Program-made: the position numbers and the translations under genes | Shown: positions 1 through 64,000 of the stretch, one piece after another | Position numbering within the stretch: the first letter of the stretch is position 1 | Layout: every line of letters starts with the position of its first letter | Source of the DNA: Oscillospiraceae bacterium | GTDB lineage: Bacteria > Bacillota > Clostridia > Oscillospirales > CAG-272 | DNA length: 64,000 bases | Assembly (NCBI GenBank): GCA_015063305.1 | Contig: SVUJ01000008.1 | Location: 1-64,000 of the forward strand | Reading direction: 5' to 3' | The notes under the pieces: generated by a model | What the model was told of the DNA's origin: nothing | The model's input: only the letters and a program-made list of their open reading frames with translations | Databases searched by the model: none

Positions 1-65
1 TAAACCCGCTCACTTCAACAAATAATAACCTCTTCGTTTGAAAGTTCTTGAAAGAGGGTGGGGGT

Positions 66-115
66 CCAGGGGGAGGGGGAGAACTTCTTTCAAGAAGTTC
101 TCCCCCTCCCCCTGG
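66..115. terminator. Perfect 24-bp palindromic hairpin downstream of purL
   Basis: Two 24-base arms (66-89 and 92-115) are exact reverse complements around a 2-base loop. It lies 8 bases past the purL stop, so it could stop purine operon transcripts or protect their 3' end. There is no long U run on the minus strand, so intrinsic termination is not certain. It belongs to a family of similar G-rich hairpins seen again near 13080, 13438 and 25042. Confidence 0.6.
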
Positions 116-122
116 TGTACAA

Positions 123-3100
123 TTACTTAAAATACTCCACAGCGGATTCGAACATTTTCATATCGAAGTCGCCATAGACGTTCTTATAGAGTCCGTTGCC
201 TATACGCTCGGAGTGTCCCATCTTTCCGAGGACGTGACCGTCGGGAGATGTGATACCCTCGATAGCGTGGCAGGAATTATTGGGGTTATAGCGGATATCC
301 GAGGTGGGTACGCCATTGAGATCGACGTACTGAGTAGCGATCTGACCGTTTTCGGCGAGCTTTGCTATAAGCTCATCGGAAGCGAGGAAGCGGCCCTCAC
401 CGTGGGATATCGGAACTGTATATACCTCACCCGCCTTGGTATTTGCGAACCAAGGTGACTTGTTCGACGCGATACGTGTACGAACGAGGCGCGACTGGTG
501 GCGACCGATGGTATTGAAGGTCAGAGTGGGGCAGTTCTCGTCGGTGTCGATTATCTCGCCGTAAGGAACAAGACCCAGCTTTATAAGTGCCTGGAAACCG
601 TTACAGATACCGCACATAAGACCGCCGCGAGTTTTGAGAAGCTCGTTTACCTGCTCCTTGATAGCGCCGTTACGGAAGAAAGCTGTGATAAACTTTCCTG
701 AGCCGTCGGGCTCATCTCCGCCCGAGAATCCACCGGGAACGAAGATTATCTGCGACTGGGCGATCTTCTTTGCGAAGCTCTCTACAGATTCAGCGATACC
801 GCGTGAGGAGAGGTTGTTAACAACGAATATCTCGGTTTCAGCGCCTGCGCGTTTGAATACCTTTGCGGAATCGAACTCACAGTTAGTACCCGGGAATACG
901 GGGATAAGCACCTTGGGCTTAGCACTCTTTATGATAGCCGCACTTCTCTGCTCCGCGTTGTAGGTGTAAGCGGGGATCTCTCCCTTAGCCTCACGCGCGT
1001 TTACAGGGAATACGCTCTCAAGCTTAGCCTCGTATACTGTGTAGAGCTCGTCAAGCGAAACGCTCTCGGAAGCGTAAGCTATCTCTGCCGATTCGGTAGT
1101 CTTACCGAGCAGTTCAAATCCTGCGGGAATTTCTCCGTCAACCTCAAGCAGGAACGAACCGTAGGAGTATCCGAATATCTTGTCGAGCGACACGCCCGAT
1201 TCAAAAGCAAATCCAATATCGTTACCGAAGCACATCTTCATAACAGCCTCGGCGATACCGCCGTAGGTAGGCGTGTAAGCCGCATATACTCTACCCTCTG
1301 CCACAAGCTCGTTCACCTTCTTATATACGCTGATGAGCGACTCTGCCCGGGGCAGATCGTTCTCATCGTATTCGGGAGAAATAAGAACGACGTTATGTCC
1401 CGCGCCCTTGAACTCGGGAGATACGATAGAGCTTATCTTATCGGTAGTTACCGCAAAGGAAACGAGCGTGGGCGGAACATCGATATGCTCAAAGCTTCCG
1501 CTCATAGAGTCCTTACCGCCGATAGAAGCGATGCCGAGCTCCTTCTGCGCCTTGAACGCGCCAAGAAGCGCCGAAAGAGGCTTGCCCCATCTGGTGGGCT
1601 CTTTCATAGGCTTCTCAAAATACTCCTGGAACGTAAGATATACGTCCTCGAAGGTAGCACCTGTAGCCATCAGCTTGGATACCGACTCAACTACCGCGAG
1701 ATATGCTCCGTGGTAGGGGCTCTTCTCGGATATAAAGGGGTTGAAGCCCCAAGACATTACTGAGCAGGTATCTGTGTCCTCGCTCTCGACCGATATTTTG
1801 TGTACCATAGCCTGAATAGGTGTGCTCTGATTCTTTCCACCGAAGGGCATAAGAACACTTCCCGCACCGATGGTAGAGTCAAATCTCTCGGAAAGACCGC
1901 GCTTGGAACATACGTTAAGGTCGGACGCAAGTGCCTTCATATTGTCAGCAAACGCACCGCTGACCTTTCTATCGTAAGACTGGGGAGCTTTAGCCTTTAT
2001 CGTTATGTGCTTTTCAGCACCGTTGGAGTTGAGGAATTCACGGGAGATATCAACTATCACCTTGGAGTTCCAGGTCATTCTGAGTCTGGGCTCAGCCTTT
2101 ACCTTAGCTACAACGGTAGCCTCAAGGTTCTCGGATGCAGCAAGCTCGCAGAATCTTTCCACGTCACCCGCCTCAACAACGACCGCCATTCTCTCCTGCG
2201 ACTCACTTATCGCAAGCTCTGTTCCGTCAAGTCCCTCGTATTTCTTGGGAACTGCGTTAAGGTCGATATCTATTCCGTCGGCAAGCTCACCTATCGCAAC
2301 AGATACGCCGCCTGCGCCAAAGTCGTTACAACGCTTGATAAGTCTTGAAGCCTCGCTGTTTCTGAACAATCTCTGAAGCTTTCTCTCCTCGGGAGCATTA
2401 CCCTTCTGGACCTCAGCTCCGCAGCTCTCAAGCGAGTGGAGAGTGTGCGACTTGGACGAGCCCGTAGCTCCTCCGCAGCCGTCGCGGCCTGTTCTTCCGC
2501 CGAGAAGCACTATGATATCTCCGGGAGCGGGAACTTCGCGTCTTACATTCTTTGCGGGAGCGGCAGCTATAACAGCGCCTATCTCCATTCTCTTGGCAAC
2601 GTATCCGTCGTGGTAGAGCTCGTCTACCTGACCCGTAGCAAGACCTATCTGGTTACCGTACGAGGAATATCCTGCCGCCGCGGTGGTTACTATCTTTCTC
2701 TGAGGAAGCTTACCCTCCATAGTTTCGGATACGGGGAGCAGAGGATCTGCCGCGCCTGTAACTCTCATCGCCGCGTAAACGTAGGAACGTCCCGAAAGAG
2801 GATCTCGAATAGCTCCTCCGATACAGGTAGCCGCGCCTCCGAAGGGCTCTATCTCGGTGGGATGGTTGTGTGTTTCGTTCTTGAAGAGCAAGAGCCAATC
2901 CTGCTCATCGCCGCCAACGTTAACCTTTATCTTGACGGTACAAGCGTTTATCTCCTCAGACTCGTCGAGCTTGGGAAGCTTGCCCTCAGCCTTGAGATAT
3001 CTGACGGCAATAGTGGCAACGTCCATAAGGTTTATCGGCTTGGTTCTGCCAAGCTCCGCTCTCGTTGCGATATACTCGTCATACGCCGCGCGAAGAAGCT

Positions 3101-3815
3101 CGTCCTCAAACTCAACGCTGTCGATGGTCGTGAGGAAGGTGGTGTGACGGCAGTGGTCAGACCAATATGTATCTATCATCTTTATTTCGGTGATAGTGGG
3201 ATCTCTCTGCTCGGTTCTGAAATAGTCGCGGCAGAAACGGATATCGTCGATATCCATAGCAAGTCCCTTTTCTTTTATAAACTGTGCAAGTCCCGCCTCA
3301 TCAAGCGCGGTAAAACCGTCAAGAGTAGCAACGCTCTCGGGAACGGTATACGCCATAGCGAGAGTTTCGTACTCCTCAAAGGACGCCTCGCGCGACTCAA
3401 CGGGGTTGATAACGTACTTTTTGATAGCCTCAAGCGCCTCGGCACTTACATCTCCGTAGAGCTTGTATATCCTTGCCGTCTTGACTGTAGGACGCTCGCC
3501 CTGAGATATTATCTGGATACACTGAGCCGCCGAGTCTGCTCTCTGGTCGAACTGACCGGGGAGATACTCTACCGCGAAATCAACACTTCCGTCGTTCTCA
3601 TACTCGTAGCTGACAACGTCAAGCTGGGGCTCGGAGAATACCGTGGATACCGCGTAATCAAAAAGCTGCTTGTCGATGTTTTCAACGTCGTATCTGTTCA
3701 GTATACGAACGGCGCTGATGCCGTCTATCTGCAAAAGATTTTTTATTTCACTAAGAAGAGATGCCGCCTCGTTTGCAAGCTCGCTCTTCTTTTCAACATA
3801 AACTCTGTAAACCAT
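123..3815 (-). CDS. purL: Phosphoribosylformylglycinamidine synthase (FGAM synthase), single chain
   Basis: The 1230-residue protein makes FGAM from FGAR, glutamine and ATP, the fourth step of de novo purine synthesis, in the cytoplasm. It is the large single-chain type: synthetase halves carry NHPTEIEPFGGAATC near residue 315 and the fold repeat FNPFISEKSPYHGAYLAV near 690. A class I glutamine amidotransferase domain occupies roughly residues 968-1230, with nucleophile Cys in GICNGFQAL near 1070 and His/Glu in GKMGHSE near 1205. No separate purQ or purS is needed. ATG at 3815 follows GGAGAG. It is the last gene of the purine operon, 14 bases after purD, and is followed by a strong hairpin. 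Identification is from direct motif reading. Confidence 0.97.
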   Translation of the reverse strand: MVYRVYVEKKSELANEAASLLSEIKNLLQIDGISAVRILNRYDVENIDKQLFDYAVSTVFSEPQLDVVSYEYENDGSVDFAVEYLPGQFDQRADSAAQCIQIISQGERPTVKTARIYKLYGDVSAEALEAIKKYVINPVESREASFEEYETLAMAYTVPESVATLDGFTALDEAGLAQFIKEKGLAMDIDDIRFCRDYFRTEQRDPTITEIKMIDTYWSDHCRHTTFLTTIDSVEFEDELLRAAYDEYIATRAELGRTKPINLMDVATIAVRYLKAEGKLPKLDESEEINACTVKIKVNVGGDEQDWLLLFKNETHNHPTEIEPFGGAATCIGGAIRDPLSGRSYVYAAMRVTGAADPLLPVSETMEGKLPQRKIVTTAAAGYSSYGNQIGLATGQVDELYHDGYVAKRMEIGAVIAAAPAKNVRREVPAPGDIIVLLGGRTGRDGCGGATGSSKSHTLHSLESCGAEVQKGNAPEERKLQRLFRNSEASRLIKRCNDFGAGGVSVAIGELADGIDIDLNAVPKKYEGLDGTELAISESQERMAVVVEAGDVERFCELAASENLEATVVAKVKAEPRLRMTWNSKVIVDISREFLNSNGAEKHITIKAKAPQSYDRKVSGAFADNMKALASDLNVCSKRGLSERFDSTIGAGSVLMPFGGKNQSTPIQAMVHKISVESEDTDTCSVMSWGFNPFISEKSPYHGAYLAVVESVSKLMATGATFEDVYLTFQEYFEKPMKEPTRWGKPLSALLGAFKAQKELGIASIGGKDSMSGSFEHIDVPPTLVSFAVTTDKISSIVSPEFKGAGHNVVLISPEYDENDLPRAESLISVYKKVNELVAEGRVYAAYTPTYGGIAEAVMKMCFGNDIGFAFESGVSLDKIFGYSYGSFLLEVDGEIPAGFELLGKTTESAEIAYASESVSLDELYTVYEAKLESVFPVNAREAKGEIPAYTYNAEQRSAAIIKSAKPKVLIPVFPGTNCEFDSAKVFKRAGAETEIFVVNNLSSRGIAESVESFAKKIAQSQIIFVPGGFSGGDEPDGSGKFITAFFRNGAIKEQVNELLKTRGGLMCGICNGFQALIKLGLVPYGEIIDTDENCPTLTFNTIGRHQSRLVRTRIASNKSPWFANTKAGEVYTVPISHGEGRFLASDELIAKLAENGQIATQYVDLNGVPTSDIRYNPNNSCHAIEGITSPDGHVLGKMGHSERIGNGLYKNVYGDFDMKMFESAVEYFK

Positions 3816-3829
3816 TCGGAACTCTCCAA

Positions 3830-5104
3830 TCAGTTATTTTCGGAAAAAGCCGCAAGAGCTTTTTTACCTATATCGTGTCTGTAATAAGCATTCTCGAAGC
3901 TTACCTTCTTAACGTTCTCGTATGCCTTGTCTATTGCGGCGCTGAGTGTGTCAGCCGTAGCTGTAACGCCAAGCACACGTCCGCCCGCGCTGAGCAGCTT
4001 TCCGTCGGAGAGCTTAGCACCCGCAACGTATACCTCTGCCTCGCAGTCACGGGCCACACTTATCTCAAATCCCGAAGCGTACTTCTGAGGATATCCGTCA
4101 GACGCCATTATAACACAGCAAGCCGCGCCGTCCGAGAATTTGACCTCGGTCTGAGCAAGTGTTCCGTCAGCGCAAGCGCGCATTATGTCGAACAGATCGC
4201 TCTCGAGAAGGGGGAGCACCACCTGAGTTTCGGGATCGCCGAAACGGCAGTTGTACTCTATCACCTTAGGACCGTTGGGAGTAAGCATAAGTCCGAAATA
4301 AAGACATCCGCGGAAGGTCCTTCCCTCGGCGTTCATCGCGTCGATAGTGGGAATGAATATCTCCTTCATACAGCGCTCGGCAACCTCTGCGGTATAGTAG
4401 GGATTGGGAGCTATAGTTCCCATTCCGCCCGTGTTAAGTCCCTCGTCGTTGTCCTTCGCGCGCTTGTGGTCCATAGAGGATACCATAGGAATTACGACCT
4501 TTCCGTCGGTAAAGGAAAGCACCGAAACCTCAGGGCCTGTGAGGAATTCCTCGATAACTATACGGCTTCCGCTATCACCGAACATCTTGTCCTCCATCAT
4601 CGAGCGAACTGCATCTATAGCCTCGTCACGGGTCATCGCAATTACAACTCCCTTTCCGAGTGCAAGACCGTCAGCCTTGATAACGGTGGGTATCGGAGCG
4701 CTCTTGAGATATTCAAGCGCCGCATCCATTTCGGTAAACACCTCGTAAGAGGCGGTGGGAATACCGTATTTTTTCATAAGATTCTTGGAGAATATCTTAC
4801 TTCCCTCTATGATAGCCGCGTTCTTTCGAGGTCCGAAGCAGGGTATGCCCTTCTCCTCGAGCGCGTCCACCGCGCCAAGCACCAGCGGATCGTCGGGAGC
4901 TACCACAGCGAAATCTATTTTATTCTCTACCGCAAAGGCAGTTATAGCGTCTATATCCTTAGCGCCGATAGCCACGCACTCGGCATCCGCGGCGATACCG
5001 CCGTTTCCGGGGAGCGCGTATATCTTATCTACCTTGGGGCTCTGAGAGAGCTTTTTTATTATGGCGTGCTCTCTTCCACCTCCGCCAACAACCATTATCT
5101 TCAT
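3830..5104 (-). CDS. purD: Phosphoribosylamine--glycine ligase (GAR synthetase)
   Basis: The 424-residue ATP-grasp enzyme joins glycine to phosphoribosylamine, the second step of purine synthesis. The N-terminus MKIMVVGGGGREHAIIKKL is the family signature, and the ATP-grasp part includes VIKADGLALGKGV near residue 140 and CRFGDPETQVVLP near residue 285. The length matches the family. ATG at 5104 follows GGAGAA. It sits between the AICAR transformylase gene (18-base gap) and purL, so it is translated from the same transcript. Confidence 0.97.
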   Translation of the reverse strand: MKIMVVGGGGREHAIIKKLSQSPKVDKIYALPGNGGIAADAECVAIGAKDIDAITAFAVENKIDFAVVAPDDPLVLGAVDALEEKGIPCFGPRKNAAIIEGSKIFSKNLMKKYGIPTASYEVFTEMDAALEYLKSAPIPTVIKADGLALGKGVVIAMTRDEAIDAVRSMMEDKMFGDSGSRIVIEEFLTGPEVSVLSFTDGKVVIPMVSSMDHKRAKDNDEGLNTGGMGTIAPNPYYTAEVAERCMKEIFIPTIDAMNAEGRTFRGCLYFGLMLTPNGPKVIEYNCRFGDPETQVVLPLLESDLFDIMRACADGTLAQTEVKFSDGAACCVIMASDGYPQKYASGFEISVARDCEAEVYVAGAKLSDGKLLSAGGRVLGVTATADTLSAAIDKAYENVKKVSFENAYYRHDIGKKALAAFSENN

Positions 5105-5122
5105 CGAAAATTCTCCTTACGC

Positions 5123-6307
5123 TCAATGATGGAAAAGTCTCATACCCGTGAACGCCATGACCATACCGTACTTATCGCAGGTGCTTATAACGTTGTCGTC
5201 ACGAATAGATCCGCCGGGCTCGGCAACATAGCTTACTCCGCTTCTGCGAGCGCGCTCGATATTGTCGCCAAACGGGAAGAAGGCGTCGCTTCCGAGAGCA
5301 ACTCCCTTGATAGAATCAAGGTATTCCTTCTTTTCCTCGGCGCTGAGCGCCTCGGGCTTTTCGGTAAAGTAGTTCTGCCAGTTTCCGTCAGCGAGAACGT
5401 CCTCGCTGTACTCTGAGAGGTAAACGTCTATGGTGTTATCTCTGTCGGGACGTCCGATGGTAGGAAGGAAAGGAAGTCCTATTACCTTCGGATGCTGGCG
5501 CAGATGCCAGATATCCGCCTTGCTGCCCGCAAGTCTTGTGCAGTGTATTCTCGACTGCTGACCCGCGCCAACGCCGATAGCCTGTCCGTCGTAAGCATAG
5601 CATACCGAATTCGACTGTGTATATTTGAGAGTGATGAGCGAGATTATAAGATCTCTCACCGCGCTCTCGGGAAATTCCTTATTAGCGGTAACGATATTTG
5701 AAAGAAGCTCACGGCTTATCTTAAAGTTGTTTCTTCCCTGCTCAAAGGTTATACCGAATACCTGCTTTATCTCTTTCTCCTCGGGAACATAATCGGGAGC
5801 TATCTTGACTATGTTGTAGCTTCCCTTTCTCTTGGACTTGAGTATCTCAAGCGCCTCGTCGGTATAGCCGGGAGCGATGATACCGTCGGAAACCTCTCTC
5901 TTGATTATAGTTGCGGTAACAGCGTCGCAGACATCGCTGAGCGCTATCCAGTCGCCGTAGGACGACATTCTGTCCGTACCTCTTGCTCTTGCGTAAGCGC
6001 AGGCGATGGGAGAATCGTCAAGACCCTCGATATCGTCAACGAAGCAAGCCTTTTTGAGTGTGTCGCTAAGCTTCACACCAACCGCCGCAGACGTGGGGCT
6101 GACGTGCTTGAACGAGGTAGCGCAGGGCATACCCGTTGCCTCCTCAAGCTCCTTAACGAGCTGCCAGGAGTTGAATGCGTCAAGGAAATTGATATATCCG
6201 GGGCGGCCGTTGAGTATCTCTATAGGCAGCTCCGAGCCATCTGCCATATATATCTTAGAGGGCTTCTGATTGGGATTACAGCCGTATTTAAGTTCAAGTT
6301 CTTTCAT
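5123..6307 (-). CDS. purH: AICAR transformylase, stand-alone (PurH C-terminal domain only)
   Basis: The 394-residue protein matches the formyltransferase half of bifunctional PurH, which passes a formyl group from 10-formyl-THF to AICAR. It starts at MKELELKYGCNPNQKPSKIY and has TSFKHVSPTSAAVG (Lys-His) near residue 66 and YTQSNSVCYAYDGQAIGVGAGQ near 230. The N-terminal IMP cyclohydrolase (MGS-like) domain is absent, so the product FAICAR must be closed by another enzyme, presumably the neighbour at 6319-7038. A stand-alone transformylase has been called PurV in the archaeal purine literature. ATG at 6307 follows GAGGAG. Confidence 0.93.
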   Translation of the reverse strand: MKELELKYGCNPNQKPSKIYMADGSELPIEILNGRPGYINFLDAFNSWQLVKELEEATGMPCATSFKHVSPTSAAVGVKLSDTLKKACFVDDIEGLDDSPIACAYARARGTDRMSSYGDWIALSDVCDAVTATIIKREVSDGIIAPGYTDEALEILKSKRKGSYNIVKIAPDYVPEEKEIKQVFGITFEQGRNNFKISRELLSNIVTANKEFPESAVRDLIISLITLKYTQSNSVCYAYDGQAIGVGAGQQSRIHCTRLAGSKADIWHLRQHPKVIGLPFLPTIGRPDRDNTIDVYLSEYSEDVLADGNWQNYFTEKPEALSAEEKKEYLDSIKGVALGSDAFFPFGDNIERARRSGVSYVAEPGGSIRDDNVISTCDKYGMVMAFTGMRLFHH

Positions 6308-6318
6308 ATCCGTTCTCC

Positions 6319-7038
6319 TCAGTTATTCTTGTTTATGATTATCTCTGTGGGCTCGCCACCGTCAAGCGGAACGGCTCTTACAAAGAGCGATACCTTGTTG
6401 TCGGCGTTAAGGTTGTTCCATACCACCTCGGCAAGCTCCTCTGCCGTGTTGGGAAGAGTGACCACCTCGGGCTCTCCGTAGAAGGAAGGAATGGGATTTC
6501 CGTCACACTCATAGGTGTGGATAAAATGTCCTATTCCCGCTCTGGGAGTGTAGCGGTAGAAATATCTGTTGCATACCGAAGGGTCGCCGTCAGCGCTCTT
6601 GAGTATAGAGAGCGAGTAGGTGAAATCGTTATCGGCATAGTAGTTTATTCCCGATATTCTGGGAGTATAGTTGGGCGCGTCGGGCTCGAACTCACGAGTC
6701 ATAAGGGCGTCCTCAAAGCTCTTTGCCGCCGCAAGAGCGTTGCAGATAGTATCGGTCTGGTCACCGTTAGTTATAATGTCAATGTTTTCTCTCTGGAGAA
6801 AAGGATTGTAGATGATAAGGCTGGGGTCCTCAAGCTTGGACTCATCAAATGCCTTGGTTCTCATACCGCCCTCGTAGCGCTCGAATATGCGGTTGCGGCT
6901 GTTGGCGCTTCTTCCCATAATGAAGTAAGCTATCATAGCCTGCTTGCCGTCAGCACTCTTGCCTATCATTATTCCGCGTCCGGGGTATGTGTTTGAAGAA
7001 AGCAATTCTTCTATCGAATTGATACCTTTTATACTCAT
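6319..7038 (-). CDS. purO: IMP cyclohydrolase, archaeal PurO family
   Basis: This 239-residue protein resembles the archaeal-type IMP cyclohydrolase family (PF07826), which closes FAICAR to IMP. Visible hallmarks are YPGRGIMIGKSADGK near residue 18, an N-R pair in SANSRNRIF near 45, and TNGDQTDTICNAL near 90, comparable to the SNGSHTDTI stretch that I recall from methanogen PurO. It overlaps purN by 4 bases (ATGA) and lies 11 bases ahead of the stand-alone AICAR transformylase. Position and complementary domain content together make the function likely. It is unrelated in fold to the MGS-like domain of ordinary PurH. Confidence 0.88.
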   Translation of the reverse strand: MSIKGINSIEELLSSNTYPGRGIMIGKSADGKQAMIAYFIMGRSANSRNRIFERYEGGMRTKAFDESKLEDPSLIIYNPFLQRENIDIITNGDQTDTICNALAAAKSFEDALMTREFEPDAPNYTPRISGINYYADNDFTYSLSILKSADGDPSVCNRYFYRYTPRAGIGHFIHTYECDGNPIPSFYGEPEVVTLPNTAEELAEVVWNNLNADNKVSLFVRAVPLDGGEPTEIIINKNN

Positions 7039-7667
7039 TTGCTCTCACTTACCTTTCTCTTCCTTATTATTTCTTTTGAGACCAGCTCGACCGCGCGCGG
7101 CAGTATTATCCACTCTGCCTGACGCATGACCCTCTGTTGAAGGCTTTCGGGCGACTCGTCCTTTTTGATGTAAACGCTTCTCTGAAGGATTATCTCTCCT
7201 CCATCGGGTATCTCGTTAACGTAATGCACGGTAGCACCCGTCACCTTGACACCGTATTCAAGCGCCGCCTCGTGCACTCGTATTCCGTAAAATCCCTTGC
7301 CGCAGAACGACGGTATCAGGGAGGGGTGCACGTTTATTATCCTGTGATCATATTTTCTGGTAAAATCTGCGCTGAGGATACTCATAAATCCCGCAAGGAC
7401 TATAAGCTCTATGCCGTTTTCGGTAAGCGCGGTTATGAGTTTTTCCTCAAATTTCTCCTGCGTCACACACTCTTTTTTGGATATTATCTGAGCAGGAATA
7501 CCCGCATTCTGCGCCCTTGTGAGCGCATAGGCGGAAGGATTGTTGGAGATGACGAGCGATATCTCTGCGCTCTTTATCGTGCTTCCAAGAGCGTCTATTA
7601 TTGCCTGGAGATTCGTGCCGCCGCCCGAAACGAGCACGGCAACCTTAACTTTTCCCTTGTTTGCCAT
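7035..7667 (-). CDS. purN: Phosphoribosylglycinamide formyltransferase (GAR transformylase)
   Basis: The 210-residue enzyme formylates GAR using 10-formyl-THF, the third purine step. Motifs: VLVSGGGTNLQAIIDAL at the N-terminus, the catalytic stretch INVHPSLIPSFCGKGFYG near residue 110, and GATVHYVNEIPDGG near 140. ATG at 7667 follows GGGGGA. Its stop codon shares ATGA with the start of the IMP cyclohydrolase gene, so the two are probably translationally coupled. It lies 21 bases after purM. Confidence 0.96.
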   Translation of the reverse strand: MANKGKVKVAVLVSGGGTNLQAIIDALGSTIKSAEISLVISNNPSAYALTRAQNAGIPAQIISKKECVTQEKFEEKLITALTENGIELIVLAGFMSILSADFTRKYDHRIINVHPSLIPSFCGKGFYGIRVHEAALEYGVKVTGATVHYVNEIPDGGEIILQRSVYIKKDESPESLQQRVMRQAEWIILPRAVELVSKEIIRKRKVSESK

Positions 7668-7688
7668 TTGTCTTCCCCCGTATCAGTG

Positions 7689-8729
7689 TCAGCAAATGAT
7701 AACGCCCTCGTCACCCTTAACTATCTCACCGATGACGTATGCGTCTTCGCCGTTGGCGCTGAGTATCTCAAGAGCCGTGTCTACTTCGTCGGCAGGAACG
7801 GTTATGCTCATACCAACACCCATGTTGTACGTGTTGAACATATCTCTCTCGGGGATATTGCCCGTCTTTGCGATAAGCTCAAATATCGGGAGCACCTTAA
7901 CAGCGCTCTTATTTATCTTCGCAGTATATCCCTTGGGAAGCGCTCTCGGTATGTTCTCGTAGAATCCGCCGCCCGTGATGTGGCTTATTCCCTTTACGTT
8001 CACCTTCTCAAGAAGCGCAAGCACGCTCTTAACGTATATCTTAGTGGGAGTAAGAAGTGTTGCCGCTATGCTCTCTCCGCCAAGCTCTTCGCAGGGAACG
8101 TAGAGCGAGTCGGGATTGTTGTCTATATCAAATACCTTTCTTACAAGAGAAAATCCGTTCGAGTGTATTCCGCTTGAAGCAAGCGCGATAACAACGTCAC
8201 CCTCGGCTGTCTTTGTGTTGTCAAGTATCTTTTTCTTGTCAACTATTCCAACCGCGAATCCCGCAAGGTCGTATTCATCAACAGGCATCATACCGGGATG
8301 CTCCGCGGTCTCTCCGCCTATAAGCGCCGCGCCCGACTGAACACAGCCCTCGGCAACTCCGCCAACGATAGCGGCTATCTTCTCGGGAATATTCTTTCCG
8401 CAAGCGATGTAATCAAGGAAGAACAAGGGCTTTGCTCCGCAGCAGATAATGTCGTTAACACACATAGCTACCGCATCTATTCCTATGGTGTCGTGCTTGT
8501 CCATAAGTATAGCCATCTTCACCTTAGTTCCGCATCCGTCCGTACCCGAAACGAGAACAGGCTCTTCCATACCCATAGGAAGACCGAAGCAACCGCCAAA
8601 TCCTCCAACGTCATCAAGACAACCCTCATTTCTCGTTCTCGCGATATGAGCCTTCATAAGCTCGACCGACTTGTAGCCCGCGGTTATATCAACGCCCGCA
8701 GCCTTATAGCTCTCACTATAGCTTTTCAT
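7689..8729 (-). CDS. purM: Phosphoribosylformylglycinamidine cyclo-ligase (AIR synthetase)
   Basis: The 346-residue protein converts FGAM to AIR. It begins [15 protein letters not shown], then shows [15 protein letters not shown] and [19 protein letters not shown] in the ATP-binding half and GLISHITGG-like [19 protein letters not shown] near residue 245, all typical of PurM. A TTG two codons upstream is open, but ATG at 8729 has the better distance to AAGGTCAGGA. It is the second gene of the operon, 45 bases after purE. Confidence 0.96.
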
Positions 8730-8774
8730 TTCCAATCCTGACCTTTCTTAATCGTTATATTTATTTTTAAAAAA

Positions 8775-9269
8775 TCACTTATTGAATTTCTCTTCGATCG
8801 CCTTATTCTTAGCAAGTACCTTTTCTGCTCCCACACGGCGAGCCTCGTCAAGCTTAGCCGCAAGAGCTTCATCGGTGACCGCAAGTATCTGGATAGCGAT
8901 AAGCGCCGCGTTAGCCGCGCCGTCTATAGCAACGGTAGCAACGGGAATTCCCGTGGGCATCTGAACGGTGGAAAGGAGCGCGTCCATTCCGTCAAGATTT
9001 TTGGATTTTACAGGTATTCCTATAACGGGCAGAGTTGTGTTTGCCGCAACAGCTCCCGCAAGATGGGCAGCCATTCCCGCCGCCGCGATTATCGCGCCAA
9101 AGCCGTTCTTTCTGGCGTTTGCGGAGAATTCCTTTGCCTCAATGGGGGTTCTGTGTGCCGAATAAACGTGCACCTCGTAGGGTACTCCGTATTCCTCAAG
9201 AGTATTTATCGCCTTTTCGACGATCGGGAGATCGCTGTCACTTCCCATAAGAATTCCGATCTTTTTCAT
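8775..9269 (-). CDS. purE: N5-carboxyaminoimidazole ribonucleotide mutase / AIR carboxylase
   Basis: The 164-residue protein carries MGSDSDLPIVEKA at the N-terminus and SAHRTP near residue 40, the substrate loops of PurE. It places the carboxyl group on AIR to give CAIR. No purK is present in the window, so whether this PurE uses N5-CAIR or bicarbonate directly cannot be decided here. ATG at 9269 follows GGAGG. It is the first gene of the operon, directly downstream of the ZTP riboswitch and terminator. Confidence 0.95.
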   Translation of the reverse strand: MKKIGILMGSDSDLPIVEKAINTLEEYGVPYEVHVYSAHRTPIEAKEFSANARKNGFGAIIAAAGMAAHLAGAVAANTTLPVIGIPVKSKNLDGMDALLSTVQMPTGIPVATVAIDGAANAALIAIQILAVTDEALAAKLDEARRVGAEKVLAKNKAIEEKFNK

Positions 9270-9297
9270 TTTTGTTCCTCCAAAATAAAATAAAAAC

Positions 9298-9329
9298 GGG
9301 CAGTCCTATCCTATCACGGTGGACTGCCC
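9298..9329 (-). terminator. Terminator arm of the ZTP riboswitch
   Basis: A 9-bp stem (9321-9329 with 9298-9306) is followed on the minus strand by GTTTTTATTTTATTTT. The 5' arm GGGCAGTCC starts inside the conserved CCGCCTGGGCA of the riboswitch, so ligand binding and terminator formation exclude each other. Confidence 0.9.
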
Positions 9330-9425
9330 AGGCGGTCGGCAAATATAATTCTCTGCTTCCGCATGGTCAATTCCATTTATCCGCCGGTAACAGAAAACCC
9401 ACAAGCATCTTTGCTTGTTTATTCT
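9325..9425 (-). promoter_or_regulatory. ZTP (pfl) riboswitch ahead of purE
   Basis: Read on the minus strand, the leader contains the two conserved ZTP domains: a 5' part with GGGTTTTCTGTTACCGGCG and GGAATTGACCATGCGGAAGC, and after a variable linker the 3' part GCCGACCGCCTGGGCA. ZTP/ZMP accumulate when 10-formyl-THF is short; binding turns on purine and folate genes. The overlap with the terminator at 9298-9329 predicts transcriptional ON control. Boundaries are approximate. Confidence 0.93.
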
Positions 9426-9432
9426 CCTTAAA

Positions 9433-9461
9433 ATTATATCATATTACAATATAAATGTCAA
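9433..9461 (-). promoter_or_regulatory. Sigma-A promoter of the purine operon
   Basis: TTGACA (9456-9461) and TATAAT (9433-9438) are separated by 17 bases on the minus strand. The start would fall near 9426, just before the riboswitch. Confidence 0.9.
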
Positions 9462-9505
9462 TAACGCTTTTTCATCTGAGGGGAAATTTTTCGACAAAAA
9501 GATAA

Positions 9506-9536
9506 GCGCGATTTGTGGTATATCCACAAATCGCGC
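9506..9536 (-). terminator. Terminator of the lipoprotein gene at 9558-10232
   Basis: A 13-bp perfect stem GCGCGATTTGTGG with a 5-base loop lies 21 bases past the stop codon, followed on the minus strand by TTATCTTTTTG. Confidence 0.8.
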
Positions 9537-9557
9537 AATGCAATTTCGGTTAATATC

Positions 9558-10232
9558 TTACTTAACTTCTTTGAGAGTATTAAAGACATTTTCTGCCAAC
9601 GCAGGATCAGCTACGCCCTCTGTAATAGATATAGTGTAGGTGTATTCTCCCACGGTCGTCACATACTGAGTCTGCTTCATAATAACTCCGCTAAGTTCGG
9701 CATCGTAAGAAATAACGACAACATCAAGTCCGTTAGTTGTCTTATGTGACACCTTAACATTGGTGAGAGGCATTCCCAACATCTCATAGATGGGCGCGTA
9801 CTCTTCTTCGAAGCTCTCCGTAGTCATATCATTGTAAATATCGGTTGCATCCTCAGAAACTACAGTAATATTATTCATGTTCTGTGGGTTCTGCAATATT
9901 GACATACCGTCCTCAGTCTTTTCCCAAGTGTTAGGATAAGCAAAAGAAATGTCATCATTGCTAAAAAGCTTATATCCAGAAGGAACAGACGAACCTGTGG
10001 TTGCAGCAGTTGTTGACGCAGTTGTTGATGCGGTTGTTGATGCGGTTGTTGATGCGGTTGTTGATGCGGTTGTTGAGCCGGGTCTTAAAGCAGGATCATC
10101 TATCGGCGAGGTAGTGGTATTCGCCGTTGTAGTGGTCTGTGCAGTATCTCCGTTATCGTCACAAGCGCTGAACACACAAAGTGTTGCCGCAACGAGTGTA
10201 AGAGCTATCAACATACATAATAATTTTTTCAT
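9558..10232 (-). CDS. Secreted lipoprotein with TTAS-repeat linker, function unknown
   Basis: The 224-residue protein begins MKKLLCMLIALTLVAATLC and has a lipobox ending FSAC, so it should be a lipid-anchored surface protein. Residues about 30-80 are a Thr/Ala/Ser linker with tandem TTAS units. The C-terminal ~140 residues contain SNDDISFAYPNTWEKT, which resembles the start of PsbP/DcrB-like domains, but I cannot confirm the family. ATG at 10232 follows AGAGAGG; an upstream ATG at 10277 lacks a ribosome site and would spoil the signal peptide. It has its own terminator at 9506-9536. Ligand or partner is not visible. Confidence 0.85.
   Translation of the reverse strand: MKKLLCMLIALTLVAATLCVFSACDDNGDTAQTTTTANTTTSPIDDPALRPGSTTASTTASTTASTTASTTASTTAATTGSSVPSGYKLFSNDDISFAYPNTWEKTEDGMSILQNPQNMNNITVVSEDATDIYNDMTTESFEEEYAPIYEMLGMPLTNVKVSHKTTNGLDVVVISYDAELSGVIMKQTQYVTTVGEYTYTISITEGVADPALAENVFNTLKEVK
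10009..10080. repeat. 12-bp tandem repeat in the lipoprotein linker
   Basis: Six consecutive 12-base units fill this stretch. Four (10021-10068) are identical copies of GTTGTTGATGCG and the outer two are degenerate. In frame each encodes four residues (TTAS type), so copy-number slippage would lengthen or shorten the linker without a frameshift. Confidence 0.95.
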
Positions 10233-10310
10233 TTTGGGTACCTCTCTTTGTTTTTTGCTGTGGCGGTATTGTAACATATTTTTCCAAGAAAGTCAAGCAC
10301 TTTATAAAAA

Positions 10311-10853
10311 TTAATCAAAACTCGTTTTTCTCTCCACCAGCTCAAGCGCCCTTGAAACCGGCAAAACCAACATTGCCGCAACAAAGTTAAACGAGCCGTG
10401 TATTATGTCAAACGGAAGCCCCGCTATTATCCAACTCACCGTCATTTCGGGGGTGAAATTGAAGGCAAGCATCTGAAACGGAGCATACAAAACGCCAAAA
10501 GCAAAGCCGTGCAGAGCGCATATTACCATATAAAGCGGCACTCTCCACCTTGGGCTGAGCCTGCGCGGTATCAGCATAGCCATTCCCCACAGAGGAAGCC
10601 ATATGTAAAGATAAGGATACCACCAAAGTCCAAATCCCCCAAAGGAACCGTTCAAAAACACGTATACGTATATAGGAACGAGCGCCCAAGAACGATAGAC
10701 CACGGTAAACGTGATTATAAGCGCGCCAACTATGTGCATATTCGGCAGAAACTCCATAAGGATATCCGATATGAACATAAGAGCGCCGAGCATCGCCCCC
10801 ACAACGAGCAACCTGAGAACTTCTAAACCGCTTCTCTTTTTCTTTGACTTCAT
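10311..10853 (-). CDS. ECF transporter S component, probably for cobalamin
   Basis: The 180-residue protein has five or six hydrophobic segments and the small size of an S (substrate-binding) component of energy-coupling factor transporters, which share an ATPase/EcfT module encoded elsewhere. Because it follows a DUF4430 lipoprotein gene by 3 bases behind a cobalamin riboswitch, cobalamin or a corrinoid is the likely substrate, as for CbrT-type S components. ATG at 10853 has no clear ribosome site of its own, so translational coupling to the upstream gene is likely. The family call is from topology and context. Confidence 0.8.
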   Translation of the reverse strand: MKSKKKRSGLEVLRLLVVGAMLGALMFISDILMEFLPNMHIVGALIITFTVVYRSWALVPIYVYVFLNGSFGGFGLWWYPYLYIWLPLWGMAMLIPRRLSPRWRVPLYMVICALHGFAFGVLYAPFQMLAFNFTPEMTVSWIIAGLPFDIIHGSFNFVAAMLVLPVSRALELVERKTSFD

Positions 10854-10856
10854 AAA

Positions 10857-11354
10857 TTACATAGGCTTGAAGGAATATTCCTTGCCTGCCTCTATCTCGG
10901 TAGAATCAACTCCCGTCATTGAATACTCTCCGTCTACGTGGAAAGCCCAATATTTTCCGTGGGTATCCCAGTCGATAGTTTCTCCGTCAACTTTTTTGAC
11001 GTAAAGCCCGTAAGGACCGTCCTCGCCCTCGATAAGTCCCGCGTCAAGAAGCGCCTCGCCTACCGTGGTCTTGTTTGTCCTTACCGTAAAAGTCTTGCTC
11101 TCTCCCGCAAGAGTTGTGACCTTGAACACGAATTCCGTGTTACCCTCTCCGCGCACGTTAGGGTCTGCCGTGGTTGCGGCTGTTGTACCTGCTGTTGTAC
11201 CTGCGGTAGTTGCTACAGTAGTAGCCTCGGTGGTCTGTTCGGGTTCGTTCGTCTTATCACAAGCAACTGCCCAAAATGCTATAGCCGCAGTAAGCACAAG
11301 CAGGAGCAGCACAGACAAAATTCTGAACATCATTGTTTTTGTCGAATTTCTCAT
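10857..11354 (-). CDS. DUF4430 lipoprotein, probable cobalamin-binding surface protein
   Basis: The 165-residue protein has a signal segment with a lipobox ending WAVAC, a Thr/Ala-rich linker (about residues 38-60), and a C-terminal domain with TVGEALLDAGLIEGEDGPYG and YWAFHVDGEYSMTGVD. This is the DUF4430 pattern, related to the C-terminal beta domain of transcobalamin and intrinsic factor. ATG at 11354 follows AAGGAGAAAC; the longer open frame upstream runs through the riboswitch and is not used. It lies under a cobalamin riboswitch and is followed by an ECF S component, so I infer that it captures corrinoids and delivers them to that transporter. Confidence 0.87.
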   Translation of the reverse strand: MRNSTKTMMFRILSVLLLLVLTAAIAFWAVACDKTNEPEQTTEATTVATTAGTTAGTTAATTADPNVRGEGNTEFVFKVTTLAGESKTFTVRTNKTTVGEALLDAGLIEGEDGPYGLYVKKVDGETIDWDTHGKYWAFHVDGEYSMTGVDSTEIEAGKEYSFKPM

Positions 11355-11426
11355 TTTGTTTCTCCTTAAATCTTTTATTTTTGTATCCGCCGTATTCGAT
11401 TGTAAAATGTTGGTTCGTGCAACTAA

Positions 11427-11622
11427 AATACGGCTTGGGGTAAGTCTTCCGACTTGCGGATAAGTGATCTCTTCACCGCGCATCGGGCATCTTCTCGAAA
11501 AAATTTCAATGATGTAACGGTACTTGCGGCAGTACCGCGCCCTATGCTCTCCGCTTACGGCGACACGCTCGTACAGGCATCTCACCTGTTTCCTTATTAA
11601 GCTCCGAGGAGCGCCCCAAAAA
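11427..11622 (-). promoter_or_regulatory. Cobalamin riboswitch
   Basis: On the minus strand the leader shows TTAATAAGGAAACAGGTGAG, GCCGTAAGCGGAGAGC, and near the end AAGTCGGAAGACTTACC, matching in order the conserved segments of cobalamin riboswitches, with a pairing of GGGGC and GCCCC-like ends as P1. A following 8-bp hairpin (11427-11434 with 11389-11396) has no U run, so control may be translational. Boundaries are approximate. Confidence 0.88.
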
Positions 11623-11631
11623 TACTCGTAC

Positions 11632-11660
11632 ATTCTATCACATATCTCGCCCGCTGTCAA
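11632..11660 (-). promoter_or_regulatory. Sigma-A promoter of the cobalamin unit
   Basis: TTGACA (11655-11660) and TAGAAT (11632-11637) with 17 bases between them, on the minus strand, immediately ahead of the riboswitch. Confidence 0.88.
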
Positions 11661-11761
11661 TATTCTTCATTTATTTTGTCACCCCATATCTCACATTGTG
11701 GCATATTTTTCTGCATACGGCAAATAATAAAAATATAAACGCGAGAAAGGAAATTATAAAA

Positions 11762-13069
11762 ATGAATAAACCCCAGATAGTAAAATGCTGCGCCCGCGAG
11801 ATACTCGACTCAAGAGGAAATCCCACCGTTGAATCTACCGTTTTCTTAGCCGACGGCACGGTCGGTATGGCAAGTGTGCCCTCGGGCGCGTCCACAGGTA
11901 TCTATGAAGCCCACGAAAAGCGAGATGAAGACCCCACCCGCTTCGGCGGCAAGGGAGTCCGCACCGCAGTTTGCAACGTCTGCAAGACGATATCCCCCGC
12001 GATAGCGGGAATAAGCGCATCCGAGCAGCACGAGCTTGATAGAGTGCTCCTTGAGCTCGACGGCACTCCCGACAAATCAAATCTTGGTGCTAACGCGATG
12101 CTCTCGGTGTCGCTCGCCTGCGCGAGAGCCGCGGCGAATTGGTATCACATCCCCCTTTACAGATACCTCGGCGGCGTGGACTCCTTCAGACTTCCCGTCC
12201 CTATGATGAATATCATAAACGGCGGCGCGCACGCCGCCAACAACGTCGAGATACAGGAGTTTATGATAGTCCCCGTGGGTGCTAAAAGCTTTGCGGCGGC
12301 GATGCGCGCGGGAAGCGAGATATACGCGTCACTCGGCAGACTGCTCAAAAAAGAAAAATACGCCACCACGGTGGGTGACGAGGGCGGTTATGCTCCAAAC
12401 CTTGACAGCGACGAGGAAGCCATTGATATGATAATAAGCGCGATAAAGGACGCGGGGTACGACACAAAAAGCATTATGATCGCGCTTGACGCCGCCACCT
12501 CTGAATGGTACTCCGAGCAAGAACAGGCATATATAATGCCCAAGCGCGGCGAGAGATACACGCGCGATCAGCTTATCGAGCGTTGGTGTCAGCTTGTGGA
12601 AAACTACCCCATAATGTCTATCGAGGACGCGCTCGACCAAAGGGATTTCGAGGGCTGGGCTAAGCTGACCGAGCGCATAGGAAACAAGATAATGCTGGTC
12701 GGCGACGACCTCTTCGTAACCAACACCGAGCGCCTTAAGGAAGGAATTGCGAAAAACGCGGCAAACTCGATACTCATAAAGCCAAATCAGATAGGAACGC
12801 TGAGCGAAACGATAGACGTTATCCATACCGCAAAGGAAGCGGGATATAGATTTATCCTCTCGCACAGGAGCGGTGAGACCGAGGACACAACTATAGCCGA
12901 TATCGCCGTGGCGCTCAACGCCCCGTTTATTAAATCGGGCGCACCCTGTCGAAGCGAAAGAGTGGCGAAATATAACCGCCTGCTCCGCATAGAATCAGCG
13001 CTTAACAGCGGCGGTCATTTCGGCTTTATGGATATGCCCACCGTAAATTCAAATATTAGTTTTGTATGA
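11762..13069 (+). CDS. eno: Enolase
   Basis: The 435-residue glycolytic enzyme interconverts 2-phosphoglycerate and phosphoenolpyruvate. It begins with the canonical [14 protein letters not shown], has [13 protein letters not shown] near residue 205, metal ligands in [14 protein letters not shown] and VGDDLFVTN, catalytic Lys in [13 protein letters not shown], and the signature [18 protein letters not shown] at 11762 follows GAAAGGAAATT. It is a single-gene unit on the plus strand, followed by the hairpin at 13080. No promoter of good consensus was found in the 80 bases upstream. Confidence 0.98.
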
Positions 13070-13079
13070 TAAGTGATAC

Positions 13080-13112
13080 AAGGGAGAACCTTTTAAGGAA
13101 AGGTTCTCCCTT
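13080..13112. terminator. Hairpin downstream of enolase
   Basis: AAGGGAGAACCTTT pairs with AAAGGTTCTCCCTT around a short loop, 10 bases past the eno stop. It resembles the larger palindromes at 66-115, 13438-13470 and 25042-25075 and has no long T run. Confidence 0.6.
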
Positions 13113-13129
13113 GACCACTAAAAAGCTCT

Positions 13130-13380
13130 CACATTAACCCGTAGGGGCGATTCACGAATCGCCCACGGACGACCAATGGTCGCCCCTACCAATAAAAATT
13201 ACAGACAGATTGTGCGGACAGTCGGGGACGCCTGTCCCTACAATGGTGCGGGGCGTCGAGGACGTCGCCACCTACAGGTTAGCTAATATTTAACGTACAA
13301 TCTGCTATAGGGTATTTCACCGCAACAAACATTTCAAATTGTAGGGGGCGACGTCCTCGACGCCCCGTTTACAATCATTT
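13130..13380. repeat. Intergenic repeat cluster (GTAGGGGCGA / GGGACAGGCGTCC family)
   Basis: This stretch has no gene. It holds several related imperfect palindromes: a GTAGGGGCGA...TCGCCCCTAC pair (about 13140-13190), GGACAGTCGGGGACGCCTG next to TCCCTACAATG (13217-13244), and GGGGCGTCGAGGACGTCGCC followed by an inverted GGGGCGACGTCCTCGACGCCCC (13250-13370). Related short copies occur near 19215, 38658 and 57475. They look like dispersed REP-like elements. Confidence 0.75.
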
Positions 13381-13437
13381 CAATCTGAACCTCATCACTG
13401 TAGCTAAAAATAGTGTGAAAAGGTTTGGAAGGGGTTT

Positions 13438-13470
13438 AAGGGGACACCTTTCCTTAAAAGGTGTCCCCTT
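13438..13470. terminator. Bidirectional hairpin downstream of the 13477-15135 gene
   Basis: AAGGGGACACCTTT (13438-13451) pairs with AAAAGGTGTCCCCTT (13456-13470), 6 bases past the stop of the minus-strand gene. It shares the preceding GGTTTGGAAGGGG-type sequence with the hairpin at 25042-25075. Confidence 0.6.
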
Positions 13471-13476
13471 GTCCTT

Positions 13477-15135
13477 TTACGCTTTCTTTGTCCAAGAAGC
13501 TATTTGTTTAATACCTGCGATAGAGGTGTCGTGATACTTGACGGTGATACTGTCGCCATTTTTGATAAGCATAATGCTTTCGTCTGCCGAAACGCTCTGC
13601 TTATAGAGTACACCGTTCTCGTCGGTGATATAGAGCACCGACGTTCCATCGACCGTAACTGTTCTTATATCCGCGACCACAATATCCGCGCTGAGCGCCT
13701 CGGGCTGAGTGGGCTCGGCAGGCTGTCCGTCCTCAACAATAACTCCCTTTTCCTTGAGCAGCTTGATATAAGCCTGCTTAGCCTCGGTCTGATTAGCGCC
13801 TGTTGCCACAAGGCTATAGTTTTCAACGTTTACAAGGGCATAGAGCTTAACTATACCGTTAGCGTCCTTAAGCACCATAATATAGGTCGCCTCGCCCGAC
13901 ACGTTTATAAGTGACGGGAAGGACGCGACGTATCTCATCTCCTGGACCTCACCCTCTGCAGCGCCCATAGCCGAATATTCCTCAGCACCAAAGACGGGAT
14001 AATACTTATACTCACCCGTTCTCGCGTTGCTTATTATAAATCCGATATTACTCTCGTCATTTCCTACAGAGGTAACGCCCGTAAAGTACCAAACGTCGTC
14101 CTCGATAACGATGTATCCGAAGTCGTCGGTGGTTATCTTACAGTCCTTGTTACCGATTATACTGTTCCAGAAGCCGTTCTTGAGCATACCGTACCAGTCG
14201 TATTTCTGCGCCGCGAGATGTCCTGTGAAGACGTTGTCTACCCAAGAGGGTGTCTCGCTCACCGAGTATATCTGTGAGCTTCCGTCAACGGGATTGAATA
14301 TTATCACCTCGTTTACGTCCATAGCTCCGAAAAGACCTACTCTGGGCGTAAGGCAGGAAACTATATAGTAGGGCTTGCCTTCCTCGTCTATCTCAAAGTT
14401 TATCTCGTCGAAGATCTTCGTGGGATATGAAAATCTCAGCTTTCTGAGAAGGTCATCGCCAAAGAAAGCGCTGTCCACGTATTTCATATGCTCGCTGAAC
14501 TCAACGTATTCGGCATCGGGGTCAACGGGATTTACGTTTATATATCCGGGAATTCCCTGCTCTCTGTTGTTGAACCACTTGAAGAAATCGCCGTATTCAA
14601 GGTTAGTGACCTTTGCAGGCTTTCCGCCAAGATTTATCTGAGAATAGCTGCTGCCCACCTCATACTGCGAAACGTATGCCGAAAGCTCACCCATTTTTCT
14701 GTTTCCGAGTATGGTTGCCGAATCGGTATCCATAAGCGCTATGTTGCTTACCGTGTCGCTCTCGGGCATATCCTCTTCAAACACCGCCTCGGGAACTTCT
14801 ATGATGTTCGCGTATTTCTGAGCGTTAAGGAAGGTGGAGGAAACAAGATTGCCCACCAAAAGCACCGCAACGGGTATCGCGGCTGCTATAGCTACCCACT
14901 TTACAGCTCCGAATTTAAAGGAAAATCCTGACTTTCCGACTTTGCCAAAATTTTTAATTTTAGCACCCGAACCGGCGATAAAATATATCACTCCCCATAT
15001 AACTATCACGAAAGTGAGAGTTATCCAGAACTCCTGAGAATACACGTTGATGGCGGGTAATATCAGATAAAATCCGAGCGCCGCGATAAGCGCGGTTATC
15101 ACCGTTGCCAAAATTACTCTTTTAGATGTTTTCAT
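13477..15135 (-). CDS. Membrane-anchored protein of unknown function
   Basis: I do not recognise a family for this 552-residue protein. Residues 1-110 hold three hydrophobic segments (about 8-30, 35-55, 78-100). The rest is a long soluble region, probably outside the cell, with YYIVSCLTPRVGLFGAMDV near 265 and VIIFNPVDGSSQIYSV near 290, which suggests repeated beta-structure. The last ~70 residues (VVADIRTVTVDGTSVLYITD onward) look like a small separate beta domain. ATG at 15135 follows AGAAAGG. It begins 27 bases after topB on the same strand, so the two are probably co-transcribed, but I cannot connect it to DNA metabolism. Confidence 0.85.
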   Translation of the reverse strand: MKTSKRVILATVITALIAALGFYLILPAINVYSQEFWITLTFVIVIWGVIYFIAGSGAKIKNFGKVGKSGFSFKFGAVKWVAIAAAIPVAVLLVGNLVSSTFLNAQKYANIIEVPEAVFEEDMPESDTVSNIALMDTDSATILGNRKMGELSAYVSQYEVGSSYSQINLGGKPAKVTNLEYGDFFKWFNNREQGIPGYINVNPVDPDAEYVEFSEHMKYVDSAFFGDDLLRKLRFSYPTKIFDEINFEIDEEGKPYYIVSCLTPRVGLFGAMDVNEVIIFNPVDGSSQIYSVSETPSWVDNVFTGHLAAQKYDWYGMLKNGFWNSIIGNKDCKITTDDFGYIVIEDDVWYFTGVTSVGNDESNIGFIISNARTGEYKYYPVFGAEEYSAMGAAEGEVQEMRYVASFPSLINVSGEATYIMVLKDANGIVKLYALVNVENYSLVATGANQTEAKQAYIKLLKEKGVIVEDGQPAEPTQPEALSADIVVADIRTVTVDGTSVLYITDENGVLYKQSVSADESIMLIKNGDSITVKYHDTSIAGIKQIASWTKKA

Positions 15136-15162
15136 ACCAATTACCTTTCTTTAATATTTATT

Positions 15163-17265
15163 TTAACTGAAATCGAATACACATTTTCCGTCCGCGAGCC
15201 GCAATACCGAATCAAAGGGCGTACCCTTTTTGGACACAAAGCCCTTTATCTTAGCCGTTTTCCCCTCGGAAAGCAAGAGCTTGACGTTTGACACCGATAT
15301 CGCCCTGCCGCATATATATGCGCTTACAAAGAACTTGCACCCCGACTTATACGCGCTGCAGCCGTATCCGTAGCGTCCTCTTGTAACGTCAGCCCCGCAA
15401 AGAGGGCATCTGCCCACGATATCACCGTAAAATCCCGTGTCGATATCCTCGTCCACAGGCATCTCTCTGCGCTCAAAGCACCTCGCGACCTCGTCCTTTG
15501 CCCTTGACACCGCGCCGTCTATATCCATCTCGCCGCGATAGACCTTCTTGAGCGCACGGCCCATATCCGAGGTCTTGAATTTATCCATCACTATCTGCAT
15601 ACGCTCAAGCGACTCTATGAGGAATATGCCCTTCGGCATTATAGTGTAGACGTCCTTTTTGAGATTTATATATTCGCTCTTTCTGGCGTTGTCGATAATT
15701 CCCGTTCTCGTCGCCTCAGTGCCAAGCTCCACGCCCTCAAACATAGCGCGATACTCAGCCGCATCGTCAGCGCCAACGCTGTCATCGACCGCCGCCTTTT
15801 CATCGCGGAATGGGTTTTTGAGATAGTTATTCAGCGTTTCTATCGTATAGTGCTTGGGCGGAGATGTTTCCTTCTCCACGGGCGCAAACTTTATATTTAC
15901 CTTGTCGCCCTTTGATAGCGGCGGCAGGAGCTTGTCCTTCTGAGTGCTGTCGTCATACTTCGTCCAGCCCTTTTCAAGTATGGTCAAGCCCTTGAGGGTG
16001 AACTCCTCAAGCTCTCCCACCTTCACGGTTATCTCTGCTCTCTTGGCAACGCAGTCCTCGGCGCAAAATACCGCTACAAAACGGCGTATTACCGTGGAGT
16101 AGACCTGCATCTGCTTCTCGCTCAGCTTATTTTTGTCGGGTATCTTGTAGGTCGGCGTAATAGCCGAGTGCGACTCTATCTTGGAGTCGTCAAAAATCGT
16201 TTTCTTGTCCTTGAAGACCACGGGATATCCCATATTCGCGCATATCCCGACTATCTTTCTTATCTTGTCCTTCTCGGCACTCGCAAGGTATTCCGAGTTG
16301 GTTCGGGGATAGGTGAGATACCCCTCCTCGTAAAGCCTTTGTATTATCTCAAGGCTCTCCGCCATAGACATCTTGTATTTCTTTCCAAGCACGTTCTGTA
16401 GCTTGGAGAGCGAATAGAGCTTGCCCGGCGCGATGATATCCTTTTTACTTTTGGCGTTGCTGACGTATGCCTCGCAGGCATTGTACTCCTCACAGGTCTT
16501 CTCTGCCTTGGCGTACTCGTCAGAAGAAAATCTCAGCTTTGAATTCAGCTCTACCTTACAGCCGTTCGTTTCATCGGCGCTGCTTATCGAGTAGTACTTC
16601 TCGGGAACAAAATTCTTTATCGCCATATCCCTGTCGTATATAGCCTTGACTATCGGAACTATTACCCTTCCCACTCGCAAAAGCGTTCCGCACCTGAGCG
16701 TGGCATACCTCGTGAGATTCACTCCGTACAGCCAGTCTATATACGTTCTCGCAAACCCTTCGTTTGCCAGATGGTCGTAATCCGAATCGTCCTTCATATC
16801 AAGAAGCGCCGCCGCAACCGTCTGCGGGGTCTGGTCGGGAAGCCACAGCCTCTTTATCGGCTTTGGAGTATGCAGTGCGTTTTCAATGCACAGCCTAACT
16901 ATTATCTCTCCCTCTCGGTCTGCGTCCCCCGCGTTCACTATCTCGGTAACGTCCTCTCGGTTGCAAAGCGCCTCAAGCACTCTGAATTGCTTCAGCACAC
17001 CCGCGTCGGGCTTACCCTCCGAGTCGTTTCTGAGTACGAACTTGAACCTTTCGGGAAAGCAGGGCAGATTATCCATCGTCCAGCGCGCCTTTCCTTGCGC
17101 CTCGCCGCCGTACGCCTCGATATCCGCCAAGGAGAACAGGTGACCGAACGCCCACGATATGATATATCCCGAGCCTTCAAGATAACCGTCGTGCCTTGAC
17201 ATATTCCCGATACCCGCGGCAATGTTTCTGCCAAGACTCGGCTTTTCGGCTATTATCAGAACCAT
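15163..17265 (-). CDS. topB: DNA topoisomerase III (type IA)
   Basis: The 700-residue enzyme relaxes or decatenates DNA through a single-strand break. The Toprim domain is at the N-terminus (LIIAEKPSLGRNIAAGIGN, then NAGDADREGEIIVRL near residue 115), the active-site tyrosine is in EGYLTYPRTNSEYL near 315, and a C-terminal zinc motif CPLCGADVTRGRYGYGC lies near 640. The length and start are those of chromosomal TopB proteins; such enzymes also occur on conjugative elements, but no other element genes are near. ATG at 17265 follows TTAGGAGGGG. It precedes the unknown membrane protein gene by 27 bases. Confidence 0.95.
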   Translation of the reverse strand: MVLIIAEKPSLGRNIAAGIGNMSRHDGYLEGSGYIISWAFGHLFSLADIEAYGGEAQGKARWTMDNLPCFPERFKFVLRNDSEGKPDAGVLKQFRVLEALCNREDVTEIVNAGDADREGEIIVRLCIENALHTPKPIKRLWLPDQTPQTVAAALLDMKDDSDYDHLANEGFARTYIDWLYGVNLTRYATLRCGTLLRVGRVIVPIVKAIYDRDMAIKNFVPEKYYSISSADETNGCKVELNSKLRFSSDEYAKAEKTCEEYNACEAYVSNAKSKKDIIAPGKLYSLSKLQNVLGKKYKMSMAESLEIIQRLYEEGYLTYPRTNSEYLASAEKDKIRKIVGICANMGYPVVFKDKKTIFDDSKIESHSAITPTYKIPDKNKLSEKQMQVYSTVIRRFVAVFCAEDCVAKRAEITVKVGELEEFTLKGLTILEKGWTKYDDSTQKDKLLPPLSKGDKVNIKFAPVEKETSPPKHYTIETLNNYLKNPFRDEKAAVDDSVGADDAAEYRAMFEGVELGTEATRTGIIDNARKSEYINLKKDVYTIMPKGIFLIESLERMQIVMDKFKTSDMGRALKKVYRGEMDIDGAVSRAKDEVARCFERREMPVDEDIDTGFYGDIVGRCPLCGADVTRGRYGYGCSAYKSGCKFFVSAYICGRAISVSNVKLLLSEGKTAKIKGFVSKKGTPFDSVLRLADGKCVFDFS

Positions 17266-17284
17266 ATTCCCCTCCTAAAATAAT

Positions 17285-17312
17285 GGGCAGTTCCATAGAG
17301 ATGAAACTGCCC
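17285..17312 (-). terminator. Hairpin between the P-loop gene and topB
   Basis: GGGCAGTT pairs with AACTGCCC with further pairing toward the loop; the minus strand then reads ATTATTTT. It ends 20 bases before the topB start, so topB may depend on read-through or on a promoter I do not see. Confidence 0.65.
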
Positions 17313-17329
17313 TTATGTTGTATTATCAA

Positions 17330-17737
17330 TTAGAGATATTTCTTCACAGTGTCAGAAGCATCTTCAGCAGCCATAGAAGCGGTCATAACAACGTTTACAC
17401 CGATCTTCTCAGCTATCTCAGCTATTTCCTCTATGAACTTATCGAACGCAACAAAGTCGTCGTTGCAGATCTTGAGCGAAGAATCTATAAACAGATCTGT
17501 AACGTCGTGGTTACTTGCAAGTATACCCGCAACGAAGCCGTAGAGCGACTGAGCATCATCAACAAAGTACTCTTTTACGTCTATAAGTCTTGCGCGATAC
17601 TTGACGTCAAAACGAAGCTTTACTCCTTTTTCTATACATACAACGTCACCGCTGGATTTTTCAACGGCCTCGTTTACCAAATTGATAAGTGCCTTGGTTT
17701 TGCCTGTTCCTTTAACACCGATAATTAACTTTAACAT
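17330..17737 (-). CDS. Small P-loop NTPase-like protein
   Basis: The 135-residue protein starts MLKLIIGVKGTGKTKALIN, a Walker A motif within the first 15 residues, and has DLFIDSS near residue 85, which could be a Walker B strand. The C-terminus is helical (IEEIAEIAEKIGVNVVMTAS). There is no room for an added domain, so it may be a minimal ATPase or nucleotide-binding regulator. ATG at 17737 follows TTGGAGG; an ATG 14 codons upstream lacks a ribosome site. It has its own promoter (17784-17812) and a terminator. Function and partner are unknown. Confidence 0.85.
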   Translation of the reverse strand: MLKLIIGVKGTGKTKALINLVNEAVEKSSGDVVCIEKGVKLRFDVKYRARLIDVKEYFVDDAQSLYGFVAGILASNHDVTDLFIDSSLKICNDDFVAFDKFIEEIAEIAEKIGVNVVMTASMAAEDASDTVKKYL

Positions 17738-17783
17738 TCCGGACCTCCAACATAAATATTGAACATTTTTTATGCCCACCTAC

Positions 17784-17812
17784 ATTATACAACAAGTAGG
17801 TATTTTTTTCAA
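17784..17812 (-). promoter_or_regulatory. Promoter of the small P-loop gene
   Basis: TTGAAA (17807-17812) and TATAAT (17784-17789) with a 17-base spacer on the minus strand. An inverted CCTAC...GTAGG flanks the -10 region. Confidence 0.8.
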
Positions 17813-17835
17813 GAGTAATTTCAAGATTTTTTTAA

Positions 17836-19176
17836 TTATTTTAATCTTGCCTCAAGCTCTGCCTTCTGAGCCTCGTATCCGGGCTTGCCGAGAAGCGCGA
17901 ACATATTCTTCTTGTAAGCCTCAACACCGGGCTGATTGAAGGGATTTACGCCGAGAACGTATCCAGAAACTCCGCAAGCAAACTCGAAGAAGTAGAGCAG
18001 ATATCCCATAGAATAAGCGCTTCTGTCCTCAAGCTCAAGGAGCATATTGGGTGTTCCGCCGTCGATGTGAGCAAGGATAGTTCCCTTCATCGCGGTCTTG
18101 TTGACCTCGTCAAGCTCAACGCCCGCAAGGAAGTTAAGTCCGTCAACGTTAGCCTCGTCGTAGGGGATCGGGAAATCGACCTCTCTGCTCTTTACGGAGA
18201 TAACAGTTTCAAAGAGATTTCTCTTTCCGTCCTGAATGAACTGTCCGAGAGAGTGAAGGTCTGTAGAGAAGATGACCGATGCGGGGAAAAGTCCCTTTTT
18301 GTCCTTACCCTCGCTCTCGCCGTAAAGCTGCTTCCACCACTCGTTGAGCATAGTAGCGTAGGACTCGTAGCTTACGAGCACCTCGGTAGCCTTGCCCTGA
18401 CGGTACATAAGGTTTCTGTAAGCGACGTACTTCATACAGTCGCTCTCCTCGATAGACGAGGTGGCCTTATACGCGTCAGACGCGTCTGCCGCGCCCTTCA
18501 TAAGAGCATCTATATCAACACCCGAAACAGCTATGGGAAGAAGTCCTACAGCGGTGAGTACCGAGAAACGTCCGCCAACGTTATCCGGAACGACGAATGT
18601 TTCGTATCCCGCCTCGTCAGAGAACTGCTTAAGAGTTCCTCTTGCCTTGTCGGTAGTTACGAATATTCTCTCGCGAGCGCCGTCCACACCGTATTTCTTC
18701 TCAAGCAGAGCTCTGAACACTCTGAATGCTATAGCGGGTTCGGTCGTAGTTCCCGACTTGGATATAACGTTTATGCAAACGTCGCGTCCCTCGCATATCT
18801 GAAGCAGCTCCTTAAGAGAAGCGGGGCTTATATTGCAGCCTGCGAAATATACGTCGGGCGTATCCTTCTTAAGGGTGTTATAGAGAGGAGAGTTCAAAAA
18901 TTCGATAACCGCGCGCGATCCGAGGTAAGAGCCGCCGATACCTATGACCACAAACACGTCACAGCTCTTCTTTATCTTCTCAGCGGCAACCTTTATTCTT
19001 GCGAATTCTTCCTTGTCATAATTCTTGGGAAGGTCTACCCAGCCGAGAAAATCGTTTCCCTCGCCGCTTCCGTCGAGAAGCACCTTATGAGCGGCAGATA
19101 TCTCGCTCTGGATACTTGCCAATTCTTTTTCGTCAACAAAGGGTCTGATGTACTTTTCGTTAAGCTTCAAAGTCAT
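17836..19176 (-). CDS. pgi: Glucose-6-phosphate isomerase
   Basis: The 446-residue protein interconverts glucose-6-phosphate and fructose-6-phosphate. It shows [19 protein letters not shown] near residue 75, [19 protein letters not shown] near 138, [18 protein letters not shown] near 200, and the catalytic Lys region [19 protein letters not shown] near the C-terminus. The short length is normal for Firmicute Pgi. ATG at 19176 is preceded by a weak AAAGGCGG. It is transcribed alone from the promoter at 19261-19289. Confidence 0.98.
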
Positions 19177-19214
19177 TTTTAATTACCGCCTTTACTTTTT
19201 ATATTTTGCCCGGT

Positions 19215-19250
19215 TTTATTATGTGGACCGTCGGGGGCGCCGGTCCCTAC
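19215..19250. repeat. Short copy of the GTAGGGACCGGCGCC repeat in the pgi leader
   Basis: The pgi 5' leader contains TGGACCGTCGGGGGCGCCGGTCC followed by CTAC, an imperfect palindrome of the same type as those near 13217 and 38658. Confidence 0.6.
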
Positions 19251-19260
19251 TTACACACTC

Positions 19261-19289
19261 ATTATACAACACATCTTTTGATAAATCAA
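19261..19289 (-). promoter_or_regulatory. Promoter of pgi
   Basis: TTGATT (19284-19289) and TATAAT (19261-19266) with a 17-base spacer on the minus strand. Confidence 0.78.
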
Positions 19290-19328
19290 TCATAATTTGT
19301 AATTTTTTGTTAATTTCCAGAAAAATTT

Positions 19329-20495
19329 TTATGCTATAGCCATTTTTGAGAGCATTTTGAGCAGCAGCCCCCAGAAATCTATCTTTTCAACACTCTCAGA
19401 GGCAAGTATATCCGCCGCGCCTATCTCCTTATCTCCAAGCTTATAGACCACCCTTCCTATCTTCTCTCCGCTTTTTATAGGCGCGGGGACGCTCTCGGGC
19501 AACTCTATCTCACAGCTTATCTTCGGTATATCGCTCTTGTTCACCACGCAGGAGAATTCCGGGTAAGCCACCGAACAGCTTTGACGCACACCGCCTATCA
19601 CACGCACGGGGTCGAGCGCCTTTGCCTCGGCTTTATACACTCCGTAATTTGCAAATCCCCAGTCGAGCAGCGACGAGGCCGCGGCGTTTCGGATATCCCT
19701 GGTGGGCGCTGCCATTATCACGCATATAAGCGACATACCGTCGCGCTCCGCCGTTGCGGTGATGCAAAATTTAGCCTTGGCGGTCGAGCCGGTCTTAAGC
19801 CCCGTTGCCCCCTTATAAAATCTCACAAGTCTGTTTGTATTGGTAAGACCAAACTCGCCGTTTCTTATAGTATCCATCCATATGGAGCTGTACTCGGTTA
19901 TCTTTTTGTGCTTTATAAGCTCACGCGACATTATGGCGATATCCCTTGCGCTGGTAACGTGATTCTGAACACTGTCGTCAAGTCCGTTGGTGTTCTCAAA
20001 ATGAGTTGCACTAAGTCCGAGTGCCGCCGCCTTCTCGTTCATCATCTTTACGAACGCCTCCTCTGTTCCCGCCACGTGCTCTGCAAGAGCCAGCGCCGCG
20101 TCGTTCGCCGAGGCTATCACCACGCTTTTTATCATATCCTCCACGCTCATCTGCTCGCCCTCTTCAAGATATATTTGAGAGCCGCCCATAGAGCAGGCGT
20201 GCGCGCTTGCCGTGACCATATCCGAGTAGGATATCTTTCCCGCCTCTATCGCCTCCATCACAAGCAAAAGCGTCATTACCTTGGTCACCGACGCGGGGGA
20301 CAGAGCCTCGTCGGCGTTCATCTCATAAAGCACCCTTCCCGTCCCCGCCTCCATAAGGATAGCAGACCTGCAATCAAAATTAAAGTTGGGCGCAGAGTTG
20401 TCTGTAGCCCCGGGCTCAGCCGATATCTGCGAAGCGAAAAGACAAAAAACGCTGCACAGGGTCAATAATAGTGCAACAATCCTCTTAATAATCAT
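19329..20495 (-). CDS. D-alanyl-D-alanine carboxypeptidase (PBP5/DacF family)
   Basis: The 388-residue exported serine enzyme trims the terminal D-Ala of peptidoglycan stem peptides. A signal peptide (MIIKRIVALLLTLCSVF, cleavage near ISAEP) is followed by SXXK in SPASVTKVMT near residue 62, SXN in SANDAALAL near 115, and KTG in LKTGSTAKAKF near 235. A hydrophobic stretch at the C-terminus (FWGLLLKMLSKMAIA) may be the amphipathic membrane anchor of the family. ATG at 20495 lies 6 bases after GAGGTG; an upstream GTG at 20504 overlaps that site and is unlikely. It follows comEC by 56 bases. In spore formers members of this family act in vegetative wall or cortex; which applies here is not clear. 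Confidence 0.94.
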   Translation of the reverse strand: MIIKRIVALLLTLCSVFCLFASQISAEPGATDNSAPNFNFDCRSAILMEAGTGRVLYEMNADEALSPASVTKVMTLLLVMEAIEAGKISYSDMVTASAHACSMGGSQIYLEEGEQMSVEDMIKSVVIASANDAALALAEHVAGTEEAFVKMMNEKAAALGLSATHFENTNGLDDSVQNHVTSARDIAIMSRELIKHKKITEYSSIWMDTIRNGEFGLTNTNRLVRFYKGATGLKTGSTAKAKFCITATAERDGMSLICVIMAAPTRDIRNAAASSLLDWGFANYGVYKAEAKALDPVRVIGGVRQSCSVAYPEFSCVVNKSDIPKISCEIELPESVPAPIKSGEKIGRVVYKLGDKEIGAADILASESVEKIDFWGLLLKMLSKMAIA

Positions 20496-20503
20496 AAAAA
20501 TCA

Positions 20504-20535
20504 CCTCGGAACATTATATGACTTATGCCCCGAGG
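20504..20535 (-). promoter_or_regulatory. Hairpin over the ribosome site of the D,D-carboxypeptidase gene
   Basis: CCTCGG (20530-20535) can pair with CCGAGG (20504-20509) in the minus-strand RNA, with an inner CAT/ATG pair. The second arm holds most of the GAGGTG ribosome site, so initiation could be limited by folding. Confidence 0.4.
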
Positions 20536-20551
20536 TTATGTTATTTTAATA

Positions 20552-22666
20552 TTAATGTCTGCCGCGCATAATATGCTCGCTCTTCTGTTTTATCTCCAAT
20601 AAAAATTGGGTGTCGCCGCAGTCCTTTCCTATGTAAGAGAATATCTTCTCGGCATTGCCGAAGATCACAGATATCTCGGGGTGGGAGTTATCCCCCTCCC
20701 TGTTGGCTATCACAGCGCACCACATATCGCGAAGCAGATAGATCCCCTCTCCGTTATCATATATCTCTACATCCACTCCGTGCTCTGCCGCCAATATAAC
20801 AATATTTGCCATGATCTCAAATTCAGACAGATCCTCGGGATACGGCAGACATATCTTTCGCACCATCATTGAGCGAAAGATATTTTCGATGCTCGATATA
20901 TGAGCCTTGTGATAATGAGTAAGCACATATTCGCTTATCTCGGTAGCCATATTGTCCGACACTATACCCGAAATTCCGTAGCTAAAAGACTTTTCACCCG
21001 AGGAGATATCGCATACCGCCGCCGAATATCCCTGTGTAATGATGACCATATCATTACTGTCATCGGCATAATACACAGATTTGTATTTGCCGCGATTTAT
21101 AAACTCATAAACCCCAAGACACACCGAGAACGCCAGAACTGCCGCTATCGGCGGTATTATGACTATCCATTTGCGTTTGAGCTTTATGACGAGCATAATA
21201 GCAAGACTTATGCTCATAAGCGTTATAATAACACCTGCAAATCCGTACCTGAGCGATATCACCGCACCGCCCACAGAGGAGAAAAGCTCACACACAAGGC
21301 ATATAAACTCGGACAAGACCGAAACACACCAAACGAGCATATCCCCCAGAACCGGAATATTTCCAAGCAGAGCGCCTATCGGTATCATAATCGTAAATAT
21401 CTCGGACACCGTGCTAAGTATCGGATTGGATATCAGCGCCACCACCGATATCTCGCCGAATACCGACCACACCACTATACATATAAATGTATTGCACACA
21501 AAAGTGAGAAGCAAAGCGAAAAATACCTTTTCGAATACAGCACGAAATCTGCCACGCACATCCTTTGTAGCTCTTCTGTGCCAAAGCTCGGTGAGCGGGA
21601 TATAGACCGAAAGTATACCCAAGGTCGCAAGGAATGACAGCCACAGACCCACGTCATTCACAGAATGAGGGATAATAAGCATTATTGCCGCAACAGAGGC
21701 GAAGAGTGAGGTTATCGGGTCGCTTTCTTTTACGAAAAGATAACTGAAATAAACACACAGTATCATAAGCACCGAGCGGAATGCCGACATAGCAAAGCCC
21801 GTCAGCGCGAGAAAGACGAGCGCCGACACCGATAGGATAACGCATCTTATCCCCTTTGGTGCACAGAGCTTACGAAGCAGCAGCTCAAGCGCACCCATTA
21901 TCACCGAAATGTGAAGTCCGCTCACAGCAAGCAGATGCGACACGCCCGCGCGTCTGAAATCTCTGAGTGTTTCGGTGGGTATATCCTTCTTATCTCCAAG
22001 CAGAAATCCGCGGGCTAACGCCGAGGGCTCCTCGCCGAGAGTATCGTCCATATAATCGGCTATCTTATCTCTCAGTTGCCCAAGCCGTATTTTGGCGTTC
22101 AGGTTGCCACGTGAGATCACTACCAGAGCGTCTGTATTCTCCACCAACGCCTGAATATAGATATCCTCGTCATAGTTCCTTGTATATCCGTTCAGCTCCT
22201 CGCCCACTGCATGCACCTCGGCTCTGACGTAAGCTATATCACCCACGTTAAGCTCTCCCGAAAAATCGCATATCAGCCCCGAGGATATCGACACCGTCTC
22301 TCCGTCCACCTCGTTTATGATGACCTCATATTCAGAGGAAAATGCCGAGGCATATCCATCGTCTACCACCAAGACCTTCAGTATGCGCTCACCCGAATAT
22401 GATAGCGCCTTCTCGCGCCTCATATCAACTAACACCGCCTGTGAAAGGATCGGAAGCAAGATCGACACCGCACACAGCGCGCAAAATATCGCCCTTATCC
22501 TAAATCTTTTAAATACAAACGCAACCGTTACACATACCAATATGCAAAGCAAAAAGAACAAAGCGCCGATAAACTTCGCTTTAAGCGATATTTTATAGGC
22601 AACAACACTTGTTGCAATAAAAATAAAACATAGAAGGGCGAACGGTCTGTTCTTGAATAAATTCAT
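20552..22666 (-). CDS. comEC: ComEC/Rec2 DNA uptake channel with degraded C-terminal domain
   Basis: The 704-residue polytopic protein matches ComEC, the channel that moves transforming DNA across the membrane. An N-terminal hydrophobic region and DUF4131-like part are followed by the competence domain with the hallmark LLAVSGLHISVIMGAL near residue 245 and many membrane helices. In typical ComEC the C-terminus is a metallo-beta-lactamase domain with VGQGD and THxHxDH. Here the corresponding stretches read YYADDSNDMVIITQG and LTHYHKAHISSI, so the second-site Asp is replaced by Ala and other ligands are not evident. ATG at 22666 follows AAGGTGAG. Transport may persist while nuclease activity is probably lost. 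Confidence 0.92.
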   Translation of the reverse strand: MNLFKNRPFALLCFIFIATSVVAYKISLKAKFIGALFFLLCILVCVTVAFVFKRFRIRAIFCALCAVSILLPILSQAVLVDMRREKALSYSGERILKVLVVDDGYASAFSSEYEVIINEVDGETVSISSGLICDFSGELNVGDIAYVRAEVHAVGEELNGYTRNYDEDIYIQALVENTDALVVISRGNLNAKIRLGQLRDKIADYMDDTLGEEPSALARGFLLGDKKDIPTETLRDFRRAGVSHLLAVSGLHISVIMGALELLLRKLCAPKGIRCVILSVSALVFLALTGFAMSAFRSVLMILCVYFSYLFVKESDPITSLFASVAAIMLIIPHSVNDVGLWLSFLATLGILSVYIPLTELWHRRATKDVRGRFRAVFEKVFFALLLTFVCNTFICIVVWSVFGEISVVALISNPILSTVSEIFTIMIPIGALLGNIPVLGDMLVWCVSVLSEFICLVCELFSSVGGAVISLRYGFAGVIITLMSISLAIMLVIKLKRKWIVIIPPIAAVLAFSVCLGVYEFINRGKYKSVYYADDSNDMVIITQGYSAAVCDISSGEKSFSYGISGIVSDNMATEISEYVLTHYHKAHISSIENIFRSMMVRKICLPYPEDLSEFEIMANIVILAAEHGVDVEIYDNGEGIYLLRDMWCAVIANREGDNSHPEISVIFGNAEKIFSYIGKDCGDTQFLLEIKQKSEHIMRGRH

Positions 22667-22783
22667 TGATCTCACCTTTGAACAACATTGACTTATCAAT
22701 ATTACCACAAAGCGAATTTATTGTCAATAATTTGTACTTATGGTAAAAAAACATCGGAAAAAGCAGATATGTATAAAAAATCC

Positions 22784-22812
22784 TTGACAATCGGGCAATA
22801 TTGTTATATAAT
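22784..22812 (+). promoter_or_regulatory. Sigma-A promoter of acpP
   Basis: TTGACA (22784-22789) and TATAAT (22807-22812) with a 17-base spacer, giving a leader of about 47 bases. Confidence 0.92.
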
Positions 22813-22866
22813 TGCTTGGAGCGGATAATAAACTAATACAGAACTTTAATTTGGAGGATTACAATT

Positions 22867-23094
22867 ATGTACGAAAAATTTGTCGAGCTTCTCGTTGAAG
22901 AGCTTCAGATCGACCGTGATGATATCACCATGGAGGCTGAGCTTTCGGGTGACCTTGGAATAAACTCTATCGAGCTTGCAGACCTTGTTATGCTCTGTGA
23001 GGACAAATTCGGTATAGAGATCAACGATGACGACATTCGCGCTTTCACAACAGTCAGCGATGTTGTAGCATACCTCGAAACACTTAACAAGTAA
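22867..23094 (+). CDS. acpP: Acyl carrier protein
   Basis: The 75-residue acidic protein has the four-helix acyl carrier layout and carries acyl chains on a 4'-phosphopantetheine. The attachment serine is Ser34 in GINSIELADLV; the usual DSL is NSI, so the Asp next to the serine is Asn. ATG at 22867 follows TTTGGAGGATTACA. The gene stands alone with its own promoter and terminator and not in a fatty-acid cluster, so it could be the main ACP or a specialised one. Confidence 0.92.
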   Translation: MYEKFVELLVEELQIDRDDITMEAELSGDLGINSIELADLVMLCEDKFGIEINDDDIRAFTTVSDVVAYLETLNK

Positions 23095-23110
23095 TTTAAA
23101 AACACAAATA

Positions 23111-23133
23111 AATCCCCCATAATACGGGGGATT
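23111..23133 (+). terminator. Terminator of acpP
   Basis: AATCCCCC pairs with GGGGGATT, followed by TTTCATTTT on the plus strand, 17 bases past the acpP stop. Confidence 0.85.
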
Positions 23134-23180
23134 TTTCATTTTGGGGCATAGCCCTACTACCTTGTTTCATCTGAAATTTT

Positions 23181-23298
23181 CGTTTTGATTTCCGCCCGAG
23201 ATCCTTCACGGCGATGTTTTCCCCGTTGTCATTCTCGAGCGAAGCGAAGAATCTCGGGGAAAAGATCTCGTTCGAGGATGACACGGTCGGAGATGGCT
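23181..23298 (-). repeat. ~118-bp dispersed repeat, copy 1 (inverted relative to 57529)
   Basis: Read on the minus strand this matches 57529-57644 over nearly its whole length, including GTGTCATCCTCGAACG, GAGATTCTTCGCTTCGCTC and GAAGGATCTCGGGCGGAAA. The core contains a palindrome around AATGACA. It encodes nothing and lies between the acpP terminator and the dpaA promoter. Confidence 0.9.
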
Positions 23299-23379
23299 TT
23301 GTCAGCTTTCAGATAAAACAAAGTACTACAAGCTTTCATTTTACAATTAATACTTGTTTTCAGCCAAGCCTTAACACCT

Positions 23380-23408
23380 CACAAAAACATTCCACTTTTC
23401 ATATCATA
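23380..23408 (+). promoter_or_regulatory. Sigma-K-like promoter of dpaAB
   Basis: CATATCATA (23400-23408) fits the sigma-K -10 pattern CATAnnnTA, and CACA (23380-23383) lies 16 bases upstream, where the short sigma-K -35 AC element is expected. In Bacillus subtilis spoVF is sigma-K dependent. A GTGGGA/TCCCAC hairpin follows at 23415-23432. Confidence 0.55.
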
Positions 23409-23456
23409 AATAATGTGGGAGATATATTCCCACGCTCTTTGAAAGGACACTGCGAT

Positions 23457-24359
23457 ATGAAAAACAGTATTAAAATTTCTATGCTTGGAGGAGATCTCAG
23501 GCAGCTTGCGGTGGCAAAAAGACTCGCCTTGAGATATGACAACATAAAGCTTTGGGGAATAAGGTCGGAGCTTTTTGAGAATACAGAGGGGGTCACGCTT
23601 AGCGATGAGCTCTCAGAAGCGATCTCCGAAAGCCGCGCCGTTATACTTCCCCTGCCCGCCACCACCGACGGAGCAACGCTGAACGCTCCGCTTGCCGATA
23701 TTGCACAACGTCCAAAGCTCTCGCTCATAGCGAAGATTATACCAAAAGATGCCACAGTTATAGGAGGAAGACTTCCCGATAGCTTTGTAAGCGCACTTCA
23801 ACGGTCGGACATCAAAGTGATAGACTATTTTCACTCCGAGGATTTTCAGGTCAAGAACGCATATACCACAGCCGAGGCGGCGCTGAGTATAGCAATGAAC
23901 GCGCTCGACAGAAATATCAGAGGCGCGAATATAGCGATAACCGGCTATGGAAGAATATCCAAACACCTGTGTTCTCTTCTGTTGGCTATGGGAGCGCACG
24001 TGACCGTGGCGGCGAGAAAGGATAGCGACCTCGCCTTTGCCTCGTCATACGGCTGCCATACCTTGAAGATAGACCCAAGCGGCACTTGGCTTGCGCCTCT
24101 GCGCTCCGGATATGATGTTATATACAATACCGTCCCTCATTGGATATTCGACAGAGATTTTCTCGAGAAAACGCCTAAAAGCACGGTAATCGTTGAACTT
24201 GCCTCTGCCCCCGGCGGGGTTGACATCTGCGCCGCGAAGGAGCTTGGCGCAAACGTTATATGGGGCTCATCTCTGCCCGGCAAATACGCGCCCCGAAGCG
24301 CGGGTGAGCTGATAGGCGACTGTATTGATAAAATAATTTCCGAGGAGGTAGTACCATGA
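23457..24359 (+). CDS. dpaA: Dipicolinate synthase subunit A (SpoVFA)
   Basis: The 300-residue protein is the dehydrogenase-like subunit of dipicolinate synthase, which makes the spore-core chelator dipicolinic acid in the mother cell. It has a D-isomer-dehydrogenase-like N-terminus (KISMLGGDLRQLAVAKRL) and a Rossmann segment ANIAITGYGRISKHLCSLL near residue 160, then VIVELASAPGGVDICAAKELG near 245, typical of SpoVFA. ATG at 23457 follows GAAAGGACA; the open frame upstream crosses the repeat and is not coding. The stop overlaps the dpaB start by 4 bases. Its presence indicates endospore formation. Confidence 0.95.
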   Translation: MKNSIKISMLGGDLRQLAVAKRLALRYDNIKLWGIRSELFENTEGVTLSDELSEAISESRAVILPLPATTDGATLNAPLADIAQRPKLSLIAKIIPKDATVIGGRLPDSFVSALQRSDIKVIDYFHSEDFQVKNAYTTAEAALSIAMNALDRNIRGANIAITGYGRISKHLCSLLLAMGAHVTVAARKDSDLAFASSYGCHTLKIDPSGTWLAPLRSGYDVIYNTVPHWIFDRDFLEKTPKSTVIVELASAPGGVDICAAKELGANVIWGSSLPGKYAPRSAGELIGDCIDKIISEEVVP

Positions 24360-24916
24360 TAGGCTATGCCCTCTGCGGCTCTTATTGCACCCATAAAGCA
24401 TCTCTTATACAAATGGAAGCGCTTGTAAATCAGGGCTATGATATACTTCCTATAATGAGCGAAAACGTATACAGCACCGACACTCGCTTCGGCAAAGCCG
24501 AGGATCTGTGCCGCAGAGTCAAGGATATCTGCGGACGGGAGATAGTACACACGATAGTAGGAGCTGAACCGTTAGGTCCTAAGATAGCGCTTGACGCTAT
24601 GATAATATGTCCGTGTACGGGAAACACACTCGCGAAGCTCGCCTCGGGAATAACCGATACCTCGGTGTCGATGGCGGCGAAGGCGCACCTACGCGGAAAC
24701 CGACCGCTCGTGATAGCACTTGCATCTAACGATGCCCTGTCTGCAAACCTGAAGAATATAGCCACTATGCTCTCGCGGAAATTCGTATATTTCGTTCCGC
24801 TTTCTCAGGACGATCCCGAACAGAAGCCGCACTCCCTGATAGCCGATTTTTCTCTTCTTATCCCCACGCTTGAACGCGCCCTTGAGGGAAAACAGTATCA
24901 GAGGATATTCAAATAA
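24356..24916 (+). CDS. dpaB: Dipicolinate synthase subunit B (SpoVFB)
   Basis: The 186-residue flavoprotein-like subunit pairs with DpaA to form dipicolinate. It starts MIGYALCGSYCTHKA and shows MIICPCTGNTLAKLASGITD near residue 80 and a VIALASNDALSANLKNI stretch near 120, as in SpoVFB. The start overlaps the dpaA stop (ATGA) after GAGGAGGTAGT, which implies coupled translation and equal amounts. A strong terminator follows 8 bases after the stop. Confidence 0.96.
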   Translation: MIGYALCGSYCTHKASLIQMEALVNQGYDILPIMSENVYSTDTRFGKAEDLCRRVKDICGREIVHTIVGAEPLGPKIALDAMIICPCTGNTLAKLASGITDTSVSMAAKAHLRGNRPLVIALASNDALSANLKNIATMLSRKFVYFVPLSQDDPEQKPHSLIADFSLLIPTLERALEGKQYQRIFK

Positions 24917-24923
24917 AGATCAA

Positions 24924-24954
24924 AAACCGCTTTTACCATCAGTAAAAGCGGTTT
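24924..24954 (+). terminator. Terminator of dpaAB
   Basis: AAACCGCTTTTAC pairs with GTAAAAGCGGTTT around CATCA, followed by GTTTTT. Confidence 0.92.
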
Positions 24955-25041
24955 GTTTTTGGCAGTACTTTTGTTTTCGATTGGAGCGTTAGCAAAACAA
25001 AACGTCTGTAGCCAAAATAGTTTGAAGGTTTTTGAAGGGGT

Positions 25042-25075
25042 CAAGGGGGAACTTTTTTCAAAAAGTTCCCCCTTG
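25042..25075. terminator. Perfect 16-bp palindromic hairpin downstream of pepD
   Basis: Arms 25042-25057 and 25060-25075 are exact reverse complements around TC. It lies 7 bases past the pepD stop. Preceding sequence GTTTTTGAAGGGGT resembles that before the hairpin at 13438, so it belongs to the same family. Confidence 0.65.
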
Positions 25076-25082
25076 CTATCCC

Positions 25083-26513
25083 TTATTTCTCTAACATCGC
25101 CTTTATCACGCCGAAAAATCTTTCGTAGGAGGCTATATCCATTCTTTCCATCGGAGAGTGCAGGTCATACACGTTAGGTCCGCAGGATATGATATCCATA
25201 TCGGGTATCGCGTTTTTAACTATACCGCACTCAAGTCCCGCGTGGATAGCCATTCTCTGCACGTCTATGCCTTGGCTCTTTGCCGTTTCTATATATTCGT
25301 CGGCAAGAGCAGAGCTTCCCGTGTAATTCCAACCGGGATACCTGCTGTGGTGCGAGGTAGCTCCGCCAAGGCGCGCCGCGTTATCCTCTATCTCGCTCAT
25401 CGAACACTCTATCTGCTCGTCTATCGCAGAACGAGATGAGAAATAGAAGCCCAAGCTATCGCCCTCGGTCCTGAGTATTCCAAGGTTTCTTGAAAATTCC
25501 ACAAGCCCCTCTATCTTGTCGCTCATTCTGAGAACTCCCAGCTTTATGCTCTTTGCGAACTCGATAATACGTCCCGTAAATTCATCGGAAAAGACCTTCT
25601 CGGTGGCATCTGACTTCTCTACCGATATAAAGAAGCCCTTATCCTCGGCGCACAGTCCCGCCTTTATATGAGCCTCAAAATCGGCAACCGTCATTTTCAG
25701 CTTATCGGCATCGTCTGTCACCAAAAGCATCTCGCACTCTCGCGGTATGGCGTTATCCTTTGATCCGCCGCTTATCAATACCAGCTCGACACCGACAGCT
25801 TCTCTCAATATCTGCAAAAGATATATCGCCACGCTTATCGCGTTCGCTCTGCCGTCATTGATATTCTCTCCCGAGTGACCGCCCATAAGACCGCCAACGG
25901 CTATCTTAACAGTATTTTTATATCTCGGCTGGGCATAGCTTATCTCAAAATTAACGTCCGAACGTATTCCGCCCGAACAGCCCACGATGAGCTTATCTTC
26001 CTCGGCGGCGTCCATATTTATCATTTTACGCGCAAAAATACGGCTGTAATCAAAAGCCTTTGCGCCGTCAAGTCCAACCTCCTCGGATGCGGTAAACAGA
26101 CACTGACAAGCCGGGTGAGCATCTAACGCACCGTCAAGAACTGCCAACATCACCGCCACCGCGTATCCGTCGTCAGCGCCGAGCGTCGTTCCTCTCGCCT
26201 TGATAAATCCGTCTTCCTCGTAAAGCTCAAGTCCGTCATTCAAAAAATCGTGCTCACAGCCGACATTCTTCTCGCACACCATATCGGTGTGCCCCTGAAG
26301 AAGGACGGGCTCTCTATCCTCATACCCCTTTGTCGCGGGGAGATCTATCAGCACGTTCTTAGCATCGTCTGTATAATACTCAAGCCCTCTCTGCTCGGCA
26401 AAGCTCACAAGAAAATCAACTATCCTCTCCTCGTGATACGAGCCTCTCGGGATCGCCGATATCTGCTCGAACTTATCCATAAGAGCCCTGTATTTAAAAT
26501 CCTTACAAATCAT
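25083..26513 (-). CDS. pepD: Aminoacyl-histidine dipeptidase (PepD, M20 family)
   Basis: The 476-residue cytoplasmic zinc peptidase splits dipeptides such as Xaa-His or beta-Ala-His. Metal and catalytic motifs are LLQGHTDMVCEKN near residue 80, GTTLGADDGYAVA near 117 and FTASEEVGLDGAKAFD near 148; the lid domain with GLMGGHSGENI near 228 follows. The length matches PepD. ATG at 26513 is preferred over a TTG one codon upstream because it sits properly after AAGTGAG. It begins only 7 bases after the mreB stop, so it is read from the mreB transcript. Confidence 0.95.
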   Translation of the reverse strand: MICKDFKYRALMDKFEQISAIPRGSYHEERIVDFLVSFAEQRGLEYYTDDAKNVLIDLPATKGYEDREPVLLQGHTDMVCEKNVGCEHDFLNDGLELYEEDGFIKARGTTLGADDGYAVAVMLAVLDGALDAHPACQCLFTASEEVGLDGAKAFDYSRIFARKMINMDAAEEDKLIVGCSGGIRSDVNFEISYAQPRYKNTVKIAVGGLMGGHSGENINDGRANAISVAIYLLQILREAVGVELVLISGGSKDNAIPRECEMLLVTDDADKLKMTVADFEAHIKAGLCAEDKGFFISVEKSDATEKVFSDEFTGRIIEFAKSIKLGVLRMSDKIEGLVEFSRNLGILRTEGDSLGFYFSSRSAIDEQIECSMSEIEDNAARLGGATSHHSRYPGWNYTGSSALADEYIETAKSQGIDVQRMAIHAGLECGIVKNAIPDMDIISCGPNVYDLHSPMERMDIASYERFFGVIKAMLEK

Positions 26514-26520
26514 CAAAAAC

Positions 26521-27588
26521 TCACTTTCTGCTCATGCCGCTGTGCCTTTGAGGACGAACCTTTGAGAGGTCGATAATACCCTCGGGCATATTGTCAATAT
26601 ATTCGAGTGCGCGTCCCGTACCCTTTATCACACAAAGCTCGGGCTTCTCGGCAACTCTGGTCTTTATTCCCGTCAGCTCCTCTATGAGCTTATCAAGACC
26701 GTAAAGCAGACTTCCGCCGCCCGTCATCACGATACCGCCCTTGAGTATATCTCCGATAAGCTCGGGCGGAGTGTTTTCTATAACCGCGTATATCGTGTCA
26801 AGCACGTCGGTTATCGGCTCCATCATAGCCTCAAGCATCTCCTTTGAGGATACCGTTACGACCTTGGGAAGTCCCTGAAGCAGGCAGCGCCCCTTGACCT
26901 CGTATTCCTTCGCAACGGCGTGCTCGTAGACAGCTCCTATTCGCATCTTTACCTGCTCAGCCGTTCTCTCGCCGATTATCATATTGTGCTTACGGCGCAT
27001 ATATCTCATAATTGCCGCGTCAAATCTGTTTCCCGCGGATTTTACCGATTTTGAGACCACTATTCCGCCAAGCGATATCACCGCAACGTCGGTAGTTCCG
27101 CCGCCCACGTCAACTATCATGTGTCCTGTGGGGCTGAATATGTCGATACCCGCGCCGAGCGCCGCCGCGACAGGCTCTTCAATAAGATATGTCTTTCTCG
27201 CGCCCGCCTGAGTACCCGCGTCTATCACCGCTCTTTCCTCGACCTCGGTTATGCCCGTGGGTATACATATCACCACTCTGGGCGGAAATACCGAGCCGCC
27301 GCAGGCGCGGCGTATGAAATACTGTATCATCTTCTGGGTCACGTCATACTGACTGATAACTCCGTTTTCAAGCGGACGGACAACGCTTATATTCTCGGGG
27401 TTTCGCCCGATCATCGCCTGAGCGTCCTTGCCGACCTTGGTTATCATATCGGTGTCGGTGTTCACAGCCACGACAGAGGGCTCGTTAAGCACTACTCCCT
27501 TGCCCTCGACCCATACCAGAACGGTTGCTGTTCCGAGATCTATTCCTATGTCCTTAGAAAACATCTGTTTTGCCTTTTTATTAAACAT
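26521..27588 (-). CDS. mreB: Rod-shape actin homologue MreB/Mbl
   Basis: The 355-residue protein polymerises under the membrane and guides lateral wall synthesis. It has the actin ATPase elements DIGIDLGTATVLVWVEGKG at the start, GHMIVDVGGGTTDVAVISLG near residue 155, and GIVMTGGGSLLYGLDKLI near 290. Whether it is MreB, Mbl or MreBH cannot be told from the sequence alone; mreC and mreD are not adjacent. ATG at 27588 follows AAAGGGA, and the upstream in-frame ATGs lie within or before that site. It is co-transcribed with pepD. Confidence 0.94.
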   Translation of the reverse strand: MFNKKAKQMFSKDIGIDLGTATVLVWVEGKGVVLNEPSVVAVNTDTDMITKVGKDAQAMIGRNPENISVVRPLENGVISQYDVTQKMIQYFIRRACGGSVFPPRVVICIPTGITEVEERAVIDAGTQAGARKTYLIEEPVAAALGAGIDIFSPTGHMIVDVGGGTTDVAVISLGGIVVSKSVKSAGNRFDAAIMRYMRRKHNMIIGERTAEQVKMRIGAVYEHAVAKEYEVKGRCLLQGLPKVVTVSSKEMLEAMMEPITDVLDTIYAVIENTPPELIGDILKGGIVMTGGGSLLYGLDKLIEELTGIKTRVAEKPELCVIKGTGRALEYIDNMPEGIIDLSKVRPQRHSGMSRK

Positions 27589-27629
27589 CAGACCGTTCCC
27601 TTTCATTAATATCAAGTGTATTTATAAAC

Positions 27630-27658
27630 ATTATACACTCTTATTTTAAAAATTGCAA
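27630..27658 (-). promoter_or_regulatory. Promoter of mreB-pepD
   Basis: TTGCAA (27653-27658) and TATAAT (27630-27635) with a 17-base spacer on the minus strand. Confidence 0.82.
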
Positions 27659-27666
27659 TAGCATAT

Positions 27667-28413
27667 TTAGCGCCGTTTTCGCGAAGGAGTTACAGCGACC
27701 GACACGCATATCACCGCTCTTGCCCGAGCTCTTATAAGTAAAGAGGTACACGCCGCCATGCTCGCGCCCGTTGTTACGATGTCGTCCACCAGAATTACCT
27801 TCCTGCCCGACACCAGATCCTTGATATCCTCCGCGGGCTCGAATAGCCTTTTAACGTTTTTAAGCCTTTGCTTGGCGTTAAGCTTTTTCTGTGTTTTTCC
27901 ACCTCTGCGTCTGAGAACTGTTCTCTCGCAAGGAATTCCCATTATCCTTGAGAGCTCCTTCGCTATCAGCTCGGATTGGTCAAAGCCGTATCTCAGTACC
28001 GCCTTGCGCCCTCTCGGAACAAAGCTTATCACGGTATCCTCTGCCGAAAGCTTTGGCAGGTCCTCGTCCGCCGCAAGTGAGTTATCTATCTGAGAGGCGA
28101 AGAAAGCCGCCACGCGTGGATTTTTGTTTCTCTTTATAAACATTATCGGTCGGTGGACTATCGGGCATGCCGAAGAATACGCCACCACCTTGTGGTGGCA
28201 AAGAGCGCCCGCGTCAGAGAGCATCGGCGTCATACAGGTACACTCGCACATTACCTTGCCGCAAGCATCGCACTCCTCAACCTTGGCTATATCCCATTTC
28301 AACCTGCAATCGGGACAAAAGGCGTCCTCTCTCAATTCATAAGGAAGCATCTCGCCGCACCCCATACACTTGCGGGTAAATATAAATCTTTCAAAAAACT
28401 CGCCCAGTGTCAC
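27667..28413 (-). CDS. comF: ComF family phosphoribosyltransferase-like protein
   Basis: The 248-residue protein has an N-terminal four-cysteine zinc motif (CMGCGEML, then CPDC, CDACGKVMCEC) and a C-terminal PRTase fold with VILVDDIVTTGASMAA near residue 210, the ComFC layout. ComFC proteins act in DNA uptake in competent bacteria. It starts with GTG at 28413 after GGGAGATG, overlapping the recD2 stop by 4 bases. Together with comEC elsewhere in the window it suggests a retained uptake route, but no comFA or pilus genes are here. Confidence 0.92.
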   Translation of the reverse strand: MTLGEFFERFIFTRKCMGCGEMLPYELREDAFCPDCRLKWDIAKVEECDACGKVMCECTCMTPMLSDAGALCHHKVVAYSSACPIVHRPIMFIKRNKNPRVAAFFASQIDNSLAADEDLPKLSAEDTVISFVPRGRKAVLRYGFDQSELIAKELSRIMGIPCERTVLRRRGGKTQKKLNAKQRLKNVKRLFEPAEDIKDLVSGRKVILVDDIVTTGASMAACTSLLIRARARAVICVSVAVTPSRKRR

Positions 28414-30650
28414 TTTTCATCTCCCGCAAGTCTTTGCGCAAGTCCGGTATATCTCATAGACTGCCTGTCGTTCTCGATCATTCTTCCGAGTATCTCCTCG
28501 CGTCCCACGAGTATCGCCATTTTTTTCGCGCGTGTGACAGCCGTGTAAAGCAGATTTCGGGTCAGCAGCATCGGCGCTGCCGAGCACATAGGTATTATCA
28601 CCACGCCGTACTCGCTTCCCTGGCTCTTATGCACGGTTATCGCATAGGCGTGCTCAAGATCGTCAAGCAGGGTCAGGTCGTAATTCACCACGCGGTCGTC
28701 AAAATGTATCTCCATATAAGCGTTCTGAAGATCGATCCTTTTTATAACGCCGATATCTCCGTTGAATATACCGTAGCCGTCCTTGCCGTCGGCATCTCTG
28801 AACCAATTTATATCATAATTGTTCCGGGTCTGCATAACTCTGTCTCCCTCGCGGAAGACCACCTCGCGGAACTTATACTCCCTTACTCCCTCGGCGCGCG
28901 GATTGAGCGCCGCCTGAAGCAGCATATTGAGGTTTTCCGAGCCCGCCTCTCCCTTTCTCGACGGAGTTATTACCTGGATATTTTCCCTTATATCCTCGCC
29001 GTAGCTCTTCGGAAGTCGGCTCTTATAAAGGTCTGCAACGGTAAGAGCTATGCTCCTGTCCTCCTCACGGCGCAGAAAGAAAAAGTCGTTGTCCTTTGCG
29101 TCGATAACCGGATATCTTCCCTCGTTTATCGCGTGAGCATTCGTAACTATAAGACTCTGTTGCGCCTGACGGAATATCGTGTCAAGCTTTACTACCGAAA
29201 ATCTTTTGCTCTCTATAATATCCCTGAGCACGTTACCCGCGCCGACCGACGGAAGCTGGTCAGCATCGCCGATTATGATAAGCCTTGCCCCCGGCTTTAT
29301 CGCCTTGAGAAGCGCCATCATAAGGGCGCTGTCCACCATAGATGCCTCGTCAACTATGATAACGCTCTGCTCGAGCTGGTCAAATTCGTTTCTGTTGAAC
29401 ACGGCAGAAGAGGACTCGTCATAGCCCATCTCAAGCAATCTGTGAACCGTCTTTGCCTCGGTCGCCGTTGCCTCGGACAGCCTTTTGGCGGCTCTTCCCG
29501 TGGGCGCGGCAAGGGCTATATCGTGCCCCATGCTCTCGAATATATGTATGAGCGCCTTTACAACAGTGGTCTTTCCCGTACCGGGTCCGCCCGTGAGCAC
29601 CATAACGCCGTAGCGCAGAGCATCGGATATCGCCCTTCTCTGCTGGGCGGCATAGCTTATGCCGTTTCTTCCTTCCTCTCGCTCGATAAAGCGGTCTATG
29701 TCGGGGATAGACACGGCAGAGCACATTCTGTCTATCTGCAAAAGCTTCATCGCTATATATTTTTCTGCCTCGTAAGCGCGGCGGTCGTATATCATCTGCT
29801 CACCCTCGCAGAGCGTATAGCGAAGCTCGCCGTTTTTCAGCAGCGCCGCTACCGCCTCGTCCGCCTGCTCCTCTGTTACCTCAAGAAGCCTTGCGGCGCT
29901 CTCGCACAGCTTTTCTCTTGGCAGACAGGTATGACCGTTCTGCACAGAATTCTGCGTGAGTATATAGCGTATGCCGCTCATAACTCTGTCGAAATTATCA
30001 CAGCTGATACCAAGCTCATACGCCATAGAGTCGGCCTTCTCAAAGCCGATACCCTCTATCTCGTTGCAAAGTCTGTAGGGGTTCTTCTTGGCGATATCCA
30101 CCGAAGCGCTTCCCCATTTTTTGTATATCCTCACAGTAAGAGTTGCACCGAAATAGTTCCTGAAGAACATCATAGCCGAGCGCATACCCGCCTGCTCGCG
30201 AAATCTTTCGGATATCTCCTGCGCCGATTTTCTCGATATTCCCTTGACCTCGGAGAGCCAATCGGGGTGATTTTCTATTACGTCAAAGGTGTCCTCGCCA
30301 AAGGCGTCAACTATTCTCTGGGCGGTCTTAGGCCCGATACCCTTTATCGCGCCCGACGCAAGGTATCTGAGTATAGATACCGTGTCGGCGGGCATCACGC
30401 GCTCATACTGCGAAACGCTGAACTGTCTGCCGTATTTCACGTTATGCACCCACTTGCCGTATACCGCTATATTGTCGCCCTGCGCTATCATGGGCAATAC
30501 GCCCACTATCGTTATTATCTCGTCATCGGATACAGCCATATCGCAGATAGCGTATCCGTTATCCTCGTTTGAGTATATAACGTGCTCTATACTTCCCTCA
30601 AGCTTTTGAAGTCCCGAGCTCTCATTTGTATTTTCAACTTCCGTCACAAA
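28410..30650 (-). CDS. recD2: ATP-dependent RecD2-type DNA helicase
   Basis: The 746-residue protein is a RecD-like 5'-3' helicase of the type found without RecBC. Order: an N-terminal OB-like part (KLEGSIEHVIYSNEDNGYA), helix-hairpin-helix region (IKGIGPKTAQRIVDAFG near residue 95), Walker A VLTGGPGTGKTTVVKAL near 355, Walker B SVIIVDEASMVDS near 430, and UvrD-like C-terminal VHKSQGSEYGVVIIP near 690. GTG at 30650 stands 9 bases after AAGGAG and is preferred over TTG at 30671. It overlaps orf109 by 17 bases and comF by 4, so the three genes form one operon. Confidence 0.94.
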   Translation of the reverse strand, partial: FVTEVENTNESSGLQKLEGSIEHVIYSNEDNGYAICDMAVSDDEIITIVGVLPMIAQGDNIAVYGKWVHNVKYGRQFSVSQYERVMPADTVSILRYLASGAIKGIGPKTAQRIVDAFGEDTFDVIENHPDWLSEVKGISRKSAQEISERFREQAGMRSAMMFFRNYFGATLTVRIYKKWGSASVDIAKKNPYRLCNEIEGIGFEKADSMAYELGISCDNFDRVMSGIRYILTQNSVQNGHTCLPREKLCESAARLLEVTEEQADEAVAALLKNGELRYTLCEGEQMIYDRRAYEAEKYIAMKLLQIDRMCSAVSIPDIDRFIEREEGRNGISYAAQQRRAISDALRYGVMVLTGGPGTGKTTVVKALIHIFESMGHDIALAAPTGRAAKRLSEATATEAKTVHRLLEMGYDESSSAVFNRNEFDQLEQSVIIVDEASMVDSALMMALLKAIKPGARLIIIGDADQLPSVGAGNVLRDIIESKRFSVVKLDTIFRQAQQSLIVTNAHAINEGRYPVIDAKDNDFFFLRREEDRSIALTVADLYKSRLPKSYGEDIRENIQVITPSRKGEAGSENLNMLLQAALNPRAEGVREYKFREVVFREGDRVMQTRNNYDINWFRDADGKDGYGIFNGDIGVIKRIDLQNAYMEIHFDDRVVNYDLTLLDDLEHAYAITVHKSQGSEYGVVIIPMCSAAPMLLTRNLLYTAVTRAKKMAILVGREEILGRMIENDRQSMRYTGLAQRLAGDEK

Positions 30651-30963
30651 CGCTATCTCCTTTCCTGTCAACGATGCAAATATCCAAGCCGTATCTATGC
30701 AAAATGCTCATCAGTTCTTCGTCGCCCTCAAGCTCTCTGTCCACAAGTGCCGCAACCCGGCAGGACTTGGTGCTGAGGAAAACTCCCATACTCTCCCTGA
30801 TGAGCATTTCCGCGTCTTCCGCGTCTTTTTTGTTTTTAAACTCGACAGCCCATATAATTCTGTCGCTGCCAAATATCCTCTGCGCCAAAATTTTTATCGC
30901 GCAGTAAAGCCCGAACACGGCAAACATCGCCGCTATTATCTCTGCCGCCATCACAATGTACAT
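30634..30963 (-). CDS. Small membrane-anchored hypothetical protein
   Basis: The 109-residue protein has one N-terminal transmembrane segment (VMAAEIIAAMFAVFGLYCAIKIL) and a soluble domain with WAVEFKNKKDAEDAEMLIRES and AALVDRELEGDEELMSIL, possibly a small alpha/beta fold inside the cell. I do not recognise it. ATG at 30963 follows GAGGAGGTG. It is first in the operon with recD2 and comF, with a 17-base overlap into recD2, and a promoter overlaps the metK 3' end just upstream. Confidence 0.82.
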   Translation of the reverse strand: MYIVMAAEIIAAMFAVFGLYCAIKILAQRIFGSDRIIWAVEFKNKKDAEDAEMLIRESMGVFLSTKSCRVAALVDRELEGDEELMSILHRYGLDICIVDRKGDSVCDGS

Positions 30964-30982
30964 ACCGACACCTCCTCGGTAT

Positions 30983-31012
30983 ATAATATGTAAGTCGGTC
31001 GCTATCGGTCAA
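30983..31012 (-). promoter_or_regulatory. Promoter of orf109-recD2-comF
   Basis: TTGACC (31007-31012) and TATTAT (30983-30988) with an 18-base spacer on the minus strand; it lies immediately downstream of the metK stop. The transcript would have almost no leader. Confidence 0.6.
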
Positions 31013-32197
31013 TTAACCAAGCACCTCTGCTCTGAGCGCGTCCGCGAGGTCTGTTTTCTCCCACGGAACGTCAATATCTGTTCTTCCCATATGACCGTAT
31101 GCCGCGAGGTCACAGTATATCGGTCTGCGAAGGTCGAATTTCTTGATTATCGCAGCGGGACGAAAATCAAAGAGCTTGTCCGCCGCCGCGGCGATCTTCG
31201 CCTCGTCGGCTACCGCCGTACCGAATGTGTCTATCATTACCGACACGGGCTTTGCCACGCCTATCGCGTAAGCTACCTGAAGCTCACACTTCTTGGCAAG
31301 TCCCGCCGCAACTATGTTCTTAGCCACGTATCTTGCCGCATAGGATGCCGAACGGTCTACCTTCGTGGGGTCTTTGCCCGAGAAAGCTCCGCCGCCGTGG
31401 CGCGAATATCCGCCGTATGTGTCAACGATTATCTTACGTCCCGTAAGTCCCGTGTCACCCGCAGGTCCGCCTATAACGAAGCGTCCGGTGGGGTTTACGT
31501 ATATCTTTGTGTCCTTGTCCATAAGCTCTGCGGGAACGGTGGTATTTATTACGTTAGCGATAATATCCTCTCTTATCTGAGAAAGCTCAACGCTGTCGCT
31601 GTGCTGCGAAGATATAACGATAGTATCAACTCTCACGGGAGTGTCATCGTGATACTCGATAGTTACCTGTGTCTTTCCGTCGGGGCGCAGATATGCGAGC
31701 GTTCCGTTCTTTCTCACCTCGGTAAGTCTGAGCGCGAGTTTATGCGCGAGAGAAATCGGAAGGGGCATAAGCTCCTCGGTCTCATCACAAGCGTATCCAA
31801 ACATAAGGCCCTGGTCGCCCGCGCCCGTATCGAAGTCATCACCGTCAGCTCCCTCTTTTGCCTCAAGCGACTTGTCAACGCCCATAGCTATATCGGGCGA
31901 CTGCTCGTGTATCGAGCTTATTACCGCGCAGCTGTCGCAATCGAAGCCGTATTTAGCTCTGGTGTAACCTATATTTCTCACCGTCTCTCTTACGATAGTC
32001 TGTATATCCACATAAGCCGATGTGGTTATCTCGCCCATAACAGTAACCAGTCCCGTGGTACAGAATGTCTCACAAGCAACGCGCGACATCGGGTCTTGAC
32101 GAAGTATCTCGTCAAGGATGGCGTCGGATATCTTGTCGCTTATTTTATCGGGATGTCCTTCTGTTACCGATTCTGAAGTAAAAAGTATTTTTTTCAT
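31013..32197 (-). CDS. metK: S-adenosylmethionine synthetase
   Basis: The 394-residue enzyme makes SAM from methionine and ATP. It begins [21 protein letters not shown]-like at residues 4-24, has [16 protein letters not shown] near residue 120 and the loop [17 protein letters not shown] near 265. ATG at 32197. It is controlled by the SAM-I riboswitch and terminator directly upstream and is read from the promoter at 32363-32391. Confidence 0.98.
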
Positions 32198-32228
32198 TGT
32201 TTTTGTCCTCTCCTATACGAAAATAAAA

Positions 32229-32247
32229 GCTCCGTCGCAGACGGAGC
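32229..32247 (-). terminator. Terminator of the SAM-I riboswitch
   Basis: GCTCCGTCTGCGACGGAGC folds as a short strong stem followed by TTTTATTTTC on the minus strand. Confidence 0.9.
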
Positions 32248-32342
32248 TTACTCTCTCATCTACTCGGAATTAGCACCTTACTTTAAAAAGCAGGTTGCCG
32301 TGGTTTCACAGAGCCTGTCTCTCCACCACTCTTGATAAGAAT
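32247..32342 (-). promoter_or_regulatory. SAM-I (S-box) riboswitch of metK
   Basis: The minus-strand leader has TTCTTATCAAGAGTGGTGGA, GAAACCACGGCAACC, AAGGTGCTAATTCC and GATGAGAGAGTAAG in the S-box order. SAM binding would allow the terminator at 32229-32247 to form and lower metK expression. Confidence 0.97.
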
Positions 32343-32362
32343 TTACTATATTCATCTATATC

Positions 32363-32391
32363 ATTATAACACAGCTTTCGACAGATTTCAA
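32363..32391 (-). promoter_or_regulatory. Promoter of metK
   Basis: TTGAAA (32386-32391) and TATAAT (32363-32368) with a 17-base spacer on the minus strand. Confidence 0.88.
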
Positions 32392-32421
32392 TAGGGTTTA
32401 CTAAAATCGGCCGAAATATAT

Positions 32422-32916
32422 TCAGAAAAATACTGCGAGCGCGCCGTATGAGATAAGGGTCATAACAACTCCCGCTATCATAACACCGAACAAGCAAGAA
32501 AGAAGCGCCTTCCAGAATTTCATATCTATCATAGCCGCCACGAGCGAACCCGTCCAAGCGCCCGTCACAGGGAGCGGAACGGCAACGAAAAGGCATACTC
32601 CCCAGAAGGAATATTTTTCTATCTTGTCGCGTCTTTTCTCAACGCGCTTCAAAAGAAAGTCGGCTACCTTGTTAAAAAACCTCACCCTCGATCTTGCCAT
32701 CCAGCTTATCACAGCCTTTATAAGCAAAAGTATAAAGGGCACGGGCAGCATATTGCCTATCACGCTGAGCAGATAGCTCTGCCACCAAGGAAGCCCAAGC
32801 GCCGCGCCAAGCGGTATCGCGCCTCTGAGCTCGATTATCGGTATCATCGAGCAGAAGAAGACGCAAAGCTCCTCACCTACAGTATTCAAAAAGAAATTTT
32901 GTATTGCCTCAACCAT
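32422..32916 (-). CDS. Small multidrug export family membrane protein (COG2426)
   Basis: The 164-residue protein has about four to five hydrophobic segments and the family hallmark IIELRGAIPLGAALG near residue 25, followed by VPLPVTGAWTGSLVAAM near 112. The family is annotated as small multidrug export, though a transport substrate is not established by the sequence. ATG at 32916 follows GGTGGAG; an in-frame GTG four codons upstream lies inside that ribosome site and is rejected. It starts 45 bases after ribU on the same strand with no terminator between, so it is probably read from the FMN-controlled transcript. Confidence 0.85.
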   Translation of the reverse strand: MVEAIQNFFLNTVGEELCVFFCSMIPIIELRGAIPLGAALGLPWWQSYLLSVIGNMLPVPFILLLIKAVISWMARSRVRFFNKVADFLLKRVEKRRDKIEKYSFWGVCLFVAVPLPVTGAWTGSLVAAMIDMKFWKALLSCLFGVMIAGVVMTLISYGALAVFF

Positions 32917-32961
32917 TTTTATCTCCACCGATCTTACGGCATTTTATATTTTAGGATTGCA

Positions 32962-33627
32962 TCAAAGCACAAGAAATATTATTGAAAGCGACAACACAAC
33001 TATACATAACGCTATTATCGTAACTACAATATTTCGCGTTCTTGAAGTTGTATTTTTCAACACACCATTTCCTGAGCTCTCCACAACTCCCGCTTTTTTC
33101 AATATGTTAGAGAGCGGCTTGTAAAAGAGCAATACTATAGCCGCGTTAAGTACAGCCTTTATAAGGTTGAACGGAAGCAAAAGCTTCGGTATCAGCGCCG
33201 CGACAGTCGCCGTAGGCGCTCCCATATAATAAGGCGTTATAAGCAGATTCGCTATCATCATAACCGCAGTCATAGCCAGAACTCCCGACACAAGACCTAC
33301 GATAGCTCCGTAAAAGGTCTTTTTGTATCGGTAAATAAGAGCAACTGTCAATGAAAAGGAGAGCGACGACAGCACGTTCATGATAAAACCGTATATTCCT
33401 GTACCACTTATCGTAACAAGCTCGAGCAAAGGCACGATAAAAGATATCACTATCGCAGGTACAGGACCAAAAATAAGTCCGCAAAGGATTATGATAGAAT
33501 CCTTTACGTCAAGCGTAAGAAATTGCACGGGGATCTTGATAAGCAGCATACATACATACGACAGCGCGCAAAACATTGCGATAGTCGCTACCTGCTTGAT
33601 CCCTCTTTGTTTGTTTTCGATATACAT
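32962..33627 (-). CDS. ribU: Riboflavin ECF transporter S component
   Basis: The 221-residue membrane protein has six hydrophobic segments and the N-terminal YIENKQRGIKQVATIAMF with ALSYVCMLLIKIPV after it, as in RibU-type S components that bind riboflavin and work with a shared EcfA/A'/T module. The FMN riboswitch upstream strongly supports the substrate. ATG at 33627 follows AAGGGAGA; the ATG at 33675 lies in the leader. The C-terminus extends about 40 residues past the last conserved helix and ends in one more hydrophobic segment (VVTIIALCIVVLSLSIIF), which is longer than usual for an S component. Confidence 0.92.
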   Translation of the reverse strand: MYIENKQRGIKQVATIAMFCALSYVCMLLIKIPVQFLTLDVKDSIIILCGLIFGPVPAIVISFIVPLLELVTISGTGIYGFIMNVLSSLSFSLTVALIYRYKKTFYGAIVGLVSGVLAMTAVMMIANLLITPYYMGAPTATVAALIPKLLLPFNLIKAVLNAAIVLLFYKPLSNILKKAGVVESSGNGVLKNTTSRTRNIVVTIIALCIVVLSLSIIFLVL

Positions 33628-33700
33628 AAAAATCTCCCTTATGTAGAAATTAACAGGGAGAAGATATTTTATCAAATTTATAGCTCACTAAAATAAAATT

Positions 33701-33722
33701 CCGAACACAAAAAAGTGTTCGG
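33701..33722 (-). terminator. Terminator of the FMN riboswitch
   Basis: CCGAACACTTTTTTGTGTTCGG followed by AATTTTATTTT on the minus strand, between the aptamer and ribU. Confidence 0.9.
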
Positions 33723-33735
33723 GGACTATAATTAT

Positions 33736-33846
33736 ATCTTCTCTCATCCGGACTTTACCGTCGGCACAGGAATCTCACCTGTTCGGCTCTATAAAGAGTT
33801 CGCGGGCTATACCGCCGGTATGGACTTTCACCATTCCCCGAAGCGT
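33736..33846 (-). promoter_or_regulatory. FMN riboswitch (RFN element) of ribU
   Basis: On the minus strand: TTCGGGGAATGGTGAAAG, ACCGGCGGTATAGCCCGCG, CAGGTGAGATTCCTG, GCCGACGGTAAAGTCCGG and ATGAGAGAAGAT, which is the full RFN order. FMN binding should favour the terminator and shut off ribU. Confidence 0.97.
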
Positions 33847-33871
33847 ATCTAAAAGGATACGTCATTTTTGC

Positions 33872-33898
33872 ATCGGGGCTGCTTATGCAGCCCCGATG
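33872..33898. terminator. Hairpin between tuf and the FMN riboswitch
   Basis: ATCGGGGCTGC pairs with GCAGCCCCGAT, 16 bases past the tuf stop. No T run follows on the minus strand, so it may be a leaky terminator or an mRNA 3' end stabiliser. Confidence 0.5.
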
Positions 33899-33913
33899 AT
33901 ACATTGGTATTAA

Positions 33914-35119
33914 TTACGCAATGATAGAAGAAACGACGCCGGATCCAACGGTTCTACCACCCTCACGGATAGCGAAACGAAGTCCCTCTTCACAAGCGAT
34001 AGGTGTGATAAGCTCAACAGTCATATCAACGTTATCGCCGGGGCGGCACATCTCAACTCCTGCGGGGAGCTCGATGATACCGGTAACGTCGGTTGTTCTG
34101 AAGTAGAACTGAGGTCTGTATCCAGCGAAGAAGGGCTTCTTACGTCCGCCTTCCTTCTCAGTAAGAACGTATACGTGACCTACGAACTTTGTGTGAGGAT
34201 GAACAGAGCCGGGCTTAGCAAGAACCTGTCCGCGCTCGATCTCGTCCTTAGCGATACCACGGAGAAGTGCACCGATATTGTCACCAGCTTCTGCCTGGGG
34301 AAGGAGCTTGTGGAACATCTCAACTCCGGTAACGGTGGTGTTCTTCTTCTCTTCGGTAAGACCAACTATTTCAACAACGTCTCCAACCTTAACAGTACCA
34401 CGCTCAACTCTACCGGTTGCAACAGTACCACGTCCGGAAATGGAGAAAACGTCCTCGACAGGCATAAGGAAGTCGAGATCAGCCTGACGCTCAGGAGTAG
34501 GAATGTAGTTATCAACTTCATTCATGAGCTCAAGGATAGGAGCATACTCGGGAGCAGAAAGGTCTGTATTGGTGCTCTCAAGAGCATCACGAGCAGATCC
34601 GCGAACGATAGGAGTATCGTCGCCGGGGAAGTCGTAGGAAGAGAGAAGATCTCTGATCTCCATCTCAACGAGGTCGAGAAGCTCTTCGTCGTCAACGAGG
34701 TCAGTCTTGTTCATGAATACAACGATTGCAGGAACGCCAACCTGACGAGCGAGAAGAACGTGCTCACGAGTCTGCTGAAGAGGTCCGTCTGTACCTGCAA
34801 CAACGAGGATAGCGCCGTCCATCTGAGCAGCACCGGTGATCATGTTCTTAACGTAGTCTGCGTGTCCGGGGCAGTCAACGTGAGCGTAGTGACGGTTGTC
34901 AGTCTCGTACTCAACGTGTCTTGTGTTGATTGTGATTCCTCTTGCTCTCTCTTCGGGAGCGTTGTCGATCTGGTCGTATGCCAAGAACTCAACGTTACCG
35001 CTCTTAAGAGAAAGAGTCTTTGTAATAGCAGCGGTAAGTGTGGTCTTACCATGGTCAACGTGACCGATGGTACCAATGTTTACGTGGGGCTTTGTACGTT
35101 CAAATGTAGCCTTTGACAT
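33914..35119 (-). CDS. tuf: Elongation factor Tu
   Basis: The 401-residue GTPase delivers aminoacyl-tRNA to the ribosome. G1 is [15 protein letters not shown]3 is [13 protein letters not shown]4 is NKTD; domains 2 and 3 with [17 protein letters not shown] and CRPGDNVDM follow. ATG at 35119 follows GGAGGAAAT. It is last in rpsL-rpsG-fusA-tuf, 51 bases after fusA. Codon usage looks strongly optimised, as in the neighbouring translation genes. Confidence 0.99.
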
Positions 35120-35170
35120 TTTGAATTTCCTCCATATAAATAATTTTTATTTTTTAAAAAATGTTTTTAA

Positions 35171-37291
35171 TTACTTTTTAGCTCTTGCGGTAATGATCTG
35201 CTCCTGGATAGACTTAGGAACTTCCGCAAAGTGGCTGGGCTCCATAGAGTAAACGCCACGACCCTGTGTCATCGAACGAAGGTCTGTTGCGTATCCGAAC
35301 ATTTCGGAAAGCGGAACCATAGCGGTGATCTCCTGAACACCGTTTGCGGACTCCATAGACTGGATCTGTCCGCGGCGGGAGTTGAATCCGCCCATAACTG
35401 TTCCAAGGTACTCATCGGGAACTATAGTAACGACCTTGGTGATAGGCTCTGTGAGCACGGGGTTAGCCTTTCTCATAGCCTCCTTGAACGCCATAGATCC
35501 GGCGATCTTGAACGCCATTTCGGAAGAGTCAACTTCGTGGTAAGAACCATCATAAAGGGTTACCTTAACGTCAACTACGTTGTAGCCTGCAAGAACACCG
35601 TTCTGCATAGCTCCCTGAATTCCCTGGTTAACAGGCTCGATAAATTCCTTCGGAATTGCTCCGCCTGTAACAGCGTTAACAAACTCATATCCCTTACCGG
35701 GCTCGTTGGGCTCGAGTATGATCTTAACGTGACCGTACTGACCCGAACCACCCGACTGACGCTTGTACTTACACTCGTGGTCGACCTTAGCGCGGATAGT
35801 TTCCTTGTAAGCGACCTGAGGCTTACCGATGTTTGCCTCGACCTTAAACTCTCGGAGAAGTCTGTCTACGATGATCTCAAGGTGAAGCTCACCCATACCT
35901 GCGATAATTGTCTGACCTGTTTCCTCATCAGTGTAGGTACGGAATGTGGGGTCTTCCTCTGCCAGCTTGGAGAGCGCGATACCCATCTTTTCCTGACCTG
36001 CGCGAGTCTTAGGCTCGATAGCAACGCTTATAACAGGCTCGGGGAATTCCATGTTCTCGAGGATTATAGGATGCTTCTCATCACAGAAGGTGTCACCTGT
36101 TGTGGTGTTCTTAACGCCCGATACAGCCGCGATATCACCGCTGTAGCAAACGTCTATATCCTTACGGTCGTTTGCGTGCATCTGAAGGATACGTCCGAAA
36201 CGCTCTCTGGATCCCTTGCTGGAATTGTAAGCGGTTGTTCCTGCCTCGATCTTACCCGAATATACGCGGAAGAAGCAGAGCTTTCCAACGAACGGGTCGG
36301 TCATTATCTTGAATGCGAGTGCGGAGAAGGGCTCTTCGTCGGATGCCTTTCTCTCGTCCTCATCACCGGTATCAGGGTTTACACCCTTGATAGCGGGGAT
36401 ATCAACAGGAGCGGGCATGTAGTCGATGACAGCGTCAAGCAACTTCTGTACGCCCTTGTTTCTATAAGATGTTCCGCAAACAACGGGAACGATCTGGTTA
36501 GCTATAGTAGCCTTTCTGAGAGCGACCTTAAGCTCGTCAACAGTGATCTCATCACCGTTGAAGTACTTCTCCATAAGCTCTTCATCGGTTTCGCAGATAG
36601 ACTCTACCATCTTCTCACGATATTCCTCAGCGAGGTCCTTCATGTCAGCGGGGATCTCCTCAACTCTCATGTCCTTACCAAGGTCATCGTAGTAAACGTC
36701 AGCTTCCATCGTCATAAGGTCGATGATTCCCTTAAAGGTCATCTCCTTACCTATGGGGAGCTGTATCGGAACTGCGTTAGCGTGAAGTCTGTCTCTCATC
36801 ATACCAACAACGCGGTAGAAATCCGCACCGGTGATATCCATCTTGTTAACGTACGCCATACGCGGTACGCCGTACTTGTCAGCCTGACGCCATACGGTCT
36901 CAGACTGAGGCTCAACACCGCCCTTAGCGCAAAGTACTGTAACAGAACCGTCAAGAACTCTGAGCGAACGCTCAACTTCAACAGTGAAGTCAACGTGTCC
37001 GGGAGTGTCTATGATGTTGATTCTGTGAGTGTTAGCCTTTGTTGCTGCGGGATCGTTGTGATACTTGGAGTGAGCCCAGAAGCAAGTGGTTGCAGCAGAA
37101 GTGATGGTTATACCTCTCTCCTGCTCCTGAACCATCCAGTCCATGGTAGCTGCACCCTCGTGAGTCTCACCGATCTTGTGAGTCTTACCGGTGTAGAAAA
37201 GGATTCTCTCGGTTGTTGTTGTTTTACCGGCATCTATGTGAGCCATGATACCGATATTTCTTGTTTTTTCAAGTGAATATTCTCTTGCCAT
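35171..37291 (-). CDS. fusA: Elongation factor G
   Basis: The 706-residue GTPase moves tRNAs and mRNA after peptide transfer. It starts with [20 protein letters not shown] and [13 protein letters not shown], has [20 protein letters not shown] near residue 90, and the C-terminal domains with [10 protein letters not shown] near 530 and IPDEYLG-like [18 protein letters not shown] near 630. Normal length. ATG at 37291 follows AAGGAGAA. It lies between rpsG and tuf. Confidence 0.99.
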
Positions 37292-37332
37292 TAATTGTTC
37301 TCCTTACTTTTGTACTATTAATGACACACAGA

Positions 37333-37803
37333 TTAATATCTGTAATGAGCAAACGCCTTGTTTGCTTCAGCCATACGGTGGGTCTCTTCTTTCTTCTTAA
37401 AAGCTCCGCCCATGCTGTTCTTAGCATCGATTATCTCTGCTGCAAGACGATCTGCCATAGTGCGCTCTCCACGGTTTCTGGAATAAGCCACGAGCCAACG
37501 CAGACCAAGAGTCTGACGGCGCTCTGCTCTTACCTCCATCGGAACCTGATAGGTAGAACCGCCAACACGGCGAGCCTTAACCTCAAGAACCGGCATTACG
37601 TTTTCGAGAGCTGCTGTAAATACGTCAAGGGGATTCTCTCCAACCTTGGCTTCGATCTGTGCAAATGCATCATAGACGATTGTCTGGGCAACGCCCTTCT
37701 TGCCGTCGTACATAACGTTGTTTATAAGCTTTGTTACGAGCTTAGAATTGTACATAGGATCCGGCAATACGTCTCTTTTGGATATACGACCTCTTCTCGG
37801 CAC
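37333..37803 (-). CDS. rpsG: 30S ribosomal protein S7
   Basis: The 156-residue 16S rRNA-binding protein nucleates the 30S head. It contains [20 protein letters not shown] at the N-terminus, [12 protein letters not shown] near residue 80 and [19 protein letters not shown] near 100. The start is GTG at 37803, placed 7 bases after GGAGGG; an ATG at 37821 would put the ribosome site inside the gene. The length from GTG equals the usual 156 residues. It follows rpsL by 149 bases. Confidence 0.98.
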
Positions 37804-37952
37804 TGTACTTCCCTCCTTCATCAATTTTATGAAATCATAGGTACTCAAAAGCATACTTCTGTAAGCGCGCGCTGGGGGTGCACATAAACATTAATTTATT
37901 GTAACACTTCAGACGGCTTTATTGCTTTATACCTTTTTCTCCCGAAGATTAA

Positions 37953-38369
37953 TTATTTCTTCTTAGGAGTCTTTGCGCCGTACTTGGAACGGCTCTGGTT
38001 ACGGTTTGCAACACCCTGTGCATCGAGAGCGCCGCGGATAATGTGGTAACGAACACCGGGCAGGTCACGAACTCTTCCGCCTCTTATGAGAACGACCGAG
38101 TGCTCCTGAAGGTTATGTCCGATACCGGGGATATAGGTTGTCGCTTCAAGACCGTTGGTAAGTCTTACTCTTGCTATCTTACGGAGAGCGGAGTTAGGCT
38201 TCTTAGGGCTTGTTGTGGAAACCTTTGTGCAAACGCCTCTTTTCTGAGGTGCAGCCTGGTCGATGTGAACGTTATTCAAAGAGTTGAAACCCTTCTGAAG
38301 AACGGGAGCTTTAGACTTATAAGTCTTGTCCTTACGACCCTGTCTGACGAGCTGGTTAAAGGTTGGCAT
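37953..38369 (-). CDS. rpsL: 30S ribosomal protein S12
   Basis: The 138-residue decoding-centre protein begins [20 protein letters not shown]. It has [17 protein letters not shown] with the streptomycin-contact Lys56 intact, and [15 protein letters not shown] where residue 101, Lys in Bacillus subtilis (Lys87/88 in Escherichia coli), is Arg (codon CGT). ATG at 38369 follows AGAAGGAGG. It is first in rpsL-rpsG-fusA-tuf and is transcribed from 38477-38505. Confidence 0.98.
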
Positions 38370-38476
38370 TCTTCCTTTTTTCCTCCTTCTTACAATATTA
38401 ATGTTTATATACAGACGCCTTTTTTGGGGGGCGATTCTGTCACAAAAACCGTTTTGACCGCAAACGGTCACAGTAT

Positions 38477-38505
38477 ATTGTATCATTTTCTTGTCCTTTT
38501 GTCAA
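38477..38505 (-). promoter_or_regulatory. Sigma-A promoter of rpsL-rpsG-fusA-tuf
   Basis: TTGACA (38500-38505) and TACAAT (38477-38482) with a 17-base spacer on the minus strand, giving a leader of about 100 bases. The 160 bases further upstream to the rpoC terminator are AT-rich with other possible weak -10 boxes and hold no gene. Confidence 0.88.
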
Positions 38506-38657
38506 GAAGCATTGATTTTACCGCCAATTTTCTGCGTTTTGCACAATTATAACGAATTTTATCCCCTCTATTTGCGGATTTTGACTATATTATAGGCATT
38601 TTTACGAATTTTTAATTTATTATATTCCTCTTTTGCAATAATATTATACCCCTTATT

Positions 38658-38686
38658 TGTAGGGACAGGCGTCCTCAACTGTCCTT
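38658..38686. repeat. Short GTAGGGACAGGCGTCC repeat
   Basis: TGTAGGGACAGGCGTCCTCAACTGTCC matches the repeat type in the 13217-13244 cluster. It sits between rpoC and the rpsL promoter. Confidence 0.65.
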
Positions 38687-38699
38687 TTTAGCAATATAA

Positions 38700-38727
38700 A
38701 AGAGGCTGCCTCGATAGACAGCCTCTT
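38700..38727 (-). terminator. Terminator of rpoBC
   Basis: AAGAGGCTG pairs with CAGCCTCTT, then TTTATATT on the minus strand, 12 bases past the rpoC stop. It separates rpoBC from the rpsL operon. Confidence 0.85.
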
Positions 38728-38738
38728 ATTTTTATAGC

Positions 38739-41700
38739 TTATATTGCCTCAGCCTCTGCCGCAACCTCTTCGGTCGCCTCTTCAGCCTCACCTACCTTCT
38801 GGACGTCAACGTTATGGTAGCAGCCCATACCTGTTCCAGCAGGGATAAGCTTACCGATAATAACGTTTTCCTTAAGTCCGAGCAGGTTGTCGACCTTACC
38901 CTTGATAGCCGCATCGGTGAGTACCTTTGTGGTCTCCTGGAAGGACGCAGCCGAGAGGAAGGACTCGGTCTGGAGAGAAGCCTTTGTGATTCCGAGAAGA
39001 ACGGGCGAACCCTCGGCGAGAGTGAGATTCTTCTCTCCCGCGTCTATTCTCGCCTGAACCTTAGCGTTCTCTTCCTCAAATTCTCCCATGTCAACGAGAG
39101 CGCCAAGCAGCATTTCGGTGTCGCCGTTTTCCTCAACACGGATCTTTCGTGTCATCTGACGAGCGATTATCTCAATGTGCTTATCGTTTACGTTAACCGA
39201 CTGAGAACGGTATACCTTCTGTATCTCCTTGATGATGTACTCATATACAGCATCAAGTCCGAGTATAGCCATGATATCCGAAGGAGCTTTGTTACCCTCG
39301 GTAAGTGCCTGACCCTTAACAACGGTATCGCCGTCTGCAACAGAAAGACGCATTCCGTAGGGTATCGGGTACTTAACGAGCTCACCGGTCTCCTCGCTTC
39401 TGACAGTAACGTCGCTGGTGTTAGCCGTCTCACCGGGGTGAACGTGAACAACACCGCTGTGCTCGGTCATAACAGCGGGCTTCTTGGGAGTTCTCGCCTC
39501 AAAGAGCTCTTCAACTCTGGGAAGACCCTGTGTAATATCCGAACCTGCGACACCACCGGAGTGGAATGTTCTCATCGTAAGCTGTGTACCGGGCTCACCT
39601 ATAGACTGAGCCGCGATTATACCTACAGCCTCACCTACGTTAACAAGCTTTCCAGAGGAAAGGTCTGCGCCGTAGCAGTGAGCGCATATACCGTACTTCG
39701 AGTGACACTGGATAGCGGTTCTGATATATACCTTGTCGATTCCCGCCGCAACGATAGCATTAGCCTGCTCCTCGCTGATCATCTCGTCGTCACCGACGAT
39801 CACCTCACCGGTAACGGGGTGGATAACCTCGCCTATGGTATATCTTCCAACTATTCTATCCTGAAGCGGCTCGAGAACGTTGTTAGACTTTTCATCTATG
39901 ATCTGATTTACCCAAGCGCCCTTAGTTGTATCACACTTGACCTCGCGAACGATGATCTCCTGAGATACGTCAACGAGACGTCTTGTAAGGTAACCCGAGT
40001 CTGCCGTACGGAGAGCGGTATCGGAAAGCGACTTACGCGAACCCTTAGCTCCCATAAAGTACTCAAGTATATTCAGACCCTCACGGAAGTTAGACTTAAT
40101 AGGAAGCTCTATCGTCTTACCGTTGGTAGCGAACATAAGTCCGCGCATACCCGCGAGCTGACGCATCTGAGCTATAGATCCACGCGCTCCCGAATCAGAC
40201 ATTATCTTGATCGGGTTGTAAGCGTCAAATCCGCTCTGGAGTGCGGCGGTAACGTCGTTGGTGGTCTGCTCCCATACCTTGATAACGCTGTTATAGCGCT
40301 CGGTATCGCTGAGAAGTCCGTCCTGATAGTAGCCGTTGATCTTGTCAACCTTCTTCTGTGCAGCCTCGATATAGGTGGTCTTCTCCTTCGGTATAGTCAT
40401 ATCGTAGACCGAGATAGAGAAGGATGCCTTTGTCGAATACTTATAGCCCATTTCCTTGATATCGTCAAGCATATTAGCGCAGACAGCAGCTCCGTGCTTC
40501 TTTATGCAGCGGTCGATGAGCTGTCCGAGCTCCTTCTTCTTAACGACCTTGTTTATCTCGAGATCGAATATATCGTCTTCAGTCTCTCTCTTGATAAATC
40601 CGAGGTCCTGAGGAATAGGATTGTTAAAGATCATACGTCCGAGGGTAGCGTCTATTATCTTTGTGGTAGGCACACCCTTTACGTTCTTGGTAACTCTTAT
40701 CTTGATAGGAGCGTGAAGTCCGAGAACTCCGTTGGTATAAGCCATCATAGCCTCGTTGAAGTCACGGAATACTCTTCCCTCTCCGGGCTCTCCTGCCTTG
40801 TCCATAGTGAGGTAGTAAGAACCGAGGATCATATCCTGAGAAGGAACTGCGACCGCGCGTCCGTCCACAGGCTTAAGAAGGTTGTTTGCAGAGAGCATAA
40901 GGAATCTTGCCTCTGCCTGAGCCTCTGCCGAGAGCGGTACGTGAACAGGCATCTGGTCTCCGTCGAAGTCCGCGTTAAACGCCGTACAAACGAGCGGGTG
41001 GAGCTTTATAGCGCGTCCTTCAACCAGCACGGGCTCGAACGCCTGTATCGACAGACGGTGAAGCGTGGGCGCACGGTTGAGCAGAACGGGGTGCTCCTTG
41101 ATAACGTTTTCAAGCGCATCCCATACGCAGGGATTTTCATGCGCCTTTTCTATCTTCTTGAGCGCGTCCTTTACACCGGGGACTTTCTGCATCTCTTCAA
41201 GACGCTTTACAACGAAAGGCTTGAAGAGCTCGAGAGCCATCTCCTTAGGAAGACCGCACTGATAGATCTTAAGCGAAGGACCTACGACGATAACCGAACG
41301 TCCCGAATAGTCAACACGCTTTCCGAGCAGGTTCTGACGGAAGCGTCCCTGCTTACCTCTGAGCATCTCAGAGAGTGACTTGAGAGGACGGTTGGAAGGA
41401 CCTGTAACAGGCTTTCCGCGGCGGCCGTTGTCGATAAGGGCGTCAACAGCCTCCTGGAGCATACGCTTCTCGTTTCTGATAACTATCTCGGGAGTGCGTA
41501 TCTCCATCAGCTTCTTAAGTCTGTTATTTCTGCTTATTACTCTGCGGTAGAGCTCGTTGAGGTCGGAGGAAGCGAAGCGTCCGCCGTCAAGCTGTACCAT
41601 AGGACGAATATCGGGGGGAATAACGGGAAGAACGCTCAGTATCATCCACTCAAGGCTGTTGCCCGACTTTCTGAAAGCCTCAACGACCTCAAGTCTTTTA

Positions 41701-42320
41701 ATGATCCTTGTTTTCTTCTGTCCGCTTGCCTTAGCAAGATCAGCCTTGAGCTGCTCGGAGAGCTCATTTATGTCGACCTGCGAGAGAAGCTCTCTTATAG
41801 CCTCAGCGCCCATTCCGACTCTGAAATCACGTCCGTAAAGCTCAAGATATTCCTGATACTGTCTTTCGCTGAGAACTGTTCCCTTTACCAGAGGAGTAGT
41901 TCCGGGATCGAGGACTACGTTCTCTGCAAAGTAAAGCACCTGCTCAAGCTGCTTGGGCGACATATCGAGAACGAGAGCCATTCTCGAGGGTATCGCCTTA
42001 AAATACCAGATATGCGACACGGGAGCTGCAAGCTCGATATGTCCCATTCTTTCACGTCTTACCTTTTTGGTAGTAACGTCAACTCCGCACTTTTCGCACT
42101 TGTGGGGCTCTTTGTTGTGCGAGTTCTTATACTTTCCGCACATACAAGCGCCGTCCTTGGTAGGACCAAAGATACGCTCGCAGAAAAGTCCGCCCACTTC
42201 TGCCTTAAGTGTTCTATAGTTTATAGTCTCGGGCTTGGTGACCTCGCCGTAAGACCATTCTCTTATCATTTCCGGAGATGCCAGACCTATTCTTATTGAA
42301 TTAAATTCAGTGTTTCCCAC
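38739..42320 (-). CDS. rpoC: RNA polymerase beta' subunit
   Basis: The 1193-residue subunit carries the catalytic magnesium triad in [12 protein letters not shown] near residue 450, an N-terminal zinc site ([21 protein letters not shown]) near 60, the bridge-helix region and trigger loop ([14 protein letters not shown]) near 920, and a second zinc site with [13 protein letters not shown] near 880. There is a short acidic tail ([13 protein letters not shown]). The start is GTG at 42320 after AAGGAGAACAGCT. It follows rpoB by 18 bases. Confidence 0.99.
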
Positions 42321-42338
42321 AGCTGTTCTCCTTCACCA

Positions 42339-45300
42339 TTACATATTATCGTCTTCGCCGTCATATCCGCCGAAGTCATCTATATCCTCGTAAACCTCTT
42401 CCTCTATAAGCTCGCCGTCTTCGTCCTCTATAAGGAAGGAATCGCTTATGTCGTCGGTCTCAACCGCCTCTTCGCGGAAGCTCTCGGCAACGTCCTTCAT
42501 CTTATAGGAGTACTGAGGAAGATCATCGTCGTTACAAAGGGTAGAAAGCTTTATCTCTTCTCCGTTCTTGTCAAGCACTCTGATATCAAGCGCCAAGGAC
42601 TGAAGCTCCTTAACAAGCACCTTGAAGGACTCGGGAACTCCGGGAGTGGGGATATTCTGTCCCTTGATTATCGCCTCGTAAGCCTTACGGCGTCCGTTTA
42701 TATCGTCCGACTTAACAGTAAGGATCTCCTGAAGCGTGTAAGCAGCTCCGTAAGCCTCGAGCGCCCAAACCTCCATCTCTCCGAAACGCTGTCCGCCAAA
42801 CTGAGCCTTTCCTCCGAGAGGCTGCTGGGTTACGAGCGAGTACGGACCGTTGGAACGCGCGTGGATCTTATCGTCAACGAGGTGATGCAGCTTGAGGTAG
42901 TACATGATACCAACGGTAACGGGGTTATCGAAGGGATCACCGGTACGTCCGTCGTAAAGGATAGTCTTTCCGTCTATCACCTTAACGTCCTTTTCCTCAA
43001 ATATCTTCTTCATAGCCTCGGCATCGGCTCTTACCTCTGCGGGGATCATCTGAAGATCGCTCTTTCCGTTCTCGTCTACAGTCTTTATGAAGAGCTCCTT
43101 GCCATCAACGTTCTCACCGGGAAGGATATCGCGGCAGTGTCCCGCCATACGCAGACACTCGATAATATCTCTCTCGTTTGCTCCGTCGAATACAGGGGTC
43201 ATTATCTTCCAGCCAAGCTTTCTTGCCGCAATTCCGAGGTGCACCTCAAGAACCTGACCGATATTCATTCGGGAAGGAACGCCCAGAGGGTTAAGAACTA
43301 TATCAAGAGGTGTACCGTCAGCCAAGAAGGGCATATCCTCGGGGGGAAGTATTCTCGAAACGACACCCTTGTTTCCGTGACGTCCCGCCATCTTATCTCC
43401 GACAGATATCTTTCTCTTCTGTGCGATATAAACTCTTACTACCTTATTTACGCCTGCGGGCAGATCGTCGCCGTTTTCGTGCGAGAACACGCGAACGTCA
43501 ACAACTATTCCCGACTCTCCGTGAGGCAGACGAAGCGAAGTATCTCTTACCTCTCTCGCCTTTTCACCAAAGATCGCGCGCAAAAGTCTTTCCTCGGCGG
43601 TAAGCTCTGTTTCTCCCTTGGGAGTGATCTTACCAACAAGGATATCACCCGCTCTTACCTCAGTTCCCTTCTTAACTATACCCTCGGCATCAAGGTCCTT
43701 GAGCGCGTCTTCTCCGACGTTGGGGATCTCTCTTGTGATCTCCTCCGGACCGAGCTTAGTATCTCTTGCCTCGTGAGTATATTCCTCGATATGGAGCGAG
43801 GTATAAACGTCATCTCTTACAAGTCTTTCGTTCAGAAGGACTGCGTCCTCGTAGTTATAACCCTCCCAGGTCATAAATCCGATAAGCGCGTTCTTACCGA
43901 GCGATATTTCTCCGTTAGAGGTAGCAGGACCGTCAGCTATTACCTGACCCTTAAGCACCATCTCGCCTCTCTTAACGGTGGGACGCTGGTTAAAGCAAGT
44001 ACCCTGGTTAGTTCTCTTGAACTTGATAAGCTCGTAGGAGTCCTTATGACCGTCCTCACAAGCTATAACTATCTTCTGAGCGTCAACGCTCTCAACGCGA
44101 CCCTCGTTACGGGCAGTGATAACTACTCCCGAATCGACCGCCGCCTTATATTCCATACCCGTTCCGACGATAGGACTATCGGTTACCATAAGCGGAACTG
44201 CCTGCTTCTGCATGTTAGATCCCATAAGCGCACGGGAGTTATCGTCGTTCTCAAGGAAGGGTATCATTGCCGTAGCGACAGAGACCACCATCTTGGGGGA
44301 TACGTCCATATAGTCGACCTTGTCAGCCGCTATCTCTATGAACTCTCCTCTTTCTCTTGCGGTCACCTTGTCGGAGAGGAATCTTCCGTTCTCGTCGATA
44401 GGCTCGTTTGCGGGAACTATGATGTAGTTGTCCTCAACGTCCGCTGTCATATATTCAACTTCATCGGTAACACAGCCTGTTTCCTTGTCGATCTTGCGGA
44501 AGGGCGCTTCGATAAAGCCGTAATCATTTATACGGGCATAGGTGGTAAGATAAGAGATAAGACCGATGTTAGGACCTTCAGGCGTTTCGATAGGACACAT
44601 ACGGCCATAGTGGGTGTAGTGAACGTCACGAACGTCAAAGGATGCTCTGTCACGCGAAAGACCGCCAGGACCGAGAGCCGAAAGTCTTCTCTTATGTGTA
44701 AGCTCTGCGAGGGGGTTGTTCTGGTCCATGAACTGAGAAAGCTGAGATGAACCGAAGAACTCTCTTATCGCAGTGGTGATAGGTCTGATATTGATAAGCG
44801 CCTGGGGAGTGAGCTTCTCGTTGTCCTGAGTAGTCATTCTCTCCTTTATTATCTTATCCATTCTCGTAAATCCGATGCGGAGCTGGTTCTGGAGCTGCTC
44901 TCCTACAGAACGGATACGGCGGTTTCCAAGGTGGTCGATGTCGTCCACCTTACCAACACCGTGAGTGAGGTTAAGAAGGTAGTTTATAGACGCGAAAATA
45001 TCGTCCTTTGTTATATGCTTGGGGCAAAGCTCGGCAATTCTCTCCTTAGCCATAGCGCGTATAGCGTCGGCATCGTCACCGCACTGCTCCTTGATGTCAA
45101 GAAGCACCGATATCTTTGCCTTCTCGTTTACGCCGCAATCCTTAAGGTCGAAGCCGAGGATATGCTCGGGATATATACTATTGTTGGAAAATACCTTAAC
45201 AACGTCGCCGTTGTCGGTCTTGATGCGTACCTCGTTGACACCGTTGTTCTCGATAAGGTGAGCCTTAGCGTTATCAAGATACTCGCCTTCCTCAAAGAGG

Positions 45301-46235
45301 ACCTCGCCTGTCAGAGGGCTGACGACCGTTTCTGCGAGCTCGTGATATCTTATACGCGAATGAAGAGCTACCTTCTTATCGAACTTATAGCGTCCAACGG
45401 GAGCTATGTCATATCTCTTTGCGTCAAAGAAATAGTTATTGATAAGTGTCTGCGCCGACTCTACGAGCGGAGGCTCGCCGGGACGGAGCTTCTTGTATAT
45501 TTCCTTAAGCGCCTCAACGCCAATAGTCGAATTATTGTTAAGAGCCAACGCCTCGCTTTCGTCCTTTTCAAAAGTAGCAAGGAGCGCCTCGCTCTCTCCG
45601 AAGAGAGCCTCTATATCCTCTCTGGATTCTATACCGAGAGCTCTGATGAACATAGTCAGGGGGAGCTTGCGGTTCTTATCGATACGGACGTACATAACTC
45701 CGTTCATATCTATTTCGTACTCAAGCCACGCTCCGCGATAAGGAATAACCGTTGCGGCGTATGTTTCCTTACCCGTCTTGTCTATATCGGACGAGTAGTA
45801 CATACCAGGGGAACGTATGATCTGCGAAACGATAACACGCTCTGCGCCGTTGATAACGAATGTACCCGTTTCGGTCATTATCGGGAACTCGCCCATAAAG
45901 ATATCGGTCTGCTTGACCTCACCGGTCTGCTTGTTAGTCAAACGAACGTTCACCTTCAAGGGTGCTGCGTAGTTCGCATCTCTTTCCTTACACTCCTCGA
46001 CCGTATACTTCGGCTTCGAGTCTATCGAATAGGAAACAAACTCAATAACCAGGTTTCCCGAATAGTCGGTTATAGGAGATACATCTCTGAGCACCTCCAT
46101 AAGACCCTCTTCAAAAAACCATTTGAATGACTTTGTCTGAACTTCGACAAGATTGGGAAGATCGAGAGAAAAACGAGACCTTGAAAAGCTCATTCTTGTG
46201 TTCTGACCAAGCTTCTGCTCTTTTACGTTGACCAT
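42339..46235 (-). CDS. rpoB: RNA polymerase beta subunit
   Basis: The 1298-residue subunit has the rifampicin region [20 protein letters not shown] followed by [19 protein letters not shown], with the Asp, His and Ser that contact rifampicin in their sensitive forms. Other landmarks are [19 protein letters not shown] and [19 protein letters not shown] near 970. The C-terminal tail is very acidic ([19 protein letters not shown]). ATG at 46235 follows GGAGTGA; the open frame extends 49 codons upstream through the leader but lacks a ribosome site. It is first in rpoB-rpoC, without rplJ-rplL ahead of it. Confidence 0.99.
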
Positions 46236-46477
46236 TAATTCAATCACTCCATTCAAAATACTTTGCACCGCGGACCAAACCCGCCGAGCCGTGAATGCTT
46301 CGGTATAAATATTTTTTCGGCTCTGCCGTGCGCGCGAGCCTTCAAAACCCAACACGCCCCAAGCGGAACGGCATTTCCCCATCTATCGAGCCGATGCGAC
46401 GGAAAAACGTATATATATAATAACGAAACAAACACTCGCCTCATTCGTTTTTGGACAAATGTGGCATTATAATGCAG
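46236..46477 (-). other. ~240-base rpoB leader of unknown function
   Basis: Between the promoter and the rpoB start the RNA leader is GC-rich and contains inverted pairs such as GGCTCGCGCGCACGGCAGAGCC followed by GAAAAAATATTT. No ribosomal leader family was recognised. It could hold an autoregulatory or processing site. Confidence 0.35.
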
Positions 46478-46483
46478 TTTACA

Positions 46484-46512
46484 ATTATAGCACGTTTATT
46501 TCAAGTTGTCAA
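46484..46512 (-). promoter_or_regulatory. Sigma-A promoter of rpoBC
   Basis: TTGACA (46507-46512) and TATAAT (46484-46489) with a 17-base spacer on the minus strand. Confidence 0.92.
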
Positions 46513-46609
46513 GCATTTTATTCAAATATTTTTCAATCCCTAAAATATTTTTTTAAATTGAAGAAAATCTACGCAAAAAAATGTTTTTTATTTTTTTTGA
46601 AAAAACTAT

Positions 46610-46638
46610 TGCAATCTTGATTTGTTTGTGATATGATA
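46610..46638 (+). promoter_or_regulatory. Promoter of rpsT
   Basis: TTGCAA (46610-46615) and TATGAT (46633-46638) with a 17-base spacer. The leader then has GGGCATCCTCTCAGGCTCCC before the ribosome site ACGGAGGTGA. Confidence 0.75.
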
Positions 46639-46720
46639 TGTAAATGTATGGACGAATACGGTGGGCATCCTCTCAGGCTCCCGTTAGGACTAATAACGAT
46701 TTTTACGGAGGTGAAAATTA

Positions 46721-46981
46721 ATGCCGAATATTAAAAGTGCAAAGAAGCGTGTTCTCGTTATTGAAACAAAGACACTTCAGAACAAGATGTTCCGCACACA
46801 GCTCAAGACTGATATAAAGAAGTATCAGGCTGCCCTCGCATCCGGCGATCAGGCTGCTGCACAGGCTGCATACAAGGCTGCTGTTAAGAAGATCGACCAG
46901 GCTGCTGCACGCGGAATCATTCACAAGAATGCCGCTGCTCGCAAAAAGAGCCAGTTCACAAAAGCTATCAATAATATGTAA
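46721..46981 (+). CDS. rpsT: 30S ribosomal protein S20
   Basis: The 86-residue basic helical protein binds 16S rRNA at the base of the 30S body. It begins MPNIKSAKKRVLVIETK and ends AARKKSQFTKAINNM, as in S20. Alanine-rich helices fill the middle. ATG at 46721 follows ACGGAGGTG. It is a single-gene unit with its own promoter and a terminator at 46985. Confidence 0.97.
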   Translation: MPNIKSAKKRVLVIETKTLQNKMFRTQLKTDIKKYQAALASGDQAAAQAAYKAAVKKIDQAAARGIIHKNAAARKKSQFTKAINNM

Positions 46982-46984
46982 TTT

Positions 46985-47019
46985 TAACCGTACATAGTTC
47001 TCACCTCTATGTACGGTTA
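46985..47019 (+). terminator. Terminator of rpsT
   Basis: TAACCGTACATAG pairs with CTATGTACGGTTA, followed by TTTACTAT. Confidence 0.8.
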
Positions 47020-47047
47020 TTTACTATCTATTACCAAGGAGGTTTTT

Positions 47048-47971
47048 ATGATATACTCCAATATCGGGGAGCTTATAGGAAGAACTCCCCTGTTTCTTGC
47101 AAAAAACTATATGAACAAAAAGAACTTACACGCTAATATCCTGTGTAAGCTTGAATATCTCAATCCCGCGGGAAGCATAAAGGACAGAGCCGCGCTCTAT
47201 ATGATAGAGGACGCCGAGAAAAAAGGACTCCTCGGAAGCGGCTCGGTCATAATCGAGCCCACCAGCGGAAACACGGGAATAGGACTTGCCGCCATCGCGG
47301 CTTCAAGGGGATATAAAACTATACTCACTATGCCCGCCTCGATGAGCATCGAGCGCCGCAAGCTCCTTGCCGCGTACGGCGCACAGATAGTGCTCACCGA
47401 TGCTTCTCTCGGTATGCAGGGAGCGGTCGATAAAGCCGAGCAGCTCGCGCGCGAAATACCGAACAGCTTTATCCCCTCTCAGTTTGATAACCCCGCAAAT
47501 CCTATGTCGCACAGATGCACCACCGCCCCCGAGATATGGAATGATACCGAGGGAAAGGTAGACGCGCTCGTGGCGGGGGTCGGAACGGGCGGCACGGTAA
47601 GCGGTATCGCTAAATTCCTCAAGGAAAAGAATAAAAATATAAAAATAGTTGCCGTTGAGCCCTTCTCTTCTCCCCTCATTTCCGAGGGAAAGGCGGGAGC
47701 ACACGGTCTTCAGGGCATCGGCGCGAATTTTATCCCCCAAAATTTTGATAAGACCCTTATAGATGATATAATAAAGGTCACGGAGGAAGAGGCATACAGC
47801 GCCGCTCGTCTTCTCGCTAAGAGCGAGGGACTTCTCTGCGGTATCAGTTCGGGCGCGGCGCTCCACGCCGCTACCGTACTCGCCGCAAAGGAAGAAAACA
47901 AGGGCAAAAATATAGTGGTAATTCTTCCCGATACGGGCGACAGATACCTCTCCACCCCTCTTTTTGAATAA
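47048..47971 (+). CDS. cysK: Cysteine synthase (O-acetylserine sulfhydrylase)
   Basis: The 307-residue PLP enzyme makes cysteine from O-acetylserine and sulfide. PLP Lys lies in LNPAGSIKDRAALYM near residue 45, the phosphate loop is GTGGTVSGIAKF near 178, and PTSGNTGIGLA near 72 binds substrate. ATG at 47048 follows AAGGAGG. No promoter of good consensus was seen after the rpsT terminator. It precedes an MFS transporter gene by 39 bases on the same strand and could be co-transcribed with it. Confidence 0.95.
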   Translation: MIYSNIGELIGRTPLFLAKNYMNKKNLHANILCKLEYLNPAGSIKDRAALYMIEDAEKKGLLGSGSVIIEPTSGNTGIGLAAIAASRGYKTILTMPASMSIERRKLLAAYGAQIVLTDASLGMQGAVDKAEQLAREIPNSFIPSQFDNPANPMSHRCTTAPEIWNDTEGKVDALVAGVGTGGTVSGIAKFLKEKNKNIKIVAVEPFSSPLISEGKAGAHGLQGIGANFIPQNFDKTLIDDIIKVTEEEAYSAARLLAKSEGLLCGISSGAALHAATVLAAKEENKGKNIVVILPDTGDRYLSTPLFE

Positions 47972-48010
47972 CAGATAAAAATTCGGAGCTTTTTTTGGGA
48001 GATCGGACGT

Positions 48011-49246
48011 ATGGCAAACAGTATAAGCAAAAGAGCACGCGCTATGTGTTGCCTATTGACCCTCGTGTATTTCGCAAGTTATACTATGAGGATAAATTTT
48101 GCCGTTATGATAGTTAAGGTGTGCAGCGATATGCAGCTTGAAAAGAGCGCCCTTGCGATAGTCTTAACGGGACTTACGGTGGCCTACGGAGCGGGACAGG
48201 TGATAAACGGCTTCGTGGGCGACAAAATAGCGCCGAGAACTATGATAAGTGTAGGTCTGGCACTTGCCGCCGCGTGCAATATGGCAATGTATTTTTCACA
48301 TAATTTAGTCCTTATGACGGTGATATGGACAATAAACGGCTTTGCCCATTCAATGCTCTGGCCGCCCATAGTTCGTACTATGACCGAAAATTTCCGGGGA
48401 GAGGAATACAGCTATGCTGCAGTCCGCGTGTCCTGGGGATCGTCGATAGCTACGATACTTCTCTATCTCGTCTGTCCGTTCCTGCTTGGATATATGAGCT
48501 GGAGAAGCATAATCGCCATCTGCTCACTCATAGGGGTCGCCGTTCTGGTGCTTTGGATACCCACCTCAAAAAGACTTTTCCAAAACACCATATCGGCAAA
48601 GAAAGACATATCCGCCCCCGACGCTCACTCTCCCCTGCCGAGATATGCTTTTATTCCCGTAGTACTTATAATGCTTGGCATAATCTTTCAGGGTATGCTG
48701 CGTGACGGAGTTACCAACTGGGTACCGTCGCTGCTGAATGAGAGCTTCGGCATATCCGAGGAGAATGCCATTTTTGTGACAGTTATCCCCGCTATATTCA
48801 GTATGATAGTTCTCTATGCATTTGACATATTGCACCGCAAACTGCTGAAAAACGAGGTCTTTTGCGCTACCGTGATATTCGGAGCGGCTATGCTCTTTGG
48901 AGCTGTTATGTATCTCTGTGATATACTCTCTCCGTCGGCTCTGCTCTCCACACTTTTCGTAACTCTGATCATCGCCTGTATGCACGGCATAAATCTTATG
49001 CTTATTTCAATAGCGCCCAAAAGATTTGCAAAAAGCGGCAAGGTATCGACCTTTTCGGGAATACTCAACTCCTGTACGTATATCGGCGCGTCTGTTGCCA
49101 CACCCCTTTTCGCCGCCCTTGCCGAGGGCAGCGGTTGGAGCGCGTGTGTGCTGAGCTGGGCTGTAATCTCGGCTCTCGGACTTACCGTTTGCCTTTTGGC
49201 GTTCCCTCTATGGAGAAAATTCCGAAGAGAATATTCGGATATATAA
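48011..49246 (+). CDS. MFS transporter, organophosphate/phosphate antiporter-like
   Basis: The 411-residue protein has twelve predicted membrane segments. The N-terminal half with YFASYTMRINFAVMIVKV and GLTVAYGAGQVINGFVGDK resembles the OPA family (GlpT, UhpT), which exchange phosphorylated organic compounds for phosphate. The substrate cannot be assigned. ATG at 48011 follows GGGAGATCG. It ends at a terminator shared with the convergent gene ytvI. Confidence 0.88.
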   Translation: MANSISKRARAMCCLLTLVYFASYTMRINFAVMIVKVCSDMQLEKSALAIVLTGLTVAYGAGQVINGFVGDKIAPRTMISVGLALAAACNMAMYFSHNLVLMTVIWTINGFAHSMLWPPIVRTMTENFRGEEYSYAAVRVSWGSSIATILLYLVCPFLLGYMSWRSIIAICSLIGVAVLVLWIPTSKRLFQNTISAKKDISAPDAHSPLPRYAFIPVVLIMLGIIFQGMLRDGVTNWVPSLLNESFGISEENAIFVTVIPAIFSMIVLYAFDILHRKLLKNEVFCATVIFGAAMLFGAVMYLCDILSPSALLSTLFVTLIIACMHGINLMLISIAPKRFAKSGKVSTFSGILNSCTYIGASVATPLFAALAEGSGWSACVLSWAVISALGLTVCLLAFPLWRKFRREYSDI

Positions 49247-49254
49247 AATCAAAC

Positions 49255-49279
49255 GGAGGATATCTCACCGATATCCTCC
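49255..49279. terminator. Bidirectional terminator between the MFS gene and ytvI
   Basis: GGAGGATATC and GATATCCTCC are exact inverted arms around TCACC. GTTTTTATATTTT follows on the plus strand; the minus strand has a shorter T stretch. Confidence 0.88.
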
Positions 49280-49284
49280 TGTTT

Positions 49285-50376
49285 TTATATTTTAGCGGTA
49301 TCATTCTTTCCTATCACTTCCTTGACTATCAGCACCACGGCAGGACCGAGAAGCATACCCGGTATGCCAAACAGACTAAGCCCCGCAAACATAGCAAAAA
49401 GAGTGATAAGGGGGTGTATTCCAAGGCTCTCTCCCACTATCTTCGGCTCGGCTATCTGACGGATTATCGTCATTATACCAAAAAGTATAAGCAGACCAAA
49501 TCCCGTTCTGAAATCCTTCAAAATCAGAGCGCCAACCGCCCAAGGGATAAGCACAGCTCCCGCGCCGAAAACGGGCAGGATATCCACCACCGCCACAATT
49601 ACAGCCATCAGAAAAGCGTATTGCTTCCCAAGCACGATAAGTCCCACAAAGACCTCTGTAAAGGTCAGCAGCATAATGAGCAGATAGGCGCGTATATAGC
49701 GCTTCACGGCGTTACCCGTAACAGCGCCCACTCGCTGTGCTCTTTCCCTGCCCGCGGGAGACAGCCAACTCATAAGACCATCTCTGAGCCTTCCGTAATC
49801 AAGCGCAAAATAAAAGCAGGCGAGAAGCGTGACTATCACCGTGATAACTGCTTTGGGTGTGTACCTGATGACCCCCATAGCTATGGCAGGTATGGCTGAT
49901 GAGAGCGCCGATATAAGATTATCTATCACCCGCGAGATAGCGCTGTCTATATTCTCTCTGAAATTTTCAAGCCCTCGGATACTCTCTATCTGGTCGACAA
50001 AGGGTATTTTGGCTGAAAGCCCCTCGGCGTATCCTATTATGCTATCTACGGTATTCTTTATTCCGTTGCCGTTCTCCTGCGCCCAGCTGACGAGCTTTTC
50101 AAGCTCCAAGAAAAGCCTGTTGACCGCCCAGAAGAGAAAAAAGCCAAGCGCCGCGAGTAAGAGCAGCACCAGCACGAAGGCACAGAGCTTTCGCGGCAAA
50201 TGAAGCTTTTTATATATCTTCTCCGAGAGAAAATATATCGGCACACCCACACAAAAGGATATAGCAAAGGGTATCACTATACCCACCGCGTATTCAAATA
50301 TCAGCCAGACGAAGAATATCACCGCGCCAACGCAAAAAAGCTTTGCGGCGAGCTCTGTGTATTTGCTATTTATCAT
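49285..50376 (-). CDS. ytvI: AI-2E family membrane protein, YtvI type
   Basis: The 363-residue protein has the AI-2E family layout: paired N-terminal helices, a long soluble loop (RLFLELEKLVSWAQENGNGI onward), and a C-terminal bundle with LLIMLLTFTEVFVGLIVLG and VDILPVFGAGAVLIPWAV. The length and the extra loop resemble YtvI, a sporulation membrane protein of the mother cell. ATG at 50376 lies 5 bases after GAGG; an in-frame GTG at 50382 is inside that site. It is convergent with the MFS gene. The sporulation role is inference from the subfamily and from dpaAB. Confidence 0.85.
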   Translation of the reverse strand: MINSKYTELAAKLFCVGAVIFFVWLIFEYAVGIVIPFAISFCVGVPIYFLSEKIYKKLHLPRKLCAFVLVLLLLAALGFFLFWAVNRLFLELEKLVSWAQENGNGIKNTVDSIIGYAEGLSAKIPFVDQIESIRGLENFRENIDSAISRVIDNLISALSSAIPAIAMGVIRYTPKAVITVIVTLLACFYFALDYGRLRDGLMSWLSPAGRERAQRVGAVTGNAVKRYIRAYLLIMLLTFTEVFVGLIVLGKQYAFLMAVIVAVVDILPVFGAGAVLIPWAVGALILKDFRTGFGLLILFGIMTIIRQIAEPKIVGESLGIHPLITLFAMFAGLSLFGIPGMLLGPAVVLIVKEVIGKNDTAKI

Positions 50377-50453
50377 TTCCACCTCGCAAAAAATCTGCTT
50401 ATATGAATATTATGATTTGTTTGGGAGAAAATATTTCATTCGCGCAAAATTTA

Positions 50454-50482
50454 TTGACAAGAGTATGGATATCTGTTAAAAT
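50454..50482 (+). promoter_or_regulatory. Promoter of the cyclophilin lipoprotein gene
   Basis: TTGACA (50454-50459) and TAAAAT (50477-50482) with a 17-base spacer. Confidence 0.85.
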
Positions 50483-50519
50483 AGGGTATATTTATAATAG
50501 CACGAGAAAGGAATAAACA

Positions 50520-51149
50520 ATGAAAAGAATTATATCTCTTGTACTCGTTATTTTGATGATTTCGGTCTGCTTCACATCTTGCAGTAAAGAGCCTCCCAAG
50601 CACGAGGACCTCGATTTCAGTCAGGTCGATATAGCCGAATTCACAGAAACCGACAAGGAAACCGATTACGTAATTATCACCGTAGCCGATTACGGTCAGA
50701 TAGTCATAAGACTTTTCCCCGACGTTGCCCCGATAACCGTTAAAAACTTCAAAAAGCTGGTTTCCGAAAAATTCTATGACGGACTTATCTTCCACAGAGT
50801 TATAGAAGGCTTTATGATACAGGGCGGCGGATATACCGAAAAAATGACACAGAAGCAGTCCACCGCTATAAAGGGTGAATTCTCCTCTAACGGCGTTGAA
50901 AACAACCTCAGACATATCCCCGGCGTTATCTCTATGGCGCGTACCAGCGTAAAGGATTCCGCAACCTCGCAGTTCTTCATTATGCACAAAGAATCCCCTC
51001 ACCTTGACGGAGAGTACGCCGCTTTCGGTTACACCGTTTACGGTATTGACGTGGTAAATAAGATAGCCGAGGTACAGACAAATTCGTCTGACCGTCCCAC
51101 AACGAACGTGGTCATAACATCTATAAGATTTGCCGAGAGGGCTGAGTAA
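50520..51149 (+). CDS. Peptidyl-prolyl cis-trans isomerase (cyclophilin), lipoprotein
   Basis: The 209-residue protein has a signal segment and a lipobox ending FTSC, then a cyclophilin domain with DGLIFHRVIEGFMIQGG near residue 94, ISMARTSVKDSATSQFFI near 140 and FGYTVYGIDVVNKIA near 178. It should catalyse prolyl isomerisation outside the membrane. The catalytic Arg-Phe-Gln set is present. ATG at 50520 follows GAAAGGAA. It is a single gene with its own promoter. Confidence 0.93.
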   Translation: MKRIISLVLVILMISVCFTSCSKEPPKHEDLDFSQVDIAEFTETDKETDYVIITVADYGQIVIRLFPDVAPITVKNFKKLVSEKFYDGLIFHRVIEGFMIQGGGYTEKMTQKQSTAIKGEFSSNGVENNLRHIPGVISMARTSVKDSATSQFFIMHKESPHLDGEYAAFGYTVYGIDVVNKIAEVQTNSSDRPTTNVVITSIRFAERAE

Positions 51150-51210
51150 AAATAATAAAAAGCAGAGAATTATATCTCTGTCGTTCTTAACAGAGATATC
51201 GCAGTAACAA

Positions 51211-51248
51211 AACTTCCCACGAACCATTTCATTGGTTCGTGGGAAGTT
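51211..51248 (+). terminator. Terminator of the cyclophilin gene
   Basis: AACTTCCCACGAACCA and TGGTTCGTGGGAAGTT are exact arms around TTTCAT, followed by TGCTTATAT. A weaker hairpin lies at about 51170-51200. Confidence 0.8.
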
Positions 51249-51274
51249 TGCTTATATAGGCAAAAAATAGCATA

Positions 51275-51500
51275 AGAAGGCTCCCTCCGGGAGGGAGCTG
51301 TCAGCGAAGCTGACTGAGGGAGAGTGCGTTACAATGAATTTAAACTAAACTCAAAATCCCGCAGACTCCTTCCACCACTTCGTGGTCCCCGTCTCGCTGC
51401 GGCTCGGTCACGCTCGCGTTCTGACACCACACCGTGGTGTCATTCATTCCGCTTGCGCCGCTTCGCTACCTCTCGGAGGGAGGCTATAACTTGTCATCTG
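51275..51500. repeat. Dispersed GGGAGGGAGCTGTCAGCGAAGCTGACTGAGGGAG element
   Basis: No gene here. The stretch starts with nested palindromes (GGCTCCCTCCGGGAGGGAGC; TCAGCGAAGCTGA) and continues through ACCACTTCGTGGT and GACACCACACCGTGGTGTC to the inverted CCTCTCGGAGGGAGG near 51470-51483. The ends CTCCCTCCGGGAGG and CCTCTCGGAGGGAGG are near-inverted repeats, so the whole ~210 bases could fold or have moved as one element. Confidence 0.8.
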
Positions 51501-51507
51501 CTTTTAT

Positions 51508-52596
51508 TTATATTTCTATAAGCTCCTTGGGAGAGGCGGTAAAATTGATAACATTTCCGCTGTGGTCAAGCGCTATCATATCCTCTATCCTACAGCCGTA
51601 CTTCCCCGCAATGTATATTCCGGGCTCGACGGTTACCACGTTGCCGCGGCACAAGACCTCGCCGTCCTTTGACGCGGGTGAAAATCTCGGCGACTCGTGC
51701 ACGAACATTCCCACTCCGTGACCGAGGCTGTGACCGAAGCAGCCCTCGTATCCCGCAGAGTTTATAATATCGCGCGCCACGCTGTCAACGTAGTGACAAC
51801 CAACACCCTCGCAGAGCGCGTCAAGCGCCGCCCTTTGTGCGCGGAGAACGGTGTTATAAAGGCGCTTCATTTCGTCGTCGGCTTTGCCTATGATGACCGT
51901 TCTCGTCATATCCGAGCAGTAGCCGTCAACACGCGCCCCAAAATCCATCGTGAGAAAGCCCCGCTCTATCGGGATATTTCTCGGAACACCGTGAGGCATA
52001 GAGGATACCTTTCCCGACACGGCGATAGTGTCAAACGCCGCCGCTTCAGCCCCATTCCTTCTCATAAAGAATTCAAGCTCAAGCGCTATTTCCTTTTCGG
52101 TAACACCCTCTTTGATAAATCCAAGGATATGCTCGAACGCCTTGTCGGTGATGGCCTGAGCCTCGGCTATCTTACCGAGCTCCCATTCACTCTTTATCGC
52201 CCTTTGAGATAGTATCGCACCCGACGCGCCGCCCACTATCTCCGCTCCCTTGATATTTTGCCTGAGCTTCTCAAGCATATCACAGCAGACTGAGGACTCC
52301 TCAATATATATCCTCTGCAGCTTCTCTATAGCCGCTATCAGTCCAAGCTTTGAGAGCATAGAGCCCTCGGGCATGATCACCTCAAAATCCTCTGCGCTGA
52401 CCGCCGATCTCGCCGCCTCGATATATCTGAAATCGGCAAGAAGATACGCCTTATCCTCACTCACGAGGATATATCCGTCGGTGTAGTCAAAGCCCGAAAT
52501 ATATCTTTGATTTACCTCGGACGAGATGAGTATTCCCTCTCGGCTGTCTTTTATAAGTCTTTTTCTGAGCTCACTCAGCTGTTCAGTTCTTCTCAT
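51508..52596 (-). CDS. Xaa-Pro peptidase, M24 family
   Basis: The 362-residue protein has a creatinase-like N-terminal domain (LISSEVNQRYISGFDYTDGY) and an M24 metallopeptidase domain with ligands in DFGARVDGYCSDMTRTV near residue 215, FGHSLGHGVGMFVHES near 285 and VVTVEPGIYIAGKYG near 315. It should cleave peptides with proline at the second position. ATG at 52596 overlaps the stop of the upstream gene (ATGA), so translation is coupled. It is last of three genes with yqeG and the AP-endonuclease-like gene. Confidence 0.94.
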   Translation of the reverse strand: MRRTEQLSELRKRLIKDSREGILISSEVNQRYISGFDYTDGYILVSEDKAYLLADFRYIEAARSAVSAEDFEVIMPEGSMLSKLGLIAAIEKLQRIYIEESSVCCDMLEKLRQNIKGAEIVGGASGAILSQRAIKSEWELGKIAEAQAITDKAFEHILGFIKEGVTEKEIALELEFFMRRNGAEAAAFDTIAVSGKVSSMPHGVPRNIPIERGFLTMDFGARVDGYCSDMTRTVIIGKADDEMKRLYNTVLRAQRAALDALCEGVGCHYVDSVARDIINSAGYEGCFGHSLGHGVGMFVHESPRFSPASKDGEVLCRGNVVTVEPGIYIAGKYGCRIEDMIALDHSGNVINFTASPKELIEI

Positions 52597-53453
52597 ATCC
52601 TTGCCGCAGCGCTCTCCCACATTTTCTTCATAGCAAGGGCGTCCTCCGCCATAGTTCCCGCAGATTCGCAGATTATCCTCGGCGCAACTCCCTCTTTTAC
52701 TATCGCCTCTGCCAAGGGCTCAAAATCGGGTCCGTAAACGCTGTCCTCAAAGGTCAGATGACGCTTCTCACCCGCGCCCGTGTATTCTATCTTTGAAAAA
52801 TGGCAGTGGAGATTGTAGGCATACTTGTCGCCAAGCTCTGTAGCTATCCTGTCAAATATCTGACGGTAGCTGTCAACGTCGGTGAAATATCCGCCGATAT
52901 TTCTCGCGTTCATATGTCCGAAATCGACCACGGGATAGAGAATTGGGTCTATACGGCAAAGCTCGATGACCTCGTCAAGCGTTCCGAGCTGATTTATCTT
53001 GCCCATAGTTTCAAGACCTATGTGGATATCGGTCTTGCCGACTGCCTCGATAGTCCTCGCAAGTGTATCCGAGGCAAGGCGCATCGCCTCTTCTCGGCTT
53101 ATCTTAGCCGCGCTTCCGCTGTGCACCACGATGGTGTCAGCTCCAAGCAGCTCAGCCGCCCACAGAGAGCGCTTTATATAGTCTATGCTCTTAAGGCGCT
53201 TCTCTTCCTCGATTCCCGAAAGCGAGATAAAATAAGGCGTATGGAATGACATCAGCACTCCGTTTGCCCTCGCCTCGTCACCTATTTTTCTGAGTGTGGC
53301 TTCGGAGGCGTTGAGCCCATTTCCCGCCTCAAATTCATAGGCGTCAAGTCCGCGCTTCTTTACCCAAGCAGGGGCGTTTACCGTACCCTTGTTGCCTTCC
53401 TCATAAAAGGACTCGCTGTTTCCGCCCGGTCCGAAAGTAGGTCTATCTATCAT
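52593..53453 (-). CDS. AP endonuclease (Nfo)-like TIM-barrel protein
   Basis: The 286-residue protein resembles the deoxyribonuclease IV / xylose-isomerase-like barrel. Metal-ligand-like residues occur in MSFHTPYFISLSG near 72, DTIVVHSGSAAKISREE near 105, IGLETMGKINQLGT near 145, PVVDFGHMNARNIGG near 175 and YNLHCHFSKIEYTG near 210. Endonuclease IV usually has HAPY and VLETTAGQG; here HTPY and GLETMGKIN are close. DNA repair is therefore likely but not certain. ATG at 53453 follows GAAGGGAAGAG, 2 bases after the yqeG stop. Confidence 0.85.
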   Translation of the reverse strand: MIDRPTFGPGGNSESFYEEGNKGTVNAPAWVKKRGLDAYEFEAGNGLNASEATLRKIGDEARANGVLMSFHTPYFISLSGIEEEKRLKSIDYIKRSLWAAELLGADTIVVHSGSAAKISREEAMRLASDTLARTIEAVGKTDIHIGLETMGKINQLGTLDEVIELCRIDPILYPVVDFGHMNARNIGGYFTDVDSYRQIFDRIATELGDKYAYNLHCHFSKIEYTGAGEKRHLTFEDSVYGPDFEPLAEAIVKEGVAPRIICESAGTMAEDALAMKKMWESAAARI

Positions 53454-53455
53454 TT

Positions 53456-53986
53456 TTATCTCTTCCCTTCATTCATCTTTTTGTATCTTTTTATGTAGGG
53501 CTTCTCTACCCATCTCTTGAACTTAAAGAACAAGGTAGTCTTATCCTTGATCGGCGGTACTATCAGCGCCTTAAGTCCAAGACGGTGCGCGGCAAGGGCG
53601 TCGGTGAGAAGCTGGTCGCCAAGGACCGCGGTGTTAGAGCGATCACTTCCCATTTTATCCATAGCTTTGATAAGTGTTCCGCTCTTGGGCTTTCCGCTGT
53701 CGGGATATGCGGGAAGGCCCAAACTCTCATTGAACAGCTCAACTCTCGGCGGGTGGTTGTTCGAGATAAGCGATGCGGATATCCCCGCGGCGCTGAGCGC
53801 CGCGAACCAATTTATTATCCTCTCGTCGGGCTCGGGCTGTTCGTATGGAGCGAGGGTGTTATCTATATCTATAAGCAGCGCCGACACCCCTATCGAGCGC
53901 AAAAAATCTACCGACACCAAATCGAAGGTATCAAACATATAGTCGGGAGTGAGTAAATATTTAAGCGAAAATTTCTTGTTTTTCAT
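53456..53986 (-). CDS. yqeG: YqeG family HAD IIIA-type phosphatase
   Basis: The 176-residue protein has the HAD motif ALLIDIDNTLAPYEQPEPD near residue 38, motif II in ASLISNNHPPRVELF near 75, and PKSGTLIKAMDKM with VLGDQLLTDALAAHRLG near 125. YqeG proteins are cytoplasmic phosphatases of the mitochondrial phosphatidylglycerophosphatase-like family; the natural substrate is not shown by the sequence. ATG at 53986 has only a weak GGA upstream. It is first in the three-gene operon. Confidence 0.92.
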   Translation of the reverse strand: MKNKKFSLKYLLTPDYMFDTFDLVSVDFLRSIGVSALLIDIDNTLAPYEQPEPDERIINWFAALSAAGISASLISNNHPPRVELFNESLGLPAYPDSGKPKSGTLIKAMDKMGSDRSNTAVLGDQLLTDALAAHRLGLKALIVPPIKDKTTLFFKFKRWVEKPYIKRYKKMNEGKR

Positions 53987-54024
53987 ATTTTCAAGTCCAT
54001 CACATTCAAAGATTTATTTAACTA

Positions 54025-54053
54025 ATTGTACCACAAGCCGCCCCTTCTTACAA
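54025..54053 (-). promoter_or_regulatory. Promoter of the yqeG operon
   Basis: TTGTAA (54048-54053) and TACAAT (54025-54030) with a 17-base spacer on the minus strand. Confidence 0.75.
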
Positions 54054-54091
54054 GCGCTTTTGAAAAAATCTAAATTTTTTTAAAAAAGCTA

Positions 54092-54120
54092 TTGACAAAG
54101 GTATATCTTTGTGATATTAT
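54092..54120 (+). promoter_or_regulatory. Promoter of the tRNA cluster
   Basis: TTGACA (54092-54097) and TATTAT (54115-54120) with a 17-base spacer, 28 bases before tRNA-Gly. Confidence 0.85.
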
Positions 54121-54148
54121 ATTAGAGCGGTTTTCAATAGCACTTTAT

Positions 54149-54222
<74 letters not shown>

Positions 54223-54263
54223 ACAATAGATGGCGCATCTATGATGCGCCATTTATGCGATAT

Positions 54264-54340
54264 GTGCCTTTAGCTCAGCCGGATAGAGCAACTGCCTTCT
54301 AAGCAGTAGGTCGGGGGTTCGAATCCCTTAAGGCACGCCA
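54264..54340 (+). tRNA. tRNA-Arg (anticodon TCT)
   Basis: The acceptor GTGCCTT pairs with AAGGCAC, the anticodon loop is CTTCTAA, the T loop is TTCGAAT, and CCA is encoded. Confidence 0.97.
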
Positions 54341-54343
54341 TAC

Positions 54344-54421
54344 GGAGGGATTAGCGCAGTTGGTTAGCGCGTCAGGTTGTGGCCCTGAAGGCCGTGGGTT
54401 CGAATCCCATATCTCTCCCCA
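54344..54421 (+). tRNA. tRNA-His (anticodon GTG)
   Basis: The encoded extra G(-1) faces C73, the hallmark of tRNA-His. Acceptor GAGGGAT pairs with ATCTCTC (one G-U), anticodon loop TTGTGGC, T loop TTCGAAT, CCA encoded. Confidence 0.97.
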
Positions 54422-54423
54422 GC

Positions 54424-54461
54424 AAAAAAGTCCATTTGTCTTTAGACAAATGGACTTTTTT
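54424..54461 (+). terminator. Terminator of the tRNA cluster
   Basis: AAAAAAGTCCATTTGTC pairs with GACAAATGGACTTTTTT around TTTA. Confidence 0.95.
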
Positions 54462-54466
54462 GAATG

Positions 54467-54632
54467 AAGCGCGCCAAAGCGCATGAAAAATGAAACAGGG
54501 CTACGCCCTATGAAGTGTGCCTTCGGCACATTGAGATGCAAAACGCGCTTCGCTTCATGTTCCGCTTGCGGAATACATCATACGAGCATAGCGAGTGCTT
54601 CATATCGCCGTTAGGCGATGCTTCATTCACAA
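54467..54632. repeat. String of short hairpins (gcgcatgaa... / tgccttcggca...)
   Basis: No gene here. The stretch is a row of 6- to 8-bp palindromes with small loops separated by ATGA/ATGC spacers: GCGCCAAAGCGC, GGGCTACGCCC, TGTGCCTTCGGCACA, GCGCTTCGC, TTCCGCTTGCGGAA, ATCGCCGTTAGGCGAT. The arrangement is typical of modular intergenic repeats in gut Clostridia and not of CRISPR, because neither repeats nor spacers are constant. Confidence 0.75.
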
Positions 54633-54669
54633 CAAACAGCCAAAGCGGCAGAGCCGCTTTGGCTGTTTG
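54633..54669. terminator. Perfect 17-bp hairpin downstream of the PHP gene
   Basis: Arms 54633-54649 and 54653-54669 are exact reverse complements around AGA. It lies 9 bases past the stop of the PHP gene; a CTTTTATT run follows only on the plus strand. Confidence 0.7.
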
Positions 54670-54678
54670 CTTTTATTA

Positions 54679-56892
54679 TCAATCAAACCAAATAGGATTG
54701 GATATCGAAACAAATCGACAGTTCGTAAGGTCAAATATCTCCGCGCGGTAAAAAGCTCTCTTCTGAACCTCAAGCTCAAGCGCCTGAGGAAGCTTTCCGT
54801 CGTATACCGAGGAATAAGCTATTCCCTTGTCGGTGATAACCCTCAGCTCGTACGCCGAGTTGTCCTTGAACATCTTCGGGAAGAAGTCGTCAACGCGAAG
54901 CGTCAGCTTCATTCCGTCCTTGTATTCTACCACCGAGCCCATCGGCTTGCCGTCAACAAACATCTTCATTCCAACAGCGCCAACGGCATAATCTCCGTCG
55001 TGCATCTGGTCGAAGAAGTTCTTAGCAAGATGCTCTCTGTTGTAGAAAACTCCAAACGGAATACTGCTGGGGTCGGAGTGCGAGTCAGAGCCACCCGACA
55101 CGTAAACTCTCTTGCCCAGTGCAAGTATATCTGTCCAAAGCTCGTAACCCTTAAAGCTCCAGCTCGACTCATACCACGAATAAAGCGCCTCGAGATGAGT
55201 GAACTCGCCGTGATAGTAATCAAGCGGGTCGTCAGACTCAAGCAGATCCTTCGGGTGAGGGTGGACCATCATTCCGCCGATAGACTGTACGTAAGCCGTA
55301 AGCTCACGGAAGCGCTCCAGAGTAAAGCTGGGATATCCGTATCTACCCGTAAGCTCATCGCCCTTAAATCCGAATTCGGGGAAATTTGCCATGACCATAG
55401 CCACGCCGTACTTGTGCGGGAACAACATATTATAATGTATGATCTCCGCGCCCGTAACCGCGTTAAGCTCTCTTAATACCGTACCCGGCTCTGTTCCCAT
55501 AACGAATCTCTTCTCGTCCCACTCGGGAAGGAAAAATCCTCTCATCTGTCTGTGGTCAACGATAACAACGAAATCTATTCCGTTCTTCTCAAGCGCCGCG
55601 GGCCACTCCGACATAGCAACGCTTCCGTCACTCGTTCCGCCGCACGCGGTATGGACGTGCATATCGCCGTAATAAGCCTTAGTGCCCTCGTAATAAGCGT
55701 CCATAGCGGCAAAATCAGCGTCATTGAGGGGAAGTATCTTGTGCGCGTCCTCGGTATCGGTGGTCCAAGCATCGGCGCGGTTTTCGATATACTCGGTAGG
55801 CGTGGGGATTATTATTTCCTCAACCTCCTTGGCAAATCCCTCTATCTTGCAATCCTTAAGCTCGATATTAGCCTTGCCGCCGCGGGGCGTTACCAACGCG
55901 CCCTTATTGGCTCTTGTGTCTACGAAGGTACAGTTCTCGGCGTATACACCGCTGCGCTCATTTGAAAGGTCGGGCTGGAAGACACCCTCGTTCTCTCGGC
56001 TGGCATCAACAAATACCGAGTTGTATGCTTTCAAAACAACTCCTTTATCGCCCTTAGCCACGGTACATATTCCGTATTCGCCCTGAAGATTAGCCAAATA
56101 GGAATCCTTTATAATGAATTCCGACACGTCTACATTCGGCGAGGAATTGTCAAAACTGCGGCAAAGATTGGTAAATCCGAAATGCTGTGTGGTATTATCG
56201 AAGCAGATTCGGTCAAACACCGCCTTATTGGCGCGAATATTGGCAAATCCGCCTCCCTTTTTCGAGTCGTTATAGTGGCTCGATCGCATATTCTTGAAGT
56301 ATATCTCTCTGTAAAGCTTGGAATCTTCCTTCGGAGCTGCGCTGCGGAGCAATGTCTTTCCGCACGTTCCCTCCTGAATGATGTTGTTAAACTCTATCCT
56401 AAAGCTTCCGCCGTCTCGGCGCTTATCATACAGACGAACTTTCTTCAAAACAAATCCGTCAAAAACAATGGATTCTGCCGCAACGGAAGAAACCTGAAGC
56501 TCTCCGTATTCAAATCCGCCGTAAAGTACGCTTTCATTCTCGCCGCGCAAAGGATTGAGTGTGGGAGCCGCGAGAGGATCTTCGGAAAATACGTTGGGAT
56601 CTATTCCCGCGCCCTCGCCCAAAAGAGTGATAGAACGCTCTATGAGATATCCGTCAATACGGTTCACACCTGACGAAAACAGAATAACGGGAGTGCTGAA
56701 GGACTCATAAGGAAGTCCCTCCAAAACGGTCTGCGGAACTTCTGTGGCAAGCTTAGCTGCGTCCTTTATATTTCCAAAAAGATTTTCACCCTCTTTTGCC
56801 GAATAAGTGATTCCTTTAAAGGTGAAGCTATCCTTTGGCGCATTTTCAAAATCAGCCTGAACGGCATAATAGCCTTTTGGAAGTGTAAGCAT
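54679..56892 (-). CDS. Beta-helix plus PHP-type metallohydrolase (CehA/McbA-like)
   Basis: The 737-residue protein seems to join two parts. Residues about 30-390 look like a right-handed beta-helix with strand-turn repeats (VFDGFVLKKVRLYDKRRDGG, VYAENCTFVDTRANKGAL, NIELKDCKIEGF). Residues about 410-690 are a PHP domain with metal motifs YYGDMHVHTACGGTSDGS, DFVVIVDHRQM, GGMMVHPHPKDL and YVSGGSDSHSDPSS, as in CehA/McbA metallohydrolases. A short beta domain ends it. There is no signal peptide, so it should act in the cytoplasm, which is odd for a beta-helix of the pectate-lyase type. ATG at 56892 follows AAGGAGGG. The substrate is unknown. It diverges from the XRE gene. Confidence 0.88.
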   Translation of the reverse strand: MLTLPKGYYAVQADFENAPKDSFTFKGITYSAKEGENLFGNIKDAAKLATEVPQTVLEGLPYESFSTPVILFSSGVNRIDGYLIERSITLLGEGAGIDPNVFSEDPLAAPTLNPLRGENESVLYGGFEYGELQVSSVAAESIVFDGFVLKKVRLYDKRRDGGSFRIEFNNIIQEGTCGKTLLRSAAPKEDSKLYREIYFKNMRSSHYNDSKKGGGFANIRANKAVFDRICFDNTTQHFGFTNLCRSFDNSSPNVDVSEFIIKDSYLANLQGEYGICTVAKGDKGVVLKAYNSVFVDASRENEGVFQPDLSNERSGVYAENCTFVDTRANKGALVTPRGGKANIELKDCKIEGFAKEVEEIIIPTPTEYIENRADAWTTDTEDAHKILPLNDADFAAMDAYYEGTKAYYGDMHVHTACGGTSDGSVAMSEWPAALEKNGIDFVVIVDHRQMRGFFLPEWDEKRFVMGTEPGTVLRELNAVTGAEIIHYNMLFPHKYGVAMVMANFPEFGFKGDELTGRYGYPSFTLERFRELTAYVQSIGGMMVHPHPKDLLESDDPLDYYHGEFTHLEALYSWYESSWSFKGYELWTDILALGKRVYVSGGSDSHSDPSSIPFGVFYNREHLAKNFFDQMHDGDYAVGAVGMKMFVDGKPMGSVVEYKDGMKLTLRVDDFFPKMFKDNSAYELRVITDKGIAYSSVYDGKLPQALELEVQKRAFYRAEIFDLTNCRFVSISNPIWFD

Positions 56893-56940
56893 TTTTCCCT
56901 CCTTGATTATATGGATTTTGGTATCACATATACCGAGTTT

Positions 56941-56969
56941 ATTGTAGCACACGGCTGTTATATTGTCAA
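56941..56969 (-). promoter_or_regulatory. Promoter of the PHP gene
   Basis: TTGACA (56964-56969) and TACAAT (56941-56946) with a 17-base spacer on the minus strand. Confidence 0.88.
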
Positions 56970-57018
56970 TAATTTGAGTTTTTTTAGTGAAAATATTTTC
57001 CTAAATTACAGCAGGGGC

Positions 57019-57095
57019 AAAAAAGCCGATACGGAAAACCATATCGACCTTTTTGTTTGGCAGCAATCGGAGTTTGCATATATTCGTATATGCCT
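57019..57095 (-). ncRNA. Candidate ~75-base terminated RNA
   Basis: A consensus minus-strand promoter at 57102-57131 and a terminator at 57025-57048 (followed by TTTTTT at 57019-57024) bracket about 75 bases. An ATG at 57079 opens a 31-codon frame (to 56984) that runs through the terminator and has no good ribosome site, so an untranslated RNA or attenuated leader is more likely. No RNA family was recognised. Confidence 0.45.
57025..57048 (-). terminator. Terminator within the XRE/PHP intergenic region
   Basis: GTCGATATGG pairs with CCGTATCGGC (two G-U) around TTTT, followed by TTTTTT on the minus strand. The plus strand also has CTTTTTG after the hairpin. Confidence 0.85.
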
Positions 57096-57147
57096 AAGGT
57101 TATTATATCATACATTCGTATGATTTGTCAAGTCATATATTTATATG
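57076..57147. promoter_or_regulatory. Three inverted repeats, putative XRE operators
   Basis: GCATATATTCGTATATGC (57076-57093), TCATACATTCGTATGA (57108-57123) and CATATATTTATATG (57134-57147) share the half-site CATAYA/TRTATG. The second fills the -35/-10 spacer of the minus-strand promoter and the first lies at its start site, so binding would block it; the third lies in the likely promoter region of the XRE gene. Confidence 0.65.
57102..57131 (-). promoter_or_regulatory. Minus-strand promoter inside the operator region
   Basis: TTGACA (57126-57131) and TATAAT (57102-57107) with an 18-base spacer that contains an inverted repeat. Confidence 0.85.
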
Positions 57148-57211
57148 CGTGATACAATTATATATATACACAATTACAATCGTTTTTAAAATTAAAAAGG
57201 AGAACTATTAT

Positions 57212-57430
57212 ATGCATTATTACCAAAGGCTCAGAGATCTTAGGGAAGACGCTGACAAAAAGCAAGCGGATATCGCGGAGCTCCTTGGCATATCCCGACA
57301 GCATTATTCCTTATATGAACGCGGCGACCGCGAGCTTCCGATGCATCATTTTCTCACTCTGGCAAGATACTATAACGTTTCTCTTGATTATCTCGCCGGT
57401 CTGATCGATAAACCGAGAAAATTATACTAA
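57212..57430 (+). CDS. Small XRE-family transcriptional regulator
   Basis: The 72-residue protein is almost only a Cro/CI-type helix-turn-helix: RLRDLREDADKKQADIAELL, then GISRQHYSLYERGDRELP and LTLARYYNVSLDYLAG. It lacks a dimerisation or sensor domain, so it may dimerise through the helix after YLAGLIDKPRKLY or act as a simple autorepressor. ATG at 57212 follows AAAAAGGAGAAC. The inverted repeats 65-135 bases upstream are plausible targets. It diverges from the PHP gene and stands alone. Confidence 0.92.
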   Translation: MHYYQRLRDLREDADKKQADIAELLGISRQHYSLYERGDRELPMHHFLTLARYYNVSLDYLAGLIDKPRKLY

Positions 57431-57445
57431 GCAAATACTCCTCTT

Positions 57446-57464
57446 AAACAGGTTATCTCTGTTT
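57446..57464 (+). terminator. Weak terminator of the XRE gene
   Basis: AAACAG pairs with CTGTTT, followed by TTTGTC, 15 bases past the stop. Confidence 0.5.
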
Positions 57465-57469
57465 TTTGT

Positions 57470-57515
57470 CCTCTGTAGGGGTCGACGTCCCCGGCGACCC
57501 TAAAATCTGAATCTA
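57470..57515. repeat. Short GTAGGGGTCGACGTCCCCGGCGACCCTA repeat
   Basis: An imperfect palindrome of the same type as the 13130-13380 cluster. Confidence 0.55.
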
Positions 57516-57528
57516 AAAAGTTAAGACC

Positions 57529-57644
57529 GCCATCTCCGCCCGTGTCATCCTCGAACGCTATGTTTTTCCCGAGATTCTTCGCTTCGCTCAAGAATGACAA
57601 CGGGAAAACATAGCTGTGAAGGATCTCGGGCGGAAACCAAAACG
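57529..57644 (+). repeat. ~116-bp dispersed repeat, copy 2
   Basis: Nearly the same sequence as 23181-23298 read on the minus strand, from GCCATCTCC to CCAAAACG. It fills most of the gap between the XRE gene and rny; the adjoining GGCGTTGCCCCCTACAACCCC also resembles the sequence beyond copy 1. Confidence 0.9.
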
Positions 57645-57692
57645 TAAGTTTTTAGACAAACCAAGGCGTTGCCCCCTACAACCCCTTATAAG

Positions 57693-57727
57693 AAAACCAC
57701 CGTTGCGCTTGGCGCAACGGTGGTTTT
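57693..57727. terminator. Bidirectional hairpin between XRE and rny
   Basis: AAAACCACCGTTGCGC pairs exactly with GCGCAACGGTGGTTTT around a 3-base loop, with T runs on both strands. It is 94 bases from the rny stop; the space between holds nothing recognisable. Confidence 0.85.
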
Positions 57728-57820
57728 TGTCTATATATTTCAAACGGATGACCGCTCTTATTATCGTAGTGGTTCTATATTAAAATATATATCAAATTCT
57801 TGATATTCAAATCAAGACGG

Positions 57821-59371
57821 TTATTTTGCGTAATCGACTGCTCTGCTCTCTCTTATAATGTTTATCTTTATCTGTCCGGGGTACTTGACCTCTTCCTGGA
57901 TCTTAGCAGCCATGTCTCTCGCTATAAGCTTCATTCCGTCGTCGTTGACCTCCTCGGGCTTGACCATAACGCGGATCTCTCGTCCCGCCTGTACTGCAAA
58001 CGCCTTGTCAACTCCGCCAAAGCTCTTAGCGATCTCCTCGATCTTCTCGAGTCGCTTAATATAATTTTCAAGATCCTCTCTGCGCGCTCCGGGTCTTGCC
58101 GCGGATATCGCGTCAGCCGCCTGAACTATCACAGCTGTGATAGACTTAGCGTCAACGTCACCGTGGTGCGCCTCTATAGCGTGGATGACCTCCTTGCTTT
58201 CCTTATACTTCTTAGCAAGGTTTACTCCAAGCTCAACGTGTGAGCCCTCCATCTCGTGCGTCTGCGCCTTTCCTATGTCGTGCAGAAGTCCCGCACGCTT
58301 TGCAACGGTACTGTCTATTCCAAGCTCGTCAGCTATCATTCCCGCGATAAGCGAAACCTCAATAGAGTGCTTAAGCACGTTCTGACCGTAGCTCGTTCTG
58401 AACTTAAGTCGTCCAAGCATTCTGATAAGCTCGGGATTTATGCCGTGGATTCCCACGTCAAAGGTAGCTCTCTCGCCCGCCTGCTTGATAACAGCCTCAA
58501 CCTCTCGCGAAGCCTTCTCAACCGTTTCCTCGATTCTCGAGGGATGTATACGTCCATCGGATATAAGCTTTTCAAGAGTTATTCTCGCCGTTTCTCTTCT
58601 CACGGGATCAAATCCCGAAAGGGTTATAGCCTCGGGAGTATCGTCGATAATAAGCTCTATTCCCGTAAGCTTTTCTATCATCTGGATATTTCTTCCCTCT
58701 CGTCCGATTATCCTTCCCTTCATATCCTCGCTGGGAAGCGATACTACCGATATAGTAGTTTCGGCAACGTGATCGGCAGCGCAACGCTGTATCGCAAGGG
58801 ATATAATGTTCTTTGCCTTTTCGTCAGCCTCGTCTTTAAACTGCTGTTCAAGATCGGAAAGTCTTTGTGCAAGCTCGTGCTTGACCTCAGACTCAACTCT
58901 GTTGATAAGCTCTTCCTTAGCTTCCTCGGCAGATATTCCCGATATTTGCTCAAGAACCTCCTGCTCCTTTTTAAGCAGGACCTCTATCTGTTCTCTGACA
59001 GCGTCATTTTCCTTGAGTTTTTTATCGAGCATTTCGTTTTTGCGTTCAAGTCCTTCAGCCTTTTTGTCAAGATTTTCTTCCTTTTGAGTTATTCTTCTCT
59101 CCATTCGGGAAACCTCGGCGCGTCTTTCCTTGAGTTCTTTTTCCGCTTCGTTTCTCTGACGCAGGATATCTTCCTTAGCGCTTATAAGAGCTTCTTTTTT
59201 CAAGGATTCGGCATCTTTGACCGCATCTTCTTTAATTTTCTTTGCTTCGCTCTCAGCCGAGCCTATCTTTCTTTCGCCTATTCTCTTGCGCAGCGCAACG
59301 CCAACGAGAACACCGACGAGGATAGCAACCACAGCCGTAGCCGCGAGCAATATCCAACCCCATAATTCCAT
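57821..59371 (-). CDS. rny: Ribonuclease Y
   Basis: The 516-residue membrane-bound endoribonuclease starts mRNA decay. It has an N-terminal transmembrane segment ([21 protein letters not shown]), a coiled coil over about residues 40-195 ([17 protein letters not shown]), a KH domain with [17 protein letters not shown] near 212, and an HD domain with LLHDIGKA near 360 and AIEAHHGDV near 393. ATG at 59371 follows AAGGAGGTGC. It is a single-gene unit with the promoter at 59523-59551 and a leader of about 145 bases. Confidence 0.98.
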
Positions 59372-59522
59372 ATAGCACCTCCTTGTTTTTTATTTTAGAA
59401 CACCGAGCTGAACGCCGTTTGCTTCGGGTTACAATGCTTCTCAACCCTCAAACGCACACGGCTATCTATATCATTAATCAACGAATAAAAACACTTTCGC
59501 ATCCTATGATACACATAAATAT

Positions 59523-59551
59523 ATTTTACACCATCTGCAACCTTTTGTCAA
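59523..59551 (-). promoter_or_regulatory. Promoter of rny
   Basis: TTGACA (59546-59551) and TAAAAT (59523-59528) with a 17-base spacer on the minus strand. Confidence 0.85.
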
Positions 59552-59601
59552 GTTTTTTTTAAGACTCGAAGCGAATAATGGCAAAATCAAAGGAGGTGCC
59601 G

Positions 59602-59676
59602 ATGATTATCGGGGCAAATCAAAGGGACAGACCGCCAAAGCGGTCTGTCCCAAGGAAACAAACAATATTTTATTAG
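59602..59676 (+). CDS. Possible 24-codon micro-ORF with strong ribosome site
   Basis: ATG at 59602 lies 5 bases after AAAGGAGGTG (59589-59598), as good a ribosome site as any in the window, and opens 24 codons ending TTTTATTAG. It runs through the permease terminator hairpin and overlaps the convergent permease stop by 4 bases. No forward promoter was seen. It may be chance. Confidence 0.2.
   Translation: MIIGANQRDRPPKRSVPRKQTIFY
59624..59651 (-). terminator. Terminator of the sugar ABC operon
   Basis: GGGACAGACCGC and GCGGTCTGTCCC are exact arms around a 4-base loop, followed by TTTGATTT on the minus strand, 21 bases past the permease stop. Confidence 0.88.
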
Positions 59677-60791
59677 TCTGCCGTAAGTCCCGAGCGCTCG
59701 ATACCCTGTACCAGATATCTCTGGCAGAAGAGGTACATTACTATCAGCGGAGCTATTATCATAAGTCCGCAAGTGTTTCTTATTGCGGCATAATAGATGT
59801 TCTGTCCCGCATAGTCGTTGCTCAACGACGAAGGCACTCCAACGATCTTAGGCAACAGCTTTACCTTGTTCGTTGTAAAGAATACGTTCGTGTAGAAGTC
59901 ATCTGTCCACTGCCACGAGAAGGCGAACAGGAACACGGTGATCATCATCGGTATAGAGATCGGCAATATGATCGTAAGGAAGGTTCTCATTATGCCCGAT
60001 CCGTCTATGTACGCAGACTCCTCAAGCTCATCCGGCACTCCTCTGAAGAACTGTCTGAGCATAAAGATGTAAAGACCGTTCTTGAATGCCAAGCCCGTAA
60101 TCGAAAGTACTATCAAAGGCCAATATGTATTGGTCAAATTTATTCCGCTTGCGGTAAAGGTCTCCCAAGCATTGGGGAAGATATCTATCTTGGAAAGGAA
60201 TTCGTTTGTTATCGTCTTTCCGAAGAAGTTTATACCGCCGCCGTTCAAAAACTGGAATATTCCGAGGATATCGAAATATTTGAAGTTAACGAACAGAGAG
60301 AGCTGAAGCGTCTGGTGAGGAATTACGAGTGAGAAGACAACCGCCAGGAAGACGAATTTGTTTCCTCTGAACTTAAACTTAGCAAGACCGTACGCTATCA
60401 TACAGCATATAAAGGTCTGTACCAAAGCGGTGCTGAGCGAGAGCAGGAAGGTGTTTATAAACGCCTCCAAGTAATTGAGCTCAGTCCATATCGCTTTATA
60501 CATATCAAGCGAGAAGTTCTTAGGAATAAGTCTTACGGTTACGTCGACGAAATCCTCGGGGGCCATTACAGATCCCGCAATCTTTGTAAAGAAGGGGAAA
60601 AGAACGACGTACGAGATACCTATGAGAAGTATCAATCTGAACAAGAACCAAACTACCTTCTTAACGAAGTACATCGAAAGGAGCTTAGCTTTAAGACGTT
60701 CCTTGAGAGGGGTTCTTTCAAACTCGACCCTGATCTTGTTTTTGGTCTCTTTTCGAACCTTAGGTTTATTATCTAAATTCTGTGCGTTCAT
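59673..60791 (-). CDS. Carbohydrate ABC transporter permease (MalG type)
   Basis: The 372-residue protein has six membrane segments and the cytoplasmic EAA loop in ELEESAYIDGSGIMRTFLTI near residue 270, the site that docks the ATPase. An N-terminal cytoplasmic stretch of about 45 basic residues precedes the first helix. It pairs with the MalF-type permease just upstream (15-base gap). The loop between helices near residues 165-210 is longer than usual (GIFQFLNGGGINFFGKTITN). ATG at 60791 follows AGGAGG. No ATPase gene is in view; many such systems share MsmX-type ATPases. Confidence 0.93.
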   Translation of the reverse strand: MNAQNLDNKPKVRKETKNKIRVEFERTPLKERLKAKLLSMYFVKKVVWFLFRLILLIGISYVVLFPFFTKIAGSVMAPEDFVDVTVRLIPKNFSLDMYKAIWTELNYLEAFINTFLLSLSTALVQTFICCMIAYGLAKFKFRGNKFVFLAVVFSLVIPHQTLQLSLFVNFKYFDILGIFQFLNGGGINFFGKTITNEFLSKIDIFPNAWETFTASGINLTNTYWPLIVLSITGLAFKNGLYIFMLRQFFRGVPDELEESAYIDGSGIMRTFLTIILPISIPMMITVFLFAFSWQWTDDFYTNVFFTTNKVKLLPKIVGVPSSLSNDYAGQNIYYAAIRNTCGLMIIAPLIVMYLFCQRYLVQGIERSGLTAD

Positions 60792-60806
60792 CTTTTACCT
60801 CCTCTC

Positions 60807-61757
60807 TCAATCACGTCTCTGATAGAATACCATTGCCGACGATATGATACCTGCTATGGCCGCCAATACCAATATGACGATCAGGAAGTATATCCACGAC
60901 ATCGCAGAGCTCAAAACCATTCCGTCCTTACCGTTATAGATTGTGTCTATATAGGTCATGACCACGTTCGAGTTTGTCGTAAAGGAGTCTATTATCGTAT
61001 AAACGGCATTTACCAATATCATCGGGCTTATCATCGGGAAGGTTATCTTCCAAAAGGTCTCCCACGCGGTAGCTCCGTCTATCTGAACAGACTCATATAT
61101 TGCAGGGGATATCGACTGAAGTCCCGCAAGGAATATAAGCATCTGTACACCGGAACGGTTAACGATGTCATATATATCGTTTATCGCCACAAGAACGTAC
61201 TTAAGCAAGCCTTCTCCGATTGCCATACCTTCAAACAATCTTTCTATGTCCATTGCCGAAACTATGTTTCCCGAAGTACTTGAACCCGAACCGTCGTCGA
61301 TACCCGATGAATCTCCCATATACTCGGAGAGTATGTTCTGAGATTCGATAGATTCCATAATACCTGTTGAAAGAATAACGGGGATAAAGAATATTGCTCT
61401 GAACGCCGCGCGTCCTGCCATCTTCTGATTAAGCAGTACCGCCATAAAGAGCGAGAATATCAATATCATCGGTATATCGAAGGCAAGATTTTTAAGACCT
61501 TCTCCAAGCTTTTCTATAAACTCGGAGTCACCGATAGCTGTTTTATAGTGTGTCCATCCCGCGTCGATAAGCTGATATCCCGCAGCGCCCATCTTTATCT
61601 CATAGAAACTATACTTGATAGAGTCGATAACGATAGGCATATATACGAGGATAAAGCCTATTACGAACGGAAGGACGAAGAGCCAGCCGCCTCGCGCCTT
61701 ACGTCTGTCAAGGGAGGCTATTTTTCTTTTTTTAGGTGCTTTTAATTCTTTTGTCAT
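60807..61757 (-). CDS. Carbohydrate ABC transporter permease (MalF type)
   Basis: The 316-residue protein is the partner permease. It has six membrane segments and an EAA loop in IYESVQIDGATAWETFWKIT near residue 225. A glycine/serine-rich insert (DSSGIDDGSGSSTSGN) lies in an outer loop near 150. ATG at 61757 follows GGGAGGTAAAT. It starts 17 bases after the DUF5696-like gene, so the three form one operon. The sugar is not known. Confidence 0.93.
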   Translation of the reverse strand: MTKELKAPKKRKIASLDRRKARGGWLFVLPFVIGFILVYMPIVIDSIKYSFYEIKMGAAGYQLIDAGWTHYKTAIGDSEFIEKLGEGLKNLAFDIPMILIFSLFMAVLLNQKMAGRAAFRAIFFIPVILSTGIMESIESQNILSEYMGDSSGIDDGSGSSTSGNIVSAMDIERLFEGMAIGEGLLKYVLVAINDIYDIVNRSGVQMLIFLAGLQSISPAIYESVQIDGATAWETFWKITFPMISPMILVNAVYTIIDSFTTNSNVVMTYIDTIYNGKDGMVLSSAMSWIYFLIVILVLAAIAGIISSAMVFYQRRD

Positions 61758-61774
61758 TATTATTTACCTCCCTT

Positions 61775-64000
61775 TCACTTTTTTAATACAACGTAGCCGT
61801 AAGTCGGAATTGTGTAGGTGATCTCGTTATAGTCTGCGGTAACCGCATAGTTGTTGAAGTTGAGCAGGAATGCTGTACCGTTTTCGTACTCAACGTAAAC
61901 TATCTTACAATCGTCAGCCGCATACTTTTCTCTGGGATCTTCCTTATTGTTCTCAGGCTCCTTGACATTCGAATCATTAGTTCTTGCAGGAATCTCATAA
62001 TCCTGTCTTATGCCCGCGCCGTCTATTTTGTAGTTATTCTTGAGATCATCCATCTCAGCCTTGATACCCTCAAGGTCAAGCAGATCACTTGCCGTGATCT
62101 CCGCATAAATGGTGTCGATCTCGCTCATTTTAGCCTCAAGAAGAGCATAGATCTCATCGGATACCGCACCTCTGTTCTCCTGGATGCAATTCCAATAATT
62201 TGTGAGTGTTTCATACTCGGAAGCCACCTGATAATTTTGCTTTACAACAGCATCTGTCATAAAGTATATGCCCTGCTCTTCTGCTATAAGTTCTCTCATC
62301 TCAACAAGAGCGTTAGCCATAGCAGCCTTATCTCCAATAGCCTTAGCGGCATCGTAAGCAGCCTTGGCAGTCTGAATAGGCTTCAAGATATTTTCTCTTC
62401 TTGTATTCAACAATGTCTTGTAGTGGTCAACAGTGGCCTTGAAATCCGAGCTTTCGATATACTGTCTGCCCTCAAGTATTGTCTTACGAGTTTCCTCGAT
62501 CTTATCTGCCAACGCATCCTCTTCATACTTTATAGCATCCTCAAGCTCCTGGCGAGCATCTCTGAGAAGCTCATCCTTATCGGGAACACGGTATCCGTCG
62601 ACAAATACGTGATCGGTTATTCTGCTGGTCTGAACATCCTTAAGAAGACCGTTAAGCTCTGTATAGATATCAACAAGGTCATCGAACCAGATGTCATATC
62701 TTACCGAGTAATACTCGTGCAGTCTCTCTGTGTTCTTCAAAATATCGGTGTTCTGATAAGAGAGTATGAAGTTGACCGACGCGCCGTTCTCAACAGCCTT
62801 GAGAAGCGCGTAATTGATATTACCCTCCATATTGATAGGAGTTCCTGCGAATTCAACGTATCCGTGGAGAACCATTCCAAGGAAGGGGATAGAAGCCGAT
62901 GCCTGCGCATAATGGCTGGAGTCAAGAGCCGCATCAACTATATAGTCCACGTACTGCCAAGCATAAGCGTTTGCCGAGGAGGTCATTACCTTCTGATACT
63001 TCTGATCAAGATATTTGAATGCCTCTACAGTAAACTGCTTGGAGTCTGCGCGGTTGTAAGGCTCATCCTCATCGAAGTCGGAGTTGAGCTGCGAACCGAG
63101 CGTGGATACCGAAATTCCAACAGGATCATACTTCAGATAATTCTCTGTAAATTTTTCGTAGAATCTGCTGTAGTAAGCAGGAGACATAGCAAGCTCGAAG
63201 TAGCTTACGTAGGTCTGCTTTGTCGCGCTGTATTCACGCTTACTTGTATATCTGTTATCTATCGTCTTAACGGCATGCTTTTTAAGTGTAACACCGTCAA
63301 ACGCTGTGTTGTTGGAGATAAACACGAAATCGAAGTCGGGGAATATACCAAACTCCTTCTCCTTCGCGTAGGAAACCAGATCCTCAAATCCATCGTTTCC
63401 TCCAACCGCCTTATCCCACTTCAGTCCGTAAGGATACGAAGCCTCGGTCATACCGCCCTTGGTATAGCCTGTGAGGATAAAGTTTATGTTGCTTACTCCC
63501 TTTGCGCTCAGTTCCCCGTACATAGTCTTCAGATCTTCAAAAGACGTAAGGGGTGCCATCGTGCTGACAGGAATAGAAAGTACTCTCTTTGTTGTCTCTA
63601 TCGCACCAAAGGTCTCGATATATACGGGAATATCTTCCTTAACATCCTGCTCGGTAAGTCTGGTAATAACACCGGTTCTCTCAAGGTAATCTCTATAAGC
63701 CTGAGCCATTCCAACGTAGTTGCAGGTGTAGAAATCGGATATGTTCTTTTCCTGCGCTGCCTTTTCGTCGGTGAGCATTATGTATCTTACCTTGTAGTTT
63801 CCTGCATACTTTCTTGAAGAAACAACAGTCCAAGGAGTATTAGCTCCTACAGAGATCGCCTCTGCCATGTTGTAGGTATCCTGAGGTCTGGGATATACCG
63901 TCATCTTAACGGTATTGTAAGGATGAGTTCTTACCGCATGATATGCCGAGAGCTCCATAAGGGCATCGCCCTCTTCAACTATCGCGATATATCCGCGCTT
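61775..64000 (-). CDS. DUF5696-like protein, 5' end outside the window
   Basis: The frame stays open to the window edge, so the start is missing; 741 codons are seen. The protein has VVSSRKYAGNYKVRYIMLTD and YVGMAQAYRDYLERTG, then a TIM-barrel-like part (GVSNINFILTGYTKGGM, FGIFPDFDFVFISNN, DPVGISVSTLGSQLNSDFDE), a charged coiled stretch, and a small beta domain at the end (IVYVEYENGTAFLLNFNNYA). This fits the DUF5696 family, which I recall next to sugar ABC permeases in Clostridia. The barrel suggests glycoside-hydrolase-like activity but the catalytic acids cannot be assigned. It precedes the two permeases by 17 bases. Confidence 0.75.
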   Translation of the reverse strand, partial: KRGYIAIVEEGDALMELSAYHAVRTHPYNTVKMTVYPRPQDTYNMAEAISVGANTPWTVVSSRKYAGNYKVRYIMLTDEKAAQEKNISDFYTCNYVGMAQAYRDYLERTGVITRLTEQDVKEDIPVYIETFGAIETTKRVLSIPVSTMAPLTSFEDLKTMYGELSAKGVSNINFILTGYTKGGMTEASYPYGLKWDKAVGGNDGFEDLVSYAKEKEFGIFPDFDFVFISNNTAFDGVTLKKHAVKTIDNRYTSKREYSATKQTYVSYFELAMSPAYYSRFYEKFTENYLKYDPVGISVSTLGSQLNSDFDEDEPYNRADSKQFTVEAFKYLDQKYQKVMTSSANAYAWQYVDYIVDAALDSSHYAQASASIPFLGMVLHGYVEFAGTPINMEGNINYALLKAVENGASVNFILSYQNTDILKNTERLHEYYSVRYDIWFDDLVDIYTELNGLLKDVQTSRITDHVFVDGYRVPDKDELLRDARQELEDAIKYEEDALADKIEETRKTILEGRQYIESSDFKATVDHYKTLLNTRRENILKPIQTAKAAYDAAKAIGDKAAMANALVEMRELIAEEQGIYFMTDAVVKQNYQVASEYETLTNYWNCIQENRGAVSDEIYALLEAKMSEIDTIYAEITASDLLDLEGIKAEMDDLKNNYKIDGAGIRQDYEIPARTNDSNVKEPENNKEDPREKYAADDCKIVYVEYENGTAFLLNFNNYAVTADYNEITYTIPTYGYVVLKK

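Follow-up and report, generated by a model that had tools for sequence, protein, structure and literature searches.

The window, a 64,000-nucleotide stretch of an Oscillospiraceae genome, carries on its minus strand a promoter-like site, followed by a cobalamin riboswitch, the gene of a DUF4430 lipoprotein, and the gene of an ECF transporter S component. The features of the locus are:

11660-11632, minus strand: candidate sigma-70-like promoter, TTGACA-17-TAGAAT with an extended -10 TG (consensus scan, 11/12 matches)
11633-11422, minus strand: cobalamin riboswitch aptamer, RF00174, class I (cmscan, 66.1 bits against a gathering cut-off of 31.5)
11421-11355, minus strand: spacer of 67 nt between aptamer and start codon (sequence, terminator scans)
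about 11362-11367, minus strand: Shine-Dalgarno motif AAGGAG, seven bases upstream of ATG 11354
11354-10857, minus strand: DUF4430 lipoprotein, CbrS-like, 165 aa (Pfam PF14478)
11156-10860, minus strand: transcobalamin β-domain-like (β-grasp) domain, residues about 67-165 of the lipoprotein (VIA-align, Foldseek)
10853-10311, minus strand: ECF transporter S component, CbrT-like, 180 aa (profile match to 6FNP_A)

The first-pass annotation had proposed a cobalamin riboswitch in front of a DUF4430 lipoprotein and an ECF S component, and all three are in place: the covariance model RF00174 matches upstream above its gathering cut-off, PF14478 identifies the domain of the lipoprotein, and the S component is homologous to CbrT. 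The riboswitch match covers the full length of the model (positions 1-189 of 189), with E-values of 4.1e-14 in the 64 kb window and 2.4e-16 in a short stretch, and the 1.58 Mb genome contains no second RF00174 match. The leader between 11633 and 11340 folds with a z-score of -3.34 relative to dinucleotide shuffles. Of the coordinates given earlier, the lipoprotein start at 11660 was wrong and the rest hold. The 267-aa open reading frame from TTG 11660 reads through the riboswitch, and therefore we took ATG 11354, which is preceded by AAGGAG, as the true start. The lipoprotein and S component genes are separated by three bases.

The next gene downstream (9558-10232, minus strand) encodes a Thr-rich lipoprotein of no clear family. 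It has a promoter-like site of its own at 10296-10268, and its 12-nt repeats are similar to those of the DUF4430 lipoprotein linker. Just downstream, a ZMP/ZTP riboswitch (9319-9401, minus strand; RF01750, 61.6 bits) precedes putative purE, purM, purN, and purH-like genes, and constitutes a separate regulatory unit. FMN (33732-33850) and SAM (32253-32341) riboswitches lie close together on the minus strand of the window.

The lipoprotein is composed of a signal peptide, the lipobox cysteine C32, a Thr-rich linker, and a C-terminal DUF4430 domain. C32 closes the N-terminal hydrophobic segment in a lipobox-like context and is invariant in all 28 aligned sequences, and the protein is predicted to be secreted or surface-anchored. 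The DUF4430 assignment has a score of 32.1 bits against a cut-off of 23.8 and spans residues 97-159 of 165. No other protein in the whole genome contains this domain.

The AlphaFold2 model of the lipoprotein, calculated from 28 sequences, has a mean pLDDT of 87.6, and the blocks of the domain reach 93 or higher. Helix 98-104 is followed by strands 108-113 and 116-122, which form a β-hairpin after the helix, as arranged in B12 carriers. In VIA-align, the model matches 3U7Z first (Z-score 16.2, 28% identity), followed by the β domains of intrinsic factor, transcobalamin, and haptocorrin (Z-scores 11.3-12.4), after which the scores drop to general β-grasp proteins at 6.5 or less. The human B12 carriers have Z-scores of 11.6-12.4, with an rmsd of 2.1-2.6 Å over 92-96 residues in most rows and 6.4 Å in the row of 5NP4, and the identity to their β domains is 12-16%. 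The entry 5NP4 is recorded as the isolated β domain of human transcobalamin with cyanocobalamin. Foldseek returned 19 matches at an E-value of 0.001 or better, all of which are 3U7Z (1.1e-9) or B12 carriers (5e-6 to 2e-4). A structure prediction of the domain, suggested in the first-pass annotation, thus yielded a transcobalamin-like fold. When the sequence profile of the lipoprotein was compared with the PDB, the E-values were 4.5e-24 for 3U7Z and 0.0076 for haptocorrin (4KKI, deposited as transcobalamin-1). The modelled fold therefore likens the lipoprotein to transcobalamin, and the sequence does so weakly. Compared with human intrinsic factor, transcobalamin, and haptocorrin (2PMV, 2BB5, 4KKI, 5NP4), the window protein shares the β-domain fold, but lacks the α domain and would be lipid anchored. 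The lipoprotein probably binds corrinoids.

The closest solved structure to the DUF4430 domain of the window, 3U7Z, is R. gnavus RUMGNA_00854, and nothing published on its function was found under the locus tag. It was deposited as a "putative metal binding protein". Nothing else speaks for the alternative that the ligand of the lipoprotein is something unrelated, for instance a metal, and that the protein belongs to the unit by chance. We consider this alternative very improbable: the fold is that of B12 carriers, DUF4430 occurs under two types of cobalamin riboswitches in many genomes, a Lactobacillus gene order places it with nrdJ and an adenosyltransferase gene, and the 14 best Foldseek matches of a relative that combines a toroid with DUF4430 are B12 carriers, as described below.

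Neither Pfam nor NCBIfam assigns the S component to a family. A profile of 28 S-component sequences, including that of the window, was searched against all PDB sequences and had a single match up to an E-value of 10, which was CbrT (6FNP chain A, E 1.8e-10). The alignment joins positions 4-174 to chain residues 2-175, practically the full length. A cobalamin riboswitch precedes the S component gene, both here and in relatives, and gives it a B12-linked context. It is very likely that the S component takes part in corrinoid uptake. In a plasmid of Lactobacillus intestinalis, the genes are ordered nrdJ, DUF4430, ECF S component, and cobalamin adenosyltransferase, and within the matched region the S protein shows 59% identity to 6FNP. 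This gene order makes it very probable that cbrS encodes the DUF4430 protein, in which case the window pair would be cbrS-cbrT by kind.

ECF-CbrT of Lactobacillus delbrueckii (6FNP, Santos et al. 2018) is reported to take up cobalamin and cobinamide in an ATP-dependent manner, and its S component CbrT binds them with Kd values of 9 and 36 nM, respectively (PMC5997447). The same source describes Lactobacillales as lacking BtuFCD and reports a gene cluster nrdJ-cbrS-cbrT-pduO. In its passages on binding and transport of cobalamin by ECF-CbrT, no lipoprotein is mentioned, and cbrS is uncharacterised (PMC5997447). The window S component resembles this system in its full-length homology, the shared EcfAA'T module, and the lack of BtuFCD. 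However, it is distant in sequence, belongs to an uncultured bacterium, and its gene pair stands alone under a cobalamin riboswitch rather than beside nrdJ and pduO.

We surveyed the pair across the order in a sample of 197 genomes. Matches to the S protein were found at 74 places in 71 of them, and DUF4430 matches occur in 146. A DUF4430 lipoprotein lies directly upstream of the S component in 28 of the 29 loci examined; locus L005, one of the 28, is cut at the contig end, and in locus L020 the S gene has no upstream lipoprotein. Rfam detected an upstream cobalamin riboswitch above cut-off in 8 of the 29 loci, and 10 more have correctly placed and oriented matches below cut-off. Together with L033, added by our model R2, and L016, recognised by eye and then used in the model, the total is 20 of 29; the nine loci left include L005 and L006, which lack most of the leader.

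In a named genome collection, at least 581 loci were confirmed, and we analysed the best 80 of them. The lipoprotein is upstream of the S component in 71 of these 80, and it is absent in 8 of the 79 loci with room upstream (L100 has no room). A leader of at least 300 nt is available for 68 of the 71 pair loci, and 60 of the 68 contain a cobalamin riboswitch, which is class I in 40 (model R1) and class II-like in 20 (model R2). Neither model found a riboswitch in the other eight (L090, L093, L104, L105, L120, L124, L125, and L132). The two surveys are not independent, because R1 and R2 were built from leaders of the order sample and the sets of loci overlap in part (L005/L080, L007/L120).

The position and orientation of the riboswitches were controlled with 150 listed DUF4430 places, 150 RF00174 rows, and 22 RF01689 rows. 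Among the matches listed, and up to a distance of 12 kb, at least 65 of the 150 DUF4430 places are preceded by a cobalamin riboswitch on their own strand, and at one place the riboswitch lies elsewhere or is oriented differently. Similarly, among the matches listed, a riboswitch lies 300-800 nt upstream of the S component at no fewer than 40 of the 74 S places, and a misplaced one within 1.6 kb occurs at none of the 74. The linkage of DUF4430 to B12 riboswitches, raised in the first-pass annotation, is thus borne out by the survey.

The S component alone may be the whole B12 importer, with the lipoprotein doing surface work other than binding free cobalamin. It could, for example, take cobalamin from host or bacterial carriers or from cobamide-loaded proteins, or stabilise the S component. 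The published ECF-CbrT, which binds and transports cobalamin with the lipoprotein unmentioned in the passages cited above, agrees with this possibility, as do the eight loci without an upstream lipoprotein and a plasmid of E. faecalis, in which the S gene lies beside nrdJ and an adenosyltransferase gene and has no adjoining DUF4430 gene. In such places the lipoprotein is accessory at most. We nevertheless regard the possibility as unlikely for the pair, in view of the position of the lipoprotein directly upstream of S in most loci, the riboswitch that they share, and the B12-carrier fold.

The leaders are of two sorts. An intrinsic terminator lies between the aptamer and the lipoprotein gene in 16 of the 20 class II-like leaders, against 0.6 expected from mononucleotide shuffles, and their spacers have a median length of 142 nt. 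Class I leaders have a median spacer of 65 nt, and a terminator was found in 3 of the 38 tested out of 40 (0.1 expected from mononucleotide shuffles). As terminators are common in one class and rare in the other, two control modes appear to serve one gene pair: it seems to be controlled by termination under class II-like aptamers, and we infer translational control under class I aptamers, including that of the window. Terminator scans of the 67-nt window spacer found no hairpin followed by a T run, and intrinsic termination was rejected for this leader, which belongs with the short-spacer class I sort.

In cobalamin riboswitches, loop L5 pairs with a loop of the expression platform to form a kissing loop. 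The window contains a 7-nt complement of L5, TACGGCG, downstream of the aptamer, through which L5 might pair with the spacer; 4% of shuffles have a complement as good. Across 30 leaders, including that of the window and omitting the 9 of 39 leaders in which the L5 motif was not recognisable, the longest L5 complement has a mean of 3.6, compared to 3.7 in shuffles. Because there is no excess over shuffles, we do not claim control by a kissing loop.

In the order sample, DUF4430 also occurs in larger proteins and dedicated operons. A profile built from lipoproteins only was too narrow and missed DUF4430 in large surface proteins, and therefore the open reading frames of surface proteins were taken by position. 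In locus L147 (1012-7458), a riboswitch is followed by genes for a surface protein with S-layer and DUF4430 domains, a DUF4430 lipoprotein, EcfT, and an EcfA-EcfA'-S fusion. Locus L149 (193-6106) resembles L147 but has a toroid-like surface protein, and no riboswitch was found for it among the RF00174 matches listed. In both loci, a CbrT-like S domain is fused to two ATPases. L147, L149, and L154 (779-8501) are operons that combine S-layer proteins bearing a toroid-like domain or DUF4430 with a DUF4430 protein, EcfT, and EcfA.

A single protein of locus L155 (1769-3490, genome G021) contains an α/α toroid, two membrane segments, and a C-terminal DUF4430 domain, which is the domain order of animal transcobalamin, and a class II cobalamin riboswitch lies upstream of its gene. 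The model of this protein has a mean pLDDT of 75, with the DUF4430 part less sure, and its first 14 Foldseek matches are animal B12 carriers. VIA-align of the toroid alone ranked terpene cyclases and other toroid enzymes first, with no B12 carrier among 50 rows; B12 carriers ranked first only when both domains were used in Foldseek.

Three S genes that lack an upstream lipoprotein are flanked by a convergent operon with a cobalamin riboswitch (L133 3574-5703, L091 3576-5693, and L099 3861-5950, minus strand). The operon encodes a DUF4430 lipoprotein and a secreted protein of roughly 370 aa (3574-4755 in L133), for which no Pfam family scored over the cut-off in L091, L099, or L133. The secreted protein may be a separate α-domain partner, that is, part of a split transcobalamin.

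DUF4430-S pairs are also found on plasmids of Lactobacillus, Lactiplantibacillus, and Enterococcus, which indicates that the pair can move. On plasmid OY725838 of Subdoligranulum variabile (L161, about 2440-3531), a leader that by eye resembles a cobalamin riboswitch is followed by a terminator, a DUF4430 gene, and an S gene.

Many gut Clostridia need B12, and some of them have no BtuFCD. To our knowledge, B12 acquisition by the latter is poorly known. The window genome encodes a single CbiQ/EcfT protein (PF02361, 156.3 bits) with two ABC ATPase reading frames just upstream, and an EcfA-EcfA'-EcfT module is thus predicted to be present in the same cell. No FecCD/BtuC protein scored over the cut-off in the genome, whereas the control was positive in 13 of 14 genomes. 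The best FecCD match reaches 22.6 bits against a cut-off of 26.5, and the adjoining genes resemble those of a branched-chain amino acid transporter. CbiC was likewise not found in the genome, with the control positive in 7 of 14 genomes. As the genome is 94.6% complete, the absence of BtuC and CbiC is suggestive rather than proof. In the order sample, 68 genomes were counted as having the S protein and 129 as lacking it; a strong FecCD match is present in 21 of the former and 66 of the latter (Fisher p 0.007, kinship ignored; weak FecCD matches and four S places with weak scores were set aside). The pair looks like the only visible B12 import route of this bacterium, in agreement with the first-pass proposal of a route without BtuFCD.

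The genome also encodes predicted users of the vitamin. Cobalamin-dependent methionine synthase (MetH) is represented by a B12-binding domain in an 828-aa reading frame and a homocysteine methyltransferase domain. A second B12-binding protein (G000:C8:6405-6677, locus L146) looks by sequence like the small subunit of glutamate mutase, and genes next to it also resemble those of glutamate mutase. Its gene has MutL-like and fumarase-like neighbours, which hint at glutamate fermentation.

Rather than B12, the pair might import another cobamide or a corrinoid precursor, such as cobinamide. This would agree with the affinity of CbrT for cobinamide and its import by ECF-CbrT (36 nM against 9 nM for cobalamin; PMC5997447), and the missing CbiC makes salvage plausible. 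MetH and the glutamate-mutase-like protein, however, need a complete cobamide, and we consider import of a precursor or another cobamide quite unlikely.

We conclude that the two genes encode, with good likelihood, a cobalamin (corrinoid) importer of the CbrS-CbrT kind. The computed support consists of the riboswitch, the fold of the lipoprotein, the CbrT homology, the co-conservation of the three parts, the ECF module, MetH, and the lack of matches to BtuC and CbiC. The corrinoid route through a transcobalamin-like lipoprotein and an ECF S component, first suggested from the letters of the window, gains support from the CbrT homology, the carrier fold, and the kept linkage.

At low intracellular cobalamin, the riboswitch would leave the mRNA open to translation. 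The lipid-anchored lipoprotein on the outer face of the membrane would then catch cobalamin with its transcobalamin-β-like domain, and either raise the local concentration of the vitamin or pass it to the CbrT-like S component. The S component would dock on the shared EcfA-EcfA'-EcfT module, where ATP would drive release into the cytoplasm. The imported cobalamin would feed MetH, and probably a glutamate mutase, and shut the riboswitch. Direct hand-over from the lipoprotein to the S component is a possibility to which we give not quite an even chance. Tentatively, we speculate that the lipoprotein is a minimal transcobalamin, a lone β domain that captures free cobalamin with nanomolar affinity and hands it directly to the S component.

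An importer of the CbrS-CbrT kind is already in print, and the idea of scavenging dates from 2007. Burroughs et al. (2007) grouped bacterial domains with transcobalamin in the SLBB β-grasp superfamily (PMC1796856). According to the parts of that paper on the transcobalamin-like clade, secreted bacterial members are often fused to an α/α toroid and encoded in operons with CbiO-like ATPase and CbiQ-like genes, while B12 synthesis genes are missing; the bacterial proteins were predicted to be B12 scavengers, and animal B12 carriers were proposed to come from Gram-positive bacteria. The window lipoprotein contains the same domain, but in contrast to the clade members described there, it is a stand-alone β domain in a toroid-free lipoprotein paired with a CbrT-type S component, and riboswitch linkage is absent from those parts of the paper. 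Where it treats transport, a 2019 survey of gut vitamins gives the known B12 transporters as BtuFCD and CbrT (PMC6593275). With BtuFCD, the proposed system would share ATP-driven B12 import with an extracytoplasmic binding protein, but its membrane and binding proteins are unrelated, and BtuC was not found over the cut-off here. Under the term DUF4430, a paper that deals with vertebrate B12 binders comes up (PMC4350170). In a search of mainly open-access literature, neither a test of the DUF4430 lipoprotein nor a description of its riboswitch linkage was found. The present analysis adds the riboswitch linkage, the spread of the pair through gut Clostridia, and the split between terminator-type and short-spacer leaders.

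If DUF4430 lipoproteins bind corrinoids, a large family of unknown function would become B12-capture proteins, and ECF transporters would gain an extracytoplasmic partner that is missing from textbook models. The proposal from 2007 of a Gram-positive origin of animal B12 carriers would become testable at the bench. Should the lipoprotein be a minimal transcobalamin, the pair would constitute a binding-protein-dependent ECF transporter, and the lipoprotein would be a living relative of the stock behind animal intrinsic factor and transcobalamin.

Follow-up and report, generated by a model that had tools for sequence, protein, structure and literature searches.

Our analysis of the window, a 64,000-nt stretch of a contig from an Oscillospiraceae bacterium, points to a regulatory circuit in which a small XRE-family autorepressor would control a trans-acting antisense small RNA (sRNA) that attenuates a regulon of structured leader RNAs, in a manner resembling that of plasmid pT181. 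We assign this reading a probability of roughly two in three. Its basis was established computationally and comprises the DNA elements, a conserved sRNA segment, the alternative structures of the leaders, the complementarity between sRNA and leaders, and the covariation of repressor and operators. In the proposed circuit, a 72-residue XRE protein would bind three operators, O1 to O3, and would repress, rather than activate, its own promoter as well as the divergent promoter from which a 77-nt sRNA is presumably transcribed. The sRNA would act in trans on dispersed attenuator leaders, pairing in cells with the 3′ strand of the leader closing stem P1, the linker RCAAUCGGRG and the part of the tail next to it. 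With the antiterminator blocked in this way, the terminator would form and the downstream genes would probably be switched off.

The DNA elements of this circuit are contained in a 320-base region, for which an earlier note had described two consensus promoters on the minus strand, a terminator between them, and three inverted repeats with a common half-site, and all of these were located. The distal promoter, that of the sRNA (TTGACA-18-TATAAT, 57102..57131, minus strand), has 12/12 consensus matches, and the separate promoter of the PHP gene (TTGACA-17-TACAAT, 56941..56969, minus strand) has 11/12. Scanning of 1.1 kb revealed 7 promoter-like sites, compared with 2.5 +/- 1.6 in shuffles. The intrinsic terminator of the sRNA (57018..57055, minus strand), which consists of paired arms at 57018-57034 and 57039-57055 and a U-run, is positioned between the two promoters. 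It was overlooked by the consensus scanner, is near-symmetric and may work on the plus strand too. The palindromes O1, O2 and O3, to which no strand is assigned, share the half-site CATA. Predicted operator O1 (CATATATTCGTATATG, 57077..57092) lies just downstream of the sRNA start (~57095) and doubles as a 5′ hairpin in the sRNA, while predicted operator O2 (CATACATTCGTATG, 57109..57122) occupies the sRNA promoter spacer (57108-57125), in agreement with the repeats previously placed at the start and in the spacer of the distal promoter. The third repeat does precede the XRE gene, as had been claimed, and its position can be refined: predicted operator O3 (CATATATTTATATG, 57134..57147) sits inside the spacer of the promoter that serves the XRE gene itself, for which the sequence suggests an extended −10 (TGATACAAT, 57150..57158, plus strand) and a weak −35 near 57130-57135 (plus strand).

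The XRE gene (57212..57430, plus strand) encodes a 72-residue protein with an HTH_3 domain (PF01381, E = 2.9e-14) and the recognition helix ISRQHYSLYERG; the combination of this domain with predicted operators over its own promoter is that of an autorepressor. The closest solved structure is the ICEBs1 Xre regulator (7t8i), and the match of the N terminus to an RstR-like model is below the cutoff. Comparison of eight close relatives, the window's own locus counted, shows concerted changes in recognition helix and operator. The helix QHYS is found with a CATA..TATG operator at four loci (G000, G006, G024 and G009:C3), and the helix QQYQ with a CATT..AATG operator at four others (G003, G035, G005 and G009:C125). 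Because helix and operator change together, the XRE protein is the likely regulator of the divergent promoters, and the autorepressor logic proposed earlier is supported at this level. The short HTH_3 protein, the divergent promoters and the several operators are also features of the small XRE/ImmR/RstR-type repressors of phages and ICEs. In contrast to those systems, the divergent promoter here makes a predicted sRNA in several species, and in G035 and G034 it faces a protein gene. At a paralogous XRE gene in C19 the operator differs, and a protein gene, not the sRNA, lies alongside. The genes flanking the window's XRE gene gave no sign of a prophage or ICE.

Downstream on the minus strand is a gene for a CehA/McbA-like PHP metallohydrolase (54679..56892; NF038032, E = 1.3e-19, below cutoff), which starts with an ATG at 56892 preceded by the Shine-Dalgarno sequence AAGGAGGG. 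The earlier note had proposed one system of the two genes, with an attenuated PHP leader as the target of the XRE repressor. The genes of the short RNA and of the PHP protein are on the same strand and a terminator separates the promoters from the PHP gene, as that proposal would have it. However, the PHP gene has its own 11/12 promoter and ribosome-binding site behind this strong terminator. Moreover, at the six further orthologous XRE loci inspected, neither PHP nor the RNase Y gene that adjoins the XRE gene here (window 57821-59371, minus strand) has a homologue on either side, and conserved copies of the short RNA occur where PHP is missing. Thus, of the conservation that the note had named as a check, the part concerning the XRE gene and the short RNA holds, and the part concerning the link to PHP does not. 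The PHP–XRE two-gene system was dropped because its neighborhood is not conserved; we regard it as very improbable, and the PHP gene is probably a neighbor outside the circuit.

The RNA expected from the distal promoter is ~77 nt long (~57019..57095, minus strand, with the start near A57095 and the end near 57019), close to the ~75 nt previously claimed, and it is conserved beside XRE orthologues. The predicted fold comprises a 5′ hairpin, a single-stranded antisense stretch and the terminator hairpin, and has an MFE of −29.5 kcal/mol (z = −4.35; 0/200 shuffles as good). The single-stranded center, GCAAACUCCGAUUGCUGCCAAAC, complements the 3′ portion of the leader RNA, and the antisense segment (GCAAACUCCGAUUGCUGCCAAACAAAA, 57051..57077, minus strand) is complementary to the leader P1 3′ strand, the antiterminator strand and the pseudoknot strand. 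Homologues are present in G006, G003, G005 and G019. In the first three, the promoter divergent from the XRE gene is at the same position and the antisense stretch follows soon after the start; the copy in G019 has no adjoining XRE gene. The consensus of the conserved stretch is GCAARCUCCGAUUGYYGCC or close to it. Comparison thus marks the distal-promoter RNA as a conserved antisense sRNA, a prediction made at the sequence level.

Six sRNA segments score 17 to 23, and among 3930 control segments taken downstream of −10-like sites, all those scoring at least 15 are leader reverse strands or the G006 sRNA itself (in a second record). The score of a candidate segment in G024 is also reached by background. 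Two close relatives of the XRE gene, in G009:C3 and G035, have no such sRNA beside them, and most leader-bearing genomes lack it. The remaining pattern matches within the genus turned out to be leaders or coding coincidences. Beyond the genus, a search of 394 genomes of the order with a strict promoter and core pattern returned the window and three matches in unrelated contexts. Alternatively, the segment could be a leader remnant, inverted and in decay, that came to lie downstream of an XRE-controlled promoter, its RNA being a by-product without targets. Indeed, its sequence is leader-derived, the antisense stretch beside the XRE orthologue in G009:C125 has lost its promoter −10, and some XRE relatives lack the segment. 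However, a segment of 20-25 nt has been kept in five species next to unrelated spacer sequence, and every intact copy retains a promoter and a terminator, the latter present each time but unrelated in sequence. Other parts of the leader, its tail GCRUUUUUCGGUGCG and its terminator, are not retained. We regard a decaying remnant whose RNA has no targets as rather unlikely, although the antisense segment itself could have originated by inversion of a piece of leader.

The leaders, a dispersed structured RNA of 165-220 nt, came to light through a search with the complement of the sRNA stretch. Each begins just past a TATAAT box, and its closing stem P1 (TGCCAAACAAA../..TTTGTTTGGC) shows strong covariation. 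A pseudoknot joins the apical loop, AAAAAYGCAAATTCC, to the tail, GGRGTTTGCRTTTTT. In 24 sequences, 98.3% of the P1 and pseudoknot cells are paired, with 53 double-change cells compared with 15.8 in shuffles; these come mostly from P1, and support for the pseudoknot is mainly from a swap test, in which partners were exchanged between leaders differing in linker or tail. By this test the leader's own partner was better in 144/151 cases for the pseudoknot and in 143/151 for the antiterminator. The latter is formed by the linker RCAAUCGGRG, located directly 3′ of P1, and its complement CUUCGGUUGY, which belongs to the terminator loop and 3′ arm; this covarying pairing competes with the intrinsic terminator, such that the two are mutually exclusive, as in pT181-type attenuation. 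The pseudoknot overlaps the antiterminator. With a conserved structured domain before genes and an expression platform, the leader resembles riboswitches in structure and position only.

The leader was found with a covariance model (R1) in 30/30 genomes of the genus, at 1 to 11 copies per genome with a shorter class counted too, and in 23/58 sampled genera of the family. An exact 22-base core is present in at least 119 contigs, nearly all from gut MAGs of Clostridia/Oscillospiraceae, and also in Anaeromassilibacillus senegalensis; it gave 0 matches in viral contigs. Examples include L056:1465-1668(−), L057:1464-1665(−) and L058:1344-1554(+), with others among L089-L207. A start codon and Shine-Dalgarno sequence follow in 137/160 cases, at a median of 48 nt past the model end, and the genes so positioned fall into at least 74 unrelated protein clusters, among them BspA-type LRR and SLH surface proteins, lipoproteins, SLOG-like proteins, zinc ribbons and small proteins of no known kind. 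Because of the short distance to the start codon and Shine-Dalgarno sequence, the alternative structures and the many gene clusters, the leader is most likely a general-purpose attenuator of transcription that acts in cis. No Rfam family matched at the sRNA or leader positions (E up to 0.1-5), and we file the leaders as a new RNA family without an Rfam match.

In the window's own genome, a pattern search with an 18-mer at up to 3 mismatches matched only the locus itself and three leaders. Computed duplexes of the window sRNA with three long leaders of the same genome have energies of −49.8 to −52.4 kcal/mol (0/300 shuffles as good) and extend from the P1 3′ strand through the entire linker into the tail, of which they take in the first half. 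The sRNAs of G006, G003, G005 and G019 form similar duplexes with many, not all, leaders of their own genomes, and across genomes the duplexes range from −35 to −52 kcal/mol and are centered on the linker. For several leaders, chiefly of the short class and some in G003, G005 and G009, pairing is no better than with shuffled sRNA. The sRNAs pair no clearly better with leaders of their own genome than with those of other species. As in pT181, the sRNA is complementary to the strand that contains the antiterminator; it departs from pT181 in that it is encoded at a separate locus and pairs with mismatches and wobble pairs.

The antiterminator has the linker as its 5′ strand, and pairing should therefore free the terminator and switch off the downstream genes. 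Indeed, when the linker is blocked, the computed probability of the terminator climbs from 0.40 to 0.98 across 150 leaders (to more than 0.9 in 143) in a model that ignores the pseudoknot and co-transcriptional kinetics, which suggests that bound sRNA causes termination. The opposite sign, with the XRE protein as an activator or with the sRNA turning leaders on by breaking the pseudoknot and releasing the 3′ half of the antiterminator, would draw on the fact that pairing of the sRNA extends over the pseudoknot strand GGRGUUUGC as well and that this pseudoknot overlaps the antiterminator. However, the antiterminator 5′ strand lies inside the duplex, so the on form is impossible while the sRNA is bound, and it is the blocking of this very strand that gives the terminator probability of 0.98. 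We consider such an activating role scarcely credible. A stronger alternative, though still an unlikely one, is that the short RNA serves as a sponge or decay trigger for terminated leaders, or is titrated by them, and so affects RNA stability or a trans role of the leaders, not termination. The complementarity would be identical, terminator-ended leaders would yield abundant RNAs of 165-220 nt, sRNA sponges derived from 5′ UTRs are known (PMC7815308), and every case described here fits co-transcriptional and post-transcriptional pairing alike. Against this, the antisense segment is centered on the antiterminator strand, a placement that a sponge alone does not need, and the fixed short distance of the leaders from start codons indicates control in cis. 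We thus favor attenuation of the leaders by the sRNA.

Plasmid pAMbeta1 uses transcription attenuation by antisense RNA. In pT181, antisense RNA sequesters the leader antiterminator and thereby causes termination (PMC4878617), and PMC7430163 cites antisense attenuation in pIP501. The three plasmid systems share with the case here a leader in which antiterminator and terminator exclude each other and an antisense RNA directed against the antiterminator. However, in the plasmids the antisense RNA is encoded in cis and acts on one rep leader, whereas here it would derive from a separate, repressor-controlled locus and act with imperfect complementarity on several chromosomal leaders. In the engineered antisense attenuators and STARs of Lucks and co-workers, trans-acting sRNAs switch the intrinsic terminator of a leader (PMC3753616, PMC4878617); these are synthetic, while the present case would be natural, chromosomal and multi-target. 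Riboswitch and T-box attenuators likewise have a structured 5′ leader with pseudoknot, antiterminator and terminator, one class of which precedes many genes. This likeness is structural only, and in contrast to them the leaders described here have no Rfam match and, in some species, a dedicated antisense sRNA. The parts are thus of known kinds, and in the literature searched (main texts) we could not find a description of the leader family, of the combination or of a comparable natural circuit. If the reading is correct, it provides a natural chromosomal example of multi-target antisense attenuation, a mechanism otherwise described chiefly for the control of plasmid copy number and for synthetic circuits. 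Whether the repressor-controlled antisense RNA amounts to a natural master switch that acts in trans as a second input, overriding the antiterminators of a dispersed riboswitch-like regulon, we judge to be evenly balanced. The work also exposes an orphan attenuator family, present throughout the genus and with a scattered distribution across gut Clostridia (Oscillospiraceae and relatives), the ligand or signal of which becomes a directly testable question.

Several features of the leaders and of the genes behind them were also observed. Leaders occur in tandem arrays of 2-4 in a row, several before one gene (L176:912-1667(−), L171:243-1226(+) and L095:3702-4201(+); also in L165, L138, L151 and L118). 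The shorter class, 112-152 nt long when the terminator is not counted (L238:800-929, L240, L242, L244, L246, L248 and L249), has loop, tail and terminator sequences that differ and change together. A conserved, cysteine-rich small protein, MSKN.PKKVIDITGVELTPG...ECCCDECDYFLLCFPEFD, with no Pfam or NCBIfam match, recurs behind the leader (L070:1231-1443(−), in a cluster of 12). SLOG/YpsA-like proteins (MFPYRVSFFGHR or MIITFCGH), for which Pfam matches are weak only, also recur there (L056, L057, L058, L054, L118, L120, L146, L165 and L171). SLOG proteins often bind nucleotide-type ligands, and these neighbors are a possible hint to the signal of the leader.
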